This document shows, piece after piece, positions 1-64,000 of a DNA stretch of 64,000 bases (its first letter is position 1; every line of letters begins with the position of its first letter). This stretch comes from Lactobacillus hamsteri DSM 5661 = JCM 6256 (lineage in GTDB: Bacteria; Bacillota; Bacilli; Lactobacillales; Lactobacillaceae), in the NCBI RefSeq assembly GCF_000615445.1, contig NZ_BALY01000007.1, positions 1 to 64,000 of the forward strand, read 5' to 3'. The position numbers and the translations under genes were made by a program. A model generated the notes under the pieces. It was not told where the DNA came from and made no database searches. It worked only from the letters and a program-made list of their open reading frames with translations.

Positions 1-75
1 ATAGCAGATGGATACAACTTTGCAATACCTTTTTTTGAAAAAAAGTTTAAAAATATATTTTCCAAAAAAGAGTAA

Positions 76-100
76 CAAAAAAGACTCACAAATGTGAGCC
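76..100 (-). terminator. Terminator of the downstream tRNA-Gly copy
   Basis: On the minus strand the hairpin CTCACA-TT-TGTGAG is followed by a T-rich run ending in TTTTTTG, just 3' of the tRNA at 114-184. Confidence 0.7.
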
Positions 101-113
101 TTTATATTCTGGA

Positions 114-184
114 GCGGAAGACGGGATTCGAACCCGCGACCCCCACCATGGCAAGGTGATGTTCTACCACTGAACTACTTCCGC
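114..184 (-). tRNA. tRNA-Gly (GCC anticodon), copy 1
   Basis: The reverse complement folds as a 71-nt cloverleaf. The acceptor stem is GCGGAAG/CTTCCGC, the anticodon loop is TTGCCAT with anticodon GCC, and the T-loop is TTCGAAT in a GCGGG/CCCGT stem. No CCA is encoded. It is identical to the second copy at 309-379. Confidence 0.97.
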
Positions 185-269
185 AGAACAGTTATTATTA
201 TAGCAAATGGATACAACTTTGCAATACCTTTTTTAAAAAAATTAAAAATATATTTTCTAAAAAAGAACA

Positions 270-300
270 ACAAAAACGGCTCGCATATGTGAGCCGTTTT
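270..300 (-). terminator. Terminator of the upstream tRNA-Gly copy
   Basis: The inverted repeat ACGGCTC...GAGCCGT (276-297) is followed by TTTTTG on the minus strand, between the two tRNA copies. Each tRNA therefore has its own terminator. Confidence 0.8.
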
Positions 301-308
301 ATTCTGGA

Positions 309-379
309 GCGGAAGACGGGATTCGAACCCGCGACCCCCACCATGGCAAGGTGATGTTCTACCACTGAACTACTTCCGC
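309..379 (-). tRNA. tRNA-Gly (GCC anticodon), copy 2
   Basis: This is the same 71-nt cloverleaf as the copy at 114-184, with anticodon GCC and no encoded CCA. It is the promoter-proximal copy, because transcription runs right to left. Confidence 0.97.
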
Positions 380-442
380 AATACAAAAAGCATTATAACA
401 AAGATCAATTTCTTTGCAAATACTTTTTAAAAAAACATTTAA

Positions 443-1369
443 TTACTTAACATCAAAAAAATAATTATCAAAAGTCAAACTTAAGTCTACCTTAATATTG
501 CCATTACCATTTCTGGAATTTTTTGGTACTTTAATTTCACCAACTGTATCTCCGTCTTTGTCTACAAGTTGATAATTTCTGTTTCTCTTACTTGGCTTAA
601 AATTGTTAACCTTCATATGTGCTTTAAAGTCATATTCATTAACTGGTAACTTTCCCTTATGTGAAAGCCATGATCTAATTTTATTCTTTTGTTTTACATC
701 AGACTTAGTTAAAGAAATTCTACTTGAAATAAATCTAGGCTTTCTGCCAATAAAACTTGATTTTGCTACATTTTTTCCTTTAGTCTTTAAAGTTAAATTC
801 TTTAAGAAAATATTTTTAACCTGTTTTACTGAATATGGTGAAGCGGGATCATGGTCATAATCTTTATGTGATAAAATTTTTATTCCATTTTCATCACATT
901 TAACCTTGATAACCCCAAAGCCATATCCGCTATTTTTACCTGCTGGGATATTCACAGTTCCTGTAGTAGCCGCATTAATTTCTGCATTTGTCTTAGGGTT
1001 ATTAACAGTCGTATAGAAGGTAAGTTTCAAATTTTGATTATTTGGTTTCTTCCAATTGCAGGTATACATTTCATTCCCGATCGTATAAGTCCCATAAGGC
1101 ATATGATTAAAATCATGATAATGCCTATTGTAAATAACGAAGGTACTTTCGTACCAATCAGCAACTTCTGATTCTTTAAGAATATCGGCTGGAGCATCAT
1201 TTTTTAACAATCCACGTTGGTTAAACATATCATTTATCAATTTTGAAGATGATTCATGATAATCTTCTTCCTCACCATCAGCCTTAATGTTTTGATTAGT
1301 AATAACTCCAACAGCAATTAAACTAAAAAAGAAAACTGAAGCTAAAAAAGCTATCTTTTTAAATTTCAT
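443..1369 (-). CDS. Secreted protein of unknown function
   Basis: A 308-residue protein that I do not recognise. It starts with a classical signal peptide: basic MKFKK, a hydrophobic core to about residue 24, and likely cleavage near residue 30 (KADGEEED). The rest is hydrophilic and basic. Residues about 60-150 are rich in Tyr, Asn and Gly, and the C-terminal third is Lys/Asn-rich. No LPXTG motif, SLAP repeat or catalytic motif is evident, so it is probably released or held by charge. The start is supported by GGGAGGAG upstream of the ATG. The gene stands alone between the tRNAs and the lysS terminator. No function is assigned. Confidence 0.75.
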   Translation of the reverse strand: MKFKKIAFLASVFFFSLIAVGVITNQNIKADGEEEDYHESSSKLINDMFNQRGLLKNDAPADILKESEVADWYESTFVIYNRHYHDFNHMPYGTYTIGNEMYTCNWKKPNNQNLKLTFYTTVNNPKTNAEINAATTGTVNIPAGKNSGYGFGVIKVKCDENGIKILSHKDYDHDPASPYSVKQVKNIFLKNLTLKTKGKNVAKSSFIGRKPRFISSRISLTKSDVKQKNKIRSWLSHKGKLPVNEYDFKAHMKVNNFKPSKRNRNYQLVDKDGDTVGEIKVPKNSRNGNGNIKVDLSLTFDNYFFDVK

Positions 1370-1449
1370 AATTTTACTCCTCCCAATCTCGTTTATTATA
1401 TCACCATGCTATTTTGCGAAAAATATAGAATTACCTAATTTTCAAAACA

Positions 1450-1490
1450 AAAAAGACTCTTATCTATTTCACCATAGATAAGAGTCAACT
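1450..1490 (-). terminator. lysS terminator
   Basis: A 13-bp perfect stem (GACTCTTATCTAT / ATAGATAAGAGTC, 1455-1486) is followed by TTTTTTG on the minus strand, just after the lysS stop. Confidence 0.9.
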
Positions 1491-1510
1491 ATTATTTAAA
1501 AAATATTTTA

Positions 1511-4094
<2,584 letters not shown>

Positions 4095-4129
4095 TCAAAT
4101 CATCCTTTCAAATACTCCAATATTGTAAC

Positions 4130-4170
4130 AAAAAAGCCTCTAGGGGCAAACCATAGAGACTTATTAAAAG
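4130..4170 (-). terminator. hslO terminator
   Basis: On the minus strand AGTCTCTA pairs with TAGAGGCT (one G-T wobble) and is followed by TTTTTTG. Confidence 0.75.
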
Positions 4171-4187
4171 CAAATTTCGGCTTTTTA

Positions 4188-5078
4188 TTAATAATCTTTT
4201 TCAGCTTCCTTTTTAGCTAAAATATCTTTTAATTCATCTTCAGTGTAATGATACTTATCACCGCAGAAGCTGCAAGTAAGTTCAGCACCATGATCTTCAT
4301 TGATCATATCTTCAAGTTGCTGAGTCTTCAATGTTTCCAAGATACCAGCATATTTTTCTTTAGAACAATCACATTTGTAAGCAACATCGTCTTTTTCAAG
4401 AATCTTGCAGTCAGTACCTAAAATCTTGCGTGCTAAATCTTCTGGAGTCATTCCTGCTAAAAATGAAGTTGATAATGCTGGTAAAGCCTTAATGCGCTTA
4501 ATGGTACGATCAATTAATTCATCACTAGCACCAGGAAGAGCTTGAAGCATGAAGCCACCCGCTTCACCAATTGTGTTGTTAGGATTTACAAAAACAGACA
4601 AACCAACGGCCGAAGGAATTTGTTCAGACTTGGTTAAATAGTACGCAAAATCTTCCGCAATTTCACCAGAAACGATTGGCACTTCACCAGTGTAAGGTGA
4701 CTTCAAACCCAAGTCCTTAGTTACTTCAAGCCAGCCTTGACCAACAGCTTTTTTAACATCAATGTGACCATCTTCTTTAGGTGGCAAAGCAATATGGGGA
4801 TTCTTTACGTAGCCTTTCACTGTCAAATCAGACTTAGCAGTAACAATTGTAGGGCCAACAGGACCGTTGCCAAGAAGACGAACAGTTAATTCTTCTTTAT
4901 CAGTTAATTCTGCACCTGCCAAAAGCAAGCTTCCAACTAAAGTACGGCCCAAAACTGCTGAAGAAGCTGACCACGTATCATGACGCTTTTGTGCTTCGCC
5001 TACTAAATTTTTTGCAGTAACAGTCAATAATCTTAAGTTTTTGGTTTTATCAATAGCTTTTACTAAATAATCATTCAT
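4188..5078 (-). CDS. hslO: Hsp33 redox-regulated chaperonin
   Basis: Cytoplasmic holdase chaperone activated by oxidation. The 296 residues match the family. The C-terminal redox switch has the four expected zinc ligands: C-D-C at about 236-238 and C-S-F-C at about 269-272. The N-terminal substrate-binding domain carries the usual GxVG-type glycine-rich stretches. The gene sits downstream of ftsH with its own terminator, in the standard lactobacillus order ftsH-hslO-dusB-lysS. Confidence 0.96.
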   Translation of the reverse strand: MNDYLVKAIDKTKNLRLLTVTAKNLVGEAQKRHDTWSASSAVLGRTLVGSLLLAGAELTDKEELTVRLLGNGPVGPTIVTAKSDLTVKGYVKNPHIALPPKEDGHIDVKKAVGQGWLEVTKDLGLKSPYTGEVPIVSGEIAEDFAYYLTKSEQIPSAVGLSVFVNPNNTIGEAGGFMLQALPGASDELIDRTIKRIKALPALSTSFLAGMTPEDLARKILGTDCKILEKDDVAYKCDCSKEKYAGILETLKTQQLEDMINEDHGAELTCSFCGDKYHYTEDELKDILAKKEAEKDY

Positions 5079-5092
5079 AATTGTTCTCCCTA

Positions 5093-5123
5093 AAAAAATA
5101 GAGCCCGTTACAGGCCCTATTCT
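5093..5123 (-). terminator. ftsH terminator
   Basis: The hairpin ATAGGGCC...GGGCTCTAT (one wobble) with a T7 tail on the minus strand lies between the ftsH stop and the hslO start. Confidence 0.75.
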
Positions 5124-7277
5124 TTATTTATCTTCGTTATTATCAGAAGAATTATTTTCTGAAGTTTCAGGTTGATCAGCTTTTTCTTGATCATCTTTGT
5201 TATCTTCTTGATCAAGTTTCTTTTCTGATGGAGTATCTAATGCGTTCTTTACTTCTTCAGTTTTTTCCGCATCTTGATCCTTCTTTTCAGCCTTTAAAAC
5301 TTCTTTCTTTTCGGCTGCGGCCTTAGCTTCTTCGTAAGTTGAAGCCTTAGATTCGCTTGGATATTCTTCATCACTTGCTTCAGGCATCTTACCGGTCTTA
5401 TATAAAGCCATAATTTGCTTTTCGTTTAAAGTTTCGTACTTAAGCAAGGCTTCCGCAATAAGACGGTGTTTTTCACGATTTTTTTCAACAATTTCAAGAG
5501 CCTTAGCGTGTGCTTTATCCAAGATCTTCTTAACAGCTTCGTCAATTTTAGCAGAGGTTGCTTCACTGTAAGGCTTCATGCCATAAGGATTGGTTTCGCC
5601 TTCTTTTTCAAGCTCAACCATACCAAGTTCATCAGTCATACCGTAGTTAACAACCATGCTGTGAGCAATTTGAGTTGCTTGTTCAAAGTCATTAGAAGCA
5701 CCTGTTGACTTATCGCCAATTGTTGCTTCTTCACCAGCACGACCACCCATTAAACCAACAATTTGTTCAAATAATTGATTCTTGGTCAAAATGAATTGAT
5801 CATCCTTAGGAAGCATGATGTTGTATCCACCGGCACGACCACGAGGAACAATTGTAACCTTACGTACAGTTCTTGAATCGCTTAATACCAATCCACAGAT
5901 TGAGTGACCAGCTTCGTGGAAAGCAACACGACGTCTTTCTTTTTCAGAAATAAGACGGTCTTTCTTAGCTGGACCAGCAATTACACGGTCTTCAGCTTCA
6001 TCAATATCTGAAGCAGTAATTTCTGTACCATTGCGACGAGCAGCTACTAAAGCAGCTTCATTCAAAACGTTAGCAAGATCAGCACCAACGAAACCAGGAG
6101 TTTGACGAGCAACTTCCTTCAAATCAACATCTGGAGCTAAAGGCTTGTTACGAGCATGAACCTTCAAAATAGCTTCACGACCACGAACGTCAGGACGGCC
6201 AACCAAAACCTTACGGTCAAAACGCCCTGGACGAAGCAAGGCTGGATCCAAAACATCAGAACGGTTAGTAGCGGCAATAACGATTACACCTTCATCACCT
6301 TCGAAACCATCCATTTCAACCAACAATTGGTTTAATGTTTGTTCACGTTCATCGTTTCCGCCGCCCATGCCATTGCCACGACGACGACCAATAGCATCAA
6401 TTTCATCGATAAAGATAATACTTGGAGCATTCTTCTTGGCATTGCTAAACAAATCACGTACACGACTTGCACCAACACCGACGAACATTTCCACGAAATC
6501 TGAACCAGAAATTGAATAGAATGGTACGTTAGCTTCACCCGCTACAGCACGAGCAAGCAAAGTTTTACCAGTACCAGGAGGGCCTTCGAGAAGAACCCCA
6601 GATGGAATTCTTGCACCCAACTTAGTGTATTTTGCAGGATTCTTTAAAAATTCTACAACTTCGACTAATTCTTGTTTTTCTTCTTCTTCACCGGCTACGT
6701 CAGAGAAACGGACCTTATTCTTAGAAGGATCTTCTGGTTTAACATGTGAACGGCCGAAGTTCATAATTCCACCTTGTCCACGACCAGCCCCACCTTGATT
6801 CATCATCATCCAAAGCATAACGATGAATAAAATGGTTGGCACAAGCATAACAATTGTTGAAATCCAATTGCCTGATTGTGATTCTCCTTGCGTAGTCATT
6901 CGAGCATTGCTCTTTTGTGCGAGATTTTGCACATTAGAAACACTAGAATCGTTTTGAAGCATTGTAGTTGAGAAGCGAGTAACTTTACTGCTTGAACTGC
7001 CACTAAAGAAGTCAAAACTATTATTTGATTTATTCTGTGTCTTTTGTGCTTGCTTGTAGCTACCTGAAACGCTGTAAACGCCATTTGCAGGTTGAACGCT
7101 AAAGTTTTTAACTTTGCCTTGACGCAAGTCCTTCACGAATTGTGAATAGCTAATATTTTCGGTGCTACCAGAATTGTTAGAACCGCCAAGTGCCCAGTTT
7201 ATACCCCAAAGGAGCAGAAGGAACACTACTATATAGAAAAGGCCATTCGATAACAGCCGATTCCGGTTATTCTTCAT
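5124..7277 (-). CDS. ftsH: ATP-dependent zinc metalloprotease FtsH
   Basis: Membrane-bound AAA+ protease for membrane and regulatory proteins. The start was moved to the ATG at 7277 (717 aa). The in-frame TTG 15 nt upstream lies inside the CGGAGG ribosome site. Two membrane segments (about 13-28 and 138-159) flank an extracytoplasmic loop rich in Ser and Asn. The AAA domain has Walker A GPPGTGKT (232-239), a Walker B with IDEID and the second region of homology. The zinc site HEAGH is near residue 455. The last ~75 residues are a Lys/Glu/Asp-rich low-complexity tail, common in lactobacilli. hpt, often found between tilS and ftsH, is absent here. Confidence 0.97.
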
Positions 7278-7361
7278 ATAAAACCTCCGCAAAGTTTCTA
7301 AAAGATATACGACTAAAAGTGTAACACAAATACACGTATAGCTCTAATGTTTTAACAGTTC

Positions 7362-8639
7362 TTACATAAATTTTAATCGATAAAGATAATAATGTATTTT
7401 GTTTTTATCCCAAGTTTGGTTTTCATAAGTTTTTTCAATAAAAATCGGCTGTTCTTCTTGTGTAAAGATGCTCAGACAATATTTTCTTAACGGAAGTGGA
7501 ATACCTGCTTCTGCAAACATTTTCTTTGCCTTAGCATGGTGACCATTTTTCAAAAGAAGTTTACTCCCAGCAGGCAAAGTGCCTGCTTTAAACTCCTTTT
7601 CTGAAGACCAAAAATCACCTAATTTTTCATTATTCAAATCAGGATTTTTTGACAAAATTATTTTTTGACCATAAAAATCAAAAGGAATGTCCAATTTAAT
7701 ATCTTTAATTTTTTCTCCTGATAAATTATCAACATCCTTATTACGCCACAAATACCAATAGCTTTGATAATTCATCAAAGTAAATTGCTTAAACTCATTT
7801 CCTACACGGCGATGCCATTTTTTCCAAATAAAGCTTTGCCAAAAATATGCTTGTTCACTTTTACTTAAATTATTTAATTTTTCTAATCTGATTCGATAAA
7901 ATTTACCCAAAATTTGTTCCGGCATCCCTACCTGCTCAATTTTTTGATCGGATAAATCAACCAATATATCTAAATTTTCACTAAAACGAAGCGCATTATG
8001 CACCAGATTAGGATTTTCTTCTTTTAAAAGCGGAACCACGTGATGGCGAAGACGATTACGCATTGTTTCATCTTCATTATTCGTTTCATCTTCAATGAAA
8101 TCCAAGCCATGAATCCGATCATATTCTAAAAGCTCTTGCTTAGAAAAACTTAGTAACGGCCGCAAAAGCGGAATTCCTTCTCTCTCACCAATAGCCTTCA
8201 AACTATTCATTTCATTAGGATTTCCCGAACGAATAAATTTGAGCAAAATATTTTCTAACAGATCATCCCCATGATGGGCCGTAAGCAAATAATCAGCCTG
8301 AAATTTATGCACAGTTTTCACTAAAAAATCATACCGCGCTTCACGTGCGGCCGCCTCAACACCAGATGTCAAATTCTCTTCCCGCATCCAAATACCATTT
8401 TCAAAAGGCAAATCACGTTTCAGGCAATATTTTTTAAGCAAGTTAGTTTCTTCGCCACTATCCTTACGCAATTTATGATCAAAATGTGCAACTATAATTT
8501 CAAAATCATACTCATGCTTTAATTTATAAAGCATGTCAACCAAAGCTACAGAATCTGGCCCACCACTTGTTGCTATTACTAATCTTTTGCCAGCTAACGG
8601 CAAATGATTTTTATCAAAAAACTCAATAACCTTATTCAT
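7362..8639 (-). CDS. tilS: tRNA(Ile)-lysidine synthetase
   Basis: Modifies the wobble C of tRNA-Ile(CAU) to lysidine so that AUA is read as Ile. The PP-loop SGGPDS is at residues 25-30, counted from the ATG at 8639. That start is preferred because MNKVIEFF aligns with the usual TilS N-terminus. An in-frame TTG 12 nt upstream is an alternative and would give 429 aa. The middle and C-terminal TilS domains follow, including the basic KNGHHAKAKK segment. The gene starts about 12 nt after a terminator-like hairpin (8651-8676), so expression either needs read-through or is limited by it. Confidence 0.93.
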   Translation of the reverse strand: MNKVIEFFDKNHLPLAGKRLVIATSGGPDSVALVDMLYKLKHEYDFEIIVAHFDHKLRKDSGEETNLLKKYCLKRDLPFENGIWMREENLTSGVEAAAREARYDFLVKTVHKFQADYLLTAHHGDDLLENILLKFIRSGNPNEMNSLKAIGEREGIPLLRPLLSFSKQELLEYDRIHGLDFIEDETNNEDETMRNRLRHHVVPLLKEENPNLVHNALRFSENLDILVDLSDQKIEQVGMPEQILGKFYRIRLEKLNNLSKSEQAYFWQSFIWKKWHRRVGNEFKQFTLMNYQSYWYLWRNKDVDNLSGEKIKDIKLDIPFDFYGQKIILSKNPDLNNEKLGDFWSSEKEFKAGTLPAGSKLLLKNGHHAKAKKMFAEAGIPLPLRKYCLSIFTQEEQPIFIEKTYENQTWDKNKIHYYLYRLKFM

Positions 8640-8650
8640 TTTTATCCACA

Positions 8651-8676
8651 AAAAAATGACCCTTTCGGGTCACCCA
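8651..8676 (-). terminator. Terminator-like hairpin between the S1 gene and tilS
   Basis: The minus strand reads GTGACCC-GAAA-GGGTCAT followed by T7. The tight stem, GNRA-like loop and U-tract are typical of an intrinsic terminator, yet tilS begins about 12 nt further on. Confidence 0.75.
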
Positions 8677-9036
8677 TTAATTATCAACTAATACTTTCTT
8701 TAACTTTTCAATTTCATCTTTGGCATCTTTAGAAGTCTTATTCAATACTTCAGTAAAATCCTTTTCCGTCACTTTAGAAAAGCGATTATCCGGATCCACC
8801 AAATCAGGATCATTAACTCGGCTCAAAGAAAGTCCTAATTTTCCCTTATAAGTATGAATAACAACTACTCTCATTTCATCGCCAAGCTTATAACGATTCT
8901 TCTCACGTAGCCAATTATTGCCAAAATCACTATGATGAATTAATCCAGAACGATGTCCTGGTAAAGTTAAGAAAATACCCAAATCAGTAATATTATTGAT
9001 CACACCGTTTACACGATTGCCAACTTTATATTTCAT
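8677..9036 (-). CDS. S1-domain RNA-binding protein (YabR type)
   Basis: A 119-residue cytoplasmic protein with a single N-terminal S1 fold (about 3-75). The pattern is GxVxxITDxGIFLTLPGHRSGLIHHSDF, with the conserved GLS in KLGLSLSRV closing the barrel. The C-terminal part is a short charged helix. Similar genes follow divIC in many Firmicutes and are thought to act in translation or RNA metabolism. It overlaps the divIC stop by one base, so the two are translationally linked. Confidence 0.88.
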   Translation of the reverse strand: MKYKVGNRVNGVINNITDLGIFLTLPGHRSGLIHHSDFGNNWLREKNRYKLGDEMRVVVIHTYKGKLGLSLSRVNDPDLVDPDNRFSKVTEKDFTEVLNKTSKDAKDEIEKLKKVLVDN

Positions 9037-9410
9037 TAATTTTTCTTTCCTTCAGGTACACTATAAATTTTTTCATTTGGCTTTGAATAGTAAAATTTAT
9101 AACGTACTAACTTTGCAATATAATTTGGATCCTTCAAGTCATCACGCTGATTAGTCAACTTATCATTTTCTTTTTTCTTTTCAGTTAAAGTTGACTTAGA
9201 AGCTTGGACCTCATCATTAATTCGATGAGTTTGAGAAATCTTACCTGCAATTTGAACTCCTAATATTATGAACAAAACTGCAAAAATACCCATAATAGTC
9301 TGCCGACGTTTACGGTGGATTTCTTTCTCCATTCTAGCTTGTTTTTTTATTAGCCGAGCCTCACGTTCTTGTGGACTCTCCGCATTATAAAGTCGTGGTC
9401 CGTTATTCAT
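9036..9410 (-). CDS. divIC: Septum formation initiator family protein DivIC
   Basis: A 124-residue bitopic membrane protein of the divisome that partners DivIB/FtsQ and FtsL. A basic cytoplasmic N-terminus (KKQARMEKEIHRKRR) leads into one membrane span (about 39-56). An extracellular coiled coil follows (about 60-100; heptads such as LTEKKKENDKLTNQRDDL). The conserved YIAKLVRYKFYYSKPNEKIY segment is the family signature. Location between rqcP and the S1 gene matches the Bacillus yabO-divIC-yabR order. Confidence 0.92.
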   Translation of the reverse strand: MNNGPRLYNAESPQEREARLIKKQARMEKEIHRKRRQTIMGIFAVLFIILGVQIAGKISQTHRINDEVQASKSTLTEKKKENDKLTNQRDDLKDPNYIAKLVRYKFYYSKPNEKIYSVPEGKKN

Positions 9411-9478
9411 TTTTTATCCCCTATTGCTGAAAAAATACTGTTTTCATTATAACAGCGCCACAATTAAAAGTCATTGGC

Positions 9479-9721
9479 TTAATCAATTAGTTCATATAAA
9501 TCGCTAGCTTCTGCTTTTTTAGTAGTTTCACGAATATCTAAAACTTTAGCCTTAACTTGACGCGTGCCGTAACCAACTTCAATAATATCACCAAGTTTTA
9601 CATCATAACTTGATTTAACAACACGGCCATTTACTTTAATACGACCTTGATCTGCCATTTCTTTGGCTACGGTTCTTCTTTTAACTAAACGGGAAACTTT
9701 TAAAAATTTATCAATTCTCAT
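9479..9721 (-). CDS. rqcP: S4-domain RNA-binding protein (RqcP/YabO type)
   Basis: An 80-residue protein made almost entirely of an S4 RNA-binding domain (MRIDKFLKVSRLVKRRTVAKE, then GRIKVNG and the strand around DIIEVGYG). In Bacillus subtilis the orthologue works with RqcH on the 50S subunit in ribosome-associated quality control. The position directly after mfd and before divIC is the conserved arrangement. The symbol is assigned from family and synteny, not tested. Confidence 0.88.
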   Translation of the reverse strand: MRIDKFLKVSRLVKRRTVAKEMADQGRIKVNGRVVKSSYDVKLGDIIEVGYGTRQVKAKVLDIRETTKKAEASDLYELID

Positions 9722-9737
9722 TTTATTACCTCATAAA

Positions 9738-12700
9738 TTATCTCTGCACAATATCACTTGCTGTCTCTAAGAAAGTTGCCAATTCATTAAAAAGCATGCG
9801 ATTATTCATTTTATCTGGAAGCTGCAACAAAACAACTAGGTGCTTTTCAGGTGTCATATTAATTCGTGCCTTCAAGCTAACATGCTCTAATGCTCTAAAA
9901 ATATTTGGCCCTTCCAATTCATGAGAAGCATTCGGTGCAAACTCCACTTTAACCTGATCTTTTTTGGTTTTAATTACATTTAACACTTCTGCCAAGTCAG
10001 CATCAACTTTAAGGCCTGCAATTGCCAATAAATTTTCTACGGCTACTGGATAATCACCAAAACGATCAATCAATTCATCTTCAATTTTATCAAGTTCGTC
10101 TTGACTATTAACGACTTTAATCTTCTTGTAAAATTCAATTTTTTCTTCCTGATCAGCAATATATTCGCTAGGAATATATGCTTCTAAGCCAAGATCAATT
10201 TCCGCATTGGATTTCTTGATTTTCTTTTTATTTTTACGAGCTTTAATAGCATCGCTAAGCATTTGTGAATAAAGATCATATCCAACACTATCGATAAAGC
10301 CATGTTGCTGTGAGCCAAGCATATTTCCGGCACCACGAATTGATAAATCGCGCATGGCAATCTTAAATCCCGATCCTAATTCAGTAAAGTCGCGAATTGC
10401 ATCCAAACGTTTTTCACCAACTTCAGTCAAAACTTTATTTGGCTGGTAAAGGAAATATGCATACGCTAAACGCGCACTACGCCCAATCCGACCACGAAGT
10501 TGATAAAGCTGGCTTAAGCCATAATGATCAGCATCTTCAATAATCATTGTGTTAACGTTAGGCATATCAATTCCTGTTTCAATGATCGTTGTTGTGACCA
10601 AAATATCAAATTCTTTATTTAAGAAACGATATAAAATATCTTCCAATTGATTTTGACTCATTCGACCATGTACACTAGCAATTCGAGCTGTTGGCAAAAG
10701 CTTTTGCAACCTTTGAACCACTTCATCGATATCGCCAATCCGATTATGAAGATAAAAGACTTGCCCACCACGTTGCATTTCACGCAAACAAGCATCCTTA
10801 ACAACGCTAGGAATCTGTTCCATGACATAAGTCTGAATAGGATAACGGTTTTGAGGTGGAGTTTCCATAACAGATAAATCACGCACTCCAACCATGGACA
10901 TATGAAGCGTCCGCGGAATTGGGGTCGCTGTCAAAGTCAAAACATCAATATTTGCTTTTAGTTGCTTTAATTTTTCTTTATGTTTTACACCAAAACGTTG
11001 CTCTTCATCAACTATTAATAAGCCCAAGTTCTTAAAATGAACATCTTTAGACAAAATTCTATGTGTTCCTACTACAATGTCAATCTTGCCTTCTTCAAGT
11101 TCTTCCAAAATTTCCTTGGTTTCAGCTGGCGTTTGAAAACGTGATAGCATCGCTGAATTAACAGGGAAATCTTTAAAACGATCCTGAATGGTTTGGAAGT
11201 GTTGCTGGGCTAAAATTGTTGTCGGTACAAGAAATGCAACTTGCTTATTGTCTTGAACCGCCTTAAAAGCAGCTCGCATGGCCACTTCAGTTTTACCAAA
11301 ACCAACATCCCCAACAACCAATCGATCCATTGGCTTCGGTTTTTCCATATCTTCTTTAATTTCCTTAGTTGAACGAAGCTGGTCAGGAGTTTCCACATAT
11401 GGAAAAGCGTCTTCAAATTTCTTTTGCAATTCATCATCAGGTGAGAAAGCAAAACCTTTTTCTGATTCACGCTTGGCATAAAGTTCAATCAAATCATCGG
11501 CAATATCTTCAACCTTAGATTGAACCTTTCGCTTGGTTTTCGCCCATTCACTGCCACCTAACTTGTTAATATGCGGTGTTTTTCCTTCTGATCCTACATA
11601 TTTTTGCACTAAGCTAAGCTGATCAGCTGGCACAAATAATTGATCGCCCTTTTGATAAGTAATAGTGATATAGTCGCGCTTAACACCATTATTTTCGAGC
11701 GTCTTAATTCCCTCAAAGCGTCCGATACCGTGGTTAACGTGAACTACGAAATCCCCCGGTTTAAGTTCAGTGTAATTCCGCAAACGTTGGGCATTTTCTA
11801 AAGTTTTGATGCGCTTTTTACGTTGTGGTCGTTTATTGAACAATTCCCGTTCGGTCAAATAAACTAAATCAACTTCTGGCAAGCTAAAGCCACTAACATA
11901 GCCATCAACCGTAATTTGCGTTCTACCTTCTAGCAATTCATCATTTTTTACAATTGGCACATTTAAATCAAAATCAAGCATTGTTTGAGCTATTTGGTCG
12001 GCCCTTTTTTCATTGTCAGCCTGCAAAATAACGGTTTGCTTTTTCTTTTGATATGATTCAATTTCTGTCTTAATTAACGGTATTTGACTGAAGAATTGTT
12101 CTGGTTCACGCGTAGTCCAATTTAAAATTTGACCTAAACGAATTCGGCCCATGCTTCTTTGAAAAAGCGAGAAATAAATTCTATTGTGCTTGTCCCTCGA
12201 CAAAACTTGGTTAAAAGCAAAACGCAATTTCTGTCCTGGAAGCATTGCCCCTGTTTTTAATTCATCACTTATGAAATCTTCGTTTTGCTTATCAACATTA
12301 TCTACAGCTTGCTTAATTAATGGCATATCATCTAAAAATACCAAGCCATTTTTTGCCAAATAATCGAGCAAATTGCCAGGTTTTGCAAGCAAATAATCAA
12401 TCAAAAAAGCATAATTACGTGGCAAGCCGCCATCATTCAAAAGATCTAAAGTTTCAGTAAAATGATCCTTCACATCTTTATCAGCAGCGGGTGCATCAGC
12501 CATATCCTTTTTGATTTTTTCTGCAGCTTTTGCAATTTGCTCACTAGAAAAAATTCTATCTAAGGCAGAAGAAATAGTTAATTTATCGATTTCTTTTTGA
12601 CTGCGCTGACTAGATAAATCGAATTCCTTAATCGTGTCGATTTCATCGCCAAAGAATTCCATTCTTACTGGATTTTCACGATCCAAAGGATAAATGTCCA

Positions 12701-13235
12701 AAATATCCCCACGAATTGCAAATTCACCCGGACGAGCAACTAAAGCTTCCTTATGATAACCAGAATTTATTAGCCATGAATTTAAATCATTTAATTCATA
12801 CTCTTTTTCTGGTGCGAAATCCAACTTGGCATTTGCAAATTCACTCACTTGCGAAAGTTTATATTGCAATCCCTGTGGTGTTGTTACAACAATTCCGGCT
12901 TTACCTGAAAGCAAAAAATTCAAACTTTGAATTCGGCTGCTCAATTGATCTGGCGACGCTACTGCTGTTTGAGTTGCAATCGTCGCATCCACTGGAAAGC
13001 TTTGCACTGTATCATCTGGCATAATACTGCTAAGCTCGCCGTAAAGATTTTGAGCCTTATTTTCATTTTCTTCAACCAAAATAAGTGGCACGTCCGCTTC
13101 TTCAACAATTTGTTTTAAAAGCAGACTAAAAGCACCGGCATTGGCGCCAGTGACTAATGAGTTTTTTACTTTTTTGGTTTTTGCTATAAATTTACTTAAT
13201 TCTTGATCTTTATTTAAAAAATCTGTTAAACGCAT
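9738..13235 (-). CDS. mfd: Transcription-repair coupling factor
   Basis: DNA translocase that removes stalled RNA polymerase and recruits UvrA to lesions. The 1165 residues are full length. The UvrB-like N-terminus is followed by the RNA-polymerase-interacting domain around GDFVVHVNHGIGRFEGI. The RecG-like motor carries Walker A GDVGFGKTE, Walker B DEEQ and the TATPIPRT motif, and a C-terminal TRCF domain closes the protein. The stop is one base from the pth region, and the start follows pth directly (pth stop 13237), so pth-mfd-rqcP-divIC are co-transcribed. Confidence 0.97.
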   Translation of the reverse strand: MRLTDFLNKDQELSKFIAKTKKVKNSLVTGANAGAFSLLLKQIVEEADVPLILVEENENKAQNLYGELSSIMPDDTVQSFPVDATIATQTAVASPDQLSSRIQSLNFLLSGKAGIVVTTPQGLQYKLSQVSEFANAKLDFAPEKEYELNDLNSWLINSGYHKEALVARPGEFAIRGDILDIYPLDRENPVRMEFFGDEIDTIKEFDLSSQRSQKEIDKLTISSALDRIFSSEQIAKAAEKIKKDMADAPAADKDVKDHFTETLDLLNDGGLPRNYAFLIDYLLAKPGNLLDYLAKNGLVFLDDMPLIKQAVDNVDKQNEDFISDELKTGAMLPGQKLRFAFNQVLSRDKHNRIYFSLFQRSMGRIRLGQILNWTTREPEQFFSQIPLIKTEIESYQKKKQTVILQADNEKRADQIAQTMLDFDLNVPIVKNDELLEGRTQITVDGYVSGFSLPEVDLVYLTERELFNKRPQRKKRIKTLENAQRLRNYTELKPGDFVVHVNHGIGRFEGIKTLENNGVKRDYITITYQKGDQLFVPADQLSLVQKYVGSEGKTPHINKLGGSEWAKTKRKVQSKVEDIADDLIELYAKRESEKGFAFSPDDELQKKFEDAFPYVETPDQLRSTKEIKEDMEKPKPMDRLVVGDVGFGKTEVAMRAAFKAVQDNKQVAFLVPTTILAQQHFQTIQDRFKDFPVNSAMLSRFQTPAETKEILEELEEGKIDIVVGTHRILSKDVHFKNLGLLIVDEEQRFGVKHKEKLKQLKANIDVLTLTATPIPRTLHMSMVGVRDLSVMETPPQNRYPIQTYVMEQIPSVVKDACLREMQRGGQVFYLHNRIGDIDEVVQRLQKLLPTARIASVHGRMSQNQLEDILYRFLNKEFDILVTTTIIETGIDMPNVNTMIIEDADHYGLSQLYQLRGRIGRSARLAYAYFLYQPNKVLTEVGEKRLDAIRDFTELGSGFKIAMRDLSIRGAGNMLGSQQHGFIDSVGYDLYSQMLSDAIKARKNKKKIKKSNAEIDLGLEAYIPSEYIADQEEKIEFYKKIKVVNSQDELDKIEDELIDRFGDYPVAVENLLAIAGLKVDADLAEVLNVIKTKKDQVKVEFAPNASHELEGPNIFRALEHVSLKARINMTPEKHLVVLLQLPDKMNNRMLFNELATFLETASDIVQR

Positions 13236-13236
13236 T

Positions 13237-13794
13237 TTAATTGTATTTATTCATCAAATACTGACTATCTTTTCCACTGATAAAGTCATCAATAATATCA
13301 GCGCTTGTCGCAAATGCATCATCCATTAACTTTTGTTGTTCATTATTAAATGGTGTTAAAACCCAAGATACAACTGAAGTTTTTTGCGGATGACGAATAC
13401 CAATCTTTAAACGATTGAATTTTTCTGTACCTAAATCACGAATGATGCTTTTAATTCCATTATGACCACCAGATTTACCATTAGCGCGAATTCTAATTTT
13501 TCCAATTGGCATATCCATATCATCTTGGATAATCAAAACATCTGAAGGATCAACTTTAAAGAAATTTGCAACTTGCGCAACGCTTCGACCTGATTCATTC
13601 ATGAAAGTTTGTGGTTCAAGCAAAATTACATCTTCACCATTAATTTTTTGCTTGGTCCATAAGCCTTCAAATTTATCTTTATCTAAACTTAAATTATTCT
13701 TTTCCAAGTAATGATCCATCGCCATAAAACCTGTATTATGCTTAGTGCGATCATACTTTTTACCTGGGTTGCCTAATCCTGCAATTATCTTCAT
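13237..13794 (-). CDS. pth: Peptidyl-tRNA hydrolase
   Basis: Releases peptides from prematurely dissociated peptidyl-tRNA. The start at 13794 (185 aa) is chosen because GAGGAGT lies 7 nt upstream of ATG AAG ATA and the family begins MKIIAGLGNPG. The upstream in-frame start adds only five unlikely residues. Catalytic His is in KHNTGF (about 20), the Asn/Asp triad members are in FMNESG and DDMDMPIGK, and GGHNGIKS is the family signature. It is the first gene of the pth-mfd unit and is divergent from ldh. Confidence 0.97.
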   Translation of the reverse strand: MKIIAGLGNPGKKYDRTKHNTGFMAMDHYLEKNNLSLDKDKFEGLWTKQKINGEDVILLEPQTFMNESGRSVAQVANFFKVDPSDVLIIQDDMDMPIGKIRIRANGKSGGHNGIKSIIRDLGTEKFNRLKIGIRHPQKTSVVSWVLTPFNNEQQKLMDDAFATSADIIDDFISGKDSQYLMNKYN

Positions 13795-13850
13795 TTTATT
13801 ACTCCTCATTCATAATCCCATTAATGATAGCACAAGTTACAGCAAATTCA

Positions 13851-13859
13851 TGATATAAT
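13851..13859 (+). promoter_or_regulatory. Extended -10 promoter of ldh
   Basis: TGATATAAT is a TGn extended -10 element 42 nt upstream of the ldh ATG. No good -35 is visible, as is usual for extended -10 promoters. A strong AAGGAGA ribosome site precedes the start codon. Confidence 0.7.
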
Positions 13860-13882
13860 GCTATTGTTAAAATTATCACTAA

Positions 13883-14872
<990 letters not shown>

Positions 14873-14890
14873 TTAACTAATAATTAATTC

Positions 14891-14930
14891 ATAAAAAAGC
14901 ATCTTCTTTTAAGAAGGTGCTTTTTTCTTA
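14891..14930 (+). terminator. ldh terminator
   Basis: AAGCATCTTC-TTTTAA-GAAGGTGCTT (one wobble) is followed by TTTTTTCTTA. Confidence 0.92.
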
Positions 14931-15002
14931 TGTCATCAATGATAGAATAATAATGTCAAAATTAGTGACTATTTAATTATTATTTAATTATAGTTTTATG
15001 TA

Positions 15003-15011
15003 TGCTATAAT
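15003..15011 (+). promoter_or_regulatory. Extended -10 promoter of the CBS/ACT gene
   Basis: TGCTATAAT is a TGn extended -10 element about 36 nt upstream of the ATG at 15047. Confidence 0.65.
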
Positions 15012-15046
15012 TGTTTAAATATTTTTCATACGATGGAGGCAGCCTA

Positions 15047-15751
15047 ATGCTTATCAAATCTTTGGTTCTTAAAAAAGATTACCTAACTACAGTAAATGAA
15101 AAAGCTACTTTGGAAGAAGCTTTAAAGATACTTGAAGAATCAGGTTTCAGATGTGTTCCTATCCTAGACGATACTGGAACAATTTTCCGCGGTAACATTT
15201 ACAAGATGCACATTTACCGTCATAAGTCACAAGGCGGAGATATGAATCTTCCTGTAACTTACTTGCTTAAAAACGCTACTAAAACTATTAAAGTTAATTC
15301 TCCTTTCTTTAAAGTCTTCTTCAACCTTAAAGACTTGCCATATATTTCTGTTCTTGACGAAGATAACAAGTTTTACGGTATTTTAACTCACGCTAGCTTG
15401 CTTAGAATGTTGTCAGATGCTTGGAATGTTAAACATGGTTCATACGTTTTAACTGTATTGTCAGACAACAGCCGTGGTAATCTTGTTAAAATGTCCAAAA
15501 TCATTTCTAAGTACTCAAATATGACAAGTGTCATGACTTTGGATGCCGCTTCTGGTGAACTTGGCGGCAACTTTGTTCGTAGAACTTTATTTACTTTGCC
15601 AGCTGGTGTTTCTGACACAACTATGAAGACAATTGTGGATAAACTTCAAAAGAAGGGCTATGTAGTAGCCGAAATTGAAGATTTACAAGCTGGATTAACA
15701 ATTATGAGTGATGAAAATCCAGGCGTCTTTATCGACAATCCTCAAGAATAA
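15047..15751 (+). CDS. CBS-pair and ACT-like protein, probable c-di-AMP sensor (CbpA-like)
   Basis: A 234-residue cytoplasmic protein. The start at 15047 is chosen because GGAGG lies 8 nt upstream. The upstream in-frame start at 15011 is within the promoter. Two CBS motifs occupy residues about 5-120 (EALKILEESGFRCVPILDD and FYGILTHASLL). An ACT-like regulatory domain follows (about 125-210; YVLTVLSDNSRGNLVKMSKIIS). CBS+ACT proteins of this layout bind cyclic-di-AMP in Listeria and relatives. That ligand is inferred here, not shown. It is monocistronic. Confidence 0.75.
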   Translation: MLIKSLVLKKDYLTTVNEKATLEEALKILEESGFRCVPILDDTGTIFRGNIYKMHIYRHKSQGGDMNLPVTYLLKNATKTIKVNSPFFKVFFNLKDLPYISVLDEDNKFYGILTHASLLRMLSDAWNVKHGSYVLTVLSDNSRGNLVKMSKIISKYSNMTSVMTLDAASGELGGNFVRRTLFTLPAGVSDTTMKTIVDKLQKKGYVVAEIEDLQAGLTIMSDENPGVFIDNPQE

Positions 15752-15761
15752 TTGAATCAAT

Positions 15762-15801
15762 AAAAAATAGCATTGAGCTAAAAACTCAATGCTATTTTTA
15801 T
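15762..15801 (+). terminator. Terminator of the CBS/ACT gene, possibly bidirectional
   Basis: ATAGCATTGAG-CTAAAA-CTCAATGCTAT lies between A6 and T5 tracts, so it can also terminate alr from the other strand. Confidence 0.85.
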
Positions 15802-15819
15802 GACCAAAATTTTTATTTT

Positions 15820-16949
15820 TTAGTTTTCGTAATATTCTCTTGGCAAACGATCACTAAGAAGACAAGCAACTTCATAGTGAATTGTATCCACATAATCAGC
15901 AGCTGCCTTAATATTGTTTGGATCATTAGGATTATCAGAAATCAAAACAACTTTAGTTCCCATTGGCATCTTTTCAGGCATTTCTACCATAAATTGGTCC
16001 ATGCAAACACGGCCAACAATTGGACAATATTTATCGCCAACTTTTACCTTAAAACCGCTGAATTTGCGAATCCAACCATCGGCATAGCTACTGGGACAGT
16101 CCCAATGATAGTGTCTTTATCAGCAACAAAAGTTGAACCATAGCCAACACCATCACCCTTGTGAATAGTTTTAACATGGGTCAATTCACTAACAAATGAC
16201 AAAGCTGGTTTCAATTCAATATCAGCCTTTAAATCAGGGCTATTTGGATTAGAAGATGGATTAAGGCCATAAATTCCAATTCCAAAACGAACAATATCAC
16301 TATGGATATCTTTATCAAAAATACTTGCGGCAGTGTTATCTACATGAATCCACTTAGGATGAACAGTTAACAAACTCTTCATGTGTCTAAACTTTTCCAC
16401 TTGATGCTTAAAGTAAGTATCATCCGCACTATCGGCAGAAGCAAAGTGCGCAAACATTCCTTCTACAAAGAACGAATCATTATTTTCCAAGAATTTATTA
16501 GCAGCAACAAATTCATCATCTTCGTTGAAACCAATTCTGCCCATTCCTGAATCGATACCCAAATGAATCTTTAATTGCAAATCTTCTTTTTGCAAATACT
16601 TTTCAGCTTCTTTAAGCCATTCTAAATTAGGAACAGTTAAAGAAACATCATTAGCTGCAGCAAGTGGCGCATATTCTGGAGAAACAACGCCTAAAACCAA
16701 AATTGGCTTAACGATATCTGCATTTCTAAGTTCCAATGCTTCATCTAAGATAGCTACACAAAAACCATCTGCTCCTGCTTTTAAAGCAGTTTTAGCTACT
16801 TGAACTGCACCATGACCATAACCATTTGCCTTAACTACGGCAAATAATTTTTGTCCTGGATTTAAATGCTTTTTTTCATTTTCAATGTTTTGTTTAATTG
16901 CGCCCAAATTTACACGTACAGTTGCTGGACGGTGAATACCTGTGATCAT
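15820..16949 (-). pseudogene. alr: Alanine racemase, interrupted by a 1-nt deletion
   Basis: PLP enzyme making D-alanine for peptidoglycan. The first 290 or so residues are in one frame: PLP Lys40 in [10 protein letters not shown] and catalytic VGYGST. The rest, including [13 protein letters not shown] and the C-terminus LPREYYEN, is in another frame. The expected VGYADGW motif is garbled because GTAGGCTATGCC reads GTAGCTATGCC near 16088. Restoring one G gives exactly 377 codons (376 aa), the family length. The start overlaps the acpS stop as ATGA. As alr is normally essential without external D-Ala, a sequencing error is more likely than a true mutation. Confidence 0.9.
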
Positions 16950-17305
16950 TCTGGATCCTCCAAAACTACAAAAGTAATAATTTCATGGTTATCATGTGTG
17001 ATGCTTGAAAAAATATTTCCTGAATATTTGGTGGAGGTTGTGACTGGATGACCTAAGTCATCCCACAAAGTTTCCACATCCTGAAAGCCAATATACTTTC
17101 CAAGGCCAGTCCCCATTGCCTTAGAGAAAGATTCTTTTAATGAAAACCTTCCTCCTAAATATTCAACTTTGCGTTTCCCCTTCATTTTTTCATACTGGGC
17201 AAACTCATTAGGCGTTAAAACCTTTTTTGCAAAACTATCCCCTCGTTGAACAATCTCTTTAACGCGTTCAACTTCTACAGAATCAATTCCTACGCCTTTG
17301 ATCAT
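16946..17305 (-). CDS. acpS: Holo-[acyl-carrier-protein] synthase
   Basis: Transfers 4'-phosphopantetheine from CoA to ACP for fatty acid synthesis. The start at 17305 (119 aa) is chosen because GAGG precedes the ATG and the family begins [15 protein letters not shown]. The longer frame adds 21 residues read from promoter DNA. The Mg-binding Asp8 and Glu in [12 protein letters not shown] are present. It has its own -10 TATAAT (17330-17335) and is coupled to alr by an ATGA overlap, the common acpS-alr arrangement. Confidence 0.95.
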
Positions 17306-17329
17306 TTCTTTTACCTCACACAAGAAAAT

Positions 17330-17335
17330 ATTATA
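17330..17335 (-). promoter_or_regulatory. -10 element of acpS-alr
   Basis: TATAAT on the minus strand, 25 nt upstream of the acpS ATG and just after the cshA terminator. No clear -35 is seen. Confidence 0.5.
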
Positions 17336-17337
17336 GT

Positions 17338-17369
17338 ACAAAAAATGAGTTGCAAAATTACAACTCATT
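17338..17369 (-). terminator. cshA terminator
   Basis: AATGAGTTG-TAATTTTG-CAACTCATT followed by TTTTG on the minus strand separates cshA from acpS. Confidence 0.82.
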
Positions 17370-17384
17370 AATTAGTAAAAAATC

Positions 17385-18881
17385 TTAATCTTTTTTCTTA
17401 ATTACGAAATCATGATTGCTTCCGCGTTTTTCGCCACGATTGCGACGACCATGATTGCCACCATGACGGTGATTATCATTTCCGCGACGATGATTATTGT
17501 AATTGCCACGTCTTCTGCCATGACCGCGGCCACCACGACCATGATGACGACCATTCCCCTTATATGGCAATGGTTTTTCTGGAGTAATTTTAACCTTGAC
17601 GTCAGTTGAATCTTTAGAAAGATTCTTCAAAAAGGCAGCAACTAAGTCCAAAGCGCTGTAGTTTTCAAGAAGTTCATTAGCTTCATCTTCGTACTTGCTC
17701 AAATCTGCCTTAAGCAAATCTTCGATTTGTGATTCGGCTTGTTTAAGCTGTCCACGTAAGGCTTGATCATCTGTTGGCGGACGAAGTGGAGTCATTTTCT
17801 TCTTGGTTAATTGTTCAATGGTTCTCATGTAGCCAATTTCGTTTGGTGTAACAAAAGTAACTGAAATACCATTTTTACCAGCACGGCCAGTACGACCAAT
17901 ACGGTGAACATAAGAGTCTGGATCTTGAGGAATATCGTAATTATAAACGTGAGTAACACCAGAAATATCCAAACCACGAGCTGCTACATCAGTTGCAACC
18001 AAGATATCAAGTTTACCAGCACGGAAACGTTTCAAAACGCTCATTCTACGTGCTTGTGACAAATCACCATGAATTCCGGCAGCATTATATCCACGTGCTT
18101 GAAGACCACGTGTAAGTTCATCTACACGGCGTTTAGTACGACCAAAAACAAGAGCCAAATCTGGGCCTTGAACATCGATCAAACGGCACATGATATCAAA
18201 TTTTTCTGATTCTTTTGCACGAACGAAATATTGCTCAATTAAGTCGGCAGTTAATTCTTTAGCCTTAATCTTAACGATTTCTGGATTGTGCATGAACTTT
18301 TCACCAATATGCAAAATTGGCTTAGGCATTGTAGCACTAAAGAGAAGAACTTGATTACGGTTTTTAGCGTAGCTAAGAATGCTTTCAATATCTTGAATAA
18401 AGCCCATATCAAGCATTTCATCGGCTTCATCCAAAACTACTGTATTAACATTTTCTAAATCGATAGTTTTACGCTTCAAGTGATCAAGAAGTCGACCTGG
18501 CGTACCAACTAAAATAGCTGGAACATGGTGCTTTAATGATTTAATTTGACGGCCAATGTCTGCACCACCATAAACTACTTGTACGCGAGCCTTTTCATCC
18601 CTACCTAAACGGAAAAGTTCTTCTTGAGTTTGAATAGCTAATTCACGCGTTGGTTCGATAATTACAGCTTGAATAGCTTTTTCTTTTTTATCTAAATTTT
18701 GCAAAATTGGCAAACCAAAAGCAGCAGTCTTACCTGTCCCTGTTTGAGCTTGGCCAATTACATCTTTGCCTTCCAAAGCAAGTGGAATTGTTTCTGCTTG
18801 AATAGGCGTTGCTTCTTCAAATCCTGATCTCTTAATTGCCTTAAGCAGTGCGTCATTTAATCCTAATTCCGAAAATTTCAC
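17385..18881 (-). CDS. cshA: DEAD-box RNA helicase CshA
   Basis: ATP-dependent RNA helicase in mRNA turnover and ribosome assembly. The 498 residues hold the Q motif ([14 protein letters not shown]), Walker [13 protein letters not shown] in [12 protein letters not shown], and motif [12 protein letters not shown]. The C-terminal ~50 residues are a low-complexity tail of Gly, Arg, Asn and His ([15 protein letters not shown]), typical of CshA and likely RNA-binding. It starts 12 nt after the murF stop, so murF-cshA are probably co-transcribed. Confidence 0.96.
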
Positions 18882-18893
18882 TAAATTTTACTC

Positions 18894-20260
18894 CTATCTG
18901 AGTCGGTCTACGACCTTTTCAAGATGCATGCCGTGTGATCCCTTAAATACGACAATATCATCTGGCTTAATATCATTCTTCAAATCGTTAATCATATGAT
19001 CCATTTGATCTTGTGGGTAGTAATGAAGGCTATTTTCATTATACTTATCTTGCAAAGCATCATATAAATGCTTCATTTCGCCACCAAATAAGTAAACTTC
19101 GTTAATCACTTGAGGATCAAGGCAATCATGTAAGCTTCATGGAGAGCAGCAGATTTTTCACCCAATTCAAGCATATCGCCAAGAACAGCAATTCTGCGTC
19201 CGCCTTGTACCATTTCAATTTGACCAAAACTAGTAATAACCGCACGAACAGCAGTTGGATTAGAGTTATAAACATCGCTCATAATATCTTCACCAACATC
19301 GCCTTTTTCCCATTCCATACGATTTGCAGTAGGGGTGAAGTTAGAAAGTGAGGCTGCAATTTCTTCATCGCTTTCGCCAAAGTGACGACCAACACTAAGT
19401 GCTGCCATAGCGTTAGACACGTTATGCTTACCGATCATTGGAATTGAGAATTTTTGTTCTGAATTATTTACTGTAAAAGTAGCATGATGCTTGTAACTTC
19501 TAAAGCTTGTAGCGTAAACAGTATCATTATCCTTGAAACCAAAAGTTGCTTTAGCTTGAGAAATATTCTTAGCTCTTTCAGCTAAAAGAGGTTCATCACC
19601 GTTGTAAATAAATTCACCGTCTTCACGCAAGAAGTCAGTGATTTCCATCTTAGCATCAGCAATCTTATCACGAGTACCAAAGAATTCAATGTGAGCTTCA
19701 CCAATCATCGTGATTACTGTTACATCAGGGTGAGTCAATTCACTCAAATGATGCAATTGACCTGGACGGTCCATTCCCATTTCCAAAACCAAAATTTCAG
19801 TATTTGGCTTCATTTCCAAAATAGTCATTGGCACGCCAATTTCATTGTTAAAGTTGGCTTGTGTCTTATGAACATTAAAACGCTTTGACAAAACTGCAGC
19901 TACCATATCTTTAGTAGTTGTCTTGCCGTTTGAACCCGTAATTCCCACAACAGTTGGGTTAACTTTACGTAAATAATAGCGTGCTAAATCTTGCATAGCA
20001 GCGAGGGGATCATCAACTTCTAAAACCGCAAGTTTACTTGGCTTATTTGGATGACCCTTCTTCCATAAAGTGGCTGAAGCACCATTATCAATCGCACTTT
20101 CGATGAAATCGTGCCCGTCTCTTTCGCCAGCTATTGGCACAAAAAGTCCACCATCTGTGATCTTTCTAGAATCGAAGGCAACAGATGTAATTTCAGTCTT
20201 ATCATTACCTTCACATGTCGTACCTAAAGCTTTGGCAATTTCAGCCAGTTGCATCTTCAT
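18894..20260 (-). pseudogene. murF: MurF (UDP-MurNAc-tripeptide:D-Ala-D-Ala ligase), interrupted by a 1-nt deletion
   Basis: Adds D-Ala-D-Ala to the UDP-MurNAc-tripeptide. Residues 1-384 are read in one frame, with Walker A GSNGKTTTK and the Mur ligase central and C-terminal domains to LGDMLELGEKSAALHE. The last ~75 residues (VINEVYLFGGEM to VVDRLR) are in another frame. The break is near 19119-19121, where GCCTTGATCC probably should be GCCTTGGATCC (Ala-Leu-Asp-Pro). Adding one base gives 456 codons (455 aa), normal for MurF. The start has GGGAGC about 10 nt upstream. A sequencing indel is the likely cause, since murF is essential. Confidence 0.9.
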
Positions 20261-20342
20261 TTATTCTTGCTCCCATAAAAAATATAATTTAATACAGCAA
20301 CCATTATACGTTCTTTCAGCTAATCTGCCAAATGAACATTTA

Positions 20343-20378
20343 TACAAAAAGAAGCAGCCCCAATGGGACTGCTTCCAC
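20343..20378 (-). terminator. rpmE2 terminator
   Basis: GAAGCAGTCCC-ATT-GGGGCTGCTTC with TTTTTG on the minus strand lies between rpmE2 and murF. Confidence 0.85.
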
Positions 20379-20392
20379 TAGATCGTAAGTAA

Positions 20393-20638
20393 TTACTTCT
20401 TCAAGCCATACTTCTTGTTGAACTTTTCGATTCGACCATCTGCTTGAGCAAACTTTTGCTTGCCAGTGTAGAATGGGTGAGAATCTGATGAAACTTCAAC
20501 ACGAATTAATGGGTAAGTATTACCTTCGTAATCTACAGTTTCCTTTGATTCCATAGTTGAACCTGCCAAGAACTTAGCACCAGTAGCTGAGTCCATGAAT
20601 ACAACTTTATGATAATCTGGATGGATACCTTGTTTCAT
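20393..20638 (-). CDS. rpmE2: 50S ribosomal protein L31 type B
   Basis: An 81-residue large-subunit protein. It lacks the CxxC zinc motif of type A L31 and has the type B signatures [20 protein letters not shown] and [13 protein letters not shown]. It is monocistronic with a terminator and an AAGGAG ribosome site. Confidence 0.97.
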
Positions 20639-20739
20639 AATTCATTTCTCCTTTTGCCATGATCATCTTTCAGATCATAGATTAATCGATTAACAGCACA
20701 TAGGATACCATTTTCAATGCTTTATTTCAAGATCTTTTC

Positions 20740-21603
20740 CTATTTTCCTTGCTTTAAAATGTCGCTTGGCCTAATTTCTTTACCAAAGTAAGGCTTTAAT
20801 TCCTTATTGTAATCATAGGTGAAGAAACTTTCGCGGTTTAATTTATCAATTTCATGATTCATCCAATTTTGAAGAGACTTGTTTCCTCTTTTTACAGCTG
20901 GGGAAATATATTGATTTGGTCCAATATTTTTAATACCTACCGTAAATTTAGGATTGCGTTTTACCCATGCATAAAGATATGAATTATCATCAGCAAGTGC
21001 CGCACCACGATCATTTTTAATTGCATTAAATTGTTGGGTCTTAGAATCAAATTTAAGCAAACCTACGCCTTTTTGGCTAGTAAAGTAATTTTCGGCCGTT
21101 GTCCCTTTAGTTACGATAACATTCTTGCCTTGCAATTGTTTTGCGCTAGTAATTGGTGCTCTTTTAGGCGAGATAACACCTACGGAGACCTTCATGTACG
21201 GCTTGGCCCAAGAAACAACTTTTTTACGTTCTGGCGTAACGGTAAAATTAGCCAAAATCATATCAGCTTTATTTGAATTCAAAGTATCCACACGATTGTT
21301 AGCATTAACTTGAACAAAGCGAACTTTAACGCCTAGATCTTTTGCAACTCTACGTGCCAAACGCACATCATACCCAACGCGTTTTCCTTGTGAGTTAACC
21401 CAACCGTACGGTGGCAAATCGCCAAAAACGGCAATGCGAATATAACCGCGACGCTTAATTGAAGAAACATTATTTTCATTATTCCATCTGCTTCCAGATG
21501 CCGATCCATTAAGTCCCGGCTGCGTAATTCCAAAGAAAGCCGCTGTCGCAATCACTAATACAGCCAGGATGCCCATTATCCAATTAAAAATCTTTTTCGT
21601 CAT
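20740..21603 (-). CDS. Cysteine-type ABC transporter substrate-binding protein (CjaA-like)
   Basis: A 287-residue extracytoplasmic solute receptor of the polar amino acid family. The N-terminus is an uncleaved anchor or signal segment (about 7-28). No lipobox Cys is present, which is unusual for a Gram-positive receptor. Landmarks are IRIAVFGDLPPYGWV, GYDVRLARRVAKDLG, NRVDTLNSNKADMILANFT and TKGTTAENYF. These closely recall Campylobacter CjaA, a cysteine-binding protein. The protein contains no Cys at all. It is the last gene of the four-gene operon behind the Cys leader. The cysteine or cystine substrate is inferred from family resemblance and the leader. Confidence 0.85.
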   Translation of the reverse strand: MTKKIFNWIMGILAVLVIATAAFFGITQPGLNGSASGSRWNNENNVSSIKRRGYIRIAVFGDLPPYGWVNSQGKRVGYDVRLARRVAKDLGVKVRFVQVNANNRVDTLNSNKADMILANFTVTPERKKVVSWAKPYMKVSVGVISPKRAPITSAKQLQGKNVIVTKGTTAENYFTSQKGVGLLKFDSKTQQFNAIKNDRGAALADDNSYLYAWVKRNPKFTVGIKNIGPNQYISPAVKRGNKSLQNWMNHEIDKLNRESFFTYDYNKELKPYFGKEIRPSDILKQGK

Positions 21604-21615
21604 TTTATTTTTCCT

Positions 21616-22356
21616 CTAGAAATCCATACTGTCTAAAAATTCTTGCGCACGTTTAGTTTGAGGATGAGCAAAGAATTCTTTACCTGGCGTGTCTTCCACA
21701 ATCTTGCCATCTTCTAGGAACAAAACTTCATCGGCAATCTTAGCGGCGAAATTCATTTCGTGAGTAACAATAATCATTGTCATATGCTCGTTATCGGACA
21801 ATCTTTGAATAATTTCTAAAACGCCACGCACCATTTCTGGATCAAGAGAGGCTGTCACTTCGTCAAAAAGCATAATTTCGGGATGCATTGCTAAAGCCCG
21901 TACAATAGCAATTCGTTGTTTTTGACCACCAGAAAGTTCCCGAGGATATGCATCTGCATAATCGGCTAACTCTACTTGTCCTAGAAGCTTTTGCGCTTCC
22001 TTGCGAACTTCATCTTCATTTCTTTTTTGCACCTTAACTGGAGCCAAAAGAATATTTTCCATAACAGTTAAATTAGGAAACAAATCATAGCTTTGGAAAA
22101 CCATGCCAATCTTTTGGCGAAGAGCTTGCCACTGCTTAGGACTAGGATTTATTTCTTTACCATGAAAATAAATTTTTCCATCTTCATAATCTTCAAGTCC
22201 ATTCAAAGTTCTCAAAAGCGTACTCTTACCTGAGCCGGATGGACCAAGCAAAGTTAAGACTTCGCCTTTTTTCAAACTAAAATTAATATCATGAAGTGCT
22301 TGCCAGTTACCATAAAACTTATTTAAATGTTCAACTTTTAAAATTTCTTCTGTCAT
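21616..22356 (-). CDS. Amino acid ABC transporter ATP-binding protein (probable cysteine importer)
   Basis: Energises the importer formed with the two permeases. The ATG at 22356 (246 aa) is preferred over the GTG nine bases upstream, because TAGGTGA lies 6 nt ahead of it. Walker A GPSGSGKS, Q-loop FQSYDLFPNLT, signature LSGGQKQR, Walker B LFDEVTASLDPE and switch HEMNFA are all present. No Cys residues. It is followed after 12 nt by the substrate-binding protein gene. Confidence 0.92.
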   Translation of the reverse strand: MTEEILKVEHLNKFYGNWQALHDINFSLKKGEVLTLLGPSGSGKSTLLRTLNGLEDYEDGKIYFHGKEINPSPKQWQALRQKIGMVFQSYDLFPNLTVMENILLAPVKVQKRNEDEVRKEAQKLLGQVELADYADAYPRELSGGQKQRIAIVRALAMHPEIMLFDEVTASLDPEMVRGVLEIIQRLSDNEHMTMIIVTHEMNFAAKIADEVLFLEDGKIVEDTPGKEFFAHPQTKRAQEFLDSMDF

Positions 22357-22365
22357 ATTTCTCAC

Positions 22366-23040
22366 CTATTTTTGCTTAGCTGTTAAACGTTTAGCCCATG
22401 CGGACAATGGATAATCCAAAATGAAATACAAAATAAAGATAAAACCGTAAACCCAGAAAACTCCGGTTGGGTATTGTTGGTTATTTGCTTCGATTATTTG
22501 CTGACCAACGTTGATAACTTCCATAATATTGATAATCATTAAAAGCGAAGTTGTTTTAATTACTCTTGTTGCTAAATTAATCGTTGCCGGAAGCTCTAAT
22601 TTAAATGCCTGTGGAATCAGCACATAACGGAAAAGCTGCAAACGACTAAGTCCTAAAGCCATCCCCGATTCACGCTGATTTTTTGGCACAGATTCAATTG
22701 CCCCACGGACAATATCACTAAATTCTGCACCCACCCAAAGAGCAAATGCCAAAACCGACATCCAGGTTGCTGGCCAATTAACGTGAAGGCTTCTTGGCAA
22801 AATATAGTAAACCAGGTAAAGCAAAACTACAGTTGGCACTATTCTAAAAAATTCCAAATAGATGCGTAAAATAAAGCGAACAGGTCGATTCTTCAATGTT
22901 CTTAAAACACCAAAAATTGTTCCAATTGCCAAACCGATAATAAGTGCTAAAACTGCGATCCAAGTTGAAGTCCAAAGTCCTGCCATTAACCGAGCAAAGT
23001 TGCGTCCTTCGAATAAAACATTAATCCCCGAATGAAGCAT
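22366..23040 (-). CDS. Amino acid ABC transporter permease
   Basis: A 224-residue His/Glu-type inner permease. The start at 23040 is chosen because AAGGAGAG precedes this ATG, while the in-frame TTG 18 nt upstream lies before the ribosome site. About five membrane spans. The EAA loop is GAIESVPKNQRESGMALGLSRLQLFRYVLIPQA. No Cys residues. It overlaps the upstream permease gene by 20 nt, indicating translational coupling and a heterodimeric channel. Confidence 0.92.
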   Translation of the reverse strand: MLHSGINVLFEGRNFARLMAGLWTSTWIAVLALIIGLAIGTIFGVLRTLKNRPVRFILRIYLEFFRIVPTVVLLYLVYYILPRSLHVNWPATWMSVLAFALWVGAEFSDIVRGAIESVPKNQRESGMALGLSRLQLFRYVLIPQAFKLELPATINLATRVIKTTSLLMIINIMEVINVGQQIIEANNQQYPTGVFWVYGFIFILYFILDYPLSAWAKRLTAKQK

Positions 23041-23680
23041 AACGTACTCTCCTTTCAAGCCAATTTAAAACTAAAATTACCGGAATTAAGATGATTGCAT
23101 AAGCAACCACAAGCATAAATAAATATTCGTTAGAACGGTAATACATTCCGATCAAATCCAAAGCAGTATTAGTCAACTCTGGAATCGCAATAACTGAAAA
23201 AATTGATGTTTCTTTTATTAAGAAAACAATATTGGCAGTCAAAGCCGGCATGCTTAAACTAAAGCCTTGTGGAAAAACGACGTATCTTGCCAGTTGCAAA
23301 TTGTTCATTCCTAAGGCCTTGCCACTGCTGATTTGACTTGAGCTAACACCATTAAATCCGCCTGTAAATCCTTCGGCCATATAAGCTCCGCCTAAAAAAA
23401 TCAGGCCCACAATACCGCAGACTTCTGCCGACATTTTTAATCCAAATACTGGAAAAGCGTAATACAAAAAGAATAATTGAATTAACAATGGAGTATTTCG
23501 CGCTACTTCTACGTAGGCCGTGAAAATTTGACTAAGTACCGGCACTTTAAAATATTGAATTAAACTTGTAATTATCCCCACAATTATCGAGCCAATGATT
23601 CCAATTAACGATAGCCATAAAGTCAGTTCAAAGCCTTTGGCAAAAACTGGCAAAGCTTGCTGGATGACTGTCCAACTCAT
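23021..23680 (-). CDS. Amino acid ABC transporter permease, first gene of the cysteine-type operon
   Basis: A 219-residue His/Glu-type permease. The ATG at 23680 is preceded by GAGGAGA. The longer frame begins inside the terminator tail and is rejected. Membrane spans cluster at about 17-40, 55-80, 85-105 and 185-210. The EAA loop is GVSSSQISSGKALGMNNLQLARYVVFPQG. It contains the only Cys (SAEVCGIVG) of the whole transporter. Its ATG is only about 30 nt from the second terminator, leaving no space for a separate promoter, so transcription must read through from the leader. Confidence 0.92.
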   Translation of the reverse strand: MSWTVIQQALPVFAKGFELTLWLSLIGIIGSIIVGIITSLIQYFKVPVLSQIFTAYVEVARNTPLLIQLFFLYYAFPVFGLKMSAEVCGIVGLIFLGGAYMAEGFTGGFNGVSSSQISSGKALGMNNLQLARYVVFPQGFSLSMPALTANIVFLIKETSIFSVIAIPELTNTALDLIGMYYRSNEYLFMLVVAYAIILIPVILVLNWLERRVRYASFGD

Positions 23681-23707
23681 GTTATGTCTCCTCTCAACAA
23701 CAAACAA

Positions 23708-23786
23708 AAAAGGGACCTAATCATAGGTCCCTTTTATCAAAAGCATTAAAAAAGATCTACGAGATTTCAGCTCTCGCAGATCTTTT
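23708..23786 (-). terminator. Two tandem intrinsic terminators between the Cys leader and the ABC operon
   Basis: In minus-strand order, the first hairpin is AGATCTGCGAGA-GCTGAAA-TCTCGTAGATCT followed by T6 (about 23752-23786; 12 bp with one wobble). The second is AGGGACCTA-TGAT-TAGGTCCCT followed by T6 (about 23710-23735). Both are strong U-tract terminators. No T-box consensus precedes them. With the leader ORF ending about 24 nt before the first stem, this is an attenuator layout. Confidence 0.85.
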
Positions 23787-23808
23787 TGCTTTTTAGATCA
23801 ATCTTAAA

Positions 23809-23913
23809 TTAAACAGAAATACGAAAACTGAATTTTTGAGCATGTGAAATAAACTTGCAACAAGCACAAGTACAACAGTTAGTATTTACGTTCATCATGT
23901 TAACTAAATTCAT
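23809..23913 (-). CDS. Cysteine-rich leader peptide (34 aa), candidate attenuator ORF
   Basis: A short ORF too small for standard gene callers. It has a near-ideal ribosome site (AAAGGAG, 8 nt from ATG) and a sigma-A promoter (TTGACA-17-TATATT) just upstream. The peptide begins MNLVNMMNVNTN and then carries five Cys in seven residues (CCTCACC, residues 13-19). It ends after 34 residues with TAA. Two intrinsic terminators follow, then a CjaA-like cysteine ABC transporter. The layout matches leader peptides that sense one amino acid by ribosome stalling. Low Cys-tRNA would stall the ribosome and favour read-through. That mechanism is inference. An independent small Cys-rich peptide is the alternative. 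Confidence 0.75.
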   Translation of the reverse strand: MNLVNMMNVNTNCCTCACCKFISHAQKFSFRISV

Positions 23914-23974
23914 TTTCCGTACTCCTTTCTAAAAATATAACTTATTTGAAGTAAGTTACTTATTAACTGTAACC

Positions 23975-24003
23975 AATATATAATTTTGCTTACTTATTGT
24001 CAA
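23975..24003 (-). promoter_or_regulatory. Promoter of the Cys leader and ABC transporter operon
   Basis: TTGACA (23998-24003), a 17-nt spacer and TATATT (23975-23980) on the minus strand. AATAAGT occurs three times around and downstream of the promoter. The palindromes AAGTAA-C-TTACTT and TAACTTA...TAAGTTA lie in the first transcribed ~40 nt. These could be operator sites or a 5' stem-loop. Confidence 0.8.
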
Positions 24004-24037
24004 TAATTTTTCAATAAACTATTTATATTGACCTTGA

Positions 24038-25642
24038 TTACTTTTGCTTATCATTGATCCGACCATTTACTTTTTCCGCATATGCATCAATCTTCTTAAG
24101 ACTGCTGTTAACGCCCCAGAAGTAGAAAATCAATGAAACGATAATGATTAAAACAAAATCAAATGGATATTTAATCCAGTTTTGCCCGCCGAAGCCATCG
24201 CTACCCATATAAGACATGAGTGAAATAAAAATCATATAAATAATTAGCCACCATGCATGTCTTAGTTGTTCTTTCAGATTAGAATGCTGATATTTTACTT
24301 CGTAATAAATATAAATCGGCAGCCCCAAAGCGATAACAAAGATAACTTGCACGGTTGTTGGCCACATTGACCAATAAATTGCTAAACTCGTTAAAACAAA
24401 AGCTGCAGGTGCAAGCCACTTCATATATCTTGGACCAAATGGTCTTTTTAAGTTTGGACTAATCTTGCGAAGTGCGATAACTGTTACGGGGCCAGTCAGA
24501 TAGGCAATCAAAGTTGAAGCTGCAATAACTGTTGCCAGCAAATTCCAATTTCTAAACACACTAACCAAAATTACCGCTAAAACGAAATCAGTAATCATCG
24601 CAAAACGCGGAATCATATATTTACGGTTAAGTCTTCCCAGCCAGCTTGGCAAATGCTTAGTGTGCGTCATTGCTGCCAAAGCTCGTGAAGCTGTCGCAAC
24701 AAAGGCCACACCTGTTCCAAATGGTGAAACAAAGGCATCAAGATAGAGTAAAATCACCAGCCAATTAATGCCTAAAATAATCGCAATATCCGCAAATGGT
24801 GATGTAAAGTTGATGCCATGCCAGCCTACTTTGGCTAAAGTTGCCGGCTCAATTGCTCCAATAAAAGTTACCTGCAACAAAATATAAATAATTGCAGTAA
24901 TAATCATGGAAATCAAAACCCCACGCACAATATTTTTGCGTGGATTTTTTAATTCTCCACCCATATTGATAACTGTTTGAAAGGCATCGTACGACATGAT
25001 AATCCCTGAAACCGAAGTTGCTTCAAAAATTGATCTTGATCCATATGGCATAAATTCATGCAAATTAGTTCCAAAGTTTTGAACATGGAAACCACTATAA
25101 ACTAAAGTGATAATTGTTAAAGTTGGAAGCAAAATTTTGAAAACCGAGATCAAATTTGTGAAATGCGTCATCAATTTAACTGACCAATAATTAATCAGTG
25201 TAAAAACGAGCATGAAGACAAAAACAACAAACAAACCTTGGGTTGTTATATTGCCTTTTTCCATAAAATGTCTTGTCCAATTTGCCCAGGACCATGGCCA
25301 TGACGACATATATTGAACAGCAGCCACAGCCTCCATTGGTACTAAAGTAATCAATGAAATCCAATTTGCCCAAGCCGCAATAAAACCTAAAAGCGGTCCA
25401 TGACTGTATTGCGCATAGCGACTCATTCCGCCACTTTCCGGAAACATTGATCCTAATTCAATGTAGGTCATCGCAATCGCAATAATAATGACGGCACCTA
25501 AAATCCAAGAAAGAATCGCAGCTGGACCAGCAATCCGGGCAGCTGAGCCTGATCCAAACAGCCAGCCCGATCCAATTAATGAATTGAGGGCCAACATTAC
25601 AGCAGAAAATAATCCTATTTTATGTACTTTTAATTTATCCAA
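24038..25642 (-). CDS. APC-family amino acid permease
   Basis: A 534-residue polytopic membrane protein with about 12-14 spans. The N-terminus has the APC signature GLFSAVMLALNSLIGSGWLFGSG, and residues around SYDAFQTVINMGGELKNPRKNI match the amino acid/polyamine/organocation superfamily. The start is a TTG (25640-25642) with AAGGA just upstream. It lies 44 nt after glyA with no visible terminator between, so glyA-permease co-transcription is likely. No terminator is evident before the Cys-leader promoter either. The substrate cannot be told from sequence alone. Confidence 0.88.
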   Translation of the reverse strand: MDKLKVHKIGLFSAVMLALNSLIGSGWLFGSGSAARIAGPAAILSWILGAVIIIAIAMTYIELGSMFPESGGMSRYAQYSHGPLLGFIAAWANWISLITLVPMEAVAAVQYMSSWPWSWANWTRHFMEKGNITTQGLFVVFVFMLVFTLINYWSVKLMTHFTNLISVFKILLPTLTIITLVYSGFHVQNFGTNLHEFMPYGSRSIFEATSVSGIIMSYDAFQTVINMGGELKNPRKNIVRGVLISMIITAIIYILLQVTFIGAIEPATLAKVGWHGINFTSPFADIAIILGINWLVILLYLDAFVSPFGTGVAFVATASRALAAMTHTKHLPSWLGRLNRKYMIPRFAMITDFVLAVILVSVFRNWNLLATVIAASTLIAYLTGPVTVIALRKISPNLKRPFGPRYMKWLAPAAFVLTSLAIYWSMWPTTVQVIFVIALGLPIYIYYEVKYQHSNLKEQLRHAWWLIIYMIFISLMSYMGSDGFGGQNWIKYPFDFVLIIIVSLIFYFWGVNSSLKKIDAYAEKVNGRINDKQK

Positions 25643-25686
25643 TATTCCTTATCCCATTCTAATATTCTCAATTTCAATCAAAAATA

Positions 25687-26922
25687 TTAGTTAATGGGAT
25701 ATTCGGCCGTTAATTCATGAACAGAATTTTTAACATCATCAATAACGCTTTGATCGTCAGAATTGTTTAAAATTTTAGCAATTAAACGTGCAACTTCACG
25801 AGCGTCATCTTCTTTAAAACCGCGACTAGTAATTGCTGGCGTACCAATTCGCAAACCGCTAGTCACAAATGGACTGCGTTGATCGTTTGGAATTGATTCC
25901 TTATTGGTTGTGATATTGACAGAATCAAGCAAGCTTTGAGCATCTTTACCTGTTAAACCGGTCTTAGTAATATCAATAATCATTAAATGATTGTCTGTAC
26001 CGCCAGAAACAACGCGAATATTTTCACTCTTATTAAATTCATCAGCCATTGCAGATGCATTCTTTACAACTTGTTTAATGTAATCTGTAAATTCTGGTTG
26101 TAAATCTTCATAAAAGGCTTGTGCCTTTCCTGCAATAACGTGTTCAAGCGGACCACCTTGCGTGCCTGGGAAAAGTGCAGAATTAATCTTCTTGCCAATT
26201 TCCAAATTGTTAGAAAGAATCATTCCGCCACGAGGACCACGTAAAGTCTTGTGTGTTGTAGTCGTTACAACATCGGCAACAGGAATTGGACTTGGATGAG
26301 CACCCGTTGCAACAAGACCGGCAATATGGGCCATATCAACCATTAAATAAGCACCAACATCATCGGCAATAGCACGAAATGCTTCCCAATCGATAATACG
26401 GCTGTAGGCAGATGCGCCAGCAACAATCAATTGTGGACGAACTTCTTCAGCGATCTTTTTAATTTCGTCAAAATCAAGTTCTTCAGTTTCAGGATTCAAA
26501 TCATAACTGTATGACTTGTAAAATTTGCCTGAGAAATTAACTTTTGAACCGTGAGTAAGGTGGCCACCGGCATCCATACCCATTCCTAAAATCTTGTCGC
26601 CTGGCTTTAATAATGCGCCATATACAGCCATGTTAGCTTGTGAACCTGAGTGAGGCTGAACGTTAGCAAATTTACAATTAAACAATTTTTTAGCGTAATC
26701 AATTGCTAGTTGTTCAACTTCATCAATATATTGACACCCACCGTAATAACGCTTGCTAGGATAACCTTCGGCATATTTATTGGTTAAAACAGAACCTTGT
26801 GCTTCACGCACGGCATCAGAAACAATGTTTTCAGATGCGATAAGTTCAATAGTATCTTCTTGACGTTTTTCTTCTTTTTTTATTGCTTCCCAGAGTGCTG
26901 GGGATTTTTCTGCATATTTCAA
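25687..26922 (-). CDS. glyA: Serine hydroxymethyltransferase
   Basis: PLP enzyme that interconverts serine and glycine with tetrahydrofolate, the main source of one-carbon units. The 411 residues match the family. The PLP Lys is in [13 protein letters not shown] (near 228), with further signatures [12 protein letters not shown] and [12 protein letters not shown] strong AAAAGGAGG ribosome site is present. A -10 TATAAT (minus, 26964-26969) lies in the region shared with the divergent TetR gene. Confidence 0.98.
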
Positions 26923-26984
26923 GTAAAGAAGCCTCCTTTTAAAAAGCTAAAATATTAAGTTTTATTATACTACATTAAATTATA

Positions 26985-27014
26985 TTGACACCGTGTCACT
27001 TTTACTAATAAAAT
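26985..27014 (+). promoter_or_regulatory. Promoter and 13-bp palindromic operator upstream of the TetR gene
   Basis: TTGACA (26985-26990) and TAAAAT (27009-27014) form a plausible promoter. The perfect palindrome TGACAC-C-GTGTCA (26986-26998) overlaps the -35. This is the expected position for autorepression by the adjacent TetR-family protein. Confidence 0.65.
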
Positions 27015-27055
27015 TATTTCATAATAAAAATTCAATTTAGAAGGTGACTTGAATA

Positions 27056-27583
27056 ATGACCGCTCAACAAAAAAAGATTATTAAAACAGCCTCCAAAATT
27101 ATTGAAAAGGATGGCATTGAAAAATTAACAATGCGCAAGTTGGCCAAACAGGCTAAGCTTCATCCCAATTGCTTATATCAAAATTTTGAAAACAAAAATG
27201 AAATTCTCAAACATGTGGCTAAAAGCATGACTGATGATGTATTAAGCGAAACACGTTTTGAGAATAAAAATGCTAAGGAGCAATTAATCTTTGCTGTATC
27301 CGCATTTTTAAAAAGATTAAGCGAACAACCTCACGTAATTGATTTTGTTTTTTTCAATAAAGACATTGATCAAATTTTACCTGAAGACAGCATCAGCATC
27401 CCTAATCACTTCATTGGCAAAATTAATGCGGCAATTAATGAACGCCCAAGCAATAAACAAGTTGACACCCAAAACTTATTCATCAGAATTTTGTCAACAA
27501 TTCATGGCTTGGCAATGATGATCAAACAAGGGATGCTCGCTTATCATCCACAGCTTGCCGAAGTTCGGCTTGCTTATATCTAA
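27056..27583 (+). CDS. TetR-family transcriptional regulator
   Basis: A 175-residue repressor-type protein. The N-terminal helix-turn-helix spans about residues 8-55 (IEKLTMRKLAKQAKLHPNCLYQNFENKNEIL). The C-terminal ligand-binding helices are divergent. It ends 30 nt before the P-type ATPase gene, which has its own AAGGAG site, so the two form one operon. The palindrome in the -35 region (26986-26998) is the candidate operator. The inducing signal is unknown, but a cation is a natural guess given the neighbour. Confidence 0.85.
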   Translation: MTAQQKKIIKTASKIIEKDGIEKLTMRKLAKQAKLHPNCLYQNFENKNEILKHVAKSMTDDVLSETRFENKNAKEQLIFAVSAFLKRLSEQPHVIDFVFFNKDIDQILPEDSISIPNHFIGKINAAINERPSNKQVDTQNLFIRILSTIHGLAMMIKQGMLAYHPQLAEVRLAYI

Positions 27584-27612
27584 TCATATTTTTTATTTAA
27601 GAAAGGAGTGAT

Positions 27613-30276
27613 TTGTCCTTTATGGATAATCACAGGCAAAAGCCTTGGCATTCAGAAAGTATTTCTGAAACTTATAAAAATTTAAATACACAAGAAGATG
27701 GTTTAAGCTCTAATGAAGCACAAATTCGTCTTGAGAAAAATGGCCCTAATGAACTAGAGGGACAAGCACCTAAGACAATTTTGCAAATGCTTAAAGAGCA
27801 ACTTTGGGATCCAATGATTTTTATTCTTTTGGGCGCTAGCGGCTTTTCCGCAATCTTAAAAGAATGGCCCGAAGCAATCGTCATTTTATTAATCGTTGTT
27901 TTAAACGCAATCATTGGTATCGTACAAGAAAAAAGAGCTCAAACTTCTTTAGCTGCTTTACGCAAAATGAGCGCGCCAAAAGCTAACGTGATTCGTGATG
28001 GTCAAATGAAAATTATTCCTGCCAAAGAGTTGGTAGTCGGCGACATCGTGAGCTTGCACGATGGTGACATGGTTCCTGCCGATTTGCGTTTAATTGAAAC
28101 AGCTAACCTTAAAATTCAGGAATCCTCTTTAACAGGTGAATCCGTTCCTGTAGAAAAAAATGCAGATGAAATTCTTGTAAATGACTGTCCTATCGGTGAT
28201 CGGACAAATATGGCCTTTTCTTCTTCAATCGTAACTTACGGCCGCGGAACGGGAATTGTCACAGCTACTGGCATGGCTACAGAAATGGGCGCAATCGCCG
28301 GCATGATCGAAAATGAAGATAACATAGAAACTCCTTTGAAGAGAAAACTTAATTCTGCCGGTAAAGTTTTAACTGTAGTTGGTTTGATTATCTGCGTAGT
28401 TATTTTTGCTATCGGAATTATGTATGGACGTCCGCTTGTTCCGCAATTTTTGGTAGCTATCTCACTTGCGATTTCCATTATTCCTGAAGGTTTGCCAGCA
28501 ACAGCAAGTATCGTGATGGCTTTGGGCGTTAAGCGCATGGCTAAGAAAAATGCTTTAATCAAAAAATTGCCAGCTGTTGAAACTTTAGGCAATGCTACCG
28601 TAATTTGTTCTGATAAAACTGGTACTTTAACCTTAAATAAAATGACAGTCACTGAGGCTGCCTTCGCTGATAACTTAAAAAGCGGCAAGACTACTGAAGT
28701 TAAAGACATTAAATCAAATCAACTTTCAAATGAATTAGCTTTGGCTGGACTTCTCTGCAATGATGCGAGTTTTGATCCTGAAGACAAAGAAAAAATTATC
28801 GGTGACCCAACTGAAGGAGCTTTAATTCCGTTTGCGGAGCAATTTAAACTTCAATTAAATACTAGAAATAAATACCCACGCATTGGTGAACAGCCTTTTG
28901 ATTCAGATAGAAAAATGATGACATCTGTTCATGAAATCAACAATGAAAAAGTTGCTTACACTAAAGGTGCTATCGATGAACTTTTAAATCGTTGCACAAA
29001 TATCTCAACAAGAACAGGAATAAGAAAATTAACAGAAACCGACCGCGAACAGATTTTATCTTTGAACAAAAAAATGTCTGAAGATGCATTGCGCGTGTTA
29101 GGTTTTGCTAAGCGAAATGTTGACGCCGTTAACTTAAACAGCGATTTAGAAAATAATCTTACTTTTATCGGAATGGTGGGCATGATCGATCCGCCCCGTG
29201 AAGAAGTTGCGGAATCTGTTAAAACTTGCCGCGACGCAGGTATTCGCACAATTATGATTACGGGCGACCATAAAATTACTGCTTTAGCGATTGCTAAAAA
29301 ACTTAATATCTTCAAGCCGGGTGATTTGGCAATTTCTGGTCAAGAATTAGATCAAATGAGCGATGCGGAACTAGACGTCGCAGTAAGAAAAGCCACTGTT
29401 TTTGCCCGCGTTTCCCCTGCTGACAAATTGCGGATTATTAAAAGCTTAAAACGTAATGGTGAAGTAACCGCCATGACAGGTGACGGTGTAAACGATTCGC
29501 CGGCTTTAAAGGCTGCAGATATCGGCGTGGCAATGGGAATTACCGGTACGGACGTTGCTAAAAATGTTTCAGATATGATCTTGCTTGATGATAGCTTCAC
29601 TACAATTGCGACAGCGATTAAGGAAGGCCGCCGTGTTTACCGTAATATTCAAAAAATTATTCAATTCTTGCTTGTTGGTAATATCGCGGAAATTTCGACG
29701 CTTACGATTGCTACAATTTTCAATTGGGATGCCCCACTTTTGGCAATCCACATCTTATGGGTAAACTTGGCAACTGCTACTTTACCTGCCTTGGCATTAG
29801 GCGTTGATCCGGCAAGTCCAAACATTATGAAGCATAAGCCAGTTAAATCTGGAACTTTGTTTGAAAAAGACCTAGTATGGCGAGTTATTACTCAAGGACT
29901 TTTTGTAGCTGTTCTTACTTTGACAGCTTACTGGGTAGGTGCTCAAACTGATAATGCAATTACTGGTCAAACAATGGCCTTCGCAGTTTTAGCACTTTCT
30001 CAAATGATTCGTTCATTCAATCAACATTCCAATACTGATCCAATTTGGAAGCGCGGTTCCGGCTTCAATTTCTGGTTAGTTATCTCATTTGCGGTTTCCG
30101 CATTCTTCATGGGACTTATCTTGCTTGTTCCAAGTTTGCAAGAAGTGTTCTACGTAACTAACTTGAGTGCTGGCCAATGGATTGTGGTGATTGCCCTTGC
30201 TCTTCTTTCAATCGCACATGTTGAAATTAGCAAAGGCTTCAAAAAGATTCGTAAAGCTAAACCTATTTTTGGTTAA
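27613..30276 (+). CDS. P-type cation-transporting ATPase (P2A, Ca2+-ATPase-like)
   Basis: An 887-residue membrane pump with ten predicted spans. It has the actuator LTGESVPVEKN, M4 IPEGLPAT, phosphorylation site CSDKTGTLT, hinge MTGDGVNDSPALKAADIG and an N-terminal cation-ATPase domain. In M6 the usual N-x-x-T-D of Ca2+ pumps reads NLATATLPA near residue 719: the conserved Asp is Ala. The ion may therefore not be Ca2+. The TTG at 27613 is 4 nt from GGAG, and the ATG at 27622 is 13 nt from it. Either could be the start. Confidence 0.9.
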   Translation: MSFMDNHRQKPWHSESISETYKNLNTQEDGLSSNEAQIRLEKNGPNELEGQAPKTILQMLKEQLWDPMIFILLGASGFSAILKEWPEAIVILLIVVLNAIIGIVQEKRAQTSLAALRKMSAPKANVIRDGQMKIIPAKELVVGDIVSLHDGDMVPADLRLIETANLKIQESSLTGESVPVEKNADEILVNDCPIGDRTNMAFSSSIVTYGRGTGIVTATGMATEMGAIAGMIENEDNIETPLKRKLNSAGKVLTVVGLIICVVIFAIGIMYGRPLVPQFLVAISLAISIIPEGLPATASIVMALGVKRMAKKNALIKKLPAVETLGNATVICSDKTGTLTLNKMTVTEAAFADNLKSGKTTEVKDIKSNQLSNELALAGLLCNDASFDPEDKEKIIGDPTEGALIPFAEQFKLQLNTRNKYPRIGEQPFDSDRKMMTSVHEINNEKVAYTKGAIDELLNRCTNISTRTGIRKLTETDREQILSLNKKMSEDALRVLGFAKRNVDAVNLNSDLENNLTFIGMVGMIDPPREEVAESVKTCRDAGIRTIMITGDHKITALAIAKKLNIFKPGDLAISGQELDQMSDAELDVAVRKATVFARVSPADKLRIIKSLKRNGEVTAMTGDGVNDSPALKAADIGVAMGITGTDVAKNVSDMILLDDSFTTIATAIKEGRRVYRNIQKIIQFLLVGNIAEISTLTIATIFNWDAPLLAIHILWVNLATATLPALALGVDPASPNIMKHKPVKSGTLFEKDLVWRVITQGLFVAVLTLTAYWVGAQTDNAITGQTMAFAVLALSQMIRSFNQHSNTDPIWKRGSGFNFWLVISFAVSAFFMGLILLVPSLQEVFYVTNLSAGQWIVVIALALLSIAHVEISKGFKKIRKAKPIFG

Positions 30277-30278
30277 TG

Positions 30279-30313
30279 AAAAACTCTCAGTTTTTATGCT
30301 GAGAGTTTTTTTA
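30279..30313. terminator. Bidirectional terminator after the P2A ATPase
   Basis: AAACTCTCAG-TTTTTATG-CTGAGAGTTT is flanked by A and T7 runs. It serves the plus-strand ATPase and, from the minus strand, the ORF fragment ending at 30311. Confidence 0.88.
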
Positions 30314-30385
30314 CTTTTTCACAGGAATCCTAATCACTGTCTTCATATTTTCCGGTTTTGATCGTCTTGGATCAGACAAATGAAC
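30311..30385 (-). pseudogene. C-terminal fragment of an unrecognised gene at the edge of the TnpB element
   Basis: An open minus-strand frame of 24 codons (VHLSDPRRSK...IRIPVKK) ends in TAA directly at a terminator. It begins where the TnpB element's right end should be. It looks like the tail of a protein whose front was lost to the insertion or an associated deletion. I cannot name the family. Confidence 0.35.
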
Positions 30386-30482
30386 TACACCGGCACTAAA
30401 GTGCCGGGTTTCTGGGAACGCCGAGTAGTGTTTAGGATCTTATATTGATTGCTCAAATACCCAACTCACAGAACTCAGCTAT
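30385..30482 (-). ncRNA. Candidate omega (reRNA) guide scaffold at the right end of the TnpB element
   Basis: The 3' flank of tnpB carries a GC-rich stem CCGGCAC-TAAA-GTGCCGG (30390-30407; reads CCGGCACTTTAGTGCCGG on the minus strand), with further pairable segments. TnpB proteins are known to use a non-coding RNA made from the tnpB 3' end and right end, with the guide just outside the element. Exact ends are not determined. The RNA may extend into the tnpB coding end. Confidence 0.5.
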
Positions 30483-31658
30483 TTACCATGCCAGTCCCTG
30501 ACCATTTGGCTTTGCTTTATGCAAGATATTAACTGCCGCATTAATATCCCGATCATGCCTAGTTTGACACTTAGGACAAATCCATTCACGAATCTCTAAT
30601 GGCTTAGCGCCACTATTATAGCCGCATTCTGAACAAATTCTGGAAGTGTTTTTGGGATCTACCGCAATTAGTCTTTTACCATACCACCTGCACTTATATT
30701 CCAGCATTTGTCTGAACGTCCGCCATGAAGCATTAGAGATAGCTTTAGCCAAATGATGATTTTGAAGAAGATTTTTGGTTTTCAAATCTTCGATAACAAT
30801 CACATCATATTGCTTAACCAAATGCGTCGTTAGCTTATGAAGATAATCCTTACGCTGATTAGCTGCTTTAGCTTGATAGACAGCTTTCATCCGTTGGGCT
30901 TTTTGCCAATTGGCAAAGCTTTCCAAGCTTCTAGGACAAAGCACTTTTCTATTTTTATCCTGCAAAACTAATAGCTTGGCCAAGTGTCTGCGGCGGGAAT
31001 ATTTTCTTTGCCATGCTTTGGCTTTCTTTTCAAAATAAGAGCCATCAAAACTAGGGTACTTCAAGCCATTGGACAGAATTGCCAAATCAGCCACGCCGAC
31101 ATCAATGCCGATTTCTTTGCCAGTCAAGCAGGGCTTCTGGGGTTCAGGTGCTTCCGCCTGCAGAAACAGATAATATTTCCCCGTTGTTTCAAGCACAACC
31201 GTATAACGCTTGATTTTAATATTTTTCAAAACTCCGGTCTTGCTTGTCTTAATATATCCTAATTTAGGGATCTTTAAATACCGCTTGCCAGCAATTTTGA
31301 TAATTGACTTGCCTGTATAAGACTTCTTCAAATACTTGCGCGAATGAAAACGAGGCTTGCCAATTCGGCCGCTTTTATCTTGGAAGAAGTTTTTCCAAGA
31401 CTGAGTTAAAAATTCATTAACTAGCTGCAGACTTGAAGAATCGCTGTTTTTCAAAAAAGGATATTCTTTCTTAAGCGGCTTAAGCAGGTAATTCAGCTTA
31501 AACTTACCTAAAAAAGGCAAATCCTTATTATTCTGATAGCGCTCGTTCATCATAGCCAGCATCTGATTCCAGACAAAGCGATCATTGCCAAACATCTGCT
31601 CAAGCTGGTCTTGCTGGTTTTTATTAGGATAGAGCCTTAATTTAATTCCTTTCAGCAC
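30483..31658 (-). CDS. tnpB: RNA-guided endonuclease TnpB (IS605 OrfB family)
   Basis: A 391-residue protein with a helix-turn-helix N-terminus (KLRLYPNKNQQDQLEQMFG) and a RuvC-like nuclease. All three catalytic acids are visible: Asp in GIDVGVADLA, Glu in VIVIEDL and Asp in RHDRDINAA. A C4 zinc ribbon (CSECG...CPKCQ) lies before the third acid. Length and motifs are intact, so it is likely active. The start is a GTG with GGGAGG 7 nt upstream. Known relatives cut DNA guided by right-end RNA and help retain the element. Confidence 0.93.
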   Translation of the reverse strand: MLKGIKLRLYPNKNQQDQLEQMFGNDRFVWNQMLAMMNERYQNNKDLPFLGKFKLNYLLKPLKKEYPFLKNSDSSSLQLVNEFLTQSWKNFFQDKSGRIGKPRFHSRKYLKKSYTGKSIIKIAGKRYLKIPKLGYIKTSKTGVLKNIKIKRYTVVLETTGKYYLFLQAEAPEPQKPCLTGKEIGIDVGVADLAILSNGLKYPSFDGSYFEKKAKAWQRKYSRRRHLAKLLVLQDKNRKVLCPRSLESFANWQKAQRMKAVYQAKAANQRKDYLHKLTTHLVKQYDVIVIEDLKTKNLLQNHHLAKAISNASWRTFRQMLEYKCRWYGKRLIAVDPKNTSRICSECGYNSGAKPLEIREWICPKCQTRHDRDINAAVNILHKAKPNGQGLAW

Positions 31659-31728
31659 ATTTGTTCCTCCCTTCTAGTAACATTGTATCAAACATACGTT
31701 CAAGAAAGAATGGGAACAAGCAAAAAAA

Positions 31729-31950
31729 CTAAAGAAAAAGCCAATCATCATTATATGATCTATCAATATGTACATGATACAACAGTGGTTTAGTACCTTT
31801 AATTATTCCAAGTTTGTGTTTTTGTCGTAATTCATCTATTTTTCCATTTGCGATCAAATCAATTACATCATTTACCTTAGATAAATCATAATGTTTTTTC
31901 TTATATTTTTTTGCTGTCCTTAAAAAATATTTTTTAGGAATTACTTTCAT
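31729..31950 (-). CDS. YafQ-like toxin, C-terminally truncated
   Basis: A 73-residue member of the RelE/YafQ mRNA-interferase toxin family. Recognisable parts are the N-terminal helices (KKYFLRTAKKYKKKHYDLSKVNDVIDLI) and the core YHVHIDRSYNDDWLF. The family normally continues about 18 residues past DW to a catalytic His. Here a TAG follows at once and the next bases belong to the TnpB element. The toxin is thus probably inactive. Its start overlaps the antitoxin stop as ATGA. Confidence 0.75.
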   Translation of the reverse strand: MKVIPKKYFLRTAKKYKKKHYDLSKVNDVIDLIANGKIDELRQKHKLGIIKGTKPLLYHVHIDRSYNDDWLFL

Positions 31951-32219
31951 TCATCTAAATCCTTAATCCAATTTTCTTTGAAATCAGAAACAGATGAATA
32001 AGTTTTTCCATTACTATTTTTATCTTGCATTTCTTTAACAACTTCCATCGCTGATTTATCAGCTCTTGGCGTAAAAGGTAATTTCTGTTGTTGAATTACG
32101 GCAGTGTAAAAAAGACGCGTTGCTGTTGCCATATCCATCCCCATAGCTTTAAAAGTAGCCTGTGCTTCTTCTTTCATACTTTTTGGTAATTTCATATTAA
32201 AACTAGTAGTTTCGTTCAT
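31947..32219 (-). CDS. RelB/DinJ-family antitoxin
   Basis: A 90-residue antitoxin, start at 32219 (AGAGGTGAT just upstream; the in-frame GTG nine bases earlier overlaps the ribosome site). The N-terminal ribbon-helix-helix (TTSFNMKLPKSMKEEAQATFKAMGMDMATATRLFY) binds DNA and autoregulates. The C-terminal half wraps the toxin. It is the first gene of the toxin-antitoxin pair, which is coupled by a 4-nt overlap. Confidence 0.88.
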   Translation of the reverse strand: MNETTSFNMKLPKSMKEEAQATFKAMGMDMATATRLFYTAVIQQQKLPFTPRADKSAMEVVKEMQDKNSNGKTYSSVSDFKENWIKDLDE

Positions 32220-32371
32220 TAGTATCACCTCTTAATCACTTATTATACATAATAGCAATTAAATAGATATATTTTAGCCTATGTCTTCATTAATCATTCC
32301 TCCTCTCTATTTATAAATGCGAAAAAAAGATACATATTTTCTTTAATTACACACATCTTTTAAATTTCTTA

Positions 32372-32414
32372 ACAAAAAACTCCCAGTTCAAATTGAACTG
32401 AGAGTTTTATTTTT
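32372..32414 (-). terminator. Intrinsic terminator (possibly bidirectional)
   Basis: AAACTC(C)CAGTTC-AAATT-GAACTG(A)GAGTTT with flanking A6 and TTTTATTTTT runs. Confidence 0.75.
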
Positions 32415-32427
32415 CTATTATTCCAAT

Positions 32428-32517
32428 AGCAACAAAGAAGTGGCAACTCTTCTGAATGATATTTACTATTACAATCACAAGAGAATTAAGAGCACAATAA
32501 AAACCATACTTCGATAA
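32428..32517 (+). pseudogene. Remnant of a transposase C-terminus
   Basis: An open frame of 29 codons ends in TAA. Its translation SNKEVATLLNDIYYYNHKRI resembles the C-terminal YYNxxRI segment of IS3-type transposases. No upstream part is present, and a terminator hairpin overlaps its end. The match rests on a short motif only. Confidence 0.35.
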
Positions 32518-32541
32518 AATATCGAAATATGGTTTTTAACA
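32498..32541 (-). terminator. yjdF terminator
   Basis: AAAACCATA(C/T)TTCGAT-AAAAT-ATCGAA(A/G)TATGGTTTT is a long stem followed on the minus strand by TTTTATTG, downstream of yjdF. Confidence 0.8.
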
Positions 32542-32596
32542 AAATTAATTAATAATATGTCCCTATTTTTGGGTTTATATCACTTAATTTTTTGCA

Positions 32597-33010
32597 TTAA
32601 TGACCGCGATGTTTTTTTCGGCGTTTAGCTTGTCTTTGTAAAAAACGTCTTTCTTGTTCTTTACGCTTCCTATTCTTTTTTGCCTTTTTCTTGGCTACCT
32701 TTGACTGCTCAAACTGCTTTTTTAAAGCTTGTTGAGCTTTGGTACCAATTGCTTTGTTTTGCGTAGCTTTATGAGCCAACCTTTGAGCTCTCTTAGGGTT
32801 AACATGGTGAAACTTTTCCTCTTTTACAGTTGATTGATAGAAATGCAACTGCGAGTAATGATCATTCACCAATCTAAGTATCTCTGGCATACTTGGCAGG
32901 GATGCTCCTAAATTTACTTGTGCTACTTCATAATTAATACCATCTATCCGTTCAAAAATTGCTTTATAAAACGGATCATCAAAGACAATAGTCAACTCAC
33001 CTTTAATCAT
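32597..33010 (-). CDS. yjdF: YjdF-family protein (DUF2992)
   Basis: A 137-residue protein. The N-terminal half has the family pattern (KGELTIVFDDPFYKAIFERIDGINYEVAQVNLG), and the middle carries VNPKRAQRLAHK and IGTKAQQALKKQ. The C-terminal ~45 residues are extremely Lys/Arg-rich (KKKAKKNRKRKEQERRF to HRGH). The molecular function is not known. Genes of this family are often controlled by the yjdF riboswitch, which binds azaaromatic compounds. The leader here fits that pattern. AGGAGG lies 8 nt before the ATG. Confidence 0.88.
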   Translation of the reverse strand: MIKGELTIVFDDPFYKAIFERIDGINYEVAQVNLGASLPSMPEILRLVNDHYSQLHFYQSTVKEEKFHHVNPKRAQRLAHKATQNKAIGTKAQQALKKQFEQSKVAKKKAKKNRKRKEQERRFLQRQAKRRKKHRGH

Positions 33011-33136
33011 AATGCGTTCCTCCTAATAAAAATTATCAGGAAAGATGGACATCCTAGGAGGAAGGTTACTGATATAAAGTTAAGATTATATATCCGGACT
33101 ACCAACCGAATCGTGTTTTTACTTTCCTTAGAGGAA
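33011..33136 (-). promoter_or_regulatory. Candidate yjdF riboswitch with Shine-Dalgarno sequestration
   Basis: The yjdF leader is about 125 nt. The ribosome site TAGGAGGAA (plus coordinates 33017-33025) has an exact 9-nt complement, TTCCTCCTA, 29 nt upstream (33055-33063). Pairing would hide it. An upstream structured segment (around 33070-33110) could compete. Location before a yjdF gene supports the known yjdF motif RNA. I could not check its consensus. Confidence 0.6.
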
Positions 33137-33145
33137 ATTATAGCA
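33137..33145 (-). promoter_or_regulatory. Extended -10 promoter of yjdF
   Basis: TGCTATAAT on the minus strand, immediately upstream of the structured yjdF leader and divergent from the Abi promoter. Confidence 0.55.
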
Positions 33146-33165
33146 TATTATACAAACTTATGTTT

Positions 33166-33174
33166 TGATATAAT
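33166..33174 (+). promoter_or_regulatory. Extended -10 promoter of the Abi gene
   Basis: TGATATAAT, about 20-30 nt before the possible start codons of the Abi gene. Confidence 0.55.
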
Positions 33175-33192
33175 AATATTCATTAAATAAAG

Positions 33193-34104
33193 ATGGGAGA
33201 TATACTATGCCACGTAAAAAAAATGTGTACCACTACAGAACTTATACAGCATCTTAAGGCTAAAGGTATAACATTCAACCACATGAGTACGGCTGAAGCA
33301 CAACGTATGTTAGATACAACAAATTACTATTTTAAGTTAACTTCTTATAGAAAAAATTTTGCTAAAGATAATGAAGACAAATATATCAATTTAGATTTTG
33401 CTTATTTAACAGATTTAGCTGCCATTGATGCACAGTTAAGAGAATATCTTTTAGAACTTACATTAGACATAGAGCATGGTATTAAAACATTTATCATTAC
33501 CAATATTTCGAATAATCCCGAAGAAGATGGCTATTCAATAGTCCAAGAATTTAAAGACAAATATCCTGCACAATATGAACACACTTTAACTCAATTAAAT
33601 AAAAATAGATATTTACATGATTTATACCAAAAATACCATTCAGATATGCCAATCTGGGTATTTATGGAAATTTCTTCATTTGGTGTTCTATCATTATTTA
33701 CAGACTTTTATTACAAAAAATATAAAACTAAAAATCTTAGACAGATTCACTCTCATTTAAAGTTTTGTAAAAACATTAGAAATGCTTGTGCACACAGCGA
33801 TCCCTTTTTAATAAATCTTTTTTCCGATAAAGAATTTCTACGACATCCTTCTGCCCCTGTAATGTCTGTTGGAGAAAATATGAATATTTCCAAAGAATAT
33901 ATTACAGATTTAAAAATAAATGATTTAATCTCTACATTTTATCTTCATCAAAAAATTCAAAGTGATAAATTAGCAGAACACAGGGTTAGAGAGGGAAAGA
34001 GACTTTTAGCTAGATTTAATCGGCACAATAAATGGTATTCAGAGAACCAAAAAATTAATACTTTTATATCAATACTTACTAAACTAATTGACTATCTAAA
34101 GTAA
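33193..34104 (+). CDS. Abi_2-family abortive infection protein with HEPN motif
   Basis: A phage-defence type protein of about 300 residues resembling AbiD/AbiF. N-terminal TTTELIQHLKAKGITFNH and AEAQRMLDTTNYYFKLTSYRKNF are family-like. The HEPN ribonuclease motif R-x4-H is RNACAH, in IRNACAHSDPFLIN (near residue 200). The start is uncertain. The best ribosome site (GGGAG, 33196-33200) points to the ATG at 33207, but that frame stops after 16 codons unless one A is removed from the A8 run at 33216-33223. The uninterrupted frame starts at 33193 without a Shine-Dalgarno. Indel, slippage or leaderless-like translation are all possible. Confidence 0.8.
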   Translation: MGDILCHVKKMCTTTELIQHLKAKGITFNHMSTAEAQRMLDTTNYYFKLTSYRKNFAKDNEDKYINLDFAYLTDLAAIDAQLREYLLELTLDIEHGIKTFIITNISNNPEEDGYSIVQEFKDKYPAQYEHTLTQLNKNRYLHDLYQKYHSDMPIWVFMEISSFGVLSLFTDFYYKKYKTKNLRQIHSHLKFCKNIRNACAHSDPFLINLFSDKEFLRHPSAPVMSVGENMNISKEYITDLKINDLISTFYLHQKIQSDKLAEHRVREGKRLLARFNRHNKWYSENQKINTFISILTKLIDYLK

Positions 34105-34179
34105 AAAGTCTAATATAGTGATCGAGGAAATAACGGTTAGACCGTTAGCTAATTAAGACAATAGTTAAGATTGGTTATA

Positions 34180-34213
34180 GAAAAAAGCTCCAACATTTGT
34201 TGGGGCTTTTTTG
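34180..34213 (+). terminator. Terminator of the Abi gene
   Basis: AAGCTCCAAC-ATTT-GTTGGGGCTT (one wobble) followed by TTTTTTG. Confidence 0.85.
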
Positions 34214-34447
34214 TTGTATTTAACTTGTAATAACTAGTGAGATTAAATTCCTTTGCAATACTATGTGTTGGTAGCCTATGGAATACCTTTTCTACTTGAC
34301 AGGGAATGTATCATTTTACACTAAGAGCTTTTTCTATTTGGCATACATTTTGGCATACAACCTTATTATTTTTTATTCTTTTTGAGTTGGTATCATTCCT
34401 TAAAACGCTTTTAAATCAAGGTTTACCATTCAAATCACATTGTCCGC
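34214..34447. other. Gene-free segment at the 3' end of guaA
   Basis: No ORF with a ribosome site is seen. A near-direct repeat TTTGGCATACA is present twice at about 34336-34361. On the minus strand it can be read as a short tail CMPKCMPN. No terminator for guaA is recognisable. The end of guaA is a known integration site for mobile islands, so this may be an island junction. Confidence 0.4.
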
Positions 34448-36001
34448 CTATTCCCACTCAATAGTGGAAGGTGGCTTACTCGTCACATCGTAAACTACAC
34501 GGTTAATATGATCACATTCATCCACAATTCTTGTAGATATCTTGCCAAGCACATCCCACGGAATCTGTGCAAAGTCCGCAGTCATCCCATCAATTGAAGT
34601 TACAGCACGAATACCAATAGTGTAGTCATAAGTACGTCCATCACCCATAACGCCAACTGAACGGATTCCCGGTAAAACAGTAAAGTATTGCCAAATCTTT
34701 TCTTGAAGACCAGCCTTCTTAATTTCATCTCGTAAAATCGCATCAGATTCACGGACAATTTCAAGCTTGTCTTCAGTAACTTCTCCTAAAACACGGATAC
34801 CCAAACCCGGACCTGGGAACGGTTGACGCCATACCAAATCATGAGGAATACCTAATTTTTCACCAAGAACACGTACTTCATCCTTAAAAAGCTTGCGAAG
34901 TGGTTCAATCAGCTTGAAGTGCATGTCCTTAGGGAGTCCACCAACATTATGGTGTGACTTAATAGTTTGCGCGGTGTTAGTTCCTGATTCAATCACATCT
35001 GTGTAAAGAGTACCTTGAGCCAAGAAATCAACATCCTTCAACTTCTTAGCTTCTTCATTGAAGACTTCGATAAATTCTTTACCGATAATCTTACGTTTCT
35101 TTTCAGGGTCAGTTACGCCTTTGAGCTTGTCCAAGAAGCGTTTTTGCGCATTAACGCGAATAATATTTACGCCCAAGTCTTTGTTCAAAGCTTTCATAAC
35201 TTGGTCGCCTTCGTCTTTACGGAGCATGCCGTGATCAACAAAAATAGCCGTTAATTGATCGCCAATTGCCTTATGCAAAAGAGTGGCAGTAACGCTTGAA
35301 TCTACCCCACCAGAAAGACCTAAGATAACCTTCTTATCGCCGACTTCTTCACGAATTTCATCGATTTTCATATCAATAAAATCGTCCATCGTCCAATTTG
35401 CTTTAGCACCGCAAACTTTAAATGCAAAATTCTTCAAAATATCCAAACCATATTCTGAGTTGCGCACTTCAGCGTGGAATTGAATACCATAGAATTTCTT
35501 TTCGTCGTTGGCAATCGCAGAAATTGGACAATTCTTGCTTTTAGCAGTTACTTTAAAGCCCTCTGGAGCCTTAGTTACCAAGTCGCCATGACTCATCCAA
35601 ACAAATTGTTTTTCTGGCAAATCACTAAACATCACAGCATTTGGATCGGTTACTTCAATATCAGCACGGCCATATTCTGAATTATCAGCCTTCTCTACCT
35701 TGCCGCCCAAATCATAAGACATCAATTGCATCCCGTAACAAATTCCTAAAATTGGAATACCCAATTTAAAGATTTCAGGATCAACTTTAAGTGCGCCATC
35801 GTCATAAACACTATTTGGACCACCAGAGAAAATAATTCCTTTTGGAGCTATTTTCTTGATTTTTTCGATATCCAAATCATGTGGTAAAAGTTCGGAATAT
35901 ATACCGAAGTCACGGATTCGGCGAGTAATTAATTGATTGTATTGACTACCGAAGTCCAACACGATAATTTTGTCAAAGTCGCTAAGATTCTTCTTTGCCA
36001 C
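34448..36001 (-). CDS. guaA: GMP synthase (glutamine-hydrolysing)
   Basis: Converts XMP to GMP using glutamine and ATP. The 517 residues match the family. The class I amidotransferase domain (1-200) has the catalytic Cys in GICYGMQ (near 88) and the His in [11 protein letters not shown]. The ATP-pyrophosphatase domain has GLSGGVDSS, and the C-terminal dimerisation domain ends in KPPSTIEWE. The start codon is GTG (35999-36001) with GAGGGAG upstream. It stands alone, next to the accessory segment on its 3' side. Confidence 0.98.
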
Positions 36002-36257
36002 TGTTTTTGCTCCCTCTTTTCGTATATGTTTTTATCTAACTCTACTAGGAAAAATTAAAAAGGTCAATCACAAAAAATATAAAAACGAATTTTTTACAGT
36101 TGCAAAGCTCATTAAATTCGACTTTTACAGCAATCCAAAAAGCAACTATTAGTTGCTCTTATTGCCTAGGCAAATAGATAGACCGCAACCATATCCTCAC
36201 GTAAAATCATTTATATAAAATATACAAATCAGGATATAGATACGAAAGGAGCTTATC

Positions 36258-37244
36258 ATGACTCTAGGAGAAAAAATTTTTAACCTCAGAACCAACCAAG
36301 AATGGTCGCAAGAACAACTTGCAGAAAAAATCAACGTCAGTAGACAAGCCGTCTCTAAATGGGAGAGCGATCAGTCACTTCCCGATGTTGATAAAATTGT
36401 CAGTCTAGCACAGCTTTTTAACGTTTCGACTGATTATTTATTAAAAAAGCAAACTGATGAAAGTGAAAATCACACTCTAAACTATTTAGGCGAAAATGTT
36501 GCTCAGCAATTTCTAACTGCTAGAAGAAAAGCAGCTCCTAAAATTGCTACTGGCGTAATGTTATGTATCTTATCGCCAATTTTGCTTTTAGGAACTATCG
36601 GCTTTAATAAATTAGGAATTTTCCATCTATCCGAAGATTCTGCCGCCGGTATTGGTGTTATCTGCTTACTAGCAATGATCGCTTTTGCTGTTTCATGGTT
36701 CATAATGGCTAAACAGCAGATCGAATATCATGAAGAGTTTGAAAAAGAAGAATGTCATCTCAATCTGCAATTACGGAAAAAAATTCAAAATGATCAACAA
36801 AAATTCCGTAAAACTTATACTAAAATGATGACAGCAGGCGTTGTTTTATGTATCCTTTCCGCAATTCCTGTTATATGCGGTGCGCTTTTTACGGGAGTGA
36901 TGACGGGCAAGCAAATTGACAGTTTAATGCTTCTGCTTGTTTGCGGAACCCTAGCTTTAATTGCTACTGGCGTTTATTGCATCGTTCACGCTAATATCAT
37001 CAAAGACAGCTACGATATTCTGTTACAAAATGGTGATTACACTCCTGCTAAAAAAGCCGGCAAACAAAAAATGGACCGTTTTTCCACAATTTACTGGCTT
37101 AGTGCCACTTTAATTTATTTTGTATACAGCTTTTTAACTCATTCTTTGGAAAATAGTTGGCTTATCTGGGTTGTAGCGGGAATCAGCTACGGTATCCTTG
37201 AAGCAATTTTTTCCACACGGAACGGCAAGATTGAGCCTCAATAA
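36258..37244 (+). CDS. XRE-family regulator with C-terminal membrane domain
   Basis: A 328-residue protein with an N-terminal HTH of the Cro/C1 type (about 5-62; WSQEQLAEKINVSRQAVSKWESDQSLPD). About six membrane spans follow (near 90-118, 125-150, 193-218, 225-250, 275-295, 300-320). It may be a membrane-tethered transcription regulator. AAAGGAG precedes the start. The inverted repeat ATATCCT...AGGATAT (36191-36197 and 36231-36237) brackets the likely promoter and may be its own operator. The signal sensed is unknown. Confidence 0.82.
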   Translation: MTLGEKIFNLRTNQEWSQEQLAEKINVSRQAVSKWESDQSLPDVDKIVSLAQLFNVSTDYLLKKQTDESENHTLNYLGENVAQQFLTARRKAAPKIATGVMLCILSPILLLGTIGFNKLGIFHLSEDSAAGIGVICLLAMIAFAVSWFIMAKQQIEYHEEFEKEECHLNLQLRKKIQNDQQKFRKTYTKMMTAGVVLCILSAIPVICGALFTGVMTGKQIDSLMLLLVCGTLALIATGVYCIVHANIIKDSYDILLQNGDYTPAKKAGKQKMDRFSTIYWLSATLIYFVYSFLTHSLENSWLIWVVAGISYGILEAIFSTRNGKIEPQ

Positions 37245-37245
37245 C

Positions 37246-37304
37246 AAAATCGAACAATTTTAATTAAATTTATTCTTGTGTTCGGTAAATTTCTCTGTTA
37301 GAAT
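37246..37304 (+). promoter_or_regulatory. xpt-pbuX promoter with putative PurR boxes
   Basis: TTGTGT (37276-37281), a 17-nt spacer and TAGAAT (37299-37304) form the promoter. AAAATCGAACAAT (37246-37258) and the inverse GTTCGGTAAA (37280-37289) resemble the inverted PurBox pair AWWWCCGAACWWT. Each has mismatches, and they lie about 18 nt apart. The purR gene is in this window (53839-54669). Confidence 0.5.
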
Positions 37305-37325
37305 CAAAGGCAACAAAATTAACAA

Positions 37326-37450
37326 ATCTATATATCGTCGTAATAAGGTCGACAGTTTCTACCTAGAACCGTAAATTCTAGACTATAGTCAAAAAAGTTG
37401 CTGAAAATAACAGGACCTTTTTACTTAGTTTCTAGGTAGAAAGGTCCTTA
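37326..37450 (+). promoter_or_regulatory. Guanine-class purine riboswitch with terminator platform
   Basis: The aptamer core GTTTCTACC...ACCGTAAAT...GACTATAG is clear. The specificity base is C (GAC), which marks the guanine/hypoxanthine class. P2 is GTCG/CGAC and P3 is CTAGA/TCTAG. The platform is a terminator AGGACCTTT...AAAGGTCCT (37412-37448). TTTCTACCTAGA (37356-37367) in the aptamer is an exact 12-nt complement of TCTAGGTAGAAA (37431-37442) in the terminator, giving the antiterminator. Ligand binding should switch the operon off. Confidence 0.93.
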
Positions 37451-37475
37451 TTTGTTTTCAAAAAAGAGGGATAAC

Positions 37476-38051
37476 GTGAAATTATTAGAAGATCGTATTA
37501 AAAAAGATGGTGAAGTTTTACCAGGCGATGTGCTCAAAATCAATTCATTCTTGAATCACCAAGTGGATCCGCAACTGATGATGGCCATCGGTGAAGAATT
37601 CAAGCGTTTATTCAAAGACTGTCACGTCACTAAAGTCCTTACCTGCGAAGCATCAGGGATTGCTCCTGCAGTAATGGCTGCGTATCAAATGAACGTGCCA
37701 ATGGTCTTTGCAAGAAAGAAAAAGCCATCCACTTTGAATGATGCTGTCTATTGGGCAGAGGTATTTTCTTACACCAAGAAAGTTAATAACAAAATCTGTG
37801 TGGAAGAAAAATTCTTGTCCCAAGACGATACTCTTTTAATCATTGATGACTTCGTTGCTCATGGTGAAGCTGTTAAAGGCATGGTCAACATTGCTAATCA
37901 AGCAGGCTGTAAAATCGCCGGAATTGGTGCTGTTGTTGCTAAAACTTTCCAAGGTGGTAGCGAATGGATTCAAGATCACGGTTATCGCTTTGAAGCTCTA
38001 GCAAACATTGACAGTTTCCAAGACGGTCTTCACTTTTTAGGAGAAGAATAA
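37476..38051 (+). CDS. xpt: Xanthine phosphoribosyltransferase
   Basis: Salvages xanthine to XMP with PRPP. The start is the GTG at 37476 (191 aa), with GAGGG 6 nt upstream and MKLLEDRIKKDGEVLPGD as the usual N-terminus. The longer frame begins in the terminator loop. The PRPP motif is LLIIDDFVAHGEA (near 128). It is first in the xpt-pbuX operon, controlled by the guanine riboswitch. Its stop overlaps the pbuX start (TAATG). Confidence 0.96.
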   Translation: MKLLEDRIKKDGEVLPGDVLKINSFLNHQVDPQLMMAIGEEFKRLFKDCHVTKVLTCEASGIAPAVMAAYQMNVPMVFARKKKPSTLNDAVYWAEVFSYTKKVNNKICVEEKFLSQDDTLLIIDDFVAHGEAVKGMVNIANQAGCKIAGIGAVVAKTFQGGSEWIQDHGYRFEALANIDSFQDGLHFLGEE

Positions 38052-39322
38052 TGGCAAAAGAAGTTAGTCATAAAAAAGCCGCAATCTTAGGTCTACAGCA
38101 TTTACTTGCCATGTATTCCGGTGCTATCGCTGTTCCGCTTTTGATCGGAAGCGCGTTAAAATTCAATAGCACTCACATGACTTACTTAGTTTCCATCGAC
38201 ATTTTCATGTGTGGCCTCGCCACATTGCTGCAACTATTTCGAAATCGTTACTTCGGCATCGGCCTTCCCGTTGTTCTAGGTTGTGCGATTCAAGCTGTCG
38301 CACCTCTTGAAATGATTGGTCAAAAGTTCACGATCAATACCATGTATGGTGCAATCATCGTCGCCGGAATTTTCGTATTCTATGTTGCAGGTTGGTTTTC
38401 TAAAATCAAAAAACTTTTTCCGCCAGTCGTTACAGGGACATTAATTACCGTTATTGGTTTAACTTTAATTCCTGTCGCCTTTCAAAATATGGGTGGCGGA
38501 ACTGCTTCAGCTAAAGACTTCGGAGATCCTAAAAATTTAATCACCGCGTTTTTCACAATCTTAGTAATCATTTTAATCGAAGTTTTAGCTAAAGGATTTT
38601 TAAAATCAATCGCCGTTTTAATCGGTTTAGTTTTAGGAACACTGTTAGCCAGCGGTATGGGCATGGTTTCACTTACACCAGTTTCTCAAGCTTCATGGTT
38701 TCACTTGCCACAGTTATTCTACTTTGGCGTTCCTGAATTTGAATGGTCATCGTGCTTAACCATGATTATCATTGCCTTAGTTTCAATGGTCGAATCTACA
38801 GGCGTGTTCTTTGCCATTGGTGATTTGCTTAAAAAAGACGTTACTGAAGAAGATTTAAAGAAAGGTTATCGTGCGGAAGGAATTGCCCAAATCTTCGGCG
38901 GACTTTTCAACACTTTTCCTTATACAACCTTTTCACAAAATGTTGGTTTATTGCAATTATCAGGTATTAAAACTAAACGTCCAATTTTCTGGGCGGCTGG
39001 TTTATTAATGGGAATGGGACTTTTACCTAAAATCGGCGCAATTGTGACGATTATCCCCACTCCTGTTTTAGGCGGAGCAATGCTTGTCATGTTCACCATG
39101 ATTGCCGTTCAAGGTATTAAAATGCTTGTCAAAGTAGACTTTAACGACAATCGCAATATCTTGATTGTCGCCCTTTCAATCGGCTTAGGCCTAGGAGTTA
39201 CCGTTTATCCACAAATTTTTCAAAACTTGCCACAAACCGTTCAACTATTCTTAGGCAACGGAATTGTAGTGGCCAGTTTAAGTGCCACTTTACTCAACCT
39301 TATTTTAAAAGTAAGGAAGTGA
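38051..39322 (+). CDS. pbuX: Xanthine/uracil family permease
   Basis: A 423-residue nucleobase:cation symporter (NCS2) with about 12-14 spans. Signatures include QHLLAMYSGAIAVPLLIG near the N-terminus and the TM8-TM10 segment SMVESTGVFFAIGDL through NTFPYTTFSQNVGLLQLSG. Overlap with xpt and the shared riboswitch point to xanthine uptake coupled to salvage. Confidence 0.94.
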   Translation: MAKEVSHKKAAILGLQHLLAMYSGAIAVPLLIGSALKFNSTHMTYLVSIDIFMCGLATLLQLFRNRYFGIGLPVVLGCAIQAVAPLEMIGQKFTINTMYGAIIVAGIFVFYVAGWFSKIKKLFPPVVTGTLITVIGLTLIPVAFQNMGGGTASAKDFGDPKNLITAFFTILVIILIEVLAKGFLKSIAVLIGLVLGTLLASGMGMVSLTPVSQASWFHLPQLFYFGVPEFEWSSCLTMIIIALVSMVESTGVFFAIGDLLKKDVTEEDLKKGYRAEGIAQIFGGLFNTFPYTTFSQNVGLLQLSGIKTKRPIFWAAGLLMGMGLLPKIGAIVTIIPTPVLGGAMLVMFTMIAVQGIKMLVKVDFNDNRNILIVALSIGLGLGVTVYPQIFQNLPQTVQLFLGNGIVVASLSATLLNLILKVRK

Positions 39323-39394
39323 GTGCTATTCAAAAAAGACCTCTTACACAAATTTACTCCAAAGTTTAATGTTACAATTCTATTTTTACCCTAA

Positions 39395-39432
39395 CAAAAA
39401 AAGTTTGAACAAAATGTTCAAGCTTTTTCTTT
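39395..39432 (+). terminator. xpt-pbuX terminator
   Basis: AAAGTTTGAACA-AAA-TGTTCAAGCTTT (one wobble) followed by a T-rich run. Confidence 0.82.
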
Positions 39433-39534
39433 TTGAGGAAAATTCTTAAAAAAGACAATTATTTGGCCTAATTTTTTCCTTTCTTACCTTTTTTCCCATA
39501 CAATATACATAATGAATAAGAAAGGAATCAATCT

Positions 39535-40955
39535 ATGAAACAAACAGAATGTACAACTATTTTAGTTGGTAAAAACGCAACTATTGATGGTTCAACCATG
39601 ATCGCACGTAGTGAAGACGGCGGTCGAACTATTATCCCTGAAGGCTTTAAGGCTGTTAATCCCGAAGATCAACCTAAACACTACGAAAGTGTTATTAGTC
39701 ACCAAGTAATTGACGATGAAGATTTAGCTGAAACTCCACTTCGCTACACTAGCGCTCCTGATGTTTCAGGCGAAAATGGTATTTGGGGTGCTGCCGGCAT
39801 TAACTCTGAAAACGTAGCAATGACCGCTACTGAAACCATCACAACTAATTCACGCATCCAAGGTGTTGATCCACTTCTTGATCCTTCAGAAGGCGGACTT
39901 GGTGAAGAAGATTTCGTTACTTTGACTCTTCCTTACCTTCACTCAGCTAAAGACGGCGTTAAGCGCGTAGGTTACCTTCTTGAAAAATACGGAACTTACG
40001 AAATGAACGGTATGGCTTTTTCAGATAAAGACGAAATTTGGTATCTTGAAACTATCGGTGGTCATCACTGGGCAGCTCGTCGTATTCCTGACGATGCTTA
40101 CGTAATTGCACCTAACCGTTTGAACATTGATGAATTCAAATTTGATGATCCTGACTTTGCTTGCTCAGAAGACTTGAAGGATTTAATTGAAGAATACCAC
40201 TTGAACCCAGACCGTGAAGGTTACAACATGCGTCACATTTTTGGTTCTTCTACCATTAAAGATGCTCACTACAATAACCCTCGTGCGTGGTACATTCACA
40301 ATTACTTCGATCCTGACTTTGGCGGCAAGCCAAGCGACCAAGACCAACCATTCATTTGCCACGCAAACCGTAAGATCAGCATTGAAGATATTAAATGGGC
40401 TGAAAGCTCACACTACCAAGACACTCCATACGATGCATATGGTGATCAAGGTACTGCTGAACAAAAGAAGACTTTCCGTCCAATTGGTATTAACAGAAAC
40501 TTTGAAACTCACATTTTGCAAATTAGAAACGATGTTCCTGAAGAAATTGCTGGTGTTCAATGGTTAGCATTTGGTCCAAACACTTTCAATAGTATGGTCC
40601 CATTCTACACAAACGTAACTGATACTCCAGAATGTTTCCAAACAACTCCTAAGTTCAACTTGAACAAGATTTTCTGGCTTAACAAGTTAACTGCTCAACT
40701 CGGTGACACTAATTACCGTGTTTACGGCGAACTTGAAGATGCCTTTGAACAAAAGAGTTTAGCTCAATGCCACAATATCCAGCATGATACTGATAAAGCC
40801 GTTGAAGGCTCAGCGACAAGGACTTACAAGCTAAGCTTGAAGAAGCAAACAAGAAGATGGCTGACACTGTTTACAACAACACTGTTGAACTTCTTGGTCA
40901 AATGGTTGACGAAGGTCATGGTTTGATGACTTTGAAGTATGATTTATTAGATTAA
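39535..40955 (+). pseudogene. pepD: C69-family dipeptidase PepD, interrupted by a 1-nt deletion
   Basis: N-terminal-nucleophile dipeptidase of lactobacilli. The catalytic Cys is at position 6 ([12 protein letters not shown]), followed by the family's [13 protein letters not shown]. The frame is normal to ...DKAVEG, then shifts at about 40809-40811. The alternative frame continues [19 protein letters not shown] and ends LKYDLLD at 40955. Adding one base (GGCTCAGC to GGCCTCAGC) gives 474 codons (473 aa), the usual size. As read, the protein has an aberrant 30-residue tail and stops at 40926. Probably a sequencing indel. AAAGGAA precedes the start. Confidence 0.88.
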
Positions 40956-40977
40956 TCTATAAATAAATTTAACTAAT

Positions 40978-41010
40978 ACAAAAAGAGATTGGAAATTCCA
41001 ATCTCTTTTT
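40978..41010. terminator. Bidirectional terminator between pepD and murA
   Basis: AAAGAGATTGGAA-ATTCCAATCTCTTT is a perfect stem with A5 and T6 tracts on either side. Confidence 0.9.
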
Positions 41011-41015
41011 TATTA

Positions 41016-42316
41016 TTAATTTTCAACTGAATCCATCACGCCAGGTACATCTGGATCATCAACGATTTTAACATCTGCACCAAGTTGACGTAATTTTTCT
41101 TGCACCCGATCGTAACCACGCAAGATATTACCTGCCTTATCAATGACGGTTGTACCATCTGCCATCAAACCTGCAATCATCAAACATGCGCCTGCACGAA
41201 TTTCACCTGCAGTTACTTCTGCACCATGAAGTTCTTCAGTTGGGTGGGCCAAAATAATATTATCTTCAGCTTGATATTAGCACCCATCTTTTGAAGTTGG
41301 GCAATATGACCAATTCGCTTTGGATAGATATTGTCAATCACAACTCCTTCGCCCGTCTTAGCAGTTAAAAGAAGTGGCGTAATTGGTTGTTGCAAATCTG
41401 TCGCAAATCCTGGATAAACATCGGTCTTAACTTGAACCATCTTAAGTTCACCAGCAGGATAAACAAATAATGAATCTTCATCTGCATCAATAACAACACC
41501 CATTTCTTCAACCTTTGCAAGGTAGGAATCAAGGTGTTCTTCAATAATATTATGAATACGAATACCATTACCAATGCAGGCTGCTAAAGATACATAAGTT
41601 CCGGCTTCAATTCGATCAGGAATAATTGTATGAGGAATTTGAGCCTTAAGCTGCTCAACACCTTCAATTCTGATTGAATCAGTACCAGCACCACGAATAG
41701 TTGCCCCCATATTGTTTAAAAATGTAGCTAAATCAATAATTTCAGGTTCCTTAGCGGCATTTTCAATAATGGTTTGTCCCTTAGCGGTAACACTAGCCAT
41801 GATAATATTCATTGTTGCTCCAACAGATGGCATTTTAAGATGAATCTTTGCACCCTTAAGTCCATCTTCAGGAGCAGTAATTATAATTTGGTCATTTTCA
41901 TTCTTTACACTAGCGCCCAAGGCTTCAAAGCCTTTAATATGTTGGTCGATGGGACGCGGGCCGATATCGTCACCACCTGGAAAACCTACAATTGCTTTGC
42001 CAAACCGACCAAGAAGTGCTCCCATGAAATAATAAGAAGCACGCAAACTCTTAATTTTACCAGCTGGCAATGGGCTCATTTTAATATCTTCCGGATTGAT
42101 TTTTAAAGTGGTTTCGTGAAAATCACAATGTACATCCATTTCAGCCAGCAAATCCATCAAGTTATCAACATCGGCAATCCTTGGAACACCTTCCAAAGTA
42201 ACCGGGGTTCTAGACAAAATAGAAGCTGGAATTAGCGCAACAGTGGAATTCTTTGCGCCACCAATCCAAACATCACCCTGCAGGGGTTTTCCACCATGAA
42301 TAATCATCTGCTTCAT
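41016..42316 (-). pseudogene. murA: UDP-GlcNAc 1-carboxyvinyltransferase MurA, interrupted by a 1-nt deletion
   Basis: First committed step of peptidoglycan synthesis and target of fosfomycin. The N-terminal frame runs from MKQMIIHGGKPLQGDVWIGGAKNS through TDVYPGFATDLQQP to MGANIK. The C-terminal ~75 residues (AHPTEELHGAEVTAG and the RGYDRV segment) are in another frame. Near 41268 AAGGCTGAAG reads AAGCTGAAG. Restoring one G gives 434 codons (433 aa). The start at 42316 is chosen from the family N-terminus. The ribosome site AAAGGA is rather distant, 13 nt. It lies in the conserved rpoE-pyrG-murA order. Probably a sequencing indel. Confidence 0.9.
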
Positions 42317-42373
42317 TGGCGAAAACAAATCCTTTTCTACTTTCAATAATCATTATAATGTTAAAGGATATTT

Positions 42374-42412
42374 GCAAAAAAAACAAGAGGTGAGCCTTGC
42401 TCATCTCCTGTA
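42374..42412 (-). terminator. pyrG terminator
   Basis: GAGATGAGC-AAG-GCTCACCTC (one mismatch) followed by TTGTTTTTTTT on the minus strand, between pyrG and murA. Confidence 0.75.
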
Positions 42413-42441
42413 ATTTTAAGCTTTTGTATGATCAAAGTCGA

Positions 42442-44061
42442 TTAAATTTCTTTTGCTGGTAAATCACTAGCAGCACCAATGAATGACTTGAATAAACCTT
42501 CTGGACGTTGTGGACGACTCAAGAATTCTGGGTGATATTGAGCAGCGATAAAGAATTTCTTCTTTGGAAGTTCAATAATTTCAACTAAGTGATTATCTGG
42601 AGAAACACCACTGAAGACCATGCCAGCTTTTTCAAATGATTCACGGTATTTGTTGTTAAATTCGAAACGGTGACGGTGACGTTCTTGAATAACATCTTGG
42701 TCATCGTAAGCTGCACGAGTCTTGGTACCCTTCTTAAGAGTGGCTGGGTAAAGACCTAAACGTAAAGTACCACCGATATTTTCTTCATCACGCTTATCAG
42801 CCATAATATCGATAATGTTGTTCTTACAGTCTGGTTCAGCTTCAGCACTGTTAGCATCTTCAAGATTTAAAACATTACGAGCAAATTCAACGCTGGCCAT
42901 TTGCATACCCAAACAAATTCCTAAGAATGGGATATCATTTTCACGAGCATATTTAATAGCAGTAATCATGCCCTCAAGACCACGCGTACCAAAACCACCA
43001 GGAACGATCAAACCATCTGAGCCTTCCATGATTTCAGCAATATTATCTTCAGTAATGTCTTCAGCTTGAACCTTATCTACATCAATCTTGGTATTGTAAA
43101 GGTAACCTGCGTGTTGCAAAGCATCAGTAACAGAAATGTATGCATCTTCAAGTTCTACATACTTACCTACTAAAGTAATCTTAGTATGGTGCTTCAAGTT
43201 CTTAGCACGTTCATCAAGTCTAGTCCAGGCCTTCATGTCAGCTTCTAGAAGTGGACTCTTAAGACCTAAAAAGTCACAAACTTTTTGATCCATGCCTTGC
43301 TTTTGGAATGACAAAGGAACATCAAATAATGATGGTTCGTCAATTGATTCAATAATTCTTTCAACTGGAACATCAGTAAATGTAGAAATCTTATCCTTAT
43401 GTTCTTGATCAATTGGCTTTTCAGCACGAAGAACAAGCATGTTTGGTTGAATACCAATACTACGAAGTTCTGCAACTGAGTGTTGCGTTGGCTTAGTCTT
43501 CATTTCCTTAGCAGCATGAAGATATGGAACTAAAGTACAGTGAATGTACATTACGTTTTCTGCACCAACTTCACGACGCATTTGACGAATTGCTTCCATA
43601 AATGGAGTTGATTCAATATCACCAACAGTACCACCAATTTCAGAAATAATTACGTCTGAGTCAGTAGTAAGTGCAGCACGCATGATCTTCTTCTTAATCA
43701 TATCAGTAATATGAGGAATTACTTGCACAGTTGCGCCATGGTAGTCTCCGCGACGTTCTTTTTCCAAAACTTCTTGGTAGATCTTACCGGTAGTTACGTT
43801 AGAATACTTGCTAGTTCTTACGTCAACGATTCTTTCATAGTGACCTAAGTCAAGGTCAGCTTCTGTACCATCATCGGTAACATAAACTTCACCGTGTTGG
43901 TATGGGTTCATTGTACCTGGATCAATGTTGATGTATGGATCGAACTTTTGCATAGTAACCTTTAAACCACGGTTCTTAAGCAAACGTCCTAAACTTGATG
44001 CTGTAATCCCCTTACCAAGTGAAGATACGACACCGCCAGTAACGAAGATATATTTTGTCAT
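42442..44061 (-). CDS. pyrG: CTP synthase
   Basis: Aminates UTP to CTP with glutamine and ATP. The 539 residues match the family. The N-terminal synthetase domain (1-267) has the P-loop [15 protein letters not shown] and [12 protein letters not shown]. The C-terminal amidotransferase (about 290-535) has the catalytic Cys in GICLGMQ and the His-Glu pair in QYHPEF. AAGGAG precedes the start. Expression is probably controlled by CTP through the leader attenuator at 44104-44146. Confidence 0.98.
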
Positions 44062-44100
44062 TTGATGCTTTCTCCTTTATCAACGATTCACTATTAAAAC

Positions 44101-44182
44101 AAAAAAGCTCCCTTCATTCAGGGAGCTAAACGCACATAGGGTGCCCAAGAAAAATATTATCTGCTTTTTTGAATTAAGTCAA
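44101..44182 (-). promoter_or_regulatory. pyrG promoter and CTP-sensing attenuator
   Basis: The promoter is TTGACT (44177-44182), 17 nt, TAATAT (44154-44159). Transcription should start at GGGC (first G at 44146). A terminator AGCTCCCT-GAATGA-AGGGAGCT plus T6 follows (44107-44129). This matches the known Bacillus pyrG system. When CTP is low, polymerase stutters at GGG(C) and adds extra G residues that pair with the GCUCCCU arm and block termination. Confidence 0.8.
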
Positions 44183-44187
44183 GCAAA

Positions 44188-44742
44188 TTAATTTTCTTCG
44201 TCATCATCGTCGTCATTCAATTGTGACAATTGACCTTCGATACCATCTGGCAAGCTGTCATCAGTATCGTCATTGTCTTCATCGTATTCTGAATCATCAT
44301 TGTAATCATCAGAATCTTCATCTTCAGCAGTTGCATCCAAATCATCATCTTCTGGATCGTCATTATCGTAGTCGATAATATCATCGCTACCAGTAGCTGA
44401 AGCTAAGAAGGCATTAACCTTCTTGTGGTGCTTTCTAACTGATTCTTCGTCTTCATCTTCTGGGTGGTTAACTTCTTCATCAACTGATTCGTATGGGAAC
44501 CATGAACGAAGTGCCCAAACGTTTTCACCCATAGAAATGAATTCACCATCAGTGTTCATATCAGTATAAAATTGTGGCAAGCGTTCACGAATTTCTTCGT
44601 CACTCTTGTTCAAATATTTTTGTACTGCGTTAACAATATCAGCAAAAGCCATTCTCTTGCCGCTGTCTTCCAAAATTGCGCGAGCAACTTCGATCATTGA
44701 CAATTCATCGCGATTTTTGTCTTTAAACTTGTCTAATCCCAC
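44188..44742 (-). CDS. rpoE: RNA polymerase delta subunit
   Basis: A 184-residue Gram-positive RNA polymerase accessory subunit that promotes recycling and start-site selectivity. The N-terminal HARE-HTH-like domain (about 10-90; LSMIEVARAILEDSGKRMAFADIV and WALRSWFPY) is followed by a highly acidic disordered tail of Asp, Glu and Asn from about residue 95. This is the standard delta architecture. It is located upstream of pyrG as in Bacillus. Confidence 0.96.
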   Translation of the reverse strand: MGLDKFKDKNRDELSMIEVARAILEDSGKRMAFADIVNAVQKYLNKSDEEIRERLPQFYTDMNTDGEFISMGENVWALRSWFPYESVDEEVNHPEDEDEESVRKHHKKVNAFLASATGSDDIIDYDNDDPEDDDLDATAEDEDSDDYNDDSEYDEDNDDTDDSLPDGIEGQLSQLNDDDDDEEN

Positions 44743-44788
44743 AGTTGTACGTCCTCTCTTTTACAATCTTTACTATTTTACTAAGCGT

Positions 44789-45193
44789 TTAAGTAAAAAT
44801 CAACGTGACTGTATAGTTACCTACTAAGTATAGACCACTAAACAGGTCATATTCAACATGAAGTTTTTGTGATCCGTCTTTTTGGTCTTCATATTCTAGT
44901 AAATTAGTAACACTAGTTAAATCCATTTGCCGACCTACTGCCACATAGCGGCAAGCCTGTTTTTCACCTGGGACAAAGCGCATTAGAGAATAATTATTGC
45001 TATCTACCCCACGCCTAATAATCAATTCATTGTCCTTCAGCAGCATTTTAACAGGGATTTCGCCATTTTCCAAGTAAGATATACGAGTAATTTCATCATC
45101 AAATTTTATCTCGCCTACTGCTTTTCTGTTAAAAGTTTCAGTTTCGTCTTCTTGTGTGATTTTGCTTGTTAAATCAATATTTATCTTAGTCAT
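44789..45193 (-). CDS. DUF1934 family protein (YwiB-like)
   Basis: A 134-residue cytoplasmic protein expected to form a calycin-like beta barrel. Alternating strands are evident, with ISYLENGEIPVKMLLKDNELIIRRG, YSLMRFVPGEKQACRY and the C-terminal YDLFSGLYLVGNYTVTLIF. The precise function is not known. It lies upstream of rpoE and is divergent from the HD hydrolase. Confidence 0.82.
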   Translation of the reverse strand: MTKINIDLTSKITQEDETETFNRKAVGEIKFDDEITRISYLENGEIPVKMLLKDNELIIRRGVDSNNYSLMRFVPGEKQACRYVAVGRQMDLTSVTNLLEYEDQKDGSQKLHVEYDLFSGLYLVGNYTVTLIFT

Positions 45194-45287
45194 ATCAATG
45201 CCTTGTTTGCTATAATTTAAATAGTTATACTATATTTTAATCTATATTTACTAAAAAATTAACAATTCAGCTTGAGGAAATTTTTCT

Positions 45288-46652
45288 ATGGTAAGATTTC
45301 AAAGTGAAAAATTAGATCACGAAGTCGTATTGCGCGACCCCGTCCATGAATACATTCATATTGAAGATAAAGTTATTTTAGATATTTTAAAATCAAAAGA
45401 ATTTCAACGAATGCGCCGAATTAAACAATTAGGTCCTATCAGCTATGTTTTTCCTGGTGCTACACATACGCGCTTTGAACACAATTTAGGCGTCTACGAA
45501 TTAACAAGAAGAATTTGTGATATTTTCGCTAAAAAATATCCTTCTACACGCCCTGGAGATGGTCTCTGGGATGATAATAATCGTCTTTTAGTAGAATGTG
45601 CCGGCCTGTTGCATGATATTGGTCATGGTCCCTATTCTCATACCTTTGAGCACTTATTTGGCACTAATCATGAAAAAATTGGTCAACGGATTATCACCGA
45701 CCCTAATACTGAAATCAACCAGGCACTAAAGCAAGTTGCTCCCAACTTTCCTGAACTAGTGGCAAGTGTGATTGCAAAAACTTATCCTAATGCTCAAGTG
45801 GTAAAAATGATTTCTAGCCAGGCTGACGCAGATCGAATGGATTACTTGCAGCGTGATGCTTATTTCACAGGCGTAAGCTATGGTCAATTTGATTTATCAC
45901 GGATATTACGCGTGATCCGTCCATATAGCGATGGAATTTGTTTCACTAATAACGGGATGCATGCTGTCGAAGATTATATTGTGTCCCGTTATCAAATGTA
46001 TCAACAAGTTTATTTCCATCGTGTTGGTCGTTCAATGGAAGTTATTTTGCATCATTTGCTTCAAAGAGCCAAAGACGTTTACGCGGACGGCAACTTACAG
46101 GTCACACCAAGTTTAGCTAAATTTCTTAAAGGCAACTGGAATTTAGAGGACTACTTAAAGCTCGATGATGGTGTCATGGAAACCAACTTCTCAATGTGGG
46201 CTGATTCTAATGATCCAATTCTTTCTGACTTGTGCAAACGCTACTTATTCAGAAAGCCTCTTGCAAGTGTAAAAATCAACGAAGAAACCAAGAATCTTTT
46301 GCCTAAGCTCAAAGATTTAATCAAGCAGGTTGGCTTTGATCCTCAATACTACACAGACACCAATTCAGCATTTGATGAACCTTATGATGCCTACAAACCA
46401 ACTGGCAAAAATGCCAATAGCCAAATTGAAATCATGCAAGACGATGGTACGCTAATTGAATTATCCGAATTAAGCCCATTGGTTCGCGCCTTAAATGGAA
46501 CTTTCCAAGGGGATGAAAGATTTTTCTTTCCTAAAGTCATGCTTTCTAATAGTGATGAACCACAAATTTTTGATCCTTTCTATCAAGATTTTCAAAAATA
46601 TGTCCGCAATGGTGAACTTCGCTACTTACGCAAACCTAGAAAAAAGAATTAA
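45288..46652 (+). CDS. HD-domain phosphohydrolase (YwfO-like)
   Basis: A 454-residue protein with the HD metal-binding signature. His is in THTRFEHNLGVYEL, the HD pair in LLHDIGHGPYSHTFEH (near 110-125), and a later Asp in SQADADRMDYLQRDAYFTG. The layout is like dGTP triphosphohydrolases and SAMHD1, and Firmicute relatives hydrolyse dNTPs. The substrate here is inferred. Start ATG preceded by GAGG. Monocistronic, with a bidirectional terminator shared with prs. Confidence 0.88.
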   Translation: MVRFQSEKLDHEVVLRDPVHEYIHIEDKVILDILKSKEFQRMRRIKQLGPISYVFPGATHTRFEHNLGVYELTRRICDIFAKKYPSTRPGDGLWDDNNRLLVECAGLLHDIGHGPYSHTFEHLFGTNHEKIGQRIITDPNTEINQALKQVAPNFPELVASVIAKTYPNAQVVKMISSQADADRMDYLQRDAYFTGVSYGQFDLSRILRVIRPYSDGICFTNNGMHAVEDYIVSRYQMYQQVYFHRVGRSMEVILHHLLQRAKDVYADGNLQVTPSLAKFLKGNWNLEDYLKLDDGVMETNFSMWADSNDPILSDLCKRYLFRKPLASVKINEETKNLLPKLKDLIKQVGFDPQYYTDTNSAFDEPYDAYKPTGKNANSQIEIMQDDGTLIELSELSPLVRALNGTFQGDERFFFPKVMLSNSDEPQIFDPFYQDFQKYVRNGELRYLRKPRKKN

Positions 46653-46665
46653 TTATTCAAGCTAA

Positions 46666-46700
46666 CAAAAAAGCTTAGGAGAAGATCCTAAGCTTTTATT
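46666..46700. terminator. Bidirectional terminator between the HD hydrolase and prs
   Basis: AAAGCTTAGGA-GAAGA-TCCTAAGCTTTT flanked by A6 and T-rich runs. Confidence 0.9.
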
Positions 46701-46722
46701 TTTTATCAAACAAAATTCAAAA

Positions 46723-47697
46723 TTAAATTTCGTTCTTTTCTTCATATCTAGTGTTGAAGAGTGGTGATAATGGTTGATGTTGTTGAATAAGCTTAATAGC
46801 ATCACCCATAAGTGGGCCAACAGAAACCAAAAGCATCTTATCAAGCTTCTTTTCAGCTGGTTGATTAATTGAATCAGTCAATACCAAGTTCTTGATTGGT
46901 GAATCATTCAATCTCTTAATAGCTGGACCTGATAAAACAGCATGAGTAGCAGAAGCGTAAACTTCAGTTGCGCCAGCATCAATTAAAGCTTGGGCAGCTA
47001 AAGTAATGGTTCCGGCAGTATCAATCATATCGTCGATAATGATTGCACGCTTGCCTTTAACATCACCGATAATGTTCATAACTTCGGCAACATTTGCTTT
47101 AGGACGACGCTTATCAACAATCGCAATACCTGTGCCTAAGAATTCAGCAAGCTTTCTTGCACGAGTAACACCACCGTGGTCTGGAGAAACAACAACTGCA
47201 TCTTTTTCCAAATTATTACGCAAGAAGTAGTCAGCCAAAAGTGGTGCACCCATCAAGTTATCTACAGGGATATCGAAGAATCCTTGAATTTGTGGTGCAT
47301 GCAAATCAAGTGAAAGAACACGATCGGCACCTGCAGTTTGAAGCATATCAGCAACAAGCTTAGCAGTAATTGGTTCACGTGCGCGAGTCTTACGGTCTTG
47401 ACGAGCATAACCATAGTATGGCAACACAATGTTAATAGTACGTGCACTTGCACGACGAACAGCATCGATCATGATAAGAAGTTCCATCAAGTTGTCATTA
47501 ACTGGTGCACTAGTTGATTGAACTAAGTAAACATCTTTACCACGAACAGATTCATCAATATTAATTTGGATTTCGCCATCACTAAAACGTTCTACACTTG
47601 ATTTTGAAAGTGGAACGCCAACACGATCAGCAATCTTTTGTGCCAAAGGTACATTTGAATTAAGGGCAAAAATCATTAAATCGTCTTTATAAGACAT
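46723..47697 (-). CDS. prs: Ribose-phosphate pyrophosphokinase
   Basis: Makes PRPP from ribose 5-phosphate and ATP, feeding purine, pyrimidine, His and Trp synthesis and the xpt reaction. The 324 residues match the family. Landmarks are [23 protein letters not shown], the ATP/metal site [20 protein letters not shown] and the PRPP loop [13 protein letters not shown]. In many Firmicutes prs directly follows glmU. Here mupG and three SLAP genes lie between. Confidence 0.98.
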
Positions 47698-47784
47698 AAT
47701 TTCCTCCGTAAAAATATGCTAACAACTTCTATTTTAGCAAATGTTAAACAAAAATGAATCTATATAGCTTAAATTTTCGTCAAT

Positions 47785-48828
47785 TTATGCTTTTAAAAAA
47801 AGAAGCTGCGTATTTGAGCCTACTTCATCAAGAAGTGCTAAATCATCTTTTACAACGTGTCCAATTACATTTACTTTATCATTAAGAGGTAAATCACGCT
47901 TAGTAATTTGGATCTCACCCTTATAGCGCAAATACTTGTCGTTATCGCAAGTAATGCTGCCTTTAGGGCGGTTTTCAGGCTCTTCAGGAGCTGTTTTTAA
48001 GAGTTGCAACTGTCTAGACTCTTTTAAGCGAATCACGTCACGAGCGGCGTCTGGACGATTATGCCATTCATTTTCAAAAAGCTCAAGTAAATCGTGGTCT
48101 ACATGTAAGGTGATAACCCTCTTTTTTAAATAATTTTCAAAACTATCAATAGTTGAACGCTTTAACCCCGCATCCCCGATAAAAACATAATCACAAGATA
48201 ATTTCTTCAGTTCAAGCATTGCTGCCAAAGGATTTTCATGACGTTGCTTTTCAAGCGTTGGCAGACTTTCACCTATTGGCCCTTCAAGCTTATCATTACC
48301 CGGTGCAAATGCCATTGTTTTGAACCCCCTGCTGTGCAGCCAATCGTTTTTTTCTTTAAGCCAATTGGCATCTAAGCCGGTTTCTGGATGGGGATAAAAG
48401 TTATGCCATGCCTGCAAATGATCAAAAGCTGCATTATATTCTTTTAAGGAAACAAGATCTTCTTCAGAAATCGTACTGGCATTAAGAGCTATCGGCATGG
48501 ATTTAGATAATTTTGCAATTGTTTCCATCCTTACGCCATCATCAATTCTCAAGCCGGTTAAGTTTAGGCTTTGTACTTGACCAACATCATTAATATCTAT
48601 TCCTAATTTTTTAAGTTCCTCGGCAGTAACATCTGCAATAATCTCAAGATCAAGATTTTTGCACCACTTAACTAATTCATTCAAACGATTTTTTATGCTT
48701 TCAGCATCTTTTTCATCAACATAAATCGATGTAAAAACAGTATTGAAGCCAGCATTGCGCATCGCAATTAAATAATTATAATCGTCCGCAGTAAGCATGC
48801 GGCTTAAATACATAGAAAAACCTAACAT
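47785..48828 (-). CDS. MupG family protein (DUF871), probable 6-phospho-N-acetylmuramidase
   Basis: A 347-residue protein with an N-terminal TIM barrel (1-235) and a C-terminal cyclophilin-like beta domain (about 240-347). Family landmarks are MLGFSMYLSR at the N-terminus, LNASTISEEDL, WHNFYPHPETGLD and the C-terminal KGSITCDNDKYLRYKGEIQI. MupG of Staphylococcus hydrolyses MurNAc-6P disaccharides in cell-wall recycling. That activity is inferred. No murQ or PTS gene is adjacent. Confidence 0.82.
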   Translation of the reverse strand: MLGFSMYLSRMLTADDYNYLIAMRNAGFNTVFTSIYVDEKDAESIKNRLNELVKWCKNLDLEIIADVTAEELKKLGIDINDVGQVQSLNLTGLRIDDGVRMETIAKLSKSMPIALNASTISEEDLVSLKEYNAAFDHLQAWHNFYPHPETGLDANWLKEKNDWLHSRGFKTMAFAPGNDKLEGPIGESLPTLEKQRHENPLAAMLELKKLSCDYVFIGDAGLKRSTIDSFENYLKKRVITLHVDHDLLELFENEWHNRPDAARDVIRLKESRQLQLLKTAPEEPENRPKGSITCDNDKYLRYKGEIQITKRDLPLNDKVNVIGHVVKDDLALLDEVGSNTQLLFLKA

Positions 48829-48956
48829 TCTATTCTTTATCCTCTAAATAAATCTACCCATTCTATAAAACGCTTTCTATTACTTTTATATTTTAATCTA
48901 AAAAGTTAATTCAAATCGTTATTAGGTATTTTTGTATAAAAAATGTAATCAAAACA

Positions 48957-48988
48957 AAAAAGCATTATCCGAATGGATAATGTTTTTT
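48957..48988 (-). terminator. Terminator of the large SLAP protein gene
   Basis: AACATTATCC-ATTC-GGATAATGCT (one wobble) followed by TTTTTTG on the minus strand. Confidence 0.82.
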
Positions 48989-49005
48989 AAATATATTTTT
49001 TATAC

Positions 49006-50670
49006 TTATTCTACCGAAGCATAATCAGATACGGGAACAGTCTTAGTATAATTATTTGCTCCTACAATAACTAATTGAGTATTGCCATTGGTAAACTGGA
49101 TAGAACTTTGACTAACCCCTGTTACTGAAGCTACTAAATTAATGATTGCTGAAGCTTCATTTGAACTAATATTACTTAAACTAGACACCTTAATTTTGGC
49201 ACCATTTAATGCATTTTGTGCTTTATTTAAGTCACTAAGTGCAGTGTTAACAGATAAAATAGTTGAAGTATTTGAATTTACGACACTCTTGGCATTTACT
49301 AAAGCCGTATCATATGCATCTCTTAAAGTAGTTGATGAAAGCTTGTACTTATCGCTATTTACAACAGCTGAAGAACCATTAATTGCAGTATTTAAAGCTG
49401 ATTTATCATTATTATTTGCTACAACTCCTGCCTCTTGAGCTTCTTGATCAGTATTAGTTGTAATTAATTGCTTTCCGACAACAGTGTCAACATCCTCCAT
49501 CTTAATATAACCAGAAGGATCACTAGTTAATCTATAAAATTCATAAGCTTGTTTTTGAGCAGGAACCCAAATCCAAGTTAATTCTGTTACACGTAATTTA
49601 TGTCCTGCAGCAAATTTATTGCTTGTGCTTTGAATTCCTTTATTGTTGTAAGTATAAGTATCACGCTTCAAAGTAATTATAGTTGCATCTTCATTTACAT
49701 CAGTACTTGGAGTATTAACACTTGGTTCAACGTAGTCTGGATCTTTAATTAAAGCTGGACCTTGAGATACCACAGCATTGACTGCCTTAATCCATTCTCC
49801 ATCACCATCGTCATTACCAATTTGGTAATACCATTTTCCTGCTATTTGTTTAGCATTTAATGCAATATATTGACCGCCACGTGAATATTTCTGTTCTGGT
49901 GTATATGGATTGCCTTCACCATCGTAAACAATAGAGTTTTTAACCAAGGTAATTATTGTATCTTCTACCTTAGGTTCATCATCTTTTTCAACTTTCTTTG
50001 CATTAGCAGTTTTTACATATTGACCCTTGCCCAAGTAGAAGTAGCTCTTACCTTTAATCTTTTTAGTACTGTAGAATCTAATAGTTGAGTTTTTAGCTAA
50101 TGTACCTGCTGACTTGATACGCTTGCCATTTTTATTATAAACATATGCGTTATGAGTTAATTTGATCTTTTTAGTATTAGAACTTGTTGAAGAAGTAGTA
50201 GTGTTAACTTTCTTGCCATTGAAAGTAGCAACATTAACAGCCTTAATGTAATTGTTGCCACCAATTGAGTAATAAAGTTTGCCATCAATAGTCTTGGTAC
50301 CGTTAACTTTAAGAGAAGCACCTTTACCAATTACAGGCCAACTTTCACCATTAAATTTATAGTTCTTGTTACGCTTACTATTTTGATCGTAAACATAAGA
50401 ATTACGAGCCAAAACAATTACGTCTGCCTTTGGAGCTGTTGAAGTCTTCTTTGATGAAGTTGTCTTCTTGCTACTCTTCTTAGTTGTTTTTGCGGAAGTT
50501 GTCTTTGTTGTCTTTTTAGTAGTCTTTTCAACTTTCTTTGTTGACTTATCTGCAGCCTTCTTTTTTGTTGTTGCAGCCATTACAGTTGTATTTTGTACTG
50601 CACCAATAACGGGACTAACACCCATCAATGCAGCTGCTGAAACCATAACTAATTTATGACTTAATTTCAT
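49006..50670 (-). CDS. Secreted SLAP-repeat cell-surface protein with FIVAR-like domain
   Basis: A 554-residue surface protein. A signal peptide (MKLSHKLVMVSAAALMG, cleavage near 32) is followed by a Lys/Thr/Ser-rich linker (34-78) likely to sit in the cell wall. Four SLAP-type repeats follow (about 80-155, 165-230, 238-305, 328-400), each with a NxxVY(D/N)xxGK pattern and a closing strand such as YIKAVNV. Residues about 415-495 resemble a FIVAR helical domain (KYKLSSTTLRDAYDTALVNAK). SLAP repeats bind secondary wall polymers in lactobacilli. It shares its signal and linker with the neighbour at 50835. Confidence 0.88.
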   Translation of the reverse strand: MKLSHKLVMVSAAALMGVSPVIGAVQNTTVMAATTKKKAADKSTKKVEKTTKKTTKTTSAKTTKKSSKKTTSSKKTSTAPKADVIVLARNSYVYDQNSKRNKNYKFNGESWPVIGKGASLKVNGTKTIDGKLYYSIGGNNYIKAVNVATFNGKKVNTTTSSTSSNTKKIKLTHNAYVYNKNGKRIKSAGTLAKNSTIRFYSTKKIKGKSYFYLGKGQYVKTANAKKVEKDDEPKVEDTIITLVKNSIVYDGEGNPYTPEQKYSRGGQYIALNAKQIAGKWYYQIGNDDGDGEWIKAVNAVVSQGPALIKDPDYVEPSVNTPSTDVNEDATIITLKRDTYTYNNKGIQSTSNKFAAGHKLRVTELTWIWVPAQKQAYEFYRLTSDPSGYIKMEDVDTVVGKQLITTNTDQEAQEAGVVANNNDKSALNTAINGSSAVVNSDKYKLSSTTLRDAYDTALVNAKSVVNSNTSTILSVNTALSDLNKAQNALNGAKIKVSSLSNISSNEASAIINLVASVTGVSQSSIQFTNGNTQLVIVGANNYTKTVPVSDYASVE

Positions 50671-50773
50671 ATATACCTCAACCTCATATAAATTAAACTT
50701 GTTTATTAATAATTGTAAGACTTAACATAATTAAAGCAAGAATTGTTTATCTATTAGTTATTTTAACTTAAAG

Positions 50774-50805
50774 CAAAAGTCACTTCCAAATGAAGTGACT
50801 TTATA
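50774..50805 (-). terminator. Terminator of the second SLAP protein gene
   Basis: AAAGTCACTT-CATTTGG-AAGTGACTTT followed by TGCTTTAAG on the minus strand. Strong stem, weak U-tract. Confidence 0.65.
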
Positions 50806-50834
50806 ACTAATAATTAATATCTATGTAATATAGA

Positions 50835-51506
50835 TTATCTTTCCTTTACATCGCTTGCCTTAACGTAAAAGCGGTTAGGTTCTAATGCTACATACTTAAC
50901 ACCCTTAATAGTCTTAGTACCTAAGCCATCAAATTTCACATTTTTACCAAGAATAGTGTACTTCTTACTACCCTTGTAGGTCTTAGCCAATTTACCATTT
51001 TGGTCATAAACTCTTGTAGCACGAATAGCAACCATTTTTACTGGCTTTAAACTTGTTACCTTCTTAGTTGAAGAAGTAGTTTTCTTAGATGTCTTTTTAG
51101 TTGTTGACTTCTTTGATGAAGTTGTCTTTTTGGTTGCTTTCTTTGAAGCAGAATCAGCCTTCTTGGTTGTCTTCTTAGTAGAATAGCTTACCTTACCCTT
51201 AGTAGCTGAAGCTGGAATCCAGTACTTGCCATCAGTTTGAATACCGTAGTAAGTCTTGCCATTAATCTTCTTTACAAGCCAGATAATGTACTTGCCACCT
51301 TCATATGCCTTCTTGCTAGTCTTCTTACCATTAGCATCAACAAAGTACATAGTCTTAGTAGCAGTAATCTTACTGTTTTTACCATAAGTCTTGTAAACAG
51401 TTGCTGCTTGAACAGCATTTGCATTATTAACAGCTACACCAACAACTGGGCTCATACCCATTAATGCAGCAACAGAAACCATAGCTAATTTATGACTTAA
51501 CTTCAT
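50835..51506 (-). CDS. Secreted SLAP-repeat protein, shorter paralogue
   Basis: A 223-residue paralogue of the 49006 gene. Its signal peptide (MKLSHKLAMVSVAALMGMSPVVG) differs by only a few residues. One SLAP-type module (about 36-103; AMYFVDANGKK-like pattern and YYGIQTDGKYWIPAS) is followed by a Lys/Thr/Ser linker (108-150) and a second module (about 152-220; ATRVYDQNGKLAKTYKG and FYVKASDV). The linker lies between modules rather than after the signal, showing rearrangement within the family. AGGAAG precedes the start. Confidence 0.85.
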   Translation of the reverse strand: MKLSHKLAMVSVAALMGMSPVVGVAVNNANAVQAATVYKTYGKNSKITATKTMYFVDANGKKTSKKAYEGGKYIIWLVKKINGKTYYGIQTDGKYWIPASATKGKVSYSTKKTTKKADSASKKATKKTTSSKKSTTKKTSKKTTSSTKKVTSLKPVKMVAIRATRVYDQNGKLAKTYKGSKKYTILGKNVKFDGLGTKTIKGVKYVALEPNRFYVKASDVKER

Positions 51507-51607
51507 ATTTTATCTTCCTCATATATAAAAAATTAAACCTATTAGTTCGACTAATATTGTAAGCCAAAATGAAAACTAAAGGAATTAAGAATTGGTAAAA
51601 TTAATAA

Positions 51608-52309
51608 TTATTTTTTAGATTTTTTTGAAGTATATTTCTCAACGTTATTAAACTTAATCCACCCATGATTAGTAATATAAAATTTTTTACCATTGATACT
51701 GCGAACTGAATATCCTTTTAGCTTTTTTCCTTTTTTCAAAAAAATAATGCTATTGTCTTTATTCCGTTCAAGCATCCCTTGATCATCGTAAACATATGAA
51801 TTACGTTTTAAAATTAAATCAATGACATTTACAGCTTCATAAAGTTGATAAGATAGCTGCCCCTTCTTATTTGTCGACAAAATCATGGTATTATTATTGT
51901 CCTCTTTGTACCAAACCGTACCGTGAGTCACGGAAGCTGGCAACCACTTATTTTTGCTAACACCATAAAAAATCTTGCTTCCACTATAGCGAACATAATA
52001 AATTCGATAACCTTTTCCCTTTTTAGCGACAGATTTCGTCTTTTTATTTTGACTATTTATAAAATTAGTATTTTTATTTACAACCACATAGCTGAGTTTA
52101 GAATACGTTGTTAACGACTCTATACTTTTTTTATCATTTTTTGCCTGCTCTTGTGTTTTTTTCTTACTAGCAGTTTTCGCTCCTGTTTTCTTTTTATCTA
52201 CTAGACTTGTTTTAGCTTTTTTAACATTAGTTGCTAAAACAGGAGATGAAGCAAAGGAAATCATTCCTAAAGAAACCATCATCCCCAATACTATATTTTT
52301 TCGTTTCAT
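51608..52309 (-). CDS. Secreted SLAP-like protein, third member
   Basis: A 233-residue secreted protein. The signal peptide (MKRKNIVLGMMVSLGMISFASSPVLA) is unlike those of the other two. A Lys-rich linker (27-62) precedes two SLAP-like modules (about 70-135 with YYVRYSGSKIFYGVSKNKWLPAS, and 165-225 with NSYVYDDQGMLERN and FYITNHGWIKF). It is more diverged from the two neighbours than they are from each other. No LPXTG, so anchoring is probably non-covalent. Confidence 0.8.
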   Translation of the reverse strand: MKRKNIVLGMMVSLGMISFASSPVLATNVKKAKTSLVDKKKTGAKTASKKKTQEQAKNDKKSIESLTTYSKLSYVVVNKNTNFINSQNKKTKSVAKKGKGYRIYYVRYSGSKIFYGVSKNKWLPASVTHGTVWYKEDNNNTMILSTNKKGQLSYQLYEAVNVIDLILKRNSYVYDDQGMLERNKDNSIIFLKKGKKLKGYSVRSINGKKFYITNHGWIKFNNVEKYTSKKSKK

Positions 52310-52362
52310 AATTAATCCTTACCCATATAACTTACTAACTTTAAACCTTATTATAGAGCAAA

Positions 52363-52395
52363 AAAGAGATAGTCCTAAGACTATCCCTTTTCATT
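52363..52395 (-). terminator. glmU terminator
   Basis: GGGATAGTC-TTAG-GACTATCTC (one wobble) followed by TTTTTTGC on the minus strand. It isolates glmU from the SLAP genes. Confidence 0.82.
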
Positions 52396-52409
52396 TTAAT
52401 TAAAATACT

Positions 52410-53795
52410 TTATTCCCATTCCTTATCCTTAGAAAGAGGAAGCTTGTGCCAGTAATCTGGCTTATTGACTTGACGGCCACGACCAATTGCCATTTCGTAC
52501 TTGCCAACATCCTTAGTAGTTGTTGTATCCGCAGCAATAAAGGCATGGTCAGCCACATTAATAGGTGCAATCAATGTAGAACCAGCACCGATAAATGAAT
52601 GATCGCCAACATTAGTATGGAACTTCTTAACACCATCATAGTTAGAAAAGATGGTACCACAACCGATATTAATGTCCTTACCCAAAGTTGCATCTCCAAC
52701 ATAAGTTAAATGACCAACCTTAGTATCTTCACCAATTTCAGCCTTCTTAATTTCAACAAAATTACCAATGTGGGCACCCTTACGGATAATTGCCTTTGGA
52801 CGAAGGTGGGAGTTAGGACCGATATCAGTATTATCATCCATTTCAGATTCTTCAATAGTTGAAGAAGTAATGGTTACGCCATTACCAATCTTAGAGTCAA
52901 TAATTCTTGAACCGTTAGTAATTACACAATCGCTACCGATTTCAGTGTTGCCTTTAATAACAACATTGCCTTCAATAACAGTATCATTGCCAATCTTAAC
53001 ATCACTATCAATGTAGGCAGTATCAGGATCAATAAATGAAACACCGTCACGCATATGAGCTTCATTAATTCTCTTTTGCATGATCTTAGTAGCTTGAGCT
53101 AACGCAATACGATCATTTACGCCTAAACTTTCGCTAAAGTCTGGCATCTTGTAGGCACCAACGCGTTCACCTTGATTACGCAAAATCTCAAGAACATCAG
53201 TTAAGTAATATTCGCCTTGAGCATTGTCATTACCAACATGCTTCAAAGCTTCAAAAAGCTTCTTATTATCAAAACAGAAGACACCAGTATTGATTTCCTT
53301 AACCTTTAATTCTTCTGCATTACCATCTTTTTGTTCAACAATACGCAAAACATTGCCTTGATCATCACGAATAATTCGACCATAGCCAAATGGATTTGGA
53401 GCTTCTGCAGTAAGAACTGTTGCAGCATTGCCTTTTTCTTGGTGATATGCAAACAAACTCTTAAAAGTATCAGCAGTAAACAGTGGAGTATCGCCAGTTA
53501 CAACTAAAGTTGCGCCGTCTTTGCCAGCCAATTCATCCTTAGCTGTCATAACAGCATCACCAGTACCTAATTGCTTTTCTTGAAAGGCAAATTCAGACTT
53601 ATCTGCTAAAACTTTTTCAACATCTTCAGCGCCTGTACCAACAATAGTTACGATCTTATCAGGTTCCACGCCTTGAGCCGCATCAACAACGTGTTCAACC
53701 ATGGTTTTACCACAAACCTTGTGCAACACTTTGTAAAGCTTGGACTTCATGCGTGTACCCTTGCCTGCAGCAAGAACAACTACAAATTTTTTCAT
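52410..53795 (-). CDS. glmU: Bifunctional GlcNAc-1-P uridyltransferase / GlcN-1-P acetyltransferase
   Basis: Makes UDP-GlcNAc for peptidoglycan and teichoic acids. The 461 residues match the family. The N-terminal uridyltransferase (1-230) has [11 protein letters not shown]. The C-terminal left-handed beta helix has many hexapeptide repeats ([13 protein letters not shown] and following), with the acetyltransferase residues in FSNYDGVKK. It follows purR after about 43 nt in the conserved purR-glmU order. Confidence 0.98.
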
Positions 53796-53838
53796 TATTT
53801 AACCCTCTTAATACTTAAACTTGCTACTAGTATACCAT

Positions 53839-54669
53839 TTAAAAACGACTAAAATCAGTTTCAGTCAAGAAGTTGCCCGGTTCTGCCATAATAAGCTTCT
53901 TTTGGGTATCGATATTACTGATTTTAACTAATGATAAGTAGTCATCAACCAACTTATTCTTATCAAAATCTGCTTCACAAAGGACACAAATACCAGCAAC
54001 AGTTGAATCAAATTCTTTAACTAATTCTTCCATACCAGTTAAGGTGCCTCCGCCTTTCATAAAGTCGTCGACTACTAAAACATTTGAGCCTTTCTTGAGA
54101 GCTCGAGTTGGAAGTTCCATTTTAGAAACTCTATCAAGTGAAGATGAAATATAATTTACTGAAACCGTTGCGCCTTCTGTTACTTTTGAACGCTTACGAG
54201 CTGTTACAAATGGAACGTCCAAGTAACGAGCTGTTGCTTGAGCTAAAGCAATACCCTTAGTTTCAACAGTCATTACTGCATCGATATTTGCATATGCATA
54301 TTTTGTTGCAATTAATTCGCCAATTCTACGTAAATCTTGCGTATTACCCAAAATATCAGATAAATATACAAAGCCACCTGGCAAAATTCGACTTGAATCT
54401 TCAATTCTGGATGCTAAATCTGTCAAATATTCTTCTGCATGCTTTTTACCTAAGTATGGGATGTAACGTACGCCACCTGCAGCACCAGCAACTGTTTCCA
54501 AAATTCCATCTTGATTGCCAGCAAGTGTATGTTTCAAAATTGATAAATCTTCTGAAATAGATGATTTCGCTGCGTCATATCTCTTTGCAAAGAAAGGGAG
54601 TGAAATCAAAGTATGGGGGCGTTCCATGAGGTATTTGGTCATGTCTACCAATCTTTCTGAACGTTTCAT
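53839..54669 (-). CDS. purR: Purine operon repressor PurR (Gram-positive type)
   Basis: A 276-residue repressor with an N-terminal winged helix (1-75; MKRSERLVDMTKYLMERPHTLISLPFFAKRYDAAKSSISED) and a C-terminal phosphoribosyltransferase fold. The PRPP motif is VLVVDDFMKGGGT (near 200). PRPP binding relieves repression of purine genes. A plausible target in this window is the pair of PurBox-like sites before xpt. Confidence 0.97.
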   Translation of the reverse strand: MKRSERLVDMTKYLMERPHTLISLPFFAKRYDAAKSSISEDLSILKHTLAGNQDGILETVAGAAGGVRYIPYLGKKHAEEYLTDLASRIEDSSRILPGGFVYLSDILGNTQDLRRIGELIATKYAYANIDAVMTVETKGIALAQATARYLDVPFVTARKRSKVTEGATVSVNYISSSLDRVSKMELPTRALKKGSNVLVVDDFMKGGGTLTGMEELVKEFDSTVAGICVLCEADFDKNKLVDDYLSLVKISNIDTQKKLIMAEPGNFLTETDFSRF

Positions 54670-54723
54670 GTTTTTTCCTTTCTAATGTTTGCTTTTATCT
54701 TTTACAAATATACTCTAAAAGGC

Positions 54724-54760
54724 AAAAAAAAGCACTAACATTTTAAACGTTAGTGCTAAA
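54724..54760 (-). terminator. veg terminator
   Basis: AGCACTAAC-GTTTAAAAT-GTTAGTGCT followed by T8 on the minus strand. Confidence 0.92.
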
Positions 54761-54772
54761 AATTATCATTTT

Positions 54773-55033
54773 TTAAGCTTCTGCTTCTTCAGCTTCTTCG
54801 TCATCAAATTCTAATTCGATGTTCTTAGTTAAAAGATCAGTGTAACTATAAGAAACATGTTCAAAATTATTTTTGTCTTGATCTAAATCTACTACAAATA
54901 CTGCAGGGAATGTTTCTTTTAAAACGCCGTGTCTCTTTGTAATCTTCTTACGACCCGCTTGAGCTACTACTGTTAAGGTATCGCCTAAGTGAGAATCCAA
55001 CTTGTGTTTAATCGTATTAATCGATGTTGGCAC
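54773..55033 (-). CDS. veg: Veg family protein (DUF1021)
   Basis: An 86-residue protein. The GTG start at 55033 is chosen because AAGGAG lies about 10 nt upstream and the family begins with PTSINTIKHKLDSHLG. The longer frame would start upstream of the ribosome site. Family features are GRKKITKRHGVLKETFPAVFVV and VSYSYTDLLTKNIEL. The C-terminus is an acidic run (DDEEAEEAEA). In Bacillus subtilis Veg affects biofilm genes. It lies in the usual ksgA-veg-purR order. Confidence 0.93.
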   Translation of the reverse strand: MPTSINTIKHKLDSHLGDTLTVVAQAGRKKITKRHGVLKETFPAVFVVDLDQDKNNFEHVSYSYTDLLTKNIELEFDDEEAEEAEA

Positions 55034-55107
55034 TAAAAAACAACTCCTTTGTAGCCATTTTAACATAATTTTAAAATTATATCAAGTTTTTCACAAAGTC
55101 GTTATTC

Positions 55108-55995
55108 CTAGTGTTTAGCGGGAATAGCACGTGCAATATCAATAAATTGTGAAATTGTTAAGTCTTCTGGTCGAACGCGGACATCTACGCCTAAAGATTT
55201 AATTAAATTTTCACGATCATTTTTATCAGGTACCAACGTCTTCAAATTATTATTCAAAGTTTTACGTCTTTGAGAAAAGCACATCTTTATTACATGATTG
55301 AAGTGCTTATAGTCATCAATATCATACTTATCAACTAAAGGCGTTAAAACGATAACGCTTGAATCAACTTTAGGCCGTGGCATAAAGCTTTCATGATTTA
55401 CCTGCAAAGCAAGTTCAACATTCATTCTTGTTTGAACAGCAATTGTAAGTGGACCATAAGCCTTAGAACCTGGCTTAGCTTCCAAGCGCTCTGCTACTTC
55501 TTTTTGCATCATTAAAGTCAAACTAGCAAATTTCAAATCTGAATCAGCCAATGCAAAAATAATTGGAGTTGTAATGTAGTACGGCAAGTTAGCTACCACT
55601 TTAATAGGTTTAGAAAAATCAAAGAAATCGCCAATATCTTTTTGAAAATCAGCTTTCAAAACATCTTTTAAGAGAAGCTTGAAGCGATCATCTAAATCAG
55701 CGTCACCAATTTTAGCTGGCAACTCATTTTTTAGAATTTCTGGCAAACTTGAGTCAACTTCATAGGCAAAAACTTTCGCACCTGCTAAAAGAAGCTGTTC
55801 AGTCAAAGAACCAATTCCTGGTCCAATTTCAATTACTTGATCGTCAGCATGAATATCCGCTGCACTAACAATACCTAAAATTGCATTTTGATCAATTAAA
55901 AAGTTTTGTCCTAAATTCTTTTTAGCTTTCACAAAATAACGATTAACAATTGCCTGCGTTCTAACTGCTGAACCAATTGGAATTCTATTTGCCAT
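55108..55995 (-). CDS. rsmA: 16S rRNA dimethyladenosine transferase
   Basis: Also called KsgA. Dimethylates the two adjacent adenines near the 3' end of 16S rRNA. The 295 residues carry [14 protein letters not shown] motif [11 protein letters not shown], and the catalytic NLPYYITTP (near 140). The start overlaps the rnmV stop by 11 nt, so tatD-rnmV-rsmA are translationally coupled. Confidence 0.97.
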
Positions 55996-56554
55996 TTTTA
56001 GCCTCCTCTAACGCGTCTTTCAATTCTGAAAGTGAAATACCGAAAGTTAACAAACGCTTATAAAAAGTTTTAGAATTGCCATATCCTACGCTAAGAATAG
56101 CTCCAACCTTTTCGCGCATTTTTTTAGCATCACTGCCACCAGCTAAACCTAATGAGCGATATGCTTCTTCAGTCAAATCACTTTGTTTTCTTTCAACTTC
56201 GTGCAAATCGCTTAAAGCCCGTTCTAAAGCTTCCTTAGATGCATGTTCAACACCAAGGCTATTACCGCGTTTTTCAGGTTCGCCTTCTTTACGAGTAATA
56301 AAAGCCTGCTTAGCAGTCGGAATTGCTTCTGTAACAATTCGACGAATTCTTTCACCATTAAAATCAGGGTCAGTAAAAACAATAATCTCACGACTTTGAC
56401 TAAGTTTTTTCAATTCCTCTAAAACTTGCTTAGAAACAGCTGAGCCATTTGTTTCAACAGTTTCAATTCCAGGGAAAAATTGTTTCAAACGAATTGTGTC
56501 GTCTTTTCCCTCAACAACGACAACCGCATTAAAGTTCTTTTTATTTAAGACCAT
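55985..56554 (-). CDS. rnmV: Ribonuclease M5
   Basis: Matures 5S rRNA. The 189 residues have an N-terminal Toprim domain ([14 protein letters not shown], and the acidic pair in [15 protein letters not shown]) and the C-terminal M5 domain ([28 protein letters not shown]). It overlaps tatD by 14 nt and rsmA by 11 nt. Confidence 0.96.
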
Positions 56555-57307
56555 AAACTCTCACAGTATTTGCATAAGTTGCATCCGCAACCTTTTCTAA
56601 AGAAATTTCTTTTAAATCCGCAATAGCCTGAGCAACGTAACGAACATATCCAGTTTCATTCTGTCTGCCTCGATATGGTTTCGGCGTTAAATACGGAGCA
56701 TCTGTCTCTACCATAAAGCGATCCATGGGTACAGCCTTAGCAGATTCATGAACTTCTGTAGCCTTAGTAAAGGACACAACACCTGAATATGAAAAGTAGA
56801 CATTCAAATCTAAAAACTTGTTAAGCCAATCAATTCCGCCATTGAAGCTATGCAAAATTGCACCATACTCAAGATTGCTATCTTTTAAAATTTTGTAGCA
56901 ATCATCAAAAGCATCCCTAGTATGAATATCAACCGGCATCTTCAAATCATGGGCAACTTCAATTTGACGAGCAAAAACTTCCCGTTGTTTATCTCTTGGT
57001 GATTCATCCCAATAATAATCAAGACCGATTTCACCCATAGCAACCACTTTAGGCATTTGCAATTGCTCGATCAATTTATCTTCAGCCTTTTGATCATAAT
57101 CCTTAGCAACATCGGGACAATAGCCGACCATCGCATAGACATTATCAAAACGTTGCGCTAAATCAACTGCCCGATCATTAAATTCAGGATCTTGGCCTGC
57201 ACAAATCACCTTGGTTACGTTTAATGCTTTGGCACGCTCAAGATAATATTGTTCTTTACCACGAAAAGGCTCATCATTCAAGTGCGTATGATTATCAATA
57301 ATTTGCA

Positions 57308-57308
<1 letters not shown>
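56541..57308 (-). CDS. tatD: TatD-family metal-dependent hydrolase
   Basis: A 255-residue TIM-barrel DNase/hydrolase. Metal ligands are visible in DNHTHLND (N-terminus), GEIGLDYYW, DIHTRDAFDD, LHSFNGG and VETDAPYL. It starts on the metG stop (one-base TAATG overlap), the common metG-tatD-rnmV-ksgA operon of Firmicutes. Confidence 0.95.
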
Positions 57309-59296
<1,988 letters not shown>

Positions 59297-59333
59297 TTAA
59301 ATGAAAATAATCTTACATACCATGATACACCAT

Positions 59334-59368
59334 CAAAAAAAGGAATTCCTTACTAGAATTCCTTTTTT
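59334..59368 (-). terminator. Terminator of the Mg2+ ATPase gene
   Basis: AAAAGGAATTC-TAGTAAG-GAATTCCTTTTTTT on the minus strand. Confidence 0.9.
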
Positions 59369-59375
59369 ACGGTTA

Positions 59376-62063
59376 TTAAATTAAAAATTTCTCTTTTTTA
59401 AGATAAATTTGCTTCATTACAGTTGTTAATAACAAATAAAGTACCATTAATCCAACAACTATCCACAAGTAGAAAAGAGGTATCTTTCCAAACCCTAAAA
59501 TATGATTAATTCCCGAAAATGGAATTAGCGTACCAATAATCGCGGCCGCAAAAGTTGAAGCTATTACAATCCAACTGGCATGTTGATGAATAAATGGAAA
59601 ACGTTCATCACGTAAAGCATGAATTGAAAATTCTTGCATCCATAAACTTTCGATGAACCAGCCTGTGTAAAAGATCGAACTAAATAATATTTTATTTTCC
59701 ACAGACAAACTACCAAAATTACCACCTGCAACATGGGGACAAATCACCCAAAACAATACAGCGAAGGTAATTAAATCAAGCAAAGTTGAAACTGGACCGA
59801 AAGCTAGCATAAAGTTAGGCAGCTTTTTAATGGATAAACTGCGTGGCGCCTTTAAATAAGTAGCCGACATGCTATCAAACGGAATGATCAAGTAGCTAAT
59901 TCCAATGATCAAATTTAATAAAACCAATTGCAACGGCAAAAGCGGTAAAAATGGCAAGCATGCCGACGCAATAATAATTGAAATAGAATTGCCAAAGCTG
60001 GAAGTCAAAATCACCTTGAAATATTTCATAATATTGCCAAAGACTTTTCGACTTGTTCTAATCGCTTCTTCAAGCAAAGCTAAATCTTTATGAAGCAAAA
60101 TCACATCAGCTGTTTCTTTGGCAACGTCAACAGCATTATCGACAGAAATAGCGACATCGGAATTGCGCATAGCAGGAGCATCATTGATTTTATCGCCAAC
60201 ACAACTAACAATGTGACCATTTCGACGCAAAAGCTTAATAATTTTAGTCTTAAGTTCAGGCGTTAACTGGACAAAAATATTGCTTTCTTCAACCATTTGT
60301 GCAAGTTCATCATCGTTTTTGCCTTCAAAATCTTCAGCTGAATAAACTGTATCGACGTTTAAACCCACTTGAAGGCCTAACGTACGCGTTACTGCTTCAT
60401 TATCGCCGGTTAAAATTTTAACAGTGATGCCGTCACGATTAAGCTTGGCCAAAGTGGCACGCGCACTTTCTTTAGGCGGATCAAGGAAAGTTAGGAAACC
60501 TACCAAAGTTAAATCACTTTCGTCTTTAACTGAAAACTCGCCAACTGGAGCCGGATTGCGCTTATATCCTAAAAGCAAAACCCGCAAGCCATCACTGTTC
60601 ATATCATCAACTTGTTCTAATATCTTATTGCGTCGCTGCTCAGTTAAAGGCAAAATTTCACCATTTAATTCAATTTGAGTAGAAACATCAAGCATTTCTT
60701 CAGCGGCACCCTTAGTAACTAAAAGGTGCTCGCCGTGATTATAGTCAGAATTGGCAACCACTACACTCATGCGTCTTCGCGTATAATCAAAAGGAATTTC
60801 GTCGATTTTATTATAATCACGCTGAATATCATCAACATCAAGCTCATCGCCAGCCGCATCAATAACGGCTTCATCAATTAAATCTTGCATCCCTGTTTGA
60901 TAGTAAGCATTCAAATATCCCAGTTGCAAAACACGCCGTGTTTCATTCATCCCTAGGTCATAGTGACGCTCAAGCATAACTTTATCTTGGGTTAAAATAC
61001 CTGTTTTATCAGTACAAAGAACATCGGTTGAACCCAAACTTTGAATAGAACTAAGTTTCTTAACAATTGTGCCACCCTTGGACATTTCTTTGCTTCCGCG
61101 AACCAAATTAGAAGTAACAATAGCTGGCAGCATTTCTGGCGTCAACATAACTGCAACTGTAATTGCGAAAGCTAGGGCGCTAAGCCAATCTTGCTTCAAA
61201 ATTCCGTTTAACACGAAAACTATGCCACTAACAGCTGCCATCATGATTAACTGCAATTTAGTAATGCTTTTTATGCCAATGCCAAATGTATTTTTGCGAA
61301 TCTGCTTACGATTAGCTGCTTGAACTTCTGCGCCAAAAGCCGTATTTTCGCCTGTCGCAAATACAACCCCTGTTCCGGAACCAGAAACAATAGTTGTTCC
61401 TTGATACAAAATATTTGGATAATTTAAATGATCATTTAATTGTTCAAACCGAGGTACTTTGGTCGCAATTTTTTCTTTAGGCTCAAAATCGCCATTAATT
61501 GAACTCGTTGTGCAGAATAAATCCTTGCTTCTCAAAAGACGCATATCAGCTGGCACCATGTCGCCAGCTTCAAGGTTAATCACATCTCCTACAACAACCT
61601 GATCCGTTGGTAATTCTTGATCTTCATCATCACGCTTAATATTGGTCGTAACTGAAACCATCTGAAGCATGTTATCGACAGCATCTGAAGTTTTAATATT
61701 TTGAACAAACTTGATGATGCCGGCAATAACCACCATGGCCAAAATTATAATCAAAGTTCCCACATTATTTTGGTTACTTGGCACAATATCTGCTAAACAC
61801 ATGATTACTGCAAGAACAATCAAGATAATAGTAAAAGGCGTTAAGAAAGCTTCCACGAAATAGTGAATTTTTGAATCGTTTTTGCTGGTGTCAATTTCAT
61901 TAGCACCATATTCTTCGCGATTTAGGTTTGCTTGCCTGGTAGATAGACCCTCTGCGCTGGCATGCAAGCGCGCCAAAGTTTCCACTCGAGTTTCGCGGGC
62001 AATCTTTTGCACTAACTGAAAGTCCGCATTTTTGCTCTTCTTGGACGTCTTCACATTTAGCAT
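59376..62063 (-). CDS. mgtA: Magnesium-importing P-type ATPase (P3B, MgtA-like)
   Basis: An 895-residue pump bringing Mg2+ into the cell. M4 LTPEMLPAIVTSNLVRGSKEMSKGG and phosphorylation site CTDKTGILTQDK are MgtA-like, and an N-terminal cation-ATPase domain is present. Two core motifs deviate: the actuator TGE reads NGD (SSINGDFEPKEK), and the hinge GDGxNDxPA reads GDKINDAPA. Activity or mechanism may be altered. The M-box riboswitch directly upstream supports a Mg2+ role. GAGGAGG precedes the ATG. Confidence 0.92.
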   Translation of the reverse strand: MLNVKTSKKSKNADFQLVQKIARETRVETLARLHASAEGLSTRQANLNREEYGANEIDTSKNDSKIHYFVEAFLTPFTIILIVLAVIMCLADIVPSNQNNVGTLIIILAMVVIAGIIKFVQNIKTSDAVDNMLQMVSVTTNIKRDDEDQELPTDQVVVGDVINLEAGDMVPADMRLLRSKDLFCTTSSINGDFEPKEKIATKVPRFEQLNDHLNYPNILYQGTTIVSGSGTGVVFATGENTAFGAEVQAANRKQIRKNTFGIGIKSITKLQLIMMAAVSGIVFVLNGILKQDWLSALAFAITVAVMLTPEMLPAIVTSNLVRGSKEMSKGGTIVKKLSSIQSLGSTDVLCTDKTGILTQDKVMLERHYDLGMNETRRVLQLGYLNAYYQTGMQDLIDEAVIDAAGDELDVDDIQRDYNKIDEIPFDYTRRRMSVVVANSDYNHGEHLLVTKGAAEEMLDVSTQIELNGEILPLTEQRRNKILEQVDDMNSDGLRVLLLGYKRNPAPVGEFSVKDESDLTLVGFLTFLDPPKESARATLAKLNRDGITVKILTGDNEAVTRTLGLQVGLNVDTVYSAEDFEGKNDDELAQMVEESNIFVQLTPELKTKIIKLLRRNGHIVSCVGDKINDAPAMRNSDVAISVDNAVDVAKETADVILLHKDLALLEEAIRTSRKVFGNIMKYFKVILTSSFGNSISIIIASACLPFLPLLPLQLVLLNLIIGISYLIIPFDSMSATYLKAPRSLSIKKLPNFMLAFGPVSTLLDLITFAVLFWVICPHVAGGNFGSLSVENKILFSSIFYTGWFIESLWMQEFSIHALRDERFPFIHQHASWIVIASTFAAAIIGTLIPFSGINHILGFGKIPLFYLWIVVGLMVLYLLLTTVMKQIYLKKEKFLI

Positions 62064-62095
62064 GTTTCTCCTCCTCGTTTTTGCGCAAACAAACC

Positions 62096-62300
62096 AAAAA
62101 AGCCACCTACAGATCTGCAGGTGACTTCATGCCAAACAAGGCTTCTCGATACTCGTCGTTCAGTTTTAACACTACGTGACGTAAGCACATGCTAGCTATC
62201 TGGATCTCGCCTTAAGTCGACGACACCTATTTAACCCGTTGGCATCTCTGGATGTTTCTGGGCGATAGCGTGTGTTCACGTAGGAGTCTCACCTAACAGT
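62096..62300 (-). promoter_or_regulatory. M-box (ykoK) magnesium riboswitch
   Basis: On the minus strand the aptamer begins TTAGGTGAGACTCCTACGTG and contains CTATCGCCCAGAAAC, GAGATGCCAACGGGTTAAA and AGGTGTCG. These are the recognised M-box core segments, in order. It ends in a terminator GTCACCTGCAG...CTGTAGGTGGC plus T6 (about 62096-62126). Mg2+ binding should allow the terminator to form and shut off mgtA. Confidence 0.92.
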
Positions 62301-62365
62301 TTATTTGCTAAATTATCTATAAAAATTCTAATACTTATCTACGGTTCACGTCAAATAGAGAAAAG

Positions 62366-63034
62366 CTATTTTTCTTGACGGCTACTTGCTTGTTTAAAAA
62401 GATAGGCCAATGCCATAATCAACAATACAATTGCCAGTGCGATTGGCAAGGCTACACGATGAGGATGACTGATTTTGTCTTGCTCTTCGTTGGTTAAATC
62501 GTACTTATCTAATGAATACTGATACTGTTGATCAATTTTTGTTGCACATGCTCTAAATACAAATCGCAAGCCGCTGTTAAAAGTTTTATTGCTCTTGTTA
62601 CGCAATTTAGGTCCTGCCGCACGGATAATATTCATCCGCGAATCAGCAGTAAAAGCTCCATGCAAATCTTTTGAAGAAAAAATTTGTACATTTCGCTTCT
62701 TACCCTTTTCCCCTACTACGATATAAGCAGTTTTCTTAGAAGAATTGAGTAATTTAGGAGTCAATTTATTTAAACGTTTAACCGTAATTACCGCTATCTG
62801 TGGTTTCTCTTTTGTTTGCAAATAGCGATCATTTTTTTCTTGAATTAAAGTCTTTGTTTGATGATTAAGAATATGTGCATCATCAACCACATTCGCTTGA
62901 ACAAAGCCAGTAGTGGTCATAAATACAACTGCTAAGCTTAAAAAACTAATTAGATTGATGAGTATTGTTTTCGTCTTCTTCAAGTTTATGTGCCAAACCT
63001 TCAACATATTTTCGATCAATTTTAATTTGTTCAT
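62366..63034 (-). CDS. TPM-domain membrane protein
   Basis: A 222-residue protein with an N-terminal signal or anchor (near 22-45), a TPM domain (about 50-165; [37 protein letters not shown]) and a C-terminal span (about 196-214). The ATG at 63034 has GGAG 6 nt upstream but makes an unusually long signal region and overlaps the upstream gene by 89 nt. An internal ATG at 63004 or TTG at 62980 is possible. TPM proteins are linked to membrane or photosystem repair in other organisms. The function here is unknown. Confidence 0.72.
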
Positions 63035-63443
63035 ATGGTACTCCGCAATCCTGCAAAAGCTGAATTGCTAAAGGATTATCGCGATAATCAAAGTAATAAT
63101 TTATCTTTTTTATGCCTGCTTGAAGCAAAGCCTTGGTACAGTTATAACATGGAAAATGTGTTACATAAATCTCGGTTCCATCAGTTGAAACGCCATTTTT
63201 CGCACATTGAATTAGTGAATTCATCTCTGAATGAATTGTTCTTACACAATGGCCATCAACCATTTGGTGACCAACATCATCACAGTGAGGTTGACCGGAA
63301 ACTGAGCCATTATAGCCTGTCCCAATAATTCGATTATCTTTTACAAGAACGCTGCCGACCAAAGCCCGATTGCAAGTTGACCTTTGCGCAATAACTAAGG
63401 CCTGCATCATAAAATATTGTTTCCAAGGAATTCGATCGTGCAT
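62946..63443 (-). CDS. dCMP deaminase family protein (ComEB-like)
   Basis: A 165-residue zinc-dependent deaminase. Zinc and catalytic residues are in TIHSEMNSL (His-x-Glu) and [12 protein letters not shown] (PCxxC). Family features are [26 protein letters not shown] and the CDD...H allosteric-site region. It converts dCMP to dUMP, or is a ComE operon protein 2-type deaminase. The location downstream of trpS is not the comEA-EC context. Confidence 0.9.
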
Positions 63444-63457
63444 ATTATTGCCTCTTA

Positions 63458-64000
63458 TTACTTATCAAAGTGACCAAAGTAGTTAAGTCCAATAGCTTCT
63501 CTAACTTCTTGCAAAGTTTGATTTGCCTTTTCGTTTGCCTTATTTGAACCTTCAACTAACATTTCGTAAACAGCGTCAGTATCTTGAGCATACTTTTCAC
63601 GACGTTCACGAATAGGTGCTAATTCATTTTCCAAAACCTTGTTCAAGTAACGCTTAATCTTAACGTCACCAAGGCCACCCTTTTGATATTCTTCCTTAAG
63701 TTCTGCAACCTTATCCTTATCTGGATCAAAGACATCAAGATAAGTAAAGACAGTATTGCCTTCAATCTTACCTGGATCTTCAACGTGAATATGATCAGGG
63801 TCGGTATACATTGACATAACTTTCTTTTGTACAGTCTTAGCATCATCTGATAAGTAGATACAGTTGCCAAGTGACTTGGACATTTTGGCATTACCATCAA
63901 GACCTGGTAGACGACCTGAACCCTTAGGTGGGAAGTAGCCCTTAGGTTCAACTAAAACATCGCAATTGTAAACACGATTGAAAGTACGAACGATTTCGCG
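63458..64000 (-). CDS. trpS: Tryptophanyl-tRNA synthetase, 3' part (runs off the window)
   Basis: The C-terminal ~180 residues of a class I synthetase. The frame is open to the window edge ([16 protein letters not shown] at the end) and contains the KMSKS motif in [12 protein letters not shown] and the C-terminal helical domain to NYFGHFDK. The N-terminus lies beyond 64000. Confidence 0.93.

Follow-up and report, generated by a model that had tools for sequence, protein, structure and literature searches.

Why do a short ORF with a run of Cys codons and two intrinsic terminators stand between a promoter and a four-gene ABC importer operon? This arrangement is located on the minus strand of a Lactobacillus hamsteri contig, in the stretch of 64,000 nucleotides analysed here (the window). 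An earlier note, made from the letters of the window, had proposed that the leader peptide controls a cysteine transporter by attenuation. From the ORF, the Cys clusters which recur in relatives, the terminators and the co-varying pairings 1:2 and 2:3, all read from the sequence, we infer ribosome stalling, read-through and a response to cysteine. It is highly probable that the leader is a ribosome-mediated transcription attenuator which senses charged Cys-tRNA. The features, in the order of transcription, are as follows (L numbers in the text denote loci).

23975-24003, minus strand: sigma-A-type promoter TTGACA-17-TATATT, 11/12 matches; the spacer starts with ATAAGTAAG
23922-23930, minus strand: Shine-Dalgarno (SD) sequence of the leader ORF, AGAAAGGAG
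23906-23925, minus strand: strand 1, ribosome-binding site and start codon of the leader; partner of strand 2
23809-23913, minus strand: 34-codon leader ORF, MNLVNMMNVNTNCCTCACCKFISHAQKFSFRISV, with its stop codon at 23811-23809
23857-23877, minus strand: Cys cluster C C T C A C C, codons 13-19, proposed stall site
23816-23835, minus strand: strand 2, 3' end of the leader ORF, with the core UUCAGUUUUCGUA at 23832-23820; partner of strand 1 or strand 3
23749-23787, minus strand: terminator T1 (3:4), -21.2 kcal/mol
23766-23778, minus strand: strand 3, UGCGAGAGCUGAA, part of the T1 5' arm and loop; 13-bp antiterminator with strand 2
23748-23764, minus strand: strand 4, T1 3' arm and U-tract; pairing with strand 5 possible once T1 is open
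23708-23735, minus strand: terminator T2 (5:6), about -18 kcal/mol
23721-23735, minus strand: strand 5, T2 5' half, AAAAGGGACCUAUGA
23688-23695, minus strand: SD sequence of the first permease
23021-23680, minus strand: amino-acid ABC permease 1, ATG start at 23680
22366-23040, minus strand: amino-acid ABC permease 2
21616-22365, minus strand: ABC ATPase
20740-21603, minus strand: substrate-binding protein, closest to PDB 2yjp and 1xt8

With its SD sequence and start codon the leader ORF is predicted to be translatable, as befits a leader-peptide attenuator, and the intrinsic terminators T1 and T2 lie between it and the first gene. It is the sole SD-led ATG ORF of 10-60 aa with at least 4 Cys in 8 on both strands of the 64-kb window; one other SD-led ORF gets to 3 Cys in 8. 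In 1 kb, 4 terminator-like sites were counted versus 0.6 expected, and the leader RNA folded much better than shuffled sequences (z = -7.7). Promoter-like sites in the region were not above chance (3 versus 3.9 expected). The position of the promoter was kept in 23/29 loci (a site of at least 9/12, a spacer of 16-18, ending 30-66 nt before the leader ATG); in the window the leader ATG sits 61 nt past the -10 box. The sigma-A promoter, the SD-led ORF of 34 codons with five Cys in seven, the two strong intrinsic terminators and the four-gene ABC importer had all been named in the earlier note, and all were found again at the coordinates listed.

The promoter spacer carries the hexamer AGTAAG (23989-23994), a few bases past the -35 box. 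It recurs in 17/29 loci, and an inverted copy, ACTTA, is sometimes seen near it by eye (L025, L036). Perhaps AGTAAG is an operator for a transcription factor acting alongside the attenuator.

The distance from T2 to the permease ATG is 27 nt and includes the permease SD. Because of this there is no room for an own promoter of the operon after T2; an internal promoter downstream of the terminators, which would have spoken against attenuation, does not fit. The substrate-binding protein had been likened to CjaA. Among solved structures it comes closest to 2yjp (E 7e-76) and 1xt8 (E 1e-70), which we take to be Ngo2014 of Neisseria and CjaA of Campylobacter, presumably both cysteine-binding. The four-gene operon is probably a cysteine importer.

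No Rfam family, the T-box RF00230 included, matched the leader locus at the gathering threshold, and no T-box was detected in contig C75 at E ≤ 0.001. Directly after the importer operon an L31 ribosomal-protein leader matched barely above cut-off (20648-20680, minus strand). The other Rfam matches in the window were an azaaromatic (yjdF) RNA at 33029-33132 (minus strand), a purine riboswitch at 37308-37405 (plus strand) and an M-box magnesium riboswitch at 62144-62307 (minus strand).

Cys clusters ahead of related importer operons

The first permease was used as the anchor for finding relatives because the leader peptide diverges. As a protein query the leader peptide matched 12/75 genomes of the genus at E ≤ 1, its own included, and mostly weakly. 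With the permease 77 named loci were found. An ORF with a Cys cluster (at least 3 Cys in 8, SD present, start 100-360 nt upstream of the permease) precedes the orthologous permease in 30/77 of them. The density of such ORFs upstream of the permease is about 130 times that in the rest of the same loci, where 11 were counted in 965 kb. Among these 11 background ORFs, that of L074 is the same feature slightly farther upstream and that of L071 heads a sulfur operon, described below. Cys-cluster ORFs occur in Lactobacillus, in Limosilactobacillus and in Ligilactobacillus equi, and also ahead of distant homologues in MAGs of Lachnospiraceae, Solobacterium and Erysipelotrichia. The leader peptides are alike in the Cys cluster and in little else; length and remaining sequence vary freely. 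Clusters seen were NCCTCACC, DCCSC, ICCC, VCCQCC, NCGCCSC, KCCCSC, VCCTC and LCVCCCTCC.

The genus set consisted of 45 permease matches in 43/75 genomes, 44 of them non-own. At least 3 Cys in 8 were found in 11/44; the rest have 2, 1, 0 or no such ORF. Because named and genus loci overlap in species, 30/77 and 11/44 are not independent. The run is kept while the peptide around it changes, as expected of regulatory codons, but in far from all relatives. Thus the check for conserved Cys codons, put forward in the earlier note, had a divided outcome: they are kept in many loci (30/77 named loci, 11/44 genus matches) and absent or weak in the others. Clusters of two, one or none are present in a group of species including L. 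apis, L. melliventris and L. kullabergensis, presumably all from the bee gut, and L. johnsonii-like loci had no Cys-cluster ORF upstream of the permease.

In L105 and L112-L119 the Cys clusters go down to two, one or none and the hairpin terminator is retained. Possibly these loci are a decay series of the sensor. Some 215 nt ahead of its permease, L091 has a Cys ORF resembling the one in L092, but the sequence before the ATG (SD, promoter) is replaced; its leader may be untranslated. Despite the intact Cys ORF, L091 was scored as a miss in the 11/44 count since its SD/promoter region is replaced.

Alternative pairings of the leader RNA

Strand 2 has two alternative partners. With strand 3 it forms an uninterrupted helix of 13 bp, G-U pairs included, between UUCAGUUUUCGUA (23832-23820) and UGCGAGAGCUGAA (23778-23766). 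In the window its energy is -14.2 kcal/mol versus -4.8 ± 2.6 kcal/mol with strand 2 shuffled, and 0/200 shuffles were as good. The earlier note had found no long antiterminator and had suggested that for this reason the switching step may be new. The former was in error; as an antiterminator is present, the latter is unsupported. Of the two short pairings noticed then, TTCAG with CTGAA is the core of 2:3, whereas GATCT with AGATC is unused in the predicted antiterminator fold. The second partner of strand 2 is strand 1, i.e. SD and start of its own ORF, with which it pairs at -27.6 kcal/mol in the window.

Hairpin terminators follow the leader ORF in the 34 loci analysed. Removal of seven near-identical ones (L035, L044, L047, L056, L065, L066, L079) left 27 representatives. 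For 2:3, z was below -1 in 19/27 and above -1 in 8/27, with a mean of -1.74; the values of L020 and L040 in this count are unreliable because the second hairpin had been taken as T1. Own partners were then compared with partners swapped between species. L020 was left out, and 2:3 gave 0/2000 over 26 loci and 0/2000 over 14 diverse loci. Over 18 loci the result was 0/5000 for 2:3 and 0/5000 for 1:2. The swaps were repeated without L040, the T1 of which had been mis-set: 2:3 again gave 0/2000, over 25 and over 13 loci, and 1:2 and 2:3 each gave 0/5000 over 17 loci. Inside the Lactobacillus group (6 loci) the 2:3 swap was not significant (668/2000), probably because the motif is shared; inside Limosilactobacillus (10 loci) it gave 43/2000. 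The corresponding 1:2 swaps gave 16/5000 in the Lactobacillus group and 0/5000 in Limosilactobacillus. In L023 the own strand 1 pairs worse than swapped ones. By these comparisons, 1:2 and 2:3 co-vary between species. The predicted antiterminator, 2:3, is mutually exclusive with the terminator. The recurring Cys clusters and the co-varying 1:2 / 2:3 / 3:4 switch speak for the poly-Cys leader attenuation that had been claimed. Minimum-energy folds of the full length favour T1 plus T2. This is expected because an attenuator acts during transcription, and thermodynamics alone is not decisive.

The following sequence of events is proposed. With ample cysteine the ribosome would reach the leader stop codon (23811-23809) and cover most of strand 2. 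T1, then T2, would form and transcription would stop. When Cys-tRNA is short the ribosome would stall at codons 13-19, at codon 13 with a presumed footprint of about 23894-23863, and strand 2 would be free. It could then pair with the 5' half of T1 (2:3) while the 3' arm is still to be transcribed; T1 would be blocked and RNA polymerase would enter the importer operon. If no ribosome is loaded, strand 2 would pair with SD and start of the leader (1:2), leaving T1 intact. The Cys codons (23877-23857) fall between strand 1 (23925-23906) and strand 2 (23835-23816), not in strand 1; therefore, how a stall prevents 1:2 has to be inferred. Presumably the ribosome held in the loop keeps the two strands apart. 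Alternatively, a second ribosome, waiting behind the first at the start codon, might bar 1:2. The first Cys codon of the cluster is codon 2-14 (median 11) in the 34 loci, which would leave space for such a queue.

Could T1 and T2 just terminate transcription that comes from the amino-acid permease gene upstream (24038-25642, also minus strand), with the importer expressed by leaky read-through? In favour of this, no terminator-like site was detected from the stop of this gene (24038) to the leader promoter. However, the intervening stretch contains a promoter and an SD-led Cys ORF, which recur in relatives, and strand 2 co-varies with T1, for which a simple terminator has no need. The upstream permease gene was matched in just 1/77 named loci, in L036, and there about 2 kb farther upstream. 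We consider this explanation very improbable. A control of translation, of leader or importer, by SD sequestration in 1:2 instead of termination is hardly more attractive. Strand 1 is exactly SD and start of the leader and 1:2 is very stable; yet the SD hidden by it is that of the leader, not of the importer, and two U-tailed terminators follow, with T1 co-varying with strand 2. Least credible of all is a functional Cys-rich microprotein, e.g. metal-binding, in place of a sensor: SD and start are real and the Cys residues recur, yet the peptide varies freely in length and, apart from the Cys run, in sequence, the 3' codons are accounted for by RNA pairing, and the ORF is followed by hairpin terminators throughout the loci analysed.

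Two terminators in series

Under Cys-tRNA-dependent attenuation, the reading favoured here, the question of the earlier note why two terminators are used in series has a candidate answer, with results for and against. The T1 3' arm (strand 4), once freed, may pair with the T2 5' half (strand 5), and both terminators would be disarmed in sequence. In such a relay strand 2 opens T1 and the released strand 4 opens T2 (2:3, then 4:5). We regard the relay as plausible and lean slightly against it. If true, one stall event would disarm two terminators in series, giving a very low leak with induction kept. The model turns the purpose of tandem terminators into a question which can be tested directly.

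The pairing 4:5 was evaluated in 11 loci. L106 was left out, as were L091, L096 and L097, the hairpins of which repeat those of L092, L018 and L036. In the window 4:5 has -13.5 kcal/mol and 0/500 shuffles were as good. The respective numbers were 0/500 in L036, 1/500 in L018, 15/500 in L092 and 17/500 in L111. In L098, L100, L107, L109 and L110 the pairing was no better than shuffles (182 to 331 of 500). Own versus swapped partners gave 46/5000 (7 loci/types). The relay pairing is partly supported, i.e. in some lineages, and absent in one.

Folding was also considered by stages. When half of T2 is made, 2:3 plus 4:5 is more stable than T1 alone in 5/5 sequence types (window, -32.5 versus -25.8). 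Without constraints, the relay is the best fold of this stage in just L018 and L021; for the window (-34.0) and L036 (-31.2) it is the T1 state. Once T2 is complete, 2:3 plus 5:6 beats 2:3 plus 4:5 in 5/5 types (window, -39.4 versus -32.5). Because 5:6 then wins, the relay could act only kinetically, via the order of folding. There are relatives with a single terminator, e.g. L016, L034 and Limosilactobacillus loci; therefore, the switch does not generally depend on T2.

Possibly T2 arose as a copy of T1, diverged and now serves as an uncoupled back-up, with 4:5 a leftover of the duplication. This competes with the relay only and is compatible with attenuation at T1. We give it an even chance. 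In L018 the two terminators can be aligned from end to end; the five loci in which 4:5 does not exceed shuffles all have two terminators; and 5:6 prevails at full length. On the other hand, T1 and T2 do not align in this manner in L108, yet 4:5 has -12.9 kcal/mol there with 48/500 shuffles as good, and own 4:5 pairs beat swapped ones. Furthermore, an uncoupled T2 would keep the operon largely off even with T1 open.

Known attenuators and other sensors of the importer operon

Attenuators of the trp/his type operate by the logic of 1:2 / 2:3 / 3:4, and in trp the regulatory codons are in strand 1. The locus in the window appears to follow the same logic, whereas its strand 1 is SD and start of the leader, not regulatory codons, its terminators are in tandem with a possible relay, and the amino acid would be cysteine. 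The T-box is the common tRNA sensor in Bacillota; in contrast, the locus in the window would sense through translation and not through the binding of a tRNA.

Short ORFs with Cys runs are known elsewhere. According to two reports, mycobacterial polycysteine leaderless short ORFs (Canestrari et al., 2020) are cysteine-responsive attenuators of operons (PMC9094748, PMC13236596). The likeness to the window is the Cys run in a short upstream ORF. The mycobacterial ORFs are described as leaderless, whereas the window ORF is SD-led and is followed by two intrinsic terminators with a defined antiterminator. In Actinobacteria (Mycobacterium cys operon, P. acnes, B. longum cbs) Cys-run short ORFs precede cysteine genes; conserved terminator hairpins are reported as absent there and Rho is suggested (PMC1262725). 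The window differs from that description by its intrinsic terminators and co-varying alternatives. In uORFC-8-2, located before cysS in Rhodobacterales, Cys codons in the uORF are reported to be followed by an intrinsic terminator (PMC8632094). Two of those Cys codons are described inside the first stem, whereas the Cys codons of the window are outside T1 and T2. For Bacillota there are reports on His leader peptides in bacilli, where cysteine is mentioned just once, in a reference title (PMC2965389), on a leucine-rich attenuator peptide in S. aureus (PMC5794164) and on ilv in L. monocytogenes (PMC5864092). No description of a Cys leader in Lactobacillaceae or other Bacillota was met with in the literature searched, which was largely open-access. 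New here would be cysteine leader-peptide attenuation in Bacillota, a strand 1 which hides the SD and possibly a relay of terminators. Cysteine would thereby join the amino acids sensed by leader peptides in Bacillota.

The orthologous operon appears to have other sensors, too. In L. mucosae (L033 and the near-identical L028) and L. ingluviei (L054) the last two codons of the ORF ahead of the stop are Cys codons. They make up the 5' side of the terminator stem (GGCCUGUUGU, paired with ACAGCAGGCC or ACAACAGGC, followed by the U-tract); folds were computed for L028 and L054. A ribosome stalled on them would therefore itself cover this side of the stem. The three loci look nearer to uORFC-8-2, with in-stem Cys seen by fold in L028 and L054.

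A T-box was detected up to 500 nt upstream of the permease in 7/20 loci scanned with Rfam, over cut-off in L061, L062 and L063 and below it in L049, L057, L059 and L086. These T-boxes precede the importer operon in Secundi-, Lenti-, Loigo- and Liquorilactobacillus. The specifier, read by eye, is UGC (Cys) in L049, L057 and L086, and this supports cysteine sensing of the importer operon. It is AUG (Met) in L059, L061, L062 and L063; thus, the compound which is transported or sensed may differ among loci. In the host genome 17 T-box matches were found, 7 of them over cut-off and 0 at the importer operon; among ten of the 17 alignments, which were read, there was no clear UGC specifier. With an antiterminator Cys leader, Cys codons in a terminator and T-boxes across related genera, the importer operon may provide a natural series for RNA-sensor replacement.

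A further point in favour of a Cys-sensing leader comes from L071, a MAG of Oscillospiraceae, in which a poly-Cys/Met ORF (EMCMCCCMC) heads an operon of three parts at 197-3660. These are a PLP enzyme of Cys/Met metabolism (PF01053, E 4e-137), a methionine-synthase catalytic domain (PF01717, E 4e-12), the frame of which is apparently interrupted, and the importer permease.
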